Source: Blastocatellia bacterium
GTDB lineage: Bacteria > Acidobacteriota > Blastocatellia > Pyrinomonadales > Pyrinomonadaceae
Length of the DNA stretch: 33,697 bases
Direction: 5' to 3'
Assembly: GCA_013697915.1 (NCBI GenBank)
Contig: JACCVY010000151.1
Span: forward strand, 1 to 33,697
Part shown: piece after piece, positions 1 to 33,697 of the stretch
How the letters are laid out: every line of letters begins with the position of its first letter
Numbering within the stretch: position 1 is the stretch's first letter
The notes under the pieces: generated by a model
Database searches by the model: none
Told to the model about the DNA's origin: nothing
What the model saw: the letters and a program-made list of their open reading frames with translations, nothing else
Translations under genes and position numbers: made by a program

Positions 1-81
1 GTAAACGCGCTCGTCTTCACAACGCTGATTGTTATTGCGACATCTGAACAACCATGGCGAAAAGAAGTTATTACCGAATGA
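1..81 (+). CDS. C-terminal end of an upstream gene (partial)
   Basis: Frame 1 is open from the window edge to a TGA at 79-81 and encodes about 26 residues: a hydrophobic stretch (LVFTTLIVIAT) followed by a charged tail ending EVITE. This would suit the last membrane helix of a polytopic protein. The TGA overlaps the ATG at 78 in the classic ATGA arrangement, which is the main reason to think it is real and co-translated with the TPR gene. Nothing more can be said about its function from 26 residues, and the open frame could be chance. Confidence 0.35.
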   Translation, partial: VNALVFTTLIVIATSEQPWRKEVITE

Positions 82-2000
82 TGATTAGATCCGCCGCATT
101 CAATCGTTTGCTGGCGCTGCTGTTGGCCTTTTCTTTTGGAACGGCCTTCGCCAGCGTTCTGGTTCCGCAATCCGGCGGCGCGAGTGCGTTTCAAGGTCAG
201 GACATTATGGGCGGCGCAGCGATCGTGTTTAAGCGCCCCCAACGCGTGCGTGACCTTGTGGGTGGCGCATCATTGTTAGTGGTGCGGCGCGCACCACGAA
301 CGCCTCGCCCTGAAGTTGCGCGCAATAGCCCTGACCGCCGGCGGCCACGTCCGCAACCCGGCGAGCCTGAGGTTGTGGATGTAAAAATGTCCGACGCCGA
401 TCAAGCTGAGGCGTACAAGGCGCAGGGTAATACTTACTACGATCTCGGGGACTTTGCTCATGCAATCGAAGCGTATCTGAATGCGGCCAAGCACCTACCC
501 AAAGACGCCACGATTTATAACAACCTCGGCGCCGCGTACTTCAGCAGCGGAAAAAATGCCGACTCAGTAGCAGCCTTCAAGAAAGCTCTCGCTGCAAAAC
601 CCGACGATGCGGATGCTTTCTACAATCTGGGCATCGCATACGCAGCCGGCGAAAAGCAAGCCGACGCGTTGGCAGCGTTCAATGAAGCGGTGCGTCTCAA
701 GCCTGATTGGGCAGAGGCTTTTAACGCGCTGGGCGATACTTATCTCGGCCTCAATCGATTCGCCGAGGCGGCCAAAGCCTATGAAGAAGTTGTCCGGCGG
801 CAACCCGACAATGCTGCCGCGTTCAGCAACCTGGGTTTTGCTTACGATCGATTGAACATGGAGGCCCAATCAATCGCAGCCCTGCAGAAAACAGTCAAGC
901 TGAAACCCAACGACGCGGTTGCTTACAACAATCTCGGCGCTAGTCTCTATAAGAGCGGAAACTATAAGGATGCTATTGAGGCTTTCAGCAATTCGCTGCG
1001 AATCAATCCTGCCGACGCTGAAGCGCTCAACAATCTGGGCGCTGCCTATTACATCAGCGAACAATACAGCAATGCTCTGGAAAAGTTTTCTCAAGCAGCA
1101 ACAGCTACTCCGCAATCTGCTGAGTTTCAATACAATCTCGGGAACGCTTATTACATGTTGGGCAAGTTTCCAGAGGCCACCAAGGCTTATCGGGAGGCAA
1201 TACGACTAAAGCCTGACTATGCCGAGGCGCGAACGAATTTGGGAAGTTTGCTAATCGTCATGAACGATCCGCAACAAGCGGCGACCGAGCTGCAAGAGGC
1301 AATTCGTTTACAGTCCGACAATCCAGTGGCTCATAACAATCTTGGTTATGCTTTTTCGCAAATTGGCGAACACAGCGAGAAAGCCGAAGCCCAGCAGTAT
1401 TATCAAAAGGCGTTAGCTGCTTACAAAGAGGCCTTGCGTCTTCGGCCAAACTATCCGAAAGCGCTTAATAATCTCGGCCTGATTCTTAACAAGCTTGGAG
1501 ATTATCCGGGCGCTATCGAAAACACAAAAAAGGCATTGCAGCTGCGACCTGACTTTCCAGAAGCCTATTACAATCTGGGAACGGCTTATTTCAACCTGCG
1601 GCAATTCAAAGAAGCAATCGCCGCCTTCCAAAAAGCGATCGAGCTTAAGCCAGACTTCATCGATGCCTACAATAACCTTGGCGCAGCGTCTTATCAGACT
1701 GGAGACTTTGATCAAGCCATCGCGGCTTATGTAAAGACACTTTCCCTGCGTCCGGACAGTGCCGAAACCCAAAACAACCTGGGAAAGCTTTACGTCAGGA
1801 CGAAACGTTATCAGGAGGCCGTCACGTCCTTTAAGGCTGCGATTGCGCTCAAGCCAAGCTACGCTGAGGCCCATTTCAATTTGGCCGTGGCCTACACGGC
1901 GGCGGGCAACAAGCTGGGGGCTCTGGAGGAATATCGGACTTTAAAAACTCTCAATCCGCGGCTTGCGGACGAGTTTTATCAGCGGTTCGTCAAGAAATAG
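54..2000 (+). CDS. Exported protein with about 15 TPR repeats
   Basis: The N-terminus has basic residues followed by a hydrophobic segment (about residues 18-36, LLALLLAFSFGTAFA), so the protein is likely exported to the periplasm. A short Pro/Arg-rich linker follows (about 78-105). From about residue 115 to the end there are roughly fifteen 34-residue TPR units with the usual signature (NNLG.AY at the start of helix A, A...F..A..L.P at the end of helix B). One unit near residues 430-465 carries an extra ~10 residues. TPR arrays are protein-binding scaffolds, often found beside exopolysaccharide or secretion genes. The start at 54 gives eight extra residues; ATG 78 overlaps the upstream stop and is at least as likely. 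The partner is unknown. The fold is certain and the role is not. Confidence 0.9.
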   Translation: MAKRSYYRMMIRSAAFNRLLALLLAFSFGTAFASVLVPQSGGASAFQGQDIMGGAAIVFKRPQRVRDLVGGASLLVVRRAPRTPRPEVARNSPDRRRPRPQPGEPEVVDVKMSDADQAEAYKAQGNTYYDLGDFAHAIEAYLNAAKHLPKDATIYNNLGAAYFSSGKNADSVAAFKKALAAKPDDADAFYNLGIAYAAGEKQADALAAFNEAVRLKPDWAEAFNALGDTYLGLNRFAEAAKAYEEVVRRQPDNAAAFSNLGFAYDRLNMEAQSIAALQKTVKLKPNDAVAYNNLGASLYKSGNYKDAIEAFSNSLRINPADAEALNNLGAAYYISEQYSNALEKFSQAATATPQSAEFQYNLGNAYYMLGKFPEATKAYREAIRLKPDYAEARTNLGSLLIVMNDPQQAATELQEAIRLQSDNPVAHNNLGYAFSQIGEHSEKAEAQQYYQKALAAYKEALRLRPNYPKALNNLGLILNKLGDYPGAIENTKKALQLRPDFPEAYYNLGTAYFNLRQFKEAIAAFQKAIELKPDFIDAYNNLGAASYQTGDFDQAIAAYVKTLSLRPDSAETQNNLGKLYVRTKRYQEAVTSFKAAIALKPSYAEAHFNLAVAYTAAGNKLGALEEYRTLKTLNPRLADEFYQRFVKK

Positions 2001-2061
2001 CGGTGGTTTGCCCCTTTATAAAGGTATCTTGAGGAATCCGCCCAATCAGACGCGAAAAGCG

Positions 2062-2090
2062 TTGACCTGTTGGATAAACCGCTGTAAACT
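2062..2090 (+). promoter_or_regulatory. Predicted sigma70-type promoter for the FecR-like gene
   Basis: TTGACC (2062-2067), a 17-base spacer and TAAACT (2085-2090) lie 65 bases upstream of the ATG at 2155. Transcription would start near 2097. The spacing and -35 box are good, the -10 box is fair. This suggests the FecR-like gene has its own promoter rather than only reading through from the TPR gene. Confidence 0.45.
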
Positions 2091-2154
2091 GCGGCCACTC
2101 AGGGCGAAAAACCAGTTCTTGCCAGCGCGTCACCAAGCGAAGGGATAATTAACT

Positions 2155-2823
2155 ATGAATATAAGACAACGGAAAAGTATGAAAGCAATCGCCATATTTG
2201 CGGCATTTGCTGTAGCCCAGATATCCATTCAATTGAGTTTTGCCAGCACCGTCTCGCCCTCCTACGCGATGCTGGTGCAGCAGCAACTCATAGTCAGAGT
2301 AAGCACCAGTGGCAACCGGCCCATCCAGGTCAACGGCAACAGTACAGCCAGTGGCGGCAGCTTGGCGACGGGCGCCATCATTGAAACACCGGACGGCACC
2401 AGCGCGACGATTGATCTAGGCCCACTCGGAACTTTGGACCTTGCGCCGAATAGTAAGGTCGTGCTGGAATTCGATTGCCCGCCGGCCCCGCCGACTCCTC
2501 CTCCAGCGGGAACAGAACCCGAACCCTGCAAGGTAAAGGTGAAAGTGTTGGCAGGCTGTGTAGTTCTCAAGACTAAGAAGGGCACACAAGGTCAAATCGA
2601 CACCGAACAACAAGAGAAAATCCACGAGAGTAATAAGAAGGGCGGAGGCGCACCTCTCAACTTCTGTGCGCTTGGCGCCGCAGCTGCTACGGCAGCGGCC
2701 ACAACCGCAGGCGGAATCGGCGCAGGCACCATTGCTGCCGTCGTCGTCGCCGGTGGTCTGTTGACCGGTGGTCTTATCTTTGGTTTCAGTGGCGGTGGCA
2801 ATACCAGCCCCGGCACACCATAG
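2155..2823 (+). CDS. FecR-domain-like exported protein with hydrophobic Gly/Ala-rich C-terminus
   Basis: A signal-like segment (IAIFAAFAVAQISIQLSFAS) covers about residues 11-31. The middle (about 45-155) reads like a FecR-type beta domain: alternating small and polar residues with phrases such as GAIIETPDGTSATIDLG and LDLAPNSKVVLEF, then a Pro-rich loop and a C-x-V-K-V strand leading to GCVVLKTKKGT. A charged Gln/Lys/Glu linker precedes a C-terminal hydrophobic Gly/Ala run (about 172-215) that could anchor in a membrane. An AAGGGA ribosome-binding site precedes ATG 2155; a second in-frame ATG lies at 2179. In known FecR proteins the domain sits in the periplasm. Here no sigma factor or TonB receptor is adjacent, so a signalling role is not supported. 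It lies between two TPR genes and ends at its own terminator. Confidence 0.75.
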   Translation: MNIRQRKSMKAIAIFAAFAVAQISIQLSFASTVSPSYAMLVQQQLIVRVSTSGNRPIQVNGNSTASGGSLATGAIIETPDGTSATIDLGPLGTLDLAPNSKVVLEFDCPPAPPTPPPAGTEPEPCKVKVKVLAGCVVLKTKKGTQGQIDTEQQEKIHESNKKGGGAPLNFCALGAAAATAAATTAGGIGAGTIAAVVVAGGLLTGGLIFGFSGGGNTSPGTP

Positions 2824-2851
2824 GTCATCGCGCGTAGAACGCATTAAGAAG

Positions 2852-2889
2852 AAAAGCGTGCCCTCCGAAAGGAGCAGGCACGCTTTTTC
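2852..2889 (+). terminator. Rho-independent terminator after the FecR-like gene
   Basis: A strong stem pairs AAAAGCGTGCC plus CTCC with GGAG plus GGCACGCTTTTT around a GAAA loop (2867-2870), with only a two-base CA bulge. It is followed by a T-rich tract. It lies 29 bases after the stop codon at 2823, and its A-rich left flank could also let it act on the opposite strand. Confidence 0.85.
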
Positions 2890-2951
2890 TTTAGTCAATC
2901 CATCCTGAGTTGCTCAGCGCCCGGCTCAGCGCCCTAATAATTTCTAACATC

Positions 2952-4226
2952 GTGGACGCGAAAATCTTTAATCGAGCACCGGTTCGTTTGCTGCTGCTAC
3001 TGATCGCGATCGGCTTGTTCGCATGGATCGTTGTCTCGACAGCGCGCTTAGGTCTGTCGCGAATCTTCGTCAAATACTCCCTGGGTACAGGTAACCTGAT
3101 GGTGGCGGATAAGGCGATTGAAATGTCGCCCAAGGACGCGGAGGCGCATCGCGCGCGCGCAGCGGTGCTGACGCTTTCGCAGTCGCTCGGGGACTCTGCC
3201 GGCGAACTTGAGCGGGCTGTTTCTCTTCGCGCAGCAGATTATTCGCTTTGGGTGGACCTGGGCCTGGTTCGCGATCAAGTGGGAGATACTGCCGGCGCCC
3301 TGGCGGCCTTTGATGAAGCCGTGAAGCGCGCGCCCTTCTACGCGTTGCCGCGCTGGCAGCGCGGAAATTTGCTTTTGCGCCTCGGTCAGTACGATTCCGC
3401 ATTGAATGATTTGAATCAGTCGGCCCAGAGTAATCCGGAACTAATCCCAAACTTTATTGATCTTGCATGGAATCTTTCACATGGCGATCCAAAAGTTGTG
3501 CAGCAGATAGTCAGAATCAATAGCAAGACTGCACATACGGCAATGGCGAACTTCTTTGCGAGCCATGGGAAACCACAAGAAGCTATGTCTGAGTTTCAAG
3601 CTGCCGGCACAACTAATGATGACACCCGGCGCGACCTGATTAACAGACTCTTTGACAAGGGAAGTTTTGCAGAAGCTTATCAGGTCTGGAGCGCTGCTAA
3701 CGGAGTGACAGCAGCAGGCGAGCGACCACCCCATCAGATTTTTGATGGCGGCTTTGAGGCACCCTTGAGTTTTGACGAAGGCGGTTTTAGCTGGCGCATC
3801 CCGCGACGCTTGCAAGCAACCACCGTTTCCCTCGATTCCAGCCAACCGCATACCGGCTCGAAGAGCTTGAGAATTGAATTCGCGGGTGATTCCAATCCCG
3901 CAATCGATCTTGTTTCGCAACTGCTCTTAGTTGAACCGGCCCAACGCTACAAGATAAATTTCGCGGCGCGTTCGCAGGAGATTGTCAGTGGCGGATTGCC
4001 AATCATTACCGTGACCGACGCAGGTGCCGGCCATAAACGACTGGGCCAGTCGCTGCCATTGTTGAAAGGTTCGAGCAATTGGAACGTGAATAGTTTTGAG
4101 TTTGCTACGCAGCCCACTAGCAAGGCTGTTGTGCTTAGCGTTCAGCGGGAAGGATGTACGGCTGCACCGTGTCCGATCTTCGGCGCAATCTCGCTCGACA
4201 GCTTTTCTATCGAGCAGTTGAAATGA
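2952..4226 (+). CDS. Membrane-anchored TPR protein with C-terminal jelly-roll/CBM-like domain
   Basis: I prefer the GTG at 2952 (MDAKIFNRAP...), which places a single membrane helix (LLLLLIAIGLFAWIVVSTA) at about residues 11-29. The frame is also open from a TTG at 2910. The helix is followed by TPR-like helical pairs (SPKDAEAHRARAAVLTLS, SLWVDLGLVRDQVGDTAGALAAFDEAVKRAP, then LRLGQYDSALNDLNQS). The last ~165 residues form a separate module beginning IFDGGFEAPLSFDEGGFSWRI and containing HTGSKSLRIEF and YKINFAARSQEI. This pattern is typical of carbohydrate-binding beta-sandwich (CBM-like) domains. The layout suggests a protein at the outer face of the inner membrane in a polysaccharide-handling cluster. 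No catalytic motif is seen. Confidence 0.8.
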   Translation: MDAKIFNRAPVRLLLLLIAIGLFAWIVVSTARLGLSRIFVKYSLGTGNLMVADKAIEMSPKDAEAHRARAAVLTLSQSLGDSAGELERAVSLRAADYSLWVDLGLVRDQVGDTAGALAAFDEAVKRAPFYALPRWQRGNLLLRLGQYDSALNDLNQSAQSNPELIPNFIDLAWNLSHGDPKVVQQIVRINSKTAHTAMANFFASHGKPQEAMSEFQAAGTTNDDTRRDLINRLFDKGSFAEAYQVWSAANGVTAAGERPPHQIFDGGFEAPLSFDEGGFSWRIPRRLQATTVSLDSSQPHTGSKSLRIEFAGDSNPAIDLVSQLLLVEPAQRYKINFAARSQEIVSGGLPIITVTDAGAGHKRLGQSLPLLKGSSNWNVNSFEFATQPTSKAVVLSVQREGCTAAPCPIFGAISLDSFSIEQLK

Positions 4227-4300
4227 GTCTGCGGCGAACTCCTTTTTCCAGATTTCAAGGTCAATCCGTCTCAAACTAAGGACATGCACGAATCAACTAT

Positions 4301-4324
4301 GCCGAGGCTTAAAACCACCTCGGC
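4301..4324 (+). promoter_or_regulatory. Hairpin abutting the kinase start codon
   Basis: Perfect 7-bp arms GCCGAGG (4301-4307) and CCTCGGC (4318-4324) enclose a 10-base A-rich loop and end four bases before the ATG at 4329. The stretch where a ribosome-binding site should lie is inside the hairpin, and no T-tract follows, so it is a poor terminator. It may limit translation of the kinase gene, but no experiment supports this. Confidence 0.4.
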
Positions 4325-4328
4325 CTGA

Positions 4329-5168
4329 ATGAAAAAGGTCGACCGCCTGGGATGGGCGGAAGGCTTTGCGCTGAAATCCTACGGCGTGCGGATCGGCGTT
4401 CGGTCAAACGATGCCTCCGCCCTGGATCGTGTCTGCAAATATTTGCCCGCTGGTTGGCAAATTGGTACGACGCCGGTCGTGGACCGCGTCTATTCGATTT
4501 TGGTGGGAGGCGTGGGGCCGCGGGCTAACGTGCGGCGGTTTAGCTTGCTTTACGGAGATCACCTGCGCATTGCGCGGTCGACGAATCTCGAAGACGTTTT
4601 CGAGCGGTTCGAATCTGATTTGCGTTTGTTCGTGGGTGAATTTGCCCCTCATCGTGTCTTCGTTCATGCGGGCGTGGTTGCTTGGAGGGGAAACGCGATT
4701 GTAATCCCAGGCCGTAGTTATTCGGGAAAATCCACCCTGGTGGCCGCGCTGGTTCGGGCCGGAGCAACGTATTATTCCGATGAGTACGCTGTATTTGACT
4801 CGAAGGGCCTGGTGCACCCTTTTGCAAAACCTCTGGAAATTCGAGCTGAGGGTGAATTCAAACAAGCGCGAATCACAGTTGACGAGCTGGGTGGAAAGTC
4901 AGGAACGAAACCGCTGCCGGTCGGCTTGGTTCTAATGACAGGTTACAAGCGCGGTGCGAAATGGCGGCCGCGTAAGGTGTCACCTGGCAAAGGCGTTCTG
5001 GAAATGCTCTTTAACACTGTGTCGGCGCGGCGAAGTCCGGAAAAAGCCTTGTCCACTTTGAGACACGTAACGAAGAAGGCGGAAGTTCTTAAGGGCACGA
5101 GAGGTGATACAAGCGCCATTGTCGATGCGATTCTGAGAAGAATGGATCGAATTGCGGAACGTGGTTAA
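4329..5168 (+). CDS. HPr-kinase-like P-loop kinase (HprK-related)
   Basis: This 279-residue protein has a clear Walker A motif at residues 128-136 (GRSYSGKST) followed by ALVRAGATYYSDEYAVFD, where D151-E152 occupy the Walker-B-like position of the HprK/PckA kinase fold. The N-terminal ~125 residues are a family-specific region with no recognised domain. It lacks the N-terminal HPr-kinase regulatory domain and the signature C-terminal segment of true HprK/P, so it belongs to the stand-alone HprK-related group. Relatives occur in exosortase/exopolysaccharide clusters and in lasso-peptide clusters, where some phosphorylate the peptide. The stop codon at 4326-4328 fixes 4329 as the earliest start. 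The nucleotidyltransferase begins 21 bases downstream, so the two are probably co-transcribed. The substrate is unknown. Confidence 0.85.
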   Translation: MKKVDRLGWAEGFALKSYGVRIGVRSNDASALDRVCKYLPAGWQIGTTPVVDRVYSILVGGVGPRANVRRFSLLYGDHLRIARSTNLEDVFERFESDLRLFVGEFAPHRVFVHAGVVAWRGNAIVIPGRSYSGKSTLVAALVRAGATYYSDEYAVFDSKGLVHPFAKPLEIRAEGEFKQARITVDELGGKSGTKPLPVGLVLMTGYKRGAKWRPRKVSPGKGVLEMLFNTVSARRSPEKALSTLRHVTKKAEVLKGTRGDTSAIVDAILRRMDRIAERG

Positions 5169-5189
5169 CGTTCACGGAGTTGCTCGCGT

Positions 5190-6263
5190 ATGAGTGGAAC
5201 CTTGAATGAGCAGGGCGAGCTGCTTGCGCGCGCATTGCGAGGCGCCTGGCGTGCCAATGATTTACCGCCATTCGATCTTTCGGAGAAGGAGTTAGACCAG
5301 GTCGCACCATTGCTGATGGGGTCGGGTGCAGCGGCGCTCGGCTGGCGCGTCGTGGATCACAGCCCGCTGCGCGAGTCTTCGTCGGGAGAACTGCTTCATC
5401 AGGCTTATCGCCTCCAGTCGTTACAAGCAGAGATACAGGAAGAAAAAATCGAAAAGGTGTTCCGGCTCCTGCGAGAGGCGGCGCTGGATGCGATTCTCGC
5501 CAAGGGTTGGGCGGCGGCGGAACTTTATCCGAATCGGACGCTCCGTCCCTATGGCGACATCGACATTTGTGTCCGCTCGCGTGATTACCGGTCCGTATCA
5601 GAGTTGTTCAGCAGTCCGGCGGGCAGTGACTGTTGGATCGACCTCCATCGACAGTTCTCCGAGATTGGCAATAGAAGTGTTGAGGAACTGTTCAGCAGAT
5701 CAAAGGTGCAGAGAGTTCGACAGGAAGAAGTGCGCGTTCTGGGTGACGAAGACCATTTCGCACTTTTATGCATTCATCTCTTGAAACACGGCGCCTGGCG
5801 ACCCTTATGGCTCTGCGATGTTGCGGCGGCAATGGAGTCTCGGCCGCCAACATTTGATTGGGAGTTATGTCTTGGCAAGGATCCCATCAGGGCAAGCTGG
5901 ATTCAGAGCGCGTGTGGCTTGGCGCAACGGCTACTTGGAGCCAGGACTGAAAAGTTACCGCAAAATATGCGAACGCTGGCGGTGCCGGAATGGCTGGTGG
6001 ACACAGTTTTACAGCAATGGTGCAACCCATTTGCTATGTTTCAAGCACCGATGAATCATCCGGTTGCTATGTCAGATGTCTGGCGGCGACCCTCAGGGCT
6101 AATCGACGGTTTGCGACAGCGTTGGCCGAATCCGATCATCGCGACCATCAGCGTCCACGGGCGCCTAAACGACTTGCCGCGCCTGCCTTATCAACTTGCA
6201 AACTGCATTGCGCGCGCAGTGCGCTTCCTGATTCCTGGCAGCGATGAATTGCGGGAACATTGA
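5190..6263 (+). CDS. Nucleotidyltransferase family protein (NTP_transf_5 type)
   Basis: This 357-residue protein carries the hallmark of the PF14907-type nucleotidyltransferases: ILAKGWAAAELYP with K105, then RPYGDIDICV with metal-binding D123 and D125. A conserved WIDLHRQF strand (about residue 150) and LLCIHLLKHGAW (about 190) follow, which also match the family. The C-terminal third is helical and less conserved. Such proteins are predicted to transfer a nucleotide or act as minimal nucleotidyltransferases; substrates are mostly unknown. A GGAG lies 12 bases before ATG 5190. The gene directly follows the HPr-kinase-like gene, and this kinase-nucleotidyltransferase pairing recurs in lasso-peptide and exopolysaccharide loci. 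Here neither the peptide cyclase/protease genes nor exosortase are visible. Confidence 0.85.
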   Translation: MSGTLNEQGELLARALRGAWRANDLPPFDLSEKELDQVAPLLMGSGAAALGWRVVDHSPLRESSSGELLHQAYRLQSLQAEIQEEKIEKVFRLLREAALDAILAKGWAAAELYPNRTLRPYGDIDICVRSRDYRSVSELFSSPAGSDCWIDLHRQFSEIGNRSVEELFSRSKVQRVRQEEVRVLGDEDHFALLCIHLLKHGAWRPLWLCDVAAAMESRPPTFDWELCLGKDPIRASWIQSACGLAQRLLGARTEKLPQNMRTLAVPEWLVDTVLQQWCNPFAMFQAPMNHPVAMSDVWRRPSGLIDGLRQRWPNPIIATISVHGRLNDLPRLPYQLANCIARAVRFLIPGSDELREH

Positions 6264-6271
6264 ATCTTGTT

Positions 6272-7018
6272 ATGAATAGTGCTCCGGTAATTTTAAGTTT
6301 GGAAACGGCAACGCTTGGCGGGAGCATTTTCCTGGCGCGCGGGACTGACGCCCTGGCCACCAGAGAAGGTGATTCTAAAGTCTCGCACTCGAACAGCATT
6401 CTGTCCGACATTAACGAATGTTTGAATGAGGCTGGTTTGAGGCCCGCGGACATTCAACTGTTTGCCTGCGCTTCCGGGCCAGGCAGCTTTACGGGTTTAA
6501 GAATTGGCATCGCGACGCTGAAAGCGTTAGCGGCCACGTTAGACCGGCCATGCGTCGGCGTGCCTACGCTTAATGCGATAGCGCAAAGTGCAGGTAGATC
6601 GAACGCAACCGTTGCGCTCTTGCCGGCCGGCCGCGGCGAAGTTTTCGCGCAAATGTTTTCTGTTTCTGCGGACGAACTGGTTGAACTTGATACCGCCGCT
6701 CATTTGTCGCCGCAAAAATTGATCGAACGTTACCAGAAATTTCCAAGTCTCGTTTGGACAGGACCGGGCGCAGTCTCTCATCGCGCGCTGCTGCGAGACT
6801 ACGCCGAGCAGCAGGCTATTACTTTTGTCGAGCGCATGGCGCAAACAGCTAACGACCTAAGCGGCTGGCAGCTGGCGCCGCATGTCGGCAATCTGGCCCA
6901 GAACGTTTCCGCACTGGCGCTGCGACTGTCTGCGGCGGGCCAAACTCAAACCGCTGAATCCCTTCGCGCCAACTACGTGCGGCCTTCCGACGCTGAGATT
7001 AACCGGTCATGGCAATAA
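6272..7018 (+). CDS. tsaB: tRNA threonylcarbamoyladenosine biosynthesis protein TsaB
   Basis: TsaB is the non-catalytic ASKHA-fold partner of TsaD in the complex that makes the t6A modification at tRNA position 37. The N-terminus has VILSLETAT, followed by HSNSILSDINECL and the diagnostic FACASGPGSFTGLRIGIATLKALA with VGVPTLNAIA. About 248 residues is slightly longer than the E. coli protein (231). I chose ATG 6272; a TTG at 6260 would overlap the preceding stop and add four residues. The last 10 bases overlap rimI, the usual tsaB-rimI coupling. tsaD and tsaE are not in the window. Confidence 0.95.
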   Translation: MNSAPVILSLETATLGGSIFLARGTDALATREGDSKVSHSNSILSDINECLNEAGLRPADIQLFACASGPGSFTGLRIGIATLKALAATLDRPCVGVPTLNAIAQSAGRSNATVALLPAGRGEVFAQMFSVSADELVELDTAAHLSPQKLIERYQKFPSLVWTGPGAVSHRALLRDYAEQQAITFVERMAQTANDLSGWQLAPHVGNLAQNVSALALRLSAAGQTQTAESLRANYVRPSDAEINRSWQ

Positions 7019-7524
7019 CCGAGCAAGTTTTTGAGAGACTCGCGAACGGCTTCTCCATAAGTCGAATGACCGAGCACGATTTGCTTGAAGTCGTGGAGAT
7101 CGAGGAGGAGTCCGGACTGAGCCGCTGGGGCTGGGCCGCCTACTATGCGGAATTACAGGGCAATAATCGTGACCTGATGCTGGTAGCGCGCGCGCCGGAA
7201 TCCAAAGCGCCGCGCGTTTCACACAAGCTTGCCTCCTACATTGTCGCGCGCGTCGGCGCAAACGAATTGCACATCAACAATGTCGCTGTTCGCGAGAGAT
7301 ATCGCCGGCAGGGCATAGGGCTTACGTTGCTGGGTCGCATTTTGGAAGTAGGCAGGCGCCGGGGTGTCAACGCCGCTTTTCTCGAGTTGCGTGCTGGAAA
7401 CGCGGCGGCGCTCTCACTTTATGAAAAGTGTGGCTTTCGCGTGACTGCGCGCCGGCAGAACTATTACTCAGAGCCAACTGAAGATGCGCTGGTGATGACA
7501 ATCCAACTGGGTCGAAACGCTTGA
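7009..7524 (+). CDS. rimI: Ribosomal-protein-alanine N-acetyltransferase RimI
   Basis: This GNAT-family acetyltransferase of 171 residues has the acetyl-CoA-binding motif A as RRQGIGLTLL (Q101-G104), preceded by the beta strand ELHINNVAVRERY and followed by FLELRAGNAAALSLYEKCGF. This is the RimI-type ending with the conserved N..A..LYEK.GF. RimI acetylates the N-terminal alanine of ribosomal protein S18 in E. coli; homologues can have wider targets. The ATG lies inside tsaB, so translation is probably coupled. The N-terminal IEEESGLSRWG is a variant of the usual family region; the rest is ordinary. Confidence 0.93.
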   Translation: MAITEQVFERLANGFSISRMTEHDLLEVVEIEEESGLSRWGWAAYYAELQGNNRDLMLVARAPESKAPRVSHKLASYIVARVGANELHINNVAVRERYRRQGIGLTLLGRILEVGRRRGVNAAFLELRAGNAAALSLYEKCGFRVTARRQNYYSEPTEDALVMTIQLGRNA

Positions 7525-7635
7525 TCCGTGCGAGTAATTGGGCTACCATTTTTTCGTGTCCCAAACATTTCTGAGAGGTCCGTCCGATCACCTCTCGCAA
7601 ACTATTCTTGCCAGTCCCATCGTCTGAAAGGAGAC

Positions 7636-7887
7636 ATGAGCGAAATGGACGTTACAACTGCGGATATGCTCAAGGAAGAACTGATTAATCAAGATCCCGC
7701 ATTCCGGGAATTAGCCCGGGAGCATACTCGATACGAACAACGGTTAAGTGAACTATCAGCCCTGGCTTATCCGAGCGATGAAGAACAACTGGAAGAGGTT
7801 ACGTTGAAGAAGAAAAAATTAGCCCTTAAAGATCAGATGTACTCCATAATGATGCAGCACCACAAAACTGAAAGTGTGAGTCACTAA
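7636..7887 (+). CDS. YdcH/DUF465 family small coiled-coil protein
   Basis: The frame is open from 7528, but AAAGGAG placed five bases before ATG 7636 decides the start, giving 83 residues. The body is a helical, highly charged segment: DPAFRELAREHTRYEQRLSEL, a break at AYPSDEEQ, then LKKKKLALKDQMYSIM. This matches the DUF465 (YdcH) pattern of two antiparallel helices with a conserved LK..KL.LKD. The function of this family is unknown. The open frame upstream of the ATG is probably leader sequence. A possible weak promoter (TTGATC-17-TACCAT, 7521-7549) lies upstream and a terminator lies downstream, so the gene may be a single transcription unit. Confidence 0.85.
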   Translation: MSEMDVTTADMLKEELINQDPAFRELAREHTRYEQRLSELSALAYPSDEEQLEEVTLKKKKLALKDQMYSIMMQHHKTESVSH

Positions 7888-7922
7888 CGTAGAGCGCAAG
7901 CTCAAGTCAAAGTTGATTGTCG

Positions 7923-7950
7923 GGGGACGCGGAAGTATCGCGTCCCCTTT
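7923..7950 (+). terminator. Rho-independent terminator after the DUF465 gene
   Basis: GGGGACGCG (7923-7931) pairs perfectly with CGCGTCCCC (7939-7947) around a 7-base loop and is followed by TTTCTT. It lies 36 bases after the stop at 7887 and separates this gene from psd. Confidence 0.8.
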
Positions 7951-7989
7951 CTTGCTACAGCGATAGTTTCCGGCGCTAAGTAGAATACG

Positions 7990-8622
7990 GTGGTAAGAAG
8001 ATTGAGAATAGCTCGCGAAGGAATCATTTACATTCTGGTGCCGGCGGCACTGACTGTTCTGCTTATGCTATTTGGTTTAGGGCTGGCCGCGATTCCATTT
8101 GCCATCCTCACTGCCTTCATGGCCTTCTTCTTTCGCGATCCAAAACGAGAGCCGCCCGAGGATCCGCGTCTGGTGGTCGCGCCTGCTGACGGTCGAGTAA
8201 CCCGAGTCAAACAGGTGGAGGAAGGAAACCTGCAATCCGCAACGCTGGTGAGCATTTTCTTGTCACCGTTTGATGTCCACATTAACCGGGCGCCAATTGC
8301 GGGAGAGATTACAAACATCGCTTACACGCGGGGAAAGTTTTTGATGGCAACGGACGAGAATGCGAGTCTGGTTAACGAACAAAACGCCCTGACCATAAGG
8401 GGCGAACAAATCACCGTCGTTTGCAAGCAGATAGCGGGCATACTGGCGCGGCGAATTATTTGCTGGAAGCGAGCGGGCGAGAGGGTTTCGTTGGGAGAAC
8501 GTTTTGGCTTGATCAAATTCAGTTCGCGAACCGACGTATTGTTGCCGCCGCAGGTGGAAGTGTTGGTCCATGAGGGCGCGCGTGTGCGTGGTGGGGTCAC
8601 TATTATCGGGAGGATTCGATGA
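7990..8622 (+). CDS. psd: Phosphatidylserine decarboxylase, short type
   Basis: The enzyme converts phosphatidylserine to phosphatidylethanolamine at the inner membrane using a self-generated pyruvoyl group. The 210-residue length is that of the short, archaeal-like Psd class. There are one or two N-terminal hydrophobic segments (about 14-48), then the family motifs FFRDP, APADGRV, SIFLSPFDVHINR, YTRGKFLMATDENASLVNEQN and FGLIKFSSRTDVLLP. In most short Psds the last motif reads FGSR, with cleavage between Gly and Ser. Here the residue pair is S178-S179, so the Gly is replaced while the serine that becomes pyruvoyl is kept. Translation starts at GTG 7990, and the gene overlaps pssA by ATGA (8619-8622), linking two consecutive steps of the same pathway. 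Confidence 0.92.
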   Translation: MVRRLRIAREGIIYILVPAALTVLLMLFGLGLAAIPFAILTAFMAFFFRDPKREPPEDPRLVVAPADGRVTRVKQVEEGNLQSATLVSIFLSPFDVHINRAPIAGEITNIAYTRGKFLMATDENASLVNEQNALTIRGEQITVVCKQIAGILARRIICWKRAGERVSLGERFGLIKFSSRTDVLLPPQVEVLVHEGARVRGGVTIIGRIR

Positions 8623-9533
8623 GCACAGTCGCGCGTACGACAGGTCCAGGCGAACAAAAGAATCCGGAACGCCGCGGCTTGCGAAAAGGTTTATATCTAA
8701 TTCCTTCCGTTTTCACTGCCGCGAATATCGGGATGGGTTTTTATGCGGTGATGGCCGCAGTGCGTGGATTTCAGTTTGTTGGAGCAGGAAGTGAGAGCGA
8801 TCTTGCGCGTGCCGCGGTTTACCTAGATAACGCGGCCAAAGCGATTGGTTGGGCGGTTCTCTTCGACATGCTTGATGGCCGCTTGGCCCGGATGACGCGG
8901 ACGACAACGGAAATCGGTGTGCAATTGGATTCGATCGCAGACGTGGTCACGTTTGGCCTGGCGCCGGCAGTGCTCGCTTACGTTTGGGGTTATGGTGGAA
9001 CTTTGCAGGAAGGAAGCGACCTTCACAGCCTGGCGTGGTTTCTCTCGTTCATGTACCTGATGTGCGGAGGATTTCGCCTGGCGCGGTTTAATGTTCAATC
9101 CTCGCGGCCGCGAATTCTGGCCGAGGGCACCATCAAGATGGACAAGAAGAGCTTTGTAGGCTTGCCGATTCCGGTTGCGGGCGGGTTGATCGCGGCCATC
9201 ATTCACTTCGCTCCATCGCCCCTGGTGAAGTATGGACCAGAACGAGCTGAGCTCTATTCATTATTGTTGATGGCGCTGGTCGGATTCTTAAGTGTGCTGA
9301 TGGTTAGCACGCTCAGATTTTCAAGCTTCAAGACTGTCGGCACCCGCAGCCGCGGCATGCGCACCATAATCCTTGCCGTTGCCGTCGGCACGTTGATCTT
9401 TCTCTACTCTCGCTACGTACTCCTCATCCTTGTTATCGGCTACATCCTTCACGGCCTGCTTTCGCGACTGCTGGGCGTGTTTCGCCGCCGCCCAGAGGCG
9501 AGCGATGCTCCAGTGCAGGCGAACCTTCCTTAG
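8619..9533 (+). CDS. pssA: CDP-diacylglycerol--serine O-phosphatidyltransferase
   Basis: This membrane enzyme makes phosphatidylserine from CDP-diacylglycerol and serine, supplying Psd encoded just upstream. The complete CDP-alcohol phosphatidyltransferase signature D-G-x2-A-R-x8-G-x3-D-x3-D is present at residues 86-108 (DGRLAR ... G ... D ... D). The DNA encodes several hydrophobic helices and RLARFNVQSS, which is typical of bacterial PssA of the Bacillus type. A GGGAGG sequence precedes the overlapping ATG. At 304 residues it is somewhat longer than average because of a hydrophilic N-terminal ~25 residues and a basic C-terminal tail. The gene converges on the propeller gene, with stop codons only 31 bases apart. 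Confidence 0.95.
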   Translation: MSTVARTTGPGEQKNPERRGLRKGLYLIPSVFTAANIGMGFYAVMAAVRGFQFVGAGSESDLARAAVYLDNAAKAIGWAVLFDMLDGRLARMTRTTTEIGVQLDSIADVVTFGLAPAVLAYVWGYGGTLQEGSDLHSLAWFLSFMYLMCGGFRLARFNVQSSRPRILAEGTIKMDKKSFVGLPIPVAGGLIAAIIHFAPSPLVKYGPERAELYSLLLMALVGFLSVLMVSTLRFSSFKTVGTRSRGMRTIILAVAVGTLIFLYSRYVLLILVIGYILHGLLSRLLGVFRRRPEASDAPVQANLP

Positions 9534-9564
9534 CTTTCCCACAGCTTCAAACGCAAGCGGCCGC

Positions 9565-10731
9565 CTAATTTGTTTTTAAGGGCGCGACTTCACGCGGTTG
9601 TGAGAATGCGAGTAATCCGTGTTCAGTAGTCAATAAGACTACGCGTCCGACTGCGATCGGTGAGGCCGAAGTAGTAATCTCCTCACCAACGGGAAGGGAA
9701 TTAACCTGGCGTCCGTCGCGCAGTTCCAAAACGACCCCAGCCGAACTTGAAAGCGGCGTGAAGAGTGCCTCAAGTTCCGTGATGAGCGGCTGCGCCGAAA
9801 TTCTGCCCGGCATTTGCCGCTTCCACAATCGCTTACCCCTTAAAGAAAACTTGTATACATAGTTGTCGAGGGACGCCACCAGCAAATCTTCACCGGCGGA
9901 AACCACGGCCTGCACGCCTGCGCCAGTCCGCTTGCGCCAAAGTAGTGAGCCATTCGTGCTATTCACCGCGTACAGGTAATTGTCTGCCGAACCAAAATAC
10001 ACAATTCCGTCTTTGATCGCGGCCGGACCCCTCACTGGTCCTCGGGTCCGATAACGCCACAAGAGCTTCCCCGTTTGCTCATCCAGCACAACCAGATTGC
10101 CGTCTTCACTACCTGCATAAACGCGCGCGCCGGCAACCACTGGTTGGGAATTGAAAGGTGCGGAGTAGATGAAAGACCAGCGCACCACGCCCGTGCGACT
10201 GTCGAAAGCGTAGAGCGTACCGTCACTGCTGCCACCGAAGAGTTTGCCATTTGCGAGCGTCAGCGAGCCCTGAAGCGGCATAGCCAGGGTGTGCATCCAT
10301 TGCGTCACGCCACCTTCCTTGCCGAGCGCGCGCAAAGCGCCAGTTGCGCGACGTATGCCACTTTCAGGTTTCCCGGTTTCTGAGGCGACATATACGCTGC
10401 GATCGTCAGCAACGGGCGATGCCGAAAGCTCTCCGCCAAACTCTGAACGCCAATTCAGAGTTCCATCACCAGCTTTGAGTGAGATGATGATTCCGCCGGC
10501 TAGTGGCAAGTAGATCCGGTCCTGGTCCGAAGCAGGAGTCAGATTTAAAGTGAGGTCCGAGTTATACCGCCAGCCGACTGTCAGAGGCTGTGAAAGGAAT
10601 GCACGCGAATCCGATTTCGCCGTCGCTTCGCCGCCATTGCGTTTCTGCGAATAGCAAATCGCTGCGGCGCTTAGCATGAGCGCAAGAATTCCCGCAAACC
10701 ATCTGTATCGCTTCTCATTGCTTAATATCAT
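9565..10731 (-). CDS. PQQ-type beta-propeller protein (BamB-like)
   Basis: The N-terminus has a hydrophobic segment (FAGILALMLSAAAICY, about 12-27) after basic residues, so the protein is exported or anchored. The rest is a series of PQQ/PQQ-like propeller blades, recognisable as A-x-D-x2-T-G-x3-W units: LKAGDGTLNWR, FDSRTGVVRWS, LDEQTGKLLWR and VNSTNGSLLWR, each preceded by V-Y-x-G-S-x-D. About seven blades fit 388 residues. No dehydrogenase active-site motif is present, so it is not a quinoprotein enzyme. BamB is the best-known relative, but the family is broad and the role in outer-membrane assembly is only a possibility. It is transcribed opposite to guaA from a shared upstream region. 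Confidence 0.85.
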   Translation of the reverse strand: MILSNEKRYRWFAGILALMLSAAAICYSQKRNGGEATAKSDSRAFLSQPLTVGWRYNSDLTLNLTPASDQDRIYLPLAGGIIISLKAGDGTLNWRSEFGGELSASPVADDRSVYVASETGKPESGIRRATGALRALGKEGGVTQWMHTLAMPLQGSLTLANGKLFGGSSDGTLYAFDSRTGVVRWSFIYSAPFNSQPVVAGARVYAGSEDGNLVVLDEQTGKLLWRYRTRGPVRGPAAIKDGIVYFGSADNYLYAVNSTNGSLLWRKRTGAGVQAVVSAGEDLLVASLDNYVYKFSLRGKRLWKRQMPGRISAQPLITELEALFTPLSSSAGVVLELRDGRQVNSLPVGEEITTSASPIAVGRVVLLTTEHGLLAFSQPREVAPLKTN

Positions 10732-10744
10732 CGCGCGTCGCTTC

Positions 10745-10772
10745 TTGAGTTATTCCAATCCGAAAGTATAAT
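10745..10772 (+). promoter_or_regulatory. Predicted guaA promoter
   Basis: TTGAGT (10745-10750), a 16-base spacer and a perfect TATAAT (10767-10772) lie about 65 bases before the guaA start, in the divergent gap with the propeller gene. It is the best sigma70-like match in that gap. Confidence 0.5.
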
Positions 10773-10836
10773 TCAAAGTTTATTATTTCCGACTCTAACG
10801 GTTTGACGCGCGAAGCGCCACTCGAGGTTTTCTTTT

Positions 10837-12393
10837 TTGACACCAGCCACGCAACACGAAATTGTCATAATACTTGACTTCGGATCGCAATATACCCAGC
10901 TAATCGCCCGCCGCGTTCGTGAAGCCGGCGTTTATTGTGAGATTCTGCCCTTCAATACGCCGGTTGAAAGAATTATTGCGCGACAACCTAAGGGCCTGAT
11001 TCTATCGGGCAGTCCATCCTCGGTTTACCAGGAAGGTGCGCCGCGACCAGACGCAAAACTATTGCAGCTGCTTGATTGTCCGCTGCTCGGTATCTGTTAT
11101 GGCCTGCAAATTCTAGCCTTTGACATGGGTGGCGCAGTTCAATCTTCGCCCAATAGGGAATTCGGTTACGCGCGGCTGAAGCTGGTCGATTCCGGAAGTG
11201 CCTTGTTCCGCGGACTGCCTTCCGAAATGGACGTCTGGATGAGTCACGGAGATCAAGTGACGTCACTGCCCGACGGATTTCACGTCACGGCGCTGACTGA
11301 CGACGCGCTCAACGCGTTCGAGGATGCAAGTCGCAGAATATTCGGCGTGCAGTTTCATCCGGAAGTCGCGCATACACCGCTGGGCGCTACCCTGATCCGG
11401 AACTTCCTGTTTGAGATTTGTCATTGCCGCGGCGATTGGTCGCCGCAGGCAGTCATCGAAGAACAGATAAATAACATTCGGCAAGCGGTAGGAGAAAAAA
11501 GCGCAGTTGTATCAGGACTTTCAGGAGGCGTTGATTCCACGGTTGCCGCCGCACTGGTACACCGTGCCATCGGCGATCGTCAGACATGTATTTTTGTTGA
11601 CAACGGTTTGCTGCGAGACGGCGAATTTGATTCGACACTAGCGCTCCTGCAGCAGCGTATGAAATTACAAATTGAGGGCGTCCGCGCCGGCGAGCTTTTT
11701 CTTGGCGCGCTTAAGGGCGTTACCGATCCCGAGGAAAAGCGGAAGCGAATCGGCAAGGTCTTCATTGACGTCTTCGAAAGCAACGCACGACGGCTTGGCA
11801 ATGTTGAGTTTCTGGTGCAGGGCACTCTCTATCCCGATGTCATTGAATCTGTTTCCGTGCGCGGACCATCCGCAGTTATCAAGAGTCATCACAACGTCGG
11901 TGGCCTGCCGGAAAAGATGCACCTGAAATTGATAGAGCCGTTGCGCGAATTGTTTAAAGACGAAGTCAGGCTGATTGGGCGCGAGTTAGGGGTACCTGAA
12001 GAAATTCTTACGCGCCACCCCTTTCCCGGACCAGGATTAGCCGTGCGAATCATTGGAGAGGTAACCGAAGAGCGCGTCCGACTTTTGCAGGCGGCTGATC
12101 GCATTCTCGATGAAGAACTGCGGGCGGCGAGTTTGTACGATTCTGTTTGGCAAGCCTTTCCGGTTTTATTGCCGGTTTCAACGGTGGGCGTGATGGGTGA
12201 TGAGCGTACTTATGAAAAGGTCGTAGCCATTCGGGCCGTAACCAGCGTCGATGGCATGACGGCGGATTGGGCGCGGCTGCCACATGATGCGCTGGCTCGC
12301 ATTTCGTCTCGCATAATTTCCGAAATCCGTGGGATAAATCGAGTTGTCTACGACATTAGCTCTAAACCTCCCAGTACGATCGAGTGGGAATAA
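10837..12393 (+). CDS. guaA: GMP synthase (glutamine-hydrolysing)
   Basis: GuaA aminates XMP to GMP with ATP and glutamine. The N-terminal class I amidotransferase half has [14 protein letters not shown], the nucleophile C87 in LGICYGLQ, and the His174/Glu176 pair in GVQFHPEV. The ATP-pyrophosphatase half carries SGGVDS (229-234), and the C-terminal dimerisation domain ends in the conserved [15 protein letters not shown]. The 518 residues are a normal length for the single-chain enzyme. The only fitting start is TTG 10837; no ATG lies close upstream in frame. dnaE follows 114 bases downstream on the same strand. Confidence 0.97.
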
Positions 12394-12507
12394 ACCCCGA
12401 CCACCAGCACAATCGAACAGCCGTGATATAGTGTCACCCGTTCGTTTATTTAGGCCGTTCTTAACTGCGTTCGTCGCACTCAGACGACAGATGTTTCAAT
12501 AGGTTTT

Positions 12508-15500
12508 ATGCCGGAACAAAAGTTCGCCCACCTTCATCTGCACACCGATTACAGCCTGCTCGACGGCGCTATTCAAATCAAACCGCTGGCCAAGCGCACT
12601 GAAGAATTGGGCATGACCGCGTGTGCCATGACGGATCACGGCAACATGTTTGGCGCGATCTCTTTTTACAACACGATGAAGAGCCGTGGCATTAAACCGA
12701 TTATCGGGTGCGAGACCTACATAACCCGTGGTAACCGGCAGGAGCGCGCGGCCGCCGCCCCGGGCGAAAAAGCAAACTTTCATTTGATCCTGCTGGCGAA
12801 AGATCTTGAAGGTTATCGCAATCTTGTTCGCTTAACGTCCAAGGCGTACACCGAAGGCTTCTACTATAAGCCGCGAATAGATAAACAACTTCTCGCCGAG
12901 CATTCGAAGGGACTAATCGCACTTTCGGCGTGCATGTCCGGCGTTCCCTCGGCAATGTTGGCGCGCGACAATTGCGACGAAGCCGCGGCAGCCGCTGTTG
13001 AGTTCGAAGAAATCATGGGGAAGGGAAACTACTTCCTCGAGATTCAGGAACACGGCCTTGAGCCGCAACAGAGAATTCGCAAACCTTTAGTCGAGCTTTC
13101 GAAACGCACTGGAGTTCCGTTAGTTGTTACCAACGATGCTCATTACCTGATGCCCGAGGACGCGCGCGCGCACGACATCCTGCTCTGCATCGGCTCGGGG
13201 AAAACAGTTAACGAAACGAATCGCCTGCGCTATGCAAGCCCGAACTTTTATGTTCGTTCACCCGAAGAGATGTGGCGTGTCTTTGGCAGTGAATTGCCTG
13301 AAGCGTTATTGCGGACCGTGGAAATCGCCGAGCGGTGCGATCTGAAGCTTCCCGAGAACGTCAACCACCTGCCGAATTATCCGATCCCAGAAGGCGCCGC
13401 GTCGCCGGATGAGTATTTTGAGCAGGTTGTGAGGGATGGTTTCGAGCGCCGCCGCCAGCGAGTCTGGGAGCGGCAACAGTCACGAGGGGAGCTGAAGCAT
13501 CCAATCTCCGATTATCAGACGCGGCTGGTAAACGAGATCGCGATGATTAAGCAGATGGGCTTCGCCGGATATTTCCTGATCGTCTGGGACTTTGTCCGTT
13601 ACGCAAAGGAGCATGCAATTCCTGTCGGTCCGGGCCGTGGCTCTTCCGCCGGATCGTTGGTCGCCTACTGCCTCGAAATAACTGATGTAGACCCTTTACA
13701 CTATGACCTTATCTTCGAGCGATTCCTTAACCCCGGCCGCGTCTCGATGCCCGATATCGATATCGATTTTTGTGTAAGAGGGCGGGGGGATGTGATCAAT
13801 CACGTCGCAAACCTTTATGGACGCGATTCCGTGTGCCAGATCATTACCTTTGGAACCCTGGCTTCGAGGGCTGCCATCAAAGACGTCGGTCGAGCTCTGG
13901 AGATGCCCTATTCCGAAGTAGATCGAATCGCCAAACTGATACCGCCGCCAGTGCGCGGCCGCAACGTCACCCTCACCCAGGCGCTCGAGCAGGTGCCTGA
14001 GCTGCGGAAAGAGATCGAGACCAACCCCAACGTCAGGGACCTGATGGAAATCGCGCAACGGCTTGAGGGCTGTGCTCGCCACTCTTCCGTACACGCCGCG
14101 GGCGTGGTTATTTCGCCTGTTCCGCTTCAGGAGTTAATCCCCATCGCCGTCTCAGGGAAGGAAGAAGTAACGACTCAATATGTCATGTCGGACCTGGAGA
14201 AAACCGGCATGCTTAAGATGGATTTTTTAGCGCTTACTGCTTTAACCGTTATAAATGACTGCTTAAAGACGATTAAGCAACTGCTTGATGTTGAGATTAA
14301 CTGGCCGGATTTAGCGCTTAACGACGAGAAAACCATGGCAGTTTTCGGGGAAGGGCGCACTGAAGCGGTCTTCCAGTTTGAGTCCTCGGGTATGCAGGAG
14401 ATCTGCAGGAAGCTTAAACCCAAGGATGTTGAAGATCTTTCAGCTCTCAATGCGCTTTATCGCCCCGGGCCGCTGGACGGCGGCATGGTTGAGGAATTCA
14501 TTCAACGCCACCGCGGGCAGAAGACGGTGCGTTATCTCGTTCCCGAGATGAAGGACATCTTAAGCAACACCTTTGGCGTGCTGGTTTATCAGGAACAGAT
14601 CATGCAGTTGGCTCAGAAGCTCGCCGGCTACACACTCAGCGAAGCCGACCTGATGCGCCGCGCCATGGGCAAGAAAAAGCGCGAGGAGATGGCGCTGCAC
14701 GAAGAGAAGTTCGTCACCGGTGCAGTCGAACGCGGCATTAAAAAAGATAAGGCAGAAAAGATCTTCTCGCTGATGGCCAAGTTTTCTGACTACGGCTTTC
14801 CACGAAGCCATGCGGTCGCCTACGCCCACCTGGCCTTTCAAACTGCTTATCTGAAGGCGCACTTTCCGGAACACTTTTACGCCGCAGTGTTATCGAGTGA
14901 AGCGCAAGACGCGGCCAAGGTTTTCAAGTATTCGAAAGAGCTAAAGACCCAGGGCATCATGTTGTTGCCACCAGACGTCAACGAGAGCTTCTCAGGATTC
15001 ACTCCCCTTAGCGGCGCGATTCGGTATGGCTTGGCGGCAATCAAGGGCCTGGGCCAATCCACGGTAAACGCGATAATCGAAGCGCGTAAGGCGGGTCCGT
15101 TCAAATCATTTTTTGATTTCGCTGAACGCATGGATCAGGGAAGTATGAACAAGCGGGTGTTGGAAGGTTTAGTGGGCGGAGGCGCCTTTGACTCTCTGAA
15201 GCCGGAGACGCGCGAACTCCACGACTGGCGCGGCGCGCTGTCGAGTTCGATAGACGCAGCTTTATCCTGTGCTCAGCGGGCGAAGAGAGAACGCATCCAG
15301 GGACAGAGTGGTCTGTTTGCTTCGGTGGCTGATGACTCGGGCGTGGTTGAGCAGGTAGCGCCGGCGGCAACTCCCTGGACTCGTTCCCAGCTTTTGTTGG
15401 CAGAGAAAGCAGCGCTCGGGTTTTACGTCACAAGTCATCCGCTTTCCAATTATGCAGATGCACTGCAAGCGGCGAAGGCGCTCAAATCCATTGACCTGCT

Positions 15501-16038
15501 TACATTGGCTACCGGGTCGCGAGTAACTGTCGGAGGCATCATCAATGACTTGCAGCCGCGAACTACCAAGAAGGGGGACCGGTTTGCGCTGCTGCGGCTG
15601 GAAGATGAAGGCGGCGGTACGAAGTGTGTGCTGTGGCCGGAAACATTCCGGAAGTTTTCGGTCGTGGTAAGAAACGATCTGCCGGCACTGGTGAGCGGCA
15701 GGTTGGAAATCAGTGAAGACAGCCCCCCTTCGATCATCGTCGATCACGTGCAGAGTCTGGATGAAATGCTGAAGGCCAGGGAGCTGATGGTTCTACGACT
15801 TCCGCGGCCCGAAGATTCCGCAGAGGTGTTTGACGGCATTCTTCATCTGATTAACACTCATCCGGGAACTTGTGACATTGCCCTGGAAGCATCACTTGAC
15901 GATGGTTTATTAGTTCGTATTAAAGTGAATTCTTCGTTGCGCCTTGAGCGAAGCGAGAAACTGGAAACGGCATTAAAGCAGATGGGTTGCGGACTCAAGG
16001 TAGAAAGAATGGCTTTCGCAGCCAACGGTGGAAATTGA
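12508..16038 (+). CDS. dnaE: DNA polymerase III alpha subunit
   Basis: This is the replicative polymerase. Domains in order: PHP domain (HLHLHTDYSLLDG at the start, CAMTDHGNM), a C-family polymerase palm with catalytic PDIDIDF (D416, D418, D420) and the third acid D572 in LKMDFLAL, the fingers/thumb region with SSVHAAGVVIS and GFPRSHAVAYAHLAFQTAYLK, a clamp-binding motif QSGLF at 933-937, and an OB-fold near 1000-1065 (VTVGGIINDLQPRTTKKGDRFA). A C-terminal tau-binding-like region closes it. The 1176-residue length is that of a DnaE1 type. The start ATG 12508 lacks a strong ribosome-binding site. Downstream, only a repeat element separates it from accA. Confidence 0.97.
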   Translation: MPEQKFAHLHLHTDYSLLDGAIQIKPLAKRTEELGMTACAMTDHGNMFGAISFYNTMKSRGIKPIIGCETYITRGNRQERAAAAPGEKANFHLILLAKDLEGYRNLVRLTSKAYTEGFYYKPRIDKQLLAEHSKGLIALSACMSGVPSAMLARDNCDEAAAAAVEFEEIMGKGNYFLEIQEHGLEPQQRIRKPLVELSKRTGVPLVVTNDAHYLMPEDARAHDILLCIGSGKTVNETNRLRYASPNFYVRSPEEMWRVFGSELPEALLRTVEIAERCDLKLPENVNHLPNYPIPEGAASPDEYFEQVVRDGFERRRQRVWERQQSRGELKHPISDYQTRLVNEIAMIKQMGFAGYFLIVWDFVRYAKEHAIPVGPGRGSSAGSLVAYCLEITDVDPLHYDLIFERFLNPGRVSMPDIDIDFCVRGRGDVINHVANLYGRDSVCQIITFGTLASRAAIKDVGRALEMPYSEVDRIAKLIPPPVRGRNVTLTQALEQVPELRKEIETNPNVRDLMEIAQRLEGCARHSSVHAAGVVISPVPLQELIPIAVSGKEEVTTQYVMSDLEKTGMLKMDFLALTALTVINDCLKTIKQLLDVEINWPDLALNDEKTMAVFGEGRTEAVFQFESSGMQEICRKLKPKDVEDLSALNALYRPGPLDGGMVEEFIQRHRGQKTVRYLVPEMKDILSNTFGVLVYQEQIMQLAQKLAGYTLSEADLMRRAMGKKKREEMALHEEKFVTGAVERGIKKDKAEKIFSLMAKFSDYGFPRSHAVAYAHLAFQTAYLKAHFPEHFYAAVLSSEAQDAAKVFKYSKELKTQGIMLLPPDVNESFSGFTPLSGAIRYGLAAIKGLGQSTVNAIIEARKAGPFKSFFDFAERMDQGSMNKRVLEGLVGGGAFDSLKPETRELHDWRGALSSSIDAALSCAQRAKRERIQGQSGLFASVADDSGVVEQVAPAATPWTRSQLLLAEKAALGFYVTSHPLSNYADALQAAKALKSIDLLTLATGSRVTVGGIINDLQPRTTKKGDRFALLRLEDEGGGTKCVLWPETFRKFSVVVRNDLPALVSGRLEISEDSPPSIIVDHVQSLDEMLKARELMVLRLPRPEDSAEVFDGILHLINTHPGTCDIALEASLDDGLLVRIKVNSSLRLERSEKLETALKQMGCGLKVERMAFAANGGN

Positions 16039-16046
16039 GAGGCAGT

Positions 16047-16444
16047 GGGTCAGTTTTGATGTCCGATAAGCTTTAGCTTGTCGTAGCGCCGAGATAAACT
16101 AAAGGAAGGTCTGATTAAGGCAATGAACAGTTTATATGAGCCCGCGAAGCGCGGCGTCCGCAGAAAGCCTGGGGTGGAGCGAAGCGGAACCCCAGGATCG
16201 TTGACATATGATGCAAGAGCCCGCGAAGCGGGCGACAGCGACACATGAGAATAAATCGTAGCCTTTGCGCTTTCGCACGCTTCGCGCGCTCGGTTCTCTT
16301 ACCTGACGATAACCTGGGGTTCCGCTTCGCTTCACCCCAGGCTTTATGCTCGCGCCCGCTCCGCGGGTTAAGACAAAGCTAAGGCTTGATGGACTTGATC
16401 AGACGTTCCTAAGGTTTATCCGACATTTGCAGCCAAACTGACCC
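16047..16444. mobile_element. MITE-like element with terminal inverted repeats
   Basis: The gap between dnaE and accA is almost entirely a ~398-bp structure. Its ends are inverted repeats: GGGTCAGTTTTG...ATGTCCGATAA on the left and the complement of GGGTCAGTTTGG...ATGTCGGATAA on the right, with a further imperfect match inside (TAAACTAAAGGAAGGTCTGATTAA against TAAACCTTAGGAACGTCTGATCAA). An inner 33-base arm (16164-16196) pairs with 16313-16345 with a single mismatch. That arm is itself palindromic (CCTGGGGT ... ACCCCAGG). GCCCGC/GCGGGC hairpins also occur around 16212. No ORF of a transposase is present and no target duplication is obvious. It would fold into a long branched hairpin. Confidence 0.7.
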
Positions 16445-16468
16445 TACCAATTATCGGCGAAAAAGCAC

Positions 16469-17329
16469 GTGGCTAAATCCAAAAAGAAAGAAAAGACCGC
16501 AGAGGAATCGCCACCCCCAGGGACCGAGACCACTACGGCGTTTGAGCGTGTGCAGCTGGCGCGGCATCCGGATCGACCCTACACGCTTGATTTCATTGAA
16601 AGACTGTTCGATGAATTCGTTGAGTTGCATGGCGACCGAAGATTCGCGGATGACCCGGCGATCGTTTGCGGCTCGGCACGATTTCATGGCTTGCCAATCA
16701 TGGTTGTGGGTCATCAAAAAGGTCGAGATACGAAGCAACGCAGCTATCGAAACTTTGGCATGCCCAAACCTGAAGGCTATCGCAAGGCTTTGCGCGTGAT
16801 GAAGCTCGCCGAAAAATTTGGGCGGCCAATTTTGTCTCTGATTGACACACCCGGCGCCTATCCGGGAATAGACGCTGAAGAACGAGGCCAGGCCGAAGCA
16901 ATCGCCTTCAACCTGCGCGAGATGGCCAAATTGAAAGTGCCGGTGATTGTTACCGTCATTGGCGAAGGCGGATCGGGCGGAGCCTTGGCGATCGGCGTTG
17001 GCGATCAGGTGATGATGTTGGAGAACTCTATCTACTCCGTGATTTCACCGGAAGGGTGCGCCGCAATTCTTTGGAAAGATGCGAAGCTCGCCGACCAGGC
17101 TGCAACCGGTTTGCGGCTCACGGCGCAGGATCTATTTGCGGAAAACATTATCGATAAGATTATTAAAGAGCCGCCAGGCGGTGCGCATAATGATTATGAT
17201 CAGGCCGCGCGTTACCTCGATGCCGCCCTAAGCGAGTGCTTAGCACAAGCGGTCAGTTGTAGTCAGGAAGAGAGGTTGACGAGGCGCTACACAAAATTGC
17301 GCGCGTTCGGCCGCTGGGGCACAGCCTAG
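16469..17329 (+). CDS. accA: Acetyl-CoA carboxylase carboxyltransferase subunit alpha
   Basis: AccA works with AccD to move the carboxyl group from biotin to acetyl-CoA, the first committed step of fatty acid synthesis. Conserved blocks are all present: [54 protein letters not shown]-like [37 protein letters not shown] and [13 protein letters not shown]. At 286 residues it is shorter than E. coli AccA (319). The usual N-terminal helical region (about 35 residues before the QLARHP block) is replaced by a short Lys/Pro-rich leader from GTG 16469. The MITE-like element ends only 24 bases upstream, so the element probably provides or has displaced the promoter. Confidence 0.95.
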
Positions 17330-17460
17330 TTTTCTTCCTCACTTCCTGTAAGAATCCCAAATCTCACCAATAAAGAAACAAGGCTGGCATCATCATCACG
17401 CCAATACAAAACCCGCCGCCCTCCATCTAAAGGAAAGCCGCGGGCGATAACCGCAATCAT
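17326..17460 (-). CDS. Possible 44-residue protein downstream of ssb
   Basis: On the minus strand an ATG at 17460, 29 bases after the ssb stop codon, opens a 44-residue frame ([20 protein letters not shown]..., ending GSEEEN) whose stop overlaps the accA stop in a tail-to-tail arrangement. The CCTCC before the ATG is not a good ribosome-binding site. No family is recognised. It fills the otherwise empty gap and would be co-transcribed with ssb, but it may be chance. Confidence 0.25.
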
Positions 17461-17489
17461 TTGGAGGCTCAACTCCGACTTACCCGATC

Positions 17490-17912
17490 TCAAAAAGGAA
17501 TATCGTCATCTGCCATATCGGGCTGTTCGGCCGCCGGCGCGCCGCCGGCTGCTGCCGCTCTTTCCATTGGCGCTTCTTCGCCGCGGCCGCCGCCAATAAA
17601 CTGCATATCGGTGCCGTGAACCTCGAGCGTGTGCCGCGCCTTGCCGTCGCGATCGGTCCACTCCTCAACACGCAAGCGTCCTTCGATATATACCGGACGG
17701 CCCTTAGTCAAATACTGCGATGCGGTTTCTGCCTGGCGTCCCCAAAGGGTTACTCGGAACCAGGTCGTATTATCCTGCATCTCGCCCGACTTATCTTTGC
17801 GGCGCTCGTTTGTGGCCATGCTGAAACTGCACACCGGCGTTCCTTGCGGCGTATAGCGCAGCTCGGGATCGCGACCAAGATTGCCAACCAGAATCACTTT
17901 GTTGAAGGACAT
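17490..17912 (-). CDS. ssb: Single-stranded DNA-binding protein
   Basis: SSB coats single-stranded DNA during replication and repair. The OB-fold runs over residues 1-110 (MSFNKVILVGNLGRDPELRYTP, SFSMATNE, WFRVTLWGRQAE, GRPVYIEGRL). A short Gly/Ala-rich linker follows, then the acidic tip DDDIPF, which recruits partner proteins. Length is 140 residues. The frame extends upstream to 18110, but the family N-terminus MSFNKVILVG fixes the start at 17912. A good promoter lies just upstream on the minus strand. Confidence 0.97.
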   Translation of the reverse strand: MSFNKVILVGNLGRDPELRYTPQGTPVCSFSMATNERRKDKSGEMQDNTTWFRVTLWGRQAETASQYLTKGRPVYIEGRLRVEEWTDRDGKARHTLEVHGTDMQFIGGGRGEEAPMERAAAAGGAPAAEQPDMADDDIPF

Positions 17913-17955
17913 GAGGGACCTCGCAAAAATTATTTTATATAGGAAACTCGCGCGT

Positions 17956-17984
17956 ATCCTACTTGCGCGAGTAGTGGCGGTCAA
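17956..17984 (-). promoter_or_regulatory. Predicted ssb promoter
   Basis: On the minus strand TTGACC (17984-17979), a 17-base spacer and TAGGAT (17961-17956) lie 44 bases before the ssb ATG. Box quality and spacing are good. A TATA-rich segment (17936-17930) follows in the leader. It is divergent from miaB. Confidence 0.5.
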
Positions 17985-18099
17985 GTAGCCCGACGAATCG
18001 AGTATCTCACGAGCGATGCAAAAAATGCAGCATCGCGTTTGTCTAACAACTTCTGATAGACTACTCGCGAAAACTCGTTTGCTGGAAGCCGCTACAGCG

Positions 18100-19431
18100 A
18101 TGAATTCCAAGGTTTACATAGAAACATTTGGCTGCCAAATGAACGTTGCCGACACGGAACGCGCCGTCACTGGCTTGCGAAAAGCCGGCTATGAAATGAC
18201 GTCCGCGCCCGATGAAGCTGACGTTGTGCTATTGAATACCTGCTCGGTTAGAGAGCGCGCCGAACGAAAAGTTTTCCGGCGCGTTGGCGAGCTGCGAAAA
18301 TCGCCGCGCCGTCCGGTGATTGGAGTCATGGGCTGTGTGGCGCAGTTGGAAGGACCGTCCATTTTTCAAAAGGCAGCAGCCGTCGATTTAGTCATCGGCA
18401 CCCGAGCGACCGATCGAATTCCGTCGTTGCTCGCTCGCATACGCGACGGCGAAAAATTCGTGATTGATTTGGAGGAACGACAGGACGGTGAGGTTTGGGA
18501 TGTGTCGCCCGCCGAACGCCGCTCGCCATACGTTGCGTTCGTTCCCATCATCGAAGGCTGTAACAAATTCTGCTCCTTTTGTATCGTTCCTTATTCGCGC
18601 GGCCGCGAGAAAAGCCGCGGCGCCACTGAAATTGTTGCCGAAGTGAGGCAGCTGCGTTCGCTTGGGTACAAAGAGGTGCAACTAATCGGCCAAAACGTAA
18701 ATAGCTACCGGCCGAAAACGGAGGACGGTCTCGAGGGCTATGTGGGCGCCACGCCCTTCTCGCGCCTGCTGCGTGCCGTTGCTGCTACGGGAACCGAGCG
18801 GATCAAATTTACAACATCATTTCCCAGAGACTTTCATCCTGATATAGTGTCTGCGATCGAAGAGTATCCCAACCTTTGCAATTGGGTTCATTTGCCGGTG
18901 CAGTCCGGAAGCGATCGCATGTTGAAGGCAATGCGCAGGGGACATACGTCGGCCGACTATCTGCGAAGAGTTGAAATGATCAAGAGCTCGACCAGACGTT
19001 TGTCGCTAACGAGCGATATCATTGTTGGCTTTCCCGGCGAAAGCGAACAGGATTTCGAAAACACAATGCAACTGGTGCGCGACTGCGAATTCGACGGGCT
19101 CTTCATATTCAAGTATTCAAAACGCAACGGCACGCCGGCTGCCAACTTCAGTCAGCCAGTTTCCGAGGCTGACAAGACGGCGCGCTTTCTGGCTTTGGAA
19201 GAGCTGCAAAGTTCGCTACAGGACAAGCTCTATAACAAGCAGGTTGGTCGTACGCTCAGCGTGCTGGTTGAGAAACAGAGTGCGAGGTCAAACCATGACG
19301 TTAGCGGGCACTCGACTTGTAACAAAGTGGTGAACTTTAAGGGCAACATGAAACAGTGCGGCTCGATCGTCGACGTGTTGATTTCGGAAGGCAAGCCAAA
19401 TAGTTTGTATGGCACGGCAATCAGCGGATAA
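18100..19431 (+). CDS. miaB: tRNA-2-methylthio-N6-dimethylallyladenosine synthase MiaB
   Basis: MiaB is a radical-SAM methylthiotransferase that adds a methylthio group to i6A37 in tRNA. The N-terminal domain binds an auxiliary [4Fe-4S] cluster through C12 (FGCQMN), C48 (LLNTCSVRERA) and C79 (GVMGCVAQ). The radical-SAM cluster motif is C154-x3-C158-x2-C161 (EGCNKFCSFCIVPYSRG). HLPVQSGSDRMLKAMRRGH and DIIVGFPGESEQDF are further hallmarks. A TRAM domain ends the protein. Length is 443 residues. The start at ATG 18100 follows from the family N-terminus; the frame is open back to 18016 but that extension is unlike MiaB. Confidence 0.96.
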   Translation: MNSKVYIETFGCQMNVADTERAVTGLRKAGYEMTSAPDEADVVLLNTCSVRERAERKVFRRVGELRKSPRRPVIGVMGCVAQLEGPSIFQKAAAVDLVIGTRATDRIPSLLARIRDGEKFVIDLEERQDGEVWDVSPAERRSPYVAFVPIIEGCNKFCSFCIVPYSRGREKSRGATEIVAEVRQLRSLGYKEVQLIGQNVNSYRPKTEDGLEGYVGATPFSRLLRAVAATGTERIKFTTSFPRDFHPDIVSAIEEYPNLCNWVHLPVQSGSDRMLKAMRRGHTSADYLRRVEMIKSSTRRLSLTSDIIVGFPGESEQDFENTMQLVRDCEFDGLFIFKYSKRNGTPAANFSQPVSEADKTARFLALEELQSSLQDKLYNKQVGRTLSVLVEKQSARSNHDVSGHSTCNKVVNFKGNMKQCGSIVDVLISEGKPNSLYGTAISG

Positions 19432-19440
19432 TTGGGTTTT

Positions 19441-19530
19441 TCTCCCTCTCCCTTTGGGAGAGGGTTGGGGAGAGCGCTTGTGCGCGGCAAGCTTAGCACC
19501 CTCCCCTGACCCCTCCCAAAGGGAGGGGAA
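19441..19530. repeat. Paired palindromic intergenic repeat
   Basis: Two C/G-rich palindromes face each other: CCCTCTCCC-TTT-GGGAGAGGG (19444-19464) and CCCCTCCC-AAA-GGGAGGGG (19510-19528). Each is a hairpin on its own, and the first with its flank (GGTTGGGGAGAG) also pairs with the second and its flank (CTCCCCTGACC) to form a larger stem. Such REP-like units are common between genes in many bacteria. This one lies between miaB and the BFN gene and could act as a bidirectional transcription barrier. Confidence 0.7.
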
Positions 19531-19573
19531 GAAACCACGCAAGTTTTAACCAGGATGTTCTTAGGCAGCCTTT

Positions 19574-20065
19574 ATGGAAATTGAGGTAAAAATTCGAGCG
19601 TTGATGATGGATCCAAACAGCGGCACTCCTATCGTCATTCTTAAGGACGTCGACAGCGATACGATGCTGCCAATTTGGGTTGGCACCTACGAGGCGAATG
19701 CTATCGCCCTGGAGATTGAGAAGATTGCGCCGCCGCGGCCCATGACCCACGACCTGCTGCGTAATCTCATTATTGAATTGGGCATTGAAGTCGAGCGTGT
19801 AGTGGTTACCAGTTTACGTGATAATACTTTCTTTGCCGTTATCGAGATGCGCATGAGTGACGGCAATCGCATGGTGCTGGACTCGAGACCTTCAGATGCA
19901 ATCGCGCTCGCGCTTCGTGCCGACTGTCCGATATACGTTGACGCCGAGGTGATTAAAGCCTCGCGCAATACGGTGCCTTCAGAGGAAGAGGGCGGGGAAG
20001 AGTCAAGCTTGAGTGAAGAAGAATGGCCGGACGTGATTGGCGAAGCCGGCGATCTCCCGATGTAG
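19574..20065 (+). CDS. Bifunctional nuclease domain protein (BFN, DUF151)
   Basis: This 163-residue protein is mostly a BFN/DUF151 domain: IRALMMDPNSGTPIVILKD, LPIWVGTYEANAIALEIE, RPMTHDLLRNLI, then DSRPSDAIALALRADCPIYV. The domain was named after a plant protein with RNase and DNase activities and forms a compact wedge-shaped fold. In most bacteria the biochemical role is unproven. The last ~25 residues form a very acidic tail (EEEGGEESSLSEEEWPDV). An AGG lies nine bases upstream of ATG 19574. It sits next to parA, which begins 68 bases downstream. Confidence 0.93.
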   Translation: MEIEVKIRALMMDPNSGTPIVILKDVDSDTMLPIWVGTYEANAIALEIEKIAPPRPMTHDLLRNLIIELGIEVERVVVTSLRDNTFFAVIEMRMSDGNRMVLDSRPSDAIALALRADCPIYVDAEVIKASRNTVPSEEEGGEESSLSEEEWPDVIGEAGDLPM

Positions 20066-20094
20066 CGTGTTCTAAGATGTTGGATGATTGTTTC

Positions 20095-20103
20095 TGCTAA
20101 AAT
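20095..20103 (+). promoter_or_regulatory. Extended -10 element, predicted parAB promoter
   Basis: TGC immediately followed by TAAAAT (20098-20103) matches an extended -10 promoter (TGn-TATAAT type). No convincing -35 box lies at 17 bases, as expected for that class. Transcription would begin about 20110, giving a short leader before ATG 20134. Confidence 0.4.
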
Positions 20104-20133
20104 AGAGTCAATACAAATCCCGATGTACAGCGA

Positions 20134-20889
20134 ATGATAATTGCGATCGCAAATCAAAAAGGTGGGGTGGGAAAGACGACCACTGCCATCAATTTGGCTG
20201 CCGCATTCGCCAGACTGGGTAAACGTGTCCTCCTGCTCGATCTGGATCCACAGGCAAACAGTTCAATTTCATTTCTGGATCCGCTTTCAATAGAGCGGTC
20301 CGCTTACGAGTTAATGACTGACGGCCTGGCGCCGGTAGAACAGACCGTTTACCGGACGCCCGTTGAAAATCTGGACATAGTTCCCGCGCGCATCAATCTG
20401 GCAAAGTTGGAAGCCAAGCTGGTCGGCGATTTTGATGCCCCGTTTCGTCTTAAAGATCGATTAGCGCCTTTCCGCGAAGAGTATCCAGTCATCGTTATCG
20501 ATACGCCGCCGACGCTCGGTTTAATTACAGTCAATGCGCTCGTCGCGGCCACGCATGTGCTGGTTCCCATTCAGTCATCGTACTTTGCTCTGGAGGGCAC
20601 TGACGATTTGCTCGAGACAATAGAAAAAGTTAAGGCGCGACCCAATCCCAGCCTCGAGTTGCTGGGTGTGCTGGTGACGCTGCACGACAAGCGCACCACG
20701 CTGGCGCGCGAAGTTCACGAACAAATCAAGAAAGTCTTTGGACCGAAACTGTTTGACACAGTCATAACAAAGAGTGTGCGGCTGGAAGAATCGCCCGCGT
20801 ACAAAGAAGCAATATTTAGTTTCGCTCCTAATTCATCTGGCGCGATCGAGTATGGAAATTTATGTGAAGAGGTAATGAGCCGTGTCTAA
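20134..20889 (+). CDS. parA: Chromosome partitioning ATPase ParA (Soj)
   Basis: ParA drives segregation of ParB-bound origin DNA. The deviant Walker A box is KGGVGKTT at residues 9-16, followed by LLDLDPQANSS (Walker A') and VIVIDTPPTLGLIT (Walker B). At 251 residues it is the short chromosomal type without an N-terminal DNA-binding domain. An 8-bp overlap with parB marks a two-gene operon. No parS-like 16-mer was seen in the window. Confidence 0.95.
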   Translation: MIIAIANQKGGVGKTTTAINLAAAFARLGKRVLLLDLDPQANSSISFLDPLSIERSAYELMTDGLAPVEQTVYRTPVENLDIVPARINLAKLEAKLVGDFDAPFRLKDRLAPFREEYPVIVIDTPPTLGLITVNALVAATHVLVPIQSSYFALEGTDDLLETIEKVKARPNPSLELLGVLVTLHDKRTTLAREVHEQIKKVFGPKLFDTVITKSVRLEESPAYKEAIFSFAPNSSGAIEYGNLCEEVMSRV

Positions 20890-21730
20890 AAGGGGACTGC
20901 CGACAGGATTGTCGATGCGCCACGATGCCCACTATGTTGAGGAGTTGTCGCAGCATCAGCCTGCCACGGTTGGCCGGATGATCGCGATCGACAAGATTGA
21001 TCCAAATCCGGAACAGCCGCGTTCTGAGTTTGGAGACTTAACAGAACTAACTGCATCGATTGCTGACAAAGGCGTGCTCGAACCGTTGCTGGTTAAGCCA
21101 TCGCGGTCAACTGGTCGTTGGATGATCATTGCCGGAGAGCGACGCTATCGTGCCGCGCGTGCCGCCGGATTGACGGAATTACCCTGCGTGGAGATGGAAG
21201 TCGACGAAGGGACTGTCGCTGAGATCGCGTTGATCGAAAACATGCAACGCAAGGATCTTACCGTCTGGGAAGAGTCCGACGGCTTATTGGCATTGACCGA
21301 AAGATTTGGCTACACGCATGAAGAAGTCGCGCGGAAAGTAGGGAAGAGCAGAAGCACGGTCACTGAGGCTTTATCGATTGCAGGCATTCCCGCTGACGTC
21401 CGCGATATTTGCCGCCAGGCAGATGTATCCGCAAAGTCGGTGCTGCTGCAAATTGTGCGGCAACCGGATGAAGCAGGAATGCGGCGGCTGGCGAAAGAAA
21501 TAACTTCGCGAGGATTGACGCGCGAGGACGCAAGGGAAGTAAGACGACAGGAAATGGGTCCGCGTGTTACCGCGGAAGCGAAGCCTTATACTTTCAAGTA
21601 TGCCTCACCGAATAAAGACTTCAACCTTGAGATTCGTTTTCGTCGCTCAAAAGTTGAACGCGCTGAAGTGGCTCAGGCTCTGCGATCGGCGGCTAAGAAT
21701 ATTGACAGTGACAATCACCAGCCGGACTGA
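20882..21730 (+). CDS. parB: Chromosome partitioning protein ParB
   Basis: The N-terminal ParB/Srx domain has IDPNPEQPR, the CTP-binding GERRYRAA box (about 80-87) and AEIALIENMQRKDL. A helix-turn-helix follows (TERFGYTHEEVARKVGKSRSTVTEAL, about 138-163) that would read parS. The C-terminus (NLEIRFRRSKVERAEVAQALRSA) is a plausible dimerisation domain. The start is GTG 20882, inside the end of parA, so translation is coupled. Length (282 residues) and order fit Spo0J/ParB. Confidence 0.94.
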   Translation: MSKRGLPTGLSMRHDAHYVEELSQHQPATVGRMIAIDKIDPNPEQPRSEFGDLTELTASIADKGVLEPLLVKPSRSTGRWMIIAGERRYRAARAAGLTELPCVEMEVDEGTVAEIALIENMQRKDLTVWEESDGLLALTERFGYTHEEVARKVGKSRSTVTEALSIAGIPADVRDICRQADVSAKSVLLQIVRQPDEAGMRRLAKEITSRGLTREDAREVRRQEMGPRVTAEAKPYTFKYASPNKDFNLEIRFRRSKVERAEVAQALRSAAKNIDSDNHQPD

Positions 21731-21897
21731 AGACACGACCTCACACAATCAGACAGCTTGCACAAGGGTCCGAGGCGGTTGGCGCTTCGCGTGATCAGTG
21801 TTATATGAATGCTGTGAAGAGGACTAGGCGCGCCAGGCATCGGCGACTTTTTGTACAAAGCCCATTCAGACTCATTAGTTCCTCACCTGAACGTTCC

Positions 21898-22449
21898 TCA
21901 TCTCGACGCAATACTCTTTTTCTTTTCCGCGACCGCGCGCTTTTGAAGTCCCTTTGCCCAGCGCTCGAGCGTAGGCTGAATCGGCTTAAACAAGCGTGCG
22001 CGGAACGAGTGCTTCTTTTCATTCCAGGCTTTGAGTTGTTTCTCGGTGTAAGCGCGTACGGCAGGTTCAAGCTGACCCTTCTTAAGCGAATGCTTTAGCG
22101 TGAAGTGATAGTGTTGGCCGACCAGAGAGAATAGGGTCGCTACCAGGTTACCTTTGAACGAAAGGCGAGGAACTATCTTTTTATGAAAAGGTTTGTTTCC
22201 GGGTAACAAAACGCCGATTGCCAACTCCAACCATGCACCCTTCGGACCCTGCCGCGGATGATAAAGACCGGGCAGCTCGGTCGCCTGGAATGTCCCTCTC
22301 AAGCGCGGCTCGGAAATAAATTCGACGAGTCGTATCCGTTCTAATCCACGCGTGTGCTCGCGTGGCAAACTATCAAATGCGTTCTCAACACTCTTTAACG
22401 TGTCCGCCGGTAGCTTGCGCTCAACTTGATTCTCAATTTTTATTGCCAC
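21898..22449 (-). CDS. Conserved-looking protein of unknown function
   Basis: The 183 residues have no recognised domain. The sequence is basic, without signal peptide or membrane helix, and looks like a real folded protein: RGLERIRLVEFI, LPGLYHPRQG, AWLELAIGVLLP, and a histidine-rich patch LVGQHYHFTLKHSLKKGQ at about residues 112-129, followed by a Lys-rich C-terminus. The histidine patch loosely recalls a metal site but lacks HExxH. A good GAGGTGAG ribosome-binding site precedes the GTG at 22449. It converges on parB from the opposite strand, and 167 bases without genes separate them. Confidence 0.7.
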   Translation of the reverse strand: MAIKIENQVERKLPADTLKSVENAFDSLPREHTRGLERIRLVEFISEPRLRGTFQATELPGLYHPRQGPKGAWLELAIGVLLPGNKPFHKKIVPRLSFKGNLVATLFSLVGQHYHFTLKHSLKKGQLEPAVRAYTEKQLKAWNEKKHSFRARLFKPIQPTLERWAKGLQKRAVAEKKKSIASR

Positions 22450-22709
22450 TGCAATCTCACCTCATAAACCAACATAAGCGAATTAGATTTTGTTTCGTCA
22501 CTCTAAGTGCGGCGCGAATCGTGGTCAAGTGGTCGTGCAGCGGAGCGCAAAATACCTCGGGTTAGGACGTGCGGCTGTCTCTGGCGCGAAGCCAACCAGT
22601 TTGCTGTTCGAGCTGCTTGAGCAACATGCGGTGAGTCTTGGCGTGCAAGCGATCACAGAAGAGCTGACGCGAGCCCGAAACATATGGAACTCACATCGGA
22701 ATCTTGAGT
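22450..22709. other. Gap with a possible gene remnant
   Basis: The only structure I see is a plus-strand frame (open 22490-22723, ATG unlikely to be a true start) whose second half, LLFELLEQHAVSLGVQAITEELTRARNIW, reads like the amphipathic C-terminal end of a protein. It runs 14 bases into the next gene. It may be the degraded tail of a gene once coupled to the downstream unknown gene. Confidence 0.25.
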
Positions 22710-23282
22710 ATGCCACTCGTTGACTTTCAAACCGCCCTCGGGCGCTTGGTTGGTGTTCAGCAGGGCACGAATCCGCTTGACGGCCTTAATCTCGATACGC
22801 GCGAGAGCCAATACCTGGAAGCCCTGCAAAAGACGCCCGGCTTTCTATTTAGCAGAAGCATTCAGCGGTCCTGGTGTATTGGGCGTGCCGCAAAGTCCGC
22901 CCATTTGACGCTTTCTTTTCTTCCGGAAAATGAAAGGCAGGAACTGCTAAATGAATGGATTGACTCGGGCGCGGGGACTCAGTCGTTTTACGATGCCCAG
23001 GCTGGCGCGTTCCTGGACTTTATTAGCCGGCGGCTAATAAATCCTTCGCATGAATTTAGCGTCTGTCAGCTTGAGCAGGCCACCTTGCTAGTAGGCGAGG
23101 GAAGAAATTACTTCACCCCACCGGGTGCCGAGCACTTTTGCCATGCGCCGTCGGCGCACGAAATCGACTTATGGGACATGTTAGAGAGTCCGCAGTCAGT
23201 GGCCGCCTTGCTAAGCCAACCGCACCAGCGCCACACGCTTGAGGACCTGCTGAGCTACGGCATTGTCGAATACGCTGATTAG
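22710..23282 (+). CDS. Protein of unknown function, about 190 residues
   Basis: No family is recognised. The protein is soluble, helical, with a start at ATG 22710 (an in-frame TTG lies at 22704). Noticeable parts are RSIQRSWCIGRAAKSAHLTLSFLP (about 48-71), SHEFSVCQLEQATLLVGEG (about 112-130) and a C-terminal HTLEDLLSYGIVEY that looks conserved rather than random. The order resembles small partner proteins encoded next to peptide-modifying enzymes, but nothing in the window confirms that. It stands alone between unrelated genes. Confidence 0.6.
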   Translation: MPLVDFQTALGRLVGVQQGTNPLDGLNLDTRESQYLEALQKTPGFLFSRSIQRSWCIGRAAKSAHLTLSFLPENERQELLNEWIDSGAGTQSFYDAQAGAFLDFISRRLINPSHEFSVCQLEQATLLVGEGRNYFTPPGAEHFCHAPSAHEIDLWDMLESPQSVAALLSQPHQRHTLEDLLSYGIVEYAD

Positions 23283-23693
23283 CCCCTGGTGAAAGAAGGG
23301 CGGCCCACCTTAACTGTCCTCCGAATACAACAACGTGAGCTGAATAGCCTAATTCCCGCTGTATTCGCTGCGTCTGATAATACATATTATGTTGGAACTG
23401 GCTTTGCCTCATAAAGGCCGTAATGGAGCGATTAATGAGGCAGATCGCGTTTTTGCCTCAAAAAGGATTTCCCAGGTCTGTAGCTGAGGCTACGGCGGGC
23501 CGTGAAGATCACTGATTTGGTGTGTCGCGGTCGCCGGATAAAGTTTCTCAAAGGTCCAGCCTTGTTCGTACTCATCGCGCCTCGTGATCGCCAAGGCGTT
23601 ACTTCTACTATTGGCAAGAATCCACCATCGACTGGTTGCGAAGCCTCGGGCCGAGGAACGCCAGCTACATGCCTGACGCGACACGAATAAATG
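23283..23693. other. Gene-poor gap
   Basis: About 410 bases between the unknown gene and a predicted promoter. The only sizeable frame runs on the minus strand across 23490-23891; its Arg/Ser-rich translation shows no recognisable domain and it covers the promoter of the next gene. I see no RNA gene, no clear hairpin with a T-tract and no insertion sequence ends here. Confidence 0.4.
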
Positions 23694-23721
23694 TTGACGG
23701 CTCATGAAATAGGTATAGAAT
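23694..23721 (+). promoter_or_regulatory. Predicted promoter of the secreted hydrolase operon
   Basis: TTGACG (23694-23699), a 16-base spacer and TAGAAT (23716-23721, within TATAGAAT) make the strongest promoter in this gap. It would yield a leader of about 200 bases before ATG 23933, long enough to hold regulation. The leader contains AGATC/GATCT-type inverted repeats near 23734-23754 and an out-of-frame small ORF from 23872. Confidence 0.45.
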
Positions 23722-23932
23722 CCCCTTATTCTCAGATCCCCGACATCTGATCTTCGGTTTGCAAGAAGTTCAACTACGCAGGTCTTACTAGAGTGACGCC
23801 CCAACATGGTGTGTAGCGGACGCGTGCAGCACAGCAGTGTCAGTGGAGATCTCTTTCCTGGAGAAGCCCCAATGAAGAAACCGTCACCCACTCACAGCAA
23901 GTCTAATCTATTTCCTTCTCCACGAACCAGTT

Positions 23933-26900
23933 ATGAGGGTCTTCTTTGCCGTCGCTCTGCTTTGCTTGATTGCACCGCAAGCGGCCCATGGTCAGGCCCC
24001 TCCCTGCCCTGATCCCCCCGCTCCTATCTCAAACTCGTATACCTTTCAAGGGCTGGGCGAGAGCATCACTATTCCCTTCAGCACGTCTCCTTGCCATACC
24101 GTGGCCGTCAATGTTTCCTGGTCAAACGGTCTGAACTATGGAAGTAATCTTAAGGTTTCGTTTCTTGACGCCTCAGGCCAGCCAATTTACTACGAAGATA
24201 CCATTTCAGCGTATCTACCAGGGTCGAGGATCTTTCCATTTTCGTCGCCATATCCTTACCCGTGGCGCGGATCGCGTTCGTCACTCCTTAACCCGGCGGC
24301 CCTGAAAATCGAAACAATATATCCCTTCGCGGTTTCCTGTTTCATCACTTACGACATCACGTTTACTGCGCGGCCAGGCTACAACGTTGGTGGCGATAGT
24401 TTCACTAATGCCCCATTAGTTCCAGCATTACCCACGACATATTTAGGCAGTATGTATGACGGGAGAACGCCGCCATTCGGAGGTGTCTCGATAGACCCAG
24501 GCCAGTTCTTCAAGGTGCACCTAAAGTGCAATCAAGCTATATATGCTTATGGTTCGGTTACGGTAAGCAGCGGCGTCAGCTCCAACTTTCGCGTGGACAT
24601 CTATGATGCCAATCAACAGCTAATAACGCCAAACTGGATCTTTACTGGCAGCATGGGCACGACGAGTTTCGCTTCGAATCCTTTTGTCAATCCCAACTCC
24701 ACCGAGAGCGATTTTTACATCAAGGCGTGGAGTTACAACTGGCCCATCTACGATTTCACCCTGAACATAGATGAGTATGTCGCGTCAAACAATGTGAACA
24801 ATCCCCGACCCGTTGCTCCCGACGCAACCGGAGGAACGACTCCGAACAGTGAGGAGTTCCATCTGCCCGCGAGCATCGACACCGACGTTTTAACCGTTAG
24901 TGCTACGGAACTGTGGGCGAAGGTCTATTGGCCGGCGGATTTTTCGGGCGGCCCCTATCCGCTAGCGGTTTTTCTTCATGGGAACCATTCAACCTGCGGA
25001 AAGATCGGAACCAGCCCGCGCCTTGACGATAACAGTGATTACACTTTGACCGGCACATGTCCAGCTGGTTATAGCGTAATCAATAACCATCTAGGATTCG
25101 AATATCTCGCTACCCAGCTTGCTTCTCGTGGCTATATAGTTAGTTCCATCAATGCCAATCGCGGTATCACTGGTGGCGATCAAAGCCATCCCGATGATCC
25201 TGCTCACATCTTCTCTCGCGGACGCCTGGTGCTTAAGCATCTGGAAACTCTGCAAAAATGGAATGCTGGTCCGTCAGCTTTGATCACCCCTACCACCTTA
25301 GGCACATTGCGAAAGAATTCGAATAACTGGTTTGGGATGAAGATTACGGTCGGATCTCAAGCAATCACTGTTTATTCGCTCGGAAGAATATTCGTGAGCG
25401 GCAACACGGGCACACATACCGTCAAGCTTGTGAGAGCCAGCGACAGCGTTGACCTGGCCAGTGTCTCTATACCCATGACTGGCGGCACCGCGGGTCAGTT
25501 TAAGTATGTGAACCTGACGACGCCGATTAGGTTAGCTGCGAATACCAGTTACTACGTCGCCAGCAAGGAAGTGAACAATGGTGACTTCTGGTATGACTCG
25601 AACACAATTGTTGGCTCGACGACGATTGCTACGGTAAATGGGAGAGTTACCAGCACTAATGGCACGACTTGGAGTACATCAGGAGCCGTAGCAGGAAACG
25701 TCTACGTGCCAGTAGATCTTAAGTATCAGGTTCTCAGCGTAAATTTTACAGGCAAGGTAGATTTTACCAACGTGGGTCTGATGGGGCATTCTCGGGGAGG
25801 TCAAGGTGTCCTTGCTGCCTACAACCTATACAGGAATGCCGGCATCGATCCTAGAGCAACCCCTCCCGACATTGCTTGGTCAACTAGGATTCCGGGAATG
25901 AATATCAAAGGCATCTTCGAGATTGCACCGACCGATTATTTCCTTCCAACCGCGAGCGATGGTAGCGGCGTCCAGTATCCGAATGCTGACGGAACTGCAT
26001 TCAATGCCCTGCTTCCGATGTGCGACGGGGATGTTAGGAGTCTCCAGGGAGTTCGAGTATTCGATAGGGCAATGTCGTTTACTGGCGGAAACACTGGCGT
26101 TCCGGCAGAGAGCCCGGCGACGCAAAAGTCTACCTACGGCGTTTGGGGTGCGAACCATAACTTCTTCAATACTGAATGGCAACAGACTGAATCCCTGGGT
26201 TGTAAGGGTCCTGGCAATACGCGTCTGTTTCCTTTTCCGGTCACGGACGGAAGCGGATCGCCTAATCAAAGAACAACCGGCTCGGCCAGTGTTCTCGCCT
26301 TTTTCCGGGCCAACGTTGGCTCGTCTCCTTCGACAGCCTTTAACCAGAATTTCAAGCCGAATTATCAACTGCCCGCGGTCATTACTTCCATACCCGAACG
26401 CATCGATCAGGGATTCACCTCTTCGCCCAGTTTGACAATCACGAAGGTTCTGTTTGATTTCACTGCCACACTACCCCCAAATTCAGATTATCTGTTCACC
26501 GCGCCGGCTGTAGCGTTCAACAATGCAGCGACGATTCCTGAGCACGACTATGTGACGAATCCCACTCCATGCTTTGGAGGTTCGAATCCGCCACCTTGTC
26601 CAGCACCAAGCCCTATTGCAGTAGCTCTAACGGTCGGGCGGATCTCCTGGGAAAGCGCGGACTGCGCGAATTATTTCCAGGCAAACTGGAAAGCGCCGGG
26701 CACCGGAGAGAGCGTTACCGGTTATCAAACGCTCGATTTCCGCGTTTCTCGTCAAATCGACGACATACGAAATTCCTCTGCCTCCACTAACTTTCAAATC
26801 CAGTTTATTGCGGCCGACGGTAGCCCCACCGGCGCTGCTGTTTCTCTCAACAAGTATATGAACCTCGCGGGGCCAGTCGGCTTAGACGACGGGAGTCCTA

Positions 26901-27058
26901 ATGGTTTCTTACACCCCATATTGCAGACGGTTAGGATTCCGCTAAGCGATTTTAGTGGAGCGAATCTTTTCAATGTGCGCGGCGTAAGGTTTGTGTTTTC
27001 AGATACACCGAAGGGGGCGATCTACCTTGCTAATATCCGTCTTTCGAATCAACAGTGA
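23933..27058 (+). CDS. Secreted alpha/beta hydrolase with nested beta domain
   Basis: The 1041-residue protein begins with a signal peptide (MRVFFAVALLCLIAPQAAHG). Residues ~25-290 look like beta-rich, PPC/CBM-like modules. The hydrolase core starts near 320 with the oxyanion-side strand PLAVFLHGNHS (H349). The nucleophile elbow is GHSRGG with S620. Candidate Asp and His partners are in LLPMCDGDV and GANHNFFNTEW. Between these halves, about residues 450-597 form an inserted domain (NWFGMKITVGSQAITVYSLGRIFVSG, YYVASKEVN) resembling DUF4082-like beta domains. A further beta-sandwich (about 860-1041) ends the protein. The family resembles chlorophyllase/PAF-acetylhydrolase-like esterases; the substrate is unknown. 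No ribosome-binding site precedes ATG 23933, whereas an out-of-frame ATG at 23872 has GGAGAAG. Confidence 0.85.
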   Translation: MRVFFAVALLCLIAPQAAHGQAPPCPDPPAPISNSYTFQGLGESITIPFSTSPCHTVAVNVSWSNGLNYGSNLKVSFLDASGQPIYYEDTISAYLPGSRIFPFSSPYPYPWRGSRSSLLNPAALKIETIYPFAVSCFITYDITFTARPGYNVGGDSFTNAPLVPALPTTYLGSMYDGRTPPFGGVSIDPGQFFKVHLKCNQAIYAYGSVTVSSGVSSNFRVDIYDANQQLITPNWIFTGSMGTTSFASNPFVNPNSTESDFYIKAWSYNWPIYDFTLNIDEYVASNNVNNPRPVAPDATGGTTPNSEEFHLPASIDTDVLTVSATELWAKVYWPADFSGGPYPLAVFLHGNHSTCGKIGTSPRLDDNSDYTLTGTCPAGYSVINNHLGFEYLATQLASRGYIVSSINANRGITGGDQSHPDDPAHIFSRGRLVLKHLETLQKWNAGPSALITPTTLGTLRKNSNNWFGMKITVGSQAITVYSLGRIFVSGNTGTHTVKLVRASDSVDLASVSIPMTGGTAGQFKYVNLTTPIRLAANTSYYVASKEVNNGDFWYDSNTIVGSTTIATVNGRVTSTNGTTWSTSGAVAGNVYVPVDLKYQVLSVNFTGKVDFTNVGLMGHSRGGQGVLAAYNLYRNAGIDPRATPPDIAWSTRIPGMNIKGIFEIAPTDYFLPTASDGSGVQYPNADGTAFNALLPMCDGDVRSLQGVRVFDRAMSFTGGNTGVPAESPATQKSTYGVWGANHNFFNTEWQQTESLGCKGPGNTRLFPFPVTDGSGSPNQRTTGSASVLAFFRANVGSSPSTAFNQNFKPNYQLPAVITSIPERIDQGFTSSPSLTITKVLFDFTATLPPNSDYLFTAPAVAFNNAATIPEHDYVTNPTPCFGGSNPPPCPAPSPIAVALTVGRISWESADCANYFQANWKAPGTGESVTGYQTLDFRVSRQIDDIRNSSASTNFQIQFIAADGSPTGAAVSLNKYMNLAGPVGLDDGSPNGFLHPILQTVRIPLSDFSGANLFNVRGVRFVFSDTPKGAIYLANIRLSNQQ

Positions 27059-27068
27059 GGAAATATAT

Positions 27069-27890
27069 ATGAGAACAACCCATATGTTAGCAGCTGTCCT
27101 TGTGGTGGTGTTGGGGGTACATTTTGCTCTTGGGCAGGGTGCGCCACGGGAACCAAAGACTATTGATCCACACCTGTCGACTGGTACGCTGGTGACCAAA
27201 GGCGAAAGCAAGACACCTATTGGTCGTGACAAACTGCTAACGTATAAACTCGAAGAAGTCGATCTCCCACAGCCGATTGAGTTTGACATTCGCGGAAAGC
27301 AGCAGCGGCTTAACAAGGCTCTGAGGCTCACGATAAGTAGTGAGTCAATTCAAGGTGCGCATACTATATGGATCGATGACGCCGCCCTACCGCGAGTCTT
27401 TGGCTTAGGCGCTAACGCGATAGGTGTATTGATCTATGATCGTTCAATACTTAGGAATGGCGCTGAGATATCTGTTTCAGACGGGAAAGAATTCGTCACA
27501 TTACCTGAGAAACTGAGATTACCGAAGAATTTTACTGCCACTATCGAGCCGATCATCGAAGAAGGTAGCTCGATAATTGCGATACGCAGCGCGCTGAGGA
27601 TAGTGGAGTCGATCCGCCAGCCTCTGATCGAGATCGAGATGAAAACGGATCGCGCTTTTCCGGTCAGAAATGCCGTACTGCAACTCCAAATCGGCAAGCG
27701 ATTTTTCCAAAATGAACTGCGAGAGGGTTCCGGTGGCCATACTTTGATCCTCGACGTGCCCCCCCGGACATTCGCTGAACTCAAAGATGGCGCTGAAGTG
27801 ATCGCCTTCTACAATACCCCAGATCGTAGCGGCGCATCCGGTCGTGAGATTTGGTATTTTGGACGCTTGAATAAGCGCATGCTTAAGTAG
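27069..27890 (+). CDS. Secreted protein of unknown function
   Basis: The start at ATG 27069 follows from GAGGAAA placed just upstream and from the signal peptide (MRTTHMLAAVLVVVLGVHFALGQ); the frame itself runs back into the hydrolase gene. The mature ~250 residues are predicted to be beta-rich with repeated I/V-D-x strands (YKLEEVDLPQPIEFDIRG, LRLTISSESIQGAHTIWID, IEIEMKTDRAFPVRNAVLQLQIG). No catalytic motif or known domain is recognised. It begins 11 bases after the hydrolase stop codon, so both are co-transcribed and probably exported together. Confidence 0.7.
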   Translation: MRTTHMLAAVLVVVLGVHFALGQGAPREPKTIDPHLSTGTLVTKGESKTPIGRDKLLTYKLEEVDLPQPIEFDIRGKQQRLNKALRLTISSESIQGAHTIWIDDAALPRVFGLGANAIGVLIYDRSILRNGAEISVSDGKEFVTLPEKLRLPKNFTATIEPIIEEGSSIIAIRSALRIVESIRQPLIEIEMKTDRAFPVRNAVLQLQIGKRFFQNELREGSGGHTLILDVPPRTFAELKDGAEVIAFYNTPDRSGASGREIWYFGRLNKRMLK

Positions 27891-27895
27891 TTAAT

Positions 27896-28609
27896 GTGTT
27901 GGCCGGTGTATTCTTGAAACCAAAACCGTTTGCGCGATTCAACGAACAGGCCAAGAGCTGTTCCCCCCGTACCATCTTCAGTTCTCATCGCGGACAGCAA
28001 CGGCCCGACGGCTCTCCAGGCTTCACGCTGATTGAACTGGTTATCACGGTAACGGTGATGACGATTCTTACCCTCGGCGTGATCCCGCTGGCGCAGGTTG
28101 CAATTAGACGCCAACAGGAACAAAGGCTCCGCGAAACCTTGCGAGCAATTAGGAGCGCAATCGACGAATTTCACCGCGATACTGTTGGGATGCAATGCAT
28201 CGGGATATCCGCCAGCTCACTTCCTTCACCTGGATTCTCTGCCGCGCCCGATCCTAGAAGCAAAGTCATCACTGCTGATTGCACGATCTTCGGAGTCGAT
28301 AATCCTGATCGTTACCCACCCAATCTCGAGATACTGGTCAACGGAGTTGATGTTGTGCCACGCACTACAGTGATAGCAGGCAGCGGTCCTTCAGGACCAA
28401 ATGCCACTGATATCAATTCAGTTGCAACAAAGAAGAAGATCTACCTGCGTGGTATGCCGATCGATCCCCTCACGGGAAAAGCAGACTGGGAACTTCGTTC
28501 CTCGTATGATGCTGTCGATGCGGCATCATGGGGCGGGGAGAACGTTTTTGATATTCACTCGGCGTCAAAACGTACAGCATTGAACAGCGAAAAATACAGT
28601 GACTGGTAA
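27896..28609 (+). CDS. Type II secretion pseudopilin (GspG-like)
   Basis: A prepilin cleavage site G42|F43 is followed by the canonical TLIELVITVTVMTILTLGVIPLA helix, with E47 at the mature +5 position. After the helix come RLRETLRAIRSAIDEF, a variable loop with two cysteines, and the GspG-type ending (YLRGMPIDPLTGKADWELRSS ... VFDIHSASKRTALNSEKYSDW). The fold and end match major pseudopilins, which form the T2SS piston. The leader of 42 residues is unusually long and the start (GTG 27896) could be later. It lies six bases after the secreted unknown gene. No other secretion gene is nearby, so it is an orphan. Confidence 0.85.
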   Translation: MLAGVFLKPKPFARFNEQAKSCSPRTIFSSHRGQQRPDGSPGFTLIELVITVTVMTILTLGVIPLAQVAIRRQQEQRLRETLRAIRSAIDEFHRDTVGMQCIGISASSLPSPGFSAAPDPRSKVITADCTIFGVDNPDRYPPNLEILVNGVDVVPRTTVIAGSGPSGPNATDINSVATKKKIYLRGMPIDPLTGKADWELRSSYDAVDAASWGGENVFDIHSASKRTALNSEKYSDW

Positions 28610-28650
28610 GAAATTCGATTGCAGCAAAACGACCACTCCACGGTTCTTGA

Positions 28651-28803
28651 TTAGCGTACGTCCGAGTCGAAGAGCTAATGCGAGCGCTCGAAGCGGGCTA
28701 TCAGATGTTTGTGCCAAAGCCTGTAGAGGCGGACGAGCTGAGGTCAATAATCGCTGGCCTTCTTCGAAGCAATAGACCGACCGAACCACAGTCAACTGGT
28801 TGA
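28651..28803 (+). pseudogene. Fragment of a response-regulator receiver domain
   Basis: Between the pseudopilin and the membrane protein, one frame reads LAYVRVEELMRALEAG, YQMFVPKPVEADELRSIIAG, then a stop at 28801. This is the C-terminal half of a CheY-like receiver domain: the TAYxR-type strand 4, the AGYQMFVPKPV segment with the conserved Lys-Pro, and helix 5. It has a stop codon just upstream, no start codon and no phosphorylation site. It is a remnant, most likely of a hybrid histidine kinase. The remaining 28804-29035 shows nothing recognisable. Confidence 0.7.
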
Positions 28804-29035
28804 TTGGCCAGGCTGTCAATGTAGGAGTTGTGGTAGTGGTCTGACTTCTGGAATGCTCGTTCGTATGAGTCAGAAACATTGCCTCCGAAGTCGTTGACCG
28901 AACGCTACCAAAACAGGAGTGCGTCCAAGGCCGACCTCCCGCAAATGCGAAAAAAGAGAAAATGAAACAGAATAGCACTGTAGACTCTCCATCGTTCAGC
29001 ATGGGCCAAAACCCCTTCGGAGTGAGTTGAAAACG

Positions 29036-29440
29036 TCAACTGAAGAAGAAATTTATGAGCGCAAAGAACACAAGACAAAGAATGCCCCAGGCAAATAGTA
29101 GGAGGGAGCCGTAAAATATCCAGTACGCTACCTTTAGCCTCGCCTCGCTCAACCTTCCCATCGTCCTCACGATCTCCGCAAACTGCAGCATCGCGAAAAC
29201 TGAAAAGAATATTGAAAGGATGAAACTACCAAACGCCAATACAACCACAAACTTCCAACGAGGGGTTGGGAACAGCTTTTCCAGGAAGGCTAAAAGCAAA
29301 AGCACAGATGCCGTACTTAGCGTCGTCGTATGCTTACACGTGTCGTAATAGAGCTTTACGCCAGCTACATTTGCCTTCTGTTCGATTGAGTAAGCAACCG
29401 TCGCTTGTTCCGTCACTGCATCGTTCCCTTCATACATCAA
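29036..29440 (-). CDS. Small integral membrane protein with three predicted helices
   Basis: 134 residues. After a ~40-residue polar N-terminus (MMYEGNDAVTEQATVAYS), there are three hydrophobic stretches: STASVLLLLAFLEKLF, FVVVLAFGSFILSIFFSVFAML and IFYGSLLLFAWGILCLVFFALINFF. The DNA before the ATG has GGGAGAA five to eleven bases upstream. No family is recognised. It is the second gene of a minus-strand pair, 115 bases after the HNH-like gene, and sits in an insertion-sequence-rich region. Confidence 0.65.
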   Translation of the reverse strand: MMYEGNDAVTEQATVAYSIEQKANVAGVKLYYDTCKHTTTLSTASVLLLLAFLEKLFPTPRWKFVVVLAFGSFILSIFFSVFAMLQFAEIVRTMGRLSEARLKVAYWIFYGSLLLFAWGILCLVFFALINFFFS

Positions 29441-29555
29441 GTTCTCCCACTATTAACGGCACACTGCTCACGGAAGCCTGGTCCTTTTGTAAGCAGCGTA
29501 CCAAGTGAATTGAGCGCCGAACCCGCTTCATTCATCGCGTAGTCTTTTGGTTGGC

Positions 29556-30449
29556 TTAGTCATCTTCACTTAGCCTGCCTATGATAACCACATAGGTCGG
29601 AGCTCCCGCACTCGCGAATAATTGGATTTCTGCAACCAGCATCTTTGGCGCAGCCGTTTCACGCAAAAAGATTCTGTGTTGAACGCCTGGATACTTCTTG
29701 AAAGGAGACGGTAGGGTGCCAACGAATCCACCGATGCTATTCGGCTCCAACATGATCGCTCGCACCAAAGCTGACTTGTTTTTCACTTGCGGCAATTGAC
29801 CATTTGCATGAGCAAATCCATAAGCGATCTTTGCCACCATCCTGGCGAATGCAATCGCATCACTATTTACTATTTTTAACTCAATTTCCTTTGCGCCGTG
29901 CTGTTTTGCGAATGCCTCTGGATCCGCGCCGAAGCTGCCGGTCGCAATGCCAACCAATTTCAGTTCCGGAGTCTTTGCTGTCGAATAGTCCAATGGAGCG
30001 AATATTGGAAACGGCAACAATATTGGTGCCTCATCCCGAGTTGCCTGAATAAGGACCTCACGCCGGTCAAGAGTGATTGTAACCGGAATCGTTTTAGGCA
30101 CATCTTCATGTTTTGAGCGAGACGGTGCATTTTGGATGTAGCGAACCATACGCATCGGTCCTCGCAGTACCGCAGTTTCAAATGCGGATGTTATCCCTCG
30201 ACACCTCTCACAGGAACCTCTCGGTATCGTTACAGTTCCACCGAGTGCAAATGCCAGAATGTGCCCACGACTAAGCTTCACATTAGAATCGCAGTAGATG
30301 CGCGCGTCTGATGACTCCGGTGTCAACTTAGAACAGTCCGAAATGTCACTGGTATCTGCTATTACAACGCTCGGTTGCCCCGACGCAGTTACAGTCTGCC
30401 AGCGAACTTCTCCATCACGGATGATTTCGACTTTTGTAGTTCCTTCCAT
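29556..30449 (-). CDS. HNH-nuclease-like protein, active site partly altered
   Basis: The region at residues 50-91 matches the zinc-dependent HNH endonuclease group: IYC (C53), then LSRGHILAFALGG with H63, and SCERC (C80, C83) followed by ITSAFE and VLRGPM. The usual form is C-x-Y-C ... L-S/T-x-E-H-I-I-P-x-x-L-G-G ... S-C-x-x-C. Here the first Cys is an Arg and the Glu before the His is Gly, so activity is doubtful. The following ~170 residues (DRREVLIQATRDEAPILLPF, GFAHANGQLPQVKNKSALVRAIML) are typical of proteins with this head but of unknown role. An AGGAAA precedes ATG 30449. Confidence 0.65.
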   Translation of the reverse strand: MEGTTKVEIIRDGEVRWQTVTASGQPSVVIADTSDISDCSKLTPESSDARIYCDSNVKLSRGHILAFALGGTVTIPRGSCERCRGITSAFETAVLRGPMRMVRYIQNAPSRSKHEDVPKTIPVTITLDRREVLIQATRDEAPILLPFPIFAPLDYSTAKTPELKLVGIATGSFGADPEAFAKQHGAKEIELKIVNSDAIAFARMVAKIAYGFAHANGQLPQVKNKSALVRAIMLEPNSIGGFVGTLPSPFKKYPGVQHRIFLRETAAPKMLVAEIQLFASAGAPTYVVIIGRLSEDD

Positions 30450-30647
30450 CGTCAGGTTTCCTCAGAACTTCCAGCGACCCACACTACTCAGAAAATAAGC
30501 GGCGAAGAATTCTCCAAGCGCATCAGTATAACTAAGGCCCTAACGGCGCGAACCGCTAGAGCCCCTATTGAAAACCTAACGCGATTGCTCGCACTTGGCC
30601 TTCAGCAAATCCATTGTGAGCCAATCGCCAAACGAAAGGCAAGCACA

Positions 30648-31889
30648 ATGGAAGAACGGGAAGTGAAGGCCCTTGAGATTGCGGCCAAGTCCAAACTCAC
30701 CCGCAGAGGTAAGACTTGGTTAGTTCCATCACAGTCAGTACGCGGCGCACAATACACGGTCGATGCGGATCCGGTGGATCCCCAATGCACCTGTCCTGAC
30801 TTTGAATGCCGGAAGCAGCGTTGCAAACACATCTTCGCTGTCGAATACACGATCGAGCGCGAACAAACGCCTGATGGCGAGACAGTTCTCACCGAGTCGT
30901 TCAAAGTAACCCGCAGAACCTATCCACAAGAGTGGAAAGCTTACAATCTCGCGCAGACTCACGAAAAAGCAGAACTCCAATCTCTTCTGTACGAACTGTG
31001 CCGCACAATTCCAGAGCCGGAGCAGTATCGTGGAAGACCACGGCTGTCGCTTGCGGACATAATCTTTTCGTCTGCATTCAAGATTTACTCGACCCTCTCA
31101 GCCAGACGTTTCATGACGGATTTGCGTGAAGCGAAAGAGAGAGGTTATATATCGAAGCTACCTGCTTACAACTCACTATTTCGCTACCTTGAAGCCGAGT
31201 CTCTCACAGCGCATCTGTATCAACTCGTAACCATCAGCAGTCTTCCGTTGAAGGCCATCGAAACAGACTTTGCCGTCGATTCGTCCGGCTTCGGCACCGG
31301 CCAATTCATGCGCTGGCTGGATGTGAAGTATGGCAAAGAAGAAGATCGACGAATGTGGCTAAAAGTCCATCTCATGTGTGGAGTTAAAACGAACATCATC
31401 ACGTCCGTCGAGATTAGTGACGGATATGCCAACGACTATCATTATTTTAAGGGCTTAGTCGCCCGAACTGGAGAGAACGGGTTCAACATGAAAGAGGTCT
31501 CTGCCGACAAAGCTTACCTCGGCGGCGAGAATCTGCTGGTCACGTTGCGGCAAGGTGCTATCCCTTACATTCCTTTTAAGTCGAACTCCCAAATTCAAAC
31601 CAACTATGGTCCTAAATCAGAACTTTGGACACGAATGTTCCACTTTTATAACTTCCACCGCGAGGAGTTTCTTCAGCACTATCACAAGCGTTCGAATGTG
31701 GAGACTACATTCCACATGATCAAAGCAAAGTTTGGACAACGGTTGCGGAGCAAAACCTTAACGGCACAAATCAACGAAGCATTGTGCAAGGTACTTTGTC
31801 ACAATCTTTGTGTCTTGATTCAGTCGGCGCATGAATTGGGAGTTGAAGCAGTCTTTACTGATGAGTTGTGGCAATACAACGAACGTTAG
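30648..31889 (+). CDS. DDE transposase fused to an N-terminal SWIM zinc finger
   Basis: The start I use is ATG 30648; the frame is open further upstream but the region before is probably not coding. Residues 47-61 form a SWIM zinc finger, C-x-C-x9-C-x-H (C47, C49, C59, H61), expected to bind DNA or protein. The rest is an IS4-like (DDE_Tnp_1) transposase: RGRPRLSLADIIFSS, then catalytic D211 (AVDSSGFG), D287 (SADKAYLG) and E352 (KRSNVETTFHM). YREK-like spacing around the Glu is kept, and all three acids are present, so it may be active. No terminal inverted repeats could be identified on either side. The neighbouring minus-strand transposase is a homologue. Confidence 0.85.
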   Translation: MEEREVKALEIAAKSKLTRRGKTWLVPSQSVRGAQYTVDADPVDPQCTCPDFECRKQRCKHIFAVEYTIEREQTPDGETVLTESFKVTRRTYPQEWKAYNLAQTHEKAELQSLLYELCRTIPEPEQYRGRPRLSLADIIFSSAFKIYSTLSARRFMTDLREAKERGYISKLPAYNSLFRYLEAESLTAHLYQLVTISSLPLKAIETDFAVDSSGFGTGQFMRWLDVKYGKEEDRRMWLKVHLMCGVKTNIITSVEISDGYANDYHYFKGLVARTGENGFNMKEVSADKAYLGGENLLVTLRQGAIPYIPFKSNSQIQTNYGPKSELWTRMFHFYNFHREEFLQHYHKRSNVETTFHMIKAKFGQRLRSKTLTAQINEALCKVLCHNLCVLIQSAHELGVEAVFTDELWQYNER

Positions 31890-31897
31890 GCACAATC

Positions 31898-31934
31898 AAA
31901 AAAAGCGGGCGAGGTCCTTCCATAAGCCTCGCCC
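31898..31934 (-). terminator. Terminator downstream of the minus-strand transposase
   Basis: On the minus strand GGGCGAGG (31934-31927) and CCTCGCCC (31914-31907) form a stem with a 12-base loop, followed by GCTTTTTTTGATT. It lies between the two converging transposase genes and would stop transcription of the gene at 32006-32983. Confidence 0.65.
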
Positions 31935-32005
31935 TGGATACACGCGGTCCCCGCTCCACCCGGCCACTTCGCCTAGCCCGGAAGCGGGCGCGATCCCATA
32001 TTGAC

Positions 32006-32983
32006 CTACGCTGTTTTCTTGTCTTCACCCTGCTCCCAGAATGTAGGTTCAATACCAAGTTCGTAGTAGGCTTGGATGGTGACGCAGATGTTGTGACACA
32101 GCACTTTGCAAAGCAGTTCGTTAAACTGCGCCACTTGTGTGCGACTACGAATCCGCTCCCCGAACTTCATCTTGATCATCGCATTCGTGCTCTCGACGTT
32201 ACTGCGCTGATGGTAGCGGCGATCGAACCACTCGTTGTTTAAAGAGTAGAAGTGGTACAACCGTGTCCACAATGGATCACCACTGCCGTGTACGGCATTA
32301 GCGTTTGCTTTGAACGGGACGACAGCCAGTACACCTTTGCTGTCTGCGTGCTTAAAGTTAGCAAGACTCGAATAGGCCTTGTCACCGATCACTTCTCGTG
32401 GACGAAAATTCTGCGTTGTCGTATCCAGCAATGGTACAAAATAAGGAGCATCGCCGGCGTTCCCATCAGTGACTTCCACCGCCGTGACAATGTTGGTCAA
32501 CACCCCGCACATCAAATGCGCTTTGATCCATTGTCGTTTATCGCCGGAATGTAGCTTTCCATAACGAAAATCGAACCAGCGGCCAAAAAGCGACGTTGAA
32601 AATCCAGTTGAATCGATCGCGAAGCTCTTTTCAACATTTCGCAACGGCAGACTGCTTTGAATAATGAGTTGCACCAGGTACTGCCGCAACTTACTCTTTT
32701 TGAAATACCTCAAGATCGTGCTAAAGGACGGAAGCCGTGAGATGAATCCGTGCTCGTACGCAACCTTCAAATCGAACATTACGCGCCGGCACGACACTCC
32801 GCAATAGACCTTGAAAATCATGCAGAACAACATATCCGCGAGCGCTACACGAGGCCGCCCTCGCCCTTGCTCCAAATCAACGACTCCCGCACACAGATCG
32901 TGCGCCAATGTCTGAAGATCGCCTTTCTCCTTCTGTTGAGCACGATTATACGGACCCCAGATTTGAGGGTAAGTCTTTTTCAT
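32006..32983 (-). CDS. DDE transposase, IS4-like, without the SWIM module
   Basis: The start is ATG 32983, supported by AGGAGAAGG just upstream; the frame extends to 33022 without family support. Residues 1-130 match the other transposase (TYPQIWGPYNRAQ against TYPQEWKAYNLAQ). The catalytic acids are D124 (AIDSTGF), D201 (IGDKAYSS) and E264 (RSNVEST). KAHLMCGVLTNIVTAVEV and LLCKVLCHNICVTIQAYYELG align with the same blocks of the first transposase, so they are related but not recent copies. It is 325 residues and begins immediately at the region corresponding to the end of the zinc-finger module of the other. It is orientated tail to tail with that gene. Confidence 0.88.
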   Translation of the reverse strand: MKKTYPQIWGPYNRAQQKEKGDLQTLAHDLCAGVVDLEQGRGRPRVALADMLFCMIFKVYCGVSCRRVMFDLKVAYEHGFISRLPSFSTILRYFKKSKLRQYLVQLIIQSSLPLRNVEKSFAIDSTGFSTSLFGRWFDFRYGKLHSGDKRQWIKAHLMCGVLTNIVTAVEVTDGNAGDAPYFVPLLDTTTQNFRPREVIGDKAYSSLANFKHADSKGVLAVVPFKANANAVHGSGDPLWTRLYHFYSLNNEWFDRRYHQRSNVESTNAMIKMKFGERIRSRTQVAQFNELLCKVLCHNICVTIQAYYELGIEPTFWEQGEDKKTA

Positions 32984-32993
32984 GCCTTCTCCT

Positions 32994-33104
32994 TTACATT
33001 TGAGGGCATGACTGAGTAACATGCGGCTTGTTACAGACTGCGCACGTGACTCCGGTCACGCCGTGGTTGAAAACAGGGGGCCTCCGAGTCGTGAACGCGA
33101 CCAA
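32994..33104 (-). CDS. Possible 36-residue zinc-knuckle-like protein upstream of the transposase
   Basis: On the minus strand a TTG at 33104, with AAGGAG four bases before it, opens 36 codons ending in TAA ten bases before the transposase ATG. The translation contains TCAVCNKPHVTQSCP, a C-x2-C-x3-H-x4-C arrangement (C21, C24, H28, C33), one residue short of a classic zinc knuckle. The spacing to the transposase gene suggests translational coupling, with the ribosome-binding site of the latter overlapping the stop region. It is too short to be sure of. Confidence 0.35.
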   Translation of the reverse strand: MVAFTTRRPPVFNHGVTGVTCAVCNKPHVTQSCPQM

Positions 33105-33141
33105 GGGGCTCCTTCTTCTTTCGGACTAAACCTCTCGAAAA

Positions 33142-33697
33142 TTACGCCGATTTCGCAATCGCTTCAGATTCGACCAATATCAGGTTTGTCTTTTCATTTG
33201 GTTCCTGCGAGCTCAACTCGCGAGGCGATCTGTGGACCCACAGCAACAATGCCCAGCGATAGGTTCCATCCGCATCCTTGAACCACTTGAACTTGCCGGA
33301 CCGTTGCATCGCCGAGCGGAGCGAGTTATCAAGGTTCTTTAGTTGGACATCCAGACCGCCGTCCCTGAGGCCGTCAAGTACCTGTCTGTGGGTTGCAGGC
33401 TGGCCAAAGCGCAGGAGGAAGGCTTCCGCTGCTTCCACGAGCTTCATACCTCTGAAAGCATCAGCAGGAATCGAAATCCCGCGCCCTAAGTCCGTACCCA
33501 GATATTTCTGCTCATCCTCCGTAAGTGGCAGCTTCGCCGCCTTCTTAGTTAGCGCATGAAGTTGCAGACACGTTACTTTTTCGTCAGCCAGCTGCAGTAG
33601 TTGCATCTGCATCCTGAGAATCTCGTCCTCAAGTTCTTCACGCTCTTTTTCAATCTGCGCCAGGTTTTGTTCATGTTCGCGCAGGCGTGGGCCGTAA
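33142..33697 (-). CDS. Coiled-coil protein with winged-helix (HARE-HTH-like) domain, 5' end cut by window
   Basis: The frame is open through the right edge, so the true start lies outside; an internal ATG at 33612 is probably not the start. The visible N-terminal part is a charged coiled coil (LREHEQNLAQIEKEREELED, then EILRMQMQLLQL). After a linker, FRGMKLVEAAEAFLLRFGQPATHRQVLDG ... GKFKWFKDADGTYRWAL reads like a HARE-HTH winged helix as found in restriction-modification and chromatin proteins (helix, Pro-containing turn, helix and a G-x-F/Y-x wing). DNA binding is inferred. It is followed 37 bases later by the small zinc-knuckle-like ORF and the transposase. Confidence 0.7.
   Translation of the reverse strand, partial: YGPRLREHEQNLAQIEKEREELEDEILRMQMQLLQLADEKVTCLQLHALTKKAAKLPLTEDEQKYLGTDLGRGISIPADAFRGMKLVEAAEAFLLRFGQPATHRQVLDGLRDGGLDVQLKNLDNSLRSAMQRSGKFKWFKDADGTYRWALLLWVHRSPRELSSQEPNEKTNLILVESEAIAKSA

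Follow-up and report, generated by a model that had tools for sequence, protein, structure and literature searches.

Besides lasso-peptide loci, exosortase loci also contain the kinase and nucleotidyltransferase families considered here. Two reviews (PMC8498205, PMC9266682) describe HPr-kinase homologues that phosphorylate the C-terminal serine of lasso precursors; for pseudomycoidin, they name PsmK as the phosphorylating enzyme and PsmN, homologous to nucleotidyltransferases, as the one that attaches one or two hexoses to this phosphate, although host glycosylation after nucleotidylation may account for the hexoses. In Sphingomonas, annotation shows the HPr-rel-A cassette, which combines a TIGR04352 kinase with a TIGR04353 PqqD protein and an NTP_transf_5 gene; in Vibrio it shows the kinase and the nucleotidyltransferase only. 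Our searches of the open-access literature returned nothing relevant on HprK-related kinase A or HPr-rel-A systems, and we did not find a description of the substrate of this kinase-PqqD-nucleotidyltransferase cassette, for which the F2 proteins discussed below offer a concrete candidate.

The window, that is, the whole stretch of 33,697 nucleotides analysed here, is the entire contig C100. The draft genome to which it belongs measures 4.5 Mb, is 97% complete and has a Pyrinomonadaceae MAG (JAVEDP010000004.1) as its closest named relative. The window carries, side by side and both intact, an HprK-fold kinase (KIN) and an NTP_transf_5 enzyme (NTP), with their motifs at the positions given by a previous inspection of this DNA (the sequence-only reading). 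That inspection had seen neither a precursor nor a PqqD-like gene in the window, as we can confirm; likewise, our scan of its positions 1-12 kb for twin-arginine ORFs gave a single chance overlap only.

Table 1. Features of the window around the kinase-nucleotidyltransferase pair
Feature	Position	Strand	Basis or remark
Assembly overlap	1..127	.	identical to reverse-complemented start of own contig C187
TPR-repeat protein (F14)	54..2000	+	upstream neighbour kept in nearest relatives
Secreted/membrane protein F15, no family match	2155..2823	+	neighbour kept in nearest relatives
TPR protein F7, possible C-terminal carbohydrate-binding-like domain	2910..4226	+	Pfam
HprK-fold P-loop kinase (KIN), 279 aa	4329..5168	+	motifs, conservation, structure model
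NTP_transf_5 nucleotidyltransferase-fold enzyme (NTP), 357 aa	5190..6263	+	Pfam, catalytic Asp intact
TsaB-like gene	6260..7018	+	housekeeping, downstream of NTP
GNAT/RimI-like gene	7009..7524	+	housekeeping, downstream of NTP

Judged by residue conservation, the active sites of both enzymes are preserved. In KIN, the motif GRSYSGKST spans residues 128-136 and the DE pair residues 151-152; G133, K134, D151 and R258 show no variation across 37 homologues, position 113 is H in 36 of them, and an acidic residue always fills position 152 (E 32 times, D five times). The predicted model of KIN (pLDDT 93) aligns to HprK/P (1kkl, Z 14.1) and PEPCK, and this modelled fold, with the Walker A lysine K134 and the catalytic aspartate D151, assigns it to the HprK/PEPCK superfamily. 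With HprK/P it has the fold and the P-loop in common, but identity is about 18% over the catalytic domain, the N-terminal half differs and the match to the HprK model is weak or absent. TIGR04352 is matched weakly by all 37 homologues, and KIN itself matches it in part (59.6 bits, cut-off 200); by these profile scores, KIN is a distant relative of HprK-related kinase A. NTP, which follows KIN at 22 bp, matches PF14907 with an E value of 1.8e-24 (87.1 bits, gathering score 31.2). Its DID motif occupies residues 123-125, and K105, R119, D123, D125 and D151 are unchanged in 25 homologues, so that the profile score, the DxD and the third aspartate identify it as an NTP_transf_5 enzyme. Searched by sequence against the PDB, KIN found no match and NTP one chance match, and a scan of genome contigs with NTP as the query returned one relative only.

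The sequence-only reading held that the pair looks peptide-modifying, which agrees with our analysis, and that its substrate may be encoded left of the window, which is very probably not the case. Contig C187 joins the window through an exact 127-bp overlap, both sides are collinear with the relative G004, and the own orthologue of the G004 WecA-like gene sits on C187 (91% identity). This left flank holds an O-antigen ligase (Wzy_C), a WecA-like GT4, a GT, a short four-helix-type ORF and an epimerase; therefore, a polysaccharide locus extends leftwards from the pair, which sits at its right end, and the housekeeping genes downstream of NTP mark the border on that side. Exosortase (EpsH-type), PqqD, protease, cyclase and asparagine-synthetase-like genes, several of which the sequence-only reading had proposed to look for on the left, are absent from C187. 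Farther left, one relative, G004, has a carbamoyltransferase and an Asn synthase; a close orthologue of the latter was not found among the own contigs examined, and none of the four full-length Asn-synthase genes of the own genome lies on the window contig or C187.

The upstream neighbours received mixed support. The TPR calls for F14 and F7 were borne out, the jelly-roll part of F7 reduces to a CBM_4_9 match below cut-off, and the FecR-like label given to F15 has no counterpart among Pfam or NCBIfam families (0 matches in each). The case that the sequence-only reading named as refuting, a pair not kept with these neighbours in relatives, had a mixed outcome. The block of TPR, F15-type, TPR, kinase and nucleotidyltransferase genes is conserved in the nearest relatives; elsewhere, the kinase keeps the nucleotidyltransferase and another gene, F2, but not the TPR genes.

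In relatives, F2 lies between the kinase and the nucleotidyltransferase and encodes proteins of 150-270 aa with an N-terminal PqqD/RRE domain, an internal twin-arginine signal and a hypervariable tail. PqqD models were matched by 22 of 22 members, PF05402 scored above cut-off in two of three sampled F2s and slightly under in the third, and TIGR04353 (PqqD_rel_X) gave E<=0.1 in 11 of the 22, the first member reaching 17.6 bits against a cut-off of 35. The N-domain is predicted to have a PqqD-like winged-helix fold, which resembles PqqD and, with a TM of 0.75 on target, the lasso RRE TbiB1 in its structure with leader peptide (5v1v). The signal consists of S-R-R, a hydrophobic stretch and an AxA-like site at its end. 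The twin-arginine sequence motif is present in 72 of 74 F2s, at an internal position (about residue 105) that is unusual for Tat, and NCBIfam TAT-signal models are matched weakly by some members. As far as the searched libraries show, the family is undescribed: Pfam and NCBIfam matches reach the PqqD part and, weakly, the twin-arginine part, and the open-access literature yielded nothing relevant on PqqD with twin-arginine or cysteine-rich precursors or on PqqD-fused exported precursors.

The tails of the 72 full F2s, whose cut sites were placed by a simple rule (a few visibly wrong, with a slight effect on lengths), measure 21-143 residues and contain 15.6% Cys and 19% Ser+Thr. The number of cysteines is even in 66 of the 72 (binomial p 7e-14, though paralogues are not independent), and pairwise identity, with Cys left out, falls from 38% (PqqD part) and 45% (signal) to 16% in the tail. 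Knottin-like spacing occurs in some tails, one case being C-x6-C-x6-CC-x3-C-x4-C of L037; knottin models were matched below their cut-off. We found no invariant phospho-acceptor in F2, and the C-terminal Ser needed by lasso kinases is present in 3 of 72 tails.

As with PsmK/PsmN and the paeninodin kinase PadeK, an HPr-kinase homologue is combined with a nucleotidyltransferase and a PqqD-type (B1) partner, and KIN has the His-Lys-Asp-(Asp/Glu) residues of the PsmK/PadeK kinases. Unlike in the lasso systems, a cyclase is not linked, the B2 protease is absent, and the Cys-rich tail and putative export signal of F2 replace the lasso core and, mostly, its C-terminal Ser. The HPr-rel-A cassette likewise unites an HprK-like kinase, a PqqD-type domain and an NTP_transf_5 enzyme, and a small twin-arginine protein is encoded immediately upstream in both cassettes examined. 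However, the scores of KIN and F2 against its models lie under both cut-offs, and the PqqD domain of F2, instead of standing alone, is fused to a putatively exported peptide, multiplied and often unlinked. At the level of sequence, the pair represents a variant of the kinase-PqqD-nucleotidyltransferase cassette that has diverged, undergone fusion and become dispersed. RiPP families with many precursors also have a conserved leader part, a hypervariable Cys-rich core and many precursors per enzyme set; unlike theirs, the F2 leader itself holds the recognition domain and the twin-arginine signal, and known RiPP cyclases were not found in F2 loci.

Among the 41 kinase loci of the relatives, 27 have F2 within 3 kb of KIN, mostly at <200 bp and on the same strand, the commonest linked order being KIN-F2-NTP. 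Counting strong matches only, KIN and F2 were both present in 41 of 97 relatives and both missing in 51, with KIN alone in two and F2 alone in three (Fisher p 2.7e-21; since the set includes related species, p-values are upper-end descriptions). In the same order (both, first only, second only, neither), the counts were 39, 4, 5 and 49 for KIN and NTP and 41, 3, 3 and 50 for F2 and NTP. The five KIN/F2 mismatches are KIN at a contig end (G096), KIN fragments at contig ends (G009, G023), a weaker F2 match (G026) and a genome that is 71% complete (G045). Within the 16 genomes of the window's genus, the genes are jointly present in five (six with a kinase cut by a contig end) and jointly absent in ten. 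A sample of 396 genomes of the phylum gave 40 with both KIN and F2, five with KIN only, one with F2 only and 350 with neither, and in G438 and G109, which count among the five with KIN only, a weaker F2-like gene lies near the kinase. We also observed that these F2-like proteins (L174 in G438, L175/L176 in G109) carry Pro/Lys-rich or Thr/Gly/Asp-repeat tails that are not Cys-rich; the Thr-rich repeats would suit a hydroxyl-linked modification.

Two other families recur in these loci. F33, of about 430 aa, shows a His pattern like that of cupins, matches no Pfam family and adjoins F2 or the kinase in five loci (L046:4800-6113, L053, L061, L131, L137). Giant secreted C25 (gingipain-family) peptidases are recurrent F2 neighbours (C241/C4, L037, L041, L043, L050, L055, L134, L137, L170), but we can rule them out as obligatory partners, as they occur without F2 and are missing where F2s are many.

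Outside Acidobacteriota, the megaplasmid (NZ_CP007129.1) of the cultured Gemmatirosa kalamazoonensis KBS708 (Gemmatimonadota) carries KIN, F2, MauE and NTP in a row, with six Cys in the F2 tail, and this compact version makes the system directly testable. Periplasmic disulfide chemistry is the home of MauE-type proteins; as a general partner MauE is ruled out, being matched in Gemmatirosa and not in other loci. On plasmids of Vibrio alfacsensis and Sphingomonas parapaucimobilis, a separate twin-arginine protein is followed by the HprK_rel_A kinase and the nucleotidyltransferase. The Sphingomonas cassette (NZ_CP155749.1) has an annotated PqqD protein, and in its place the Vibrio cassette (NZ_CP140104.1) has an 84-aa ORF with no model match. 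The comparison of the fused form with these two split cassettes points to the twin-arginine protein as the putative target.

Gene order in the relatives suggests why the window has no F2. In G043 the order is TPR-F15-F7-KIN-F2-NTP; in G044 the corresponding place reads TPR-F15-F7-F2-F2-NTP, followed by a phosphofructokinase-like gene and TsaB, with the kinase elsewhere; and in the window, G004, G006 and G014 it is F7-KIN-NTP-TsaB, with F2 genes scattered. The own genome has one F2 (C241:376-1020, 214 aa, C-terminal sequence ...AVSCGATCHPCNSPVDCCGVCSSSVPGCPGLGNKCT). The gene after it begins a giant C25-peptidase protein, and contig C4 carries the end and the C25 domain of that protein; in G004 the orthologous F2 precedes a 2656-aa C25 protein. 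The substrate of the window's pair is very probably encoded elsewhere in the genome and not left of the window, the likely candidate being the unlinked F2 on C241. As F2 would have moved out of the kinase-nucleotidyltransferase locus in this clade, the pair merely looks substrate-less, and a maturation pair can appear orphaned when its precursors are dispersed across the genome. In the otherwise conserved coding sequences of the own F2 (L082, residues about 70-115) and of the L034 Asn synthase and carbamoyltransferase, we also noticed in-frame short repeat inserts of the types GSRQQAESRRQKAVGSRQ and HSALSTQHSALSTQ.

Dispersal reaches further in G041, where at least 38 F2 genes accompany a single KIN and a single NTP, adjoining and with no F2 between them, as in the window. 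The F2 count is likewise at least 38 in G052, which has one kinase and no strong nucleotidyltransferase. In these two genomes (loci L120-L130), F2 genes are often tandem, with hypervariable and Cys-rich tails, and look like an arsenal of secreted peptides, or a repertoire for the cell surface, that is being diversified.

Considering linkage, co-occurrence, domain architecture, catalytic residues and the variable, even-Cys tails, KIN and NTP probably form a two-enzyme peptide-modification module that acts in trans on F2 proteins. We infer a sequence of steps in which the RRE domain of F2 would recruit KIN (and NTP), and KIN would phosphorylate F2 at a hydroxyl, for which the Ser/Thr-rich tail is the likeliest place. 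NTP would then extend the phosphate with a sugar or nucleotidyl group, both reactions being modelled by analogy on pseudomycoidin. The modified F2 would be exported through its twin-arginine signal and cleaved after the AxA-like site, and its tail disulfides would form outside. In G052, G072 and G083, KIN and F2 occur without a strong NTP match; therefore, the second step would not be obligatory, and phosphorylation alone may suffice in these three genomes. Possibly, and we hold this less firmly, the F2 proteins represent a new RiPP class, in which one kinase-nucleotidyltransferase pair, acting in trans, would phosphorylate exported, disulfide-rich peptides with an RRE domain of their own and afterwards glycosylate or nucleotidylate them. 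The class would have diversified into dozens of products per genome in Acidobacteriota, with Gemmatimonadota holding relatives of it and Proteobacteria a split form of ancestral type. Such peptides would bring together three themes seldom combined, namely peptide modification guided by an RRE, export by the twin-arginine route, and cystine-rich peptides that are hypervariable.

The nearby glycan genes fit, and do not prove, a sugar donor for the NTP step. They could also be taken to mean that the pair modifies a polysaccharide or lipid carrier of the Wzy/WecA locus, the link to F2 being secondary or regulatory. A glycan substrate would explain the repeated proximity to polysaccharide genes equally well, given the ligase, WecA-like GT, GT and epimerase of the left flank and the presence, in several further genera, of comparable genes close to the kinase. 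We nevertheless consider it unlikely, as F2 is kept in many kinase loci without glycan genes, KIN presence tracks F2 almost genome by genome, and the N-domain of F2 has a peptide-recognition fold.

That fold raises the question of whether F2 is instead an adaptor or regulator that brings KIN and NTP to another secreted target, its Cys-rich tail having a separate job. RRE domains such as TbiB1 and PqqD are classically adaptors, and the giant C25 peptidase often found after F2 could be the target. Yet dozens of paralogues with hypervariable tails resemble a product set rather than an adaptor, a strong C25 peptidase match is missing from G041 and from G052, and the split proteobacterial cassettes keep the twin-arginine protein apart from the PqqD-like one, all of which makes this role improbable. 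Very doubtful is the idea that the pair of the window's clade is a decaying remnant left after loss of the linked F2: F2 is indeed absent between KIN and NTP in G000, G004, G006 and G014, and G043, where the genes are ordered alike, does have it there, but the catalytic residues are intact, KIN is 89% identical to the G004 kinase, and all four such genomes have F2 genes elsewhere. Finally, an ordinary lasso-peptide or exosortase/PEP-CTERM locus cut at the contig end is hardly credible and, as far as a 97%-complete draft permits, ruled out: both enzyme families are known from lasso loci (PMC8498205), but the EpsH-family exosortase (PF09721) and the lasso B2 protease (Transglut_core3) were unmatched in the own genome, the recovered left flank lacks both, and no full standard locus of either type accounts for the pair, as the sequence-only reading had supposed.

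The modification of F2 by KIN and NTP thus remains our preferred reading of the locus. Two observations concern the rest of the window. At 23933-27058 it encodes a secreted protein of 1041 aa with an esterase/PET-hydrolase-like stretch (GHSRGGQG) inside and long regions on either side. Near the right end of the contig lies a pair of transposase-like ORFs, at 30375-31889 (+) and 32006-33022 (-), with related sequences on opposed strands.
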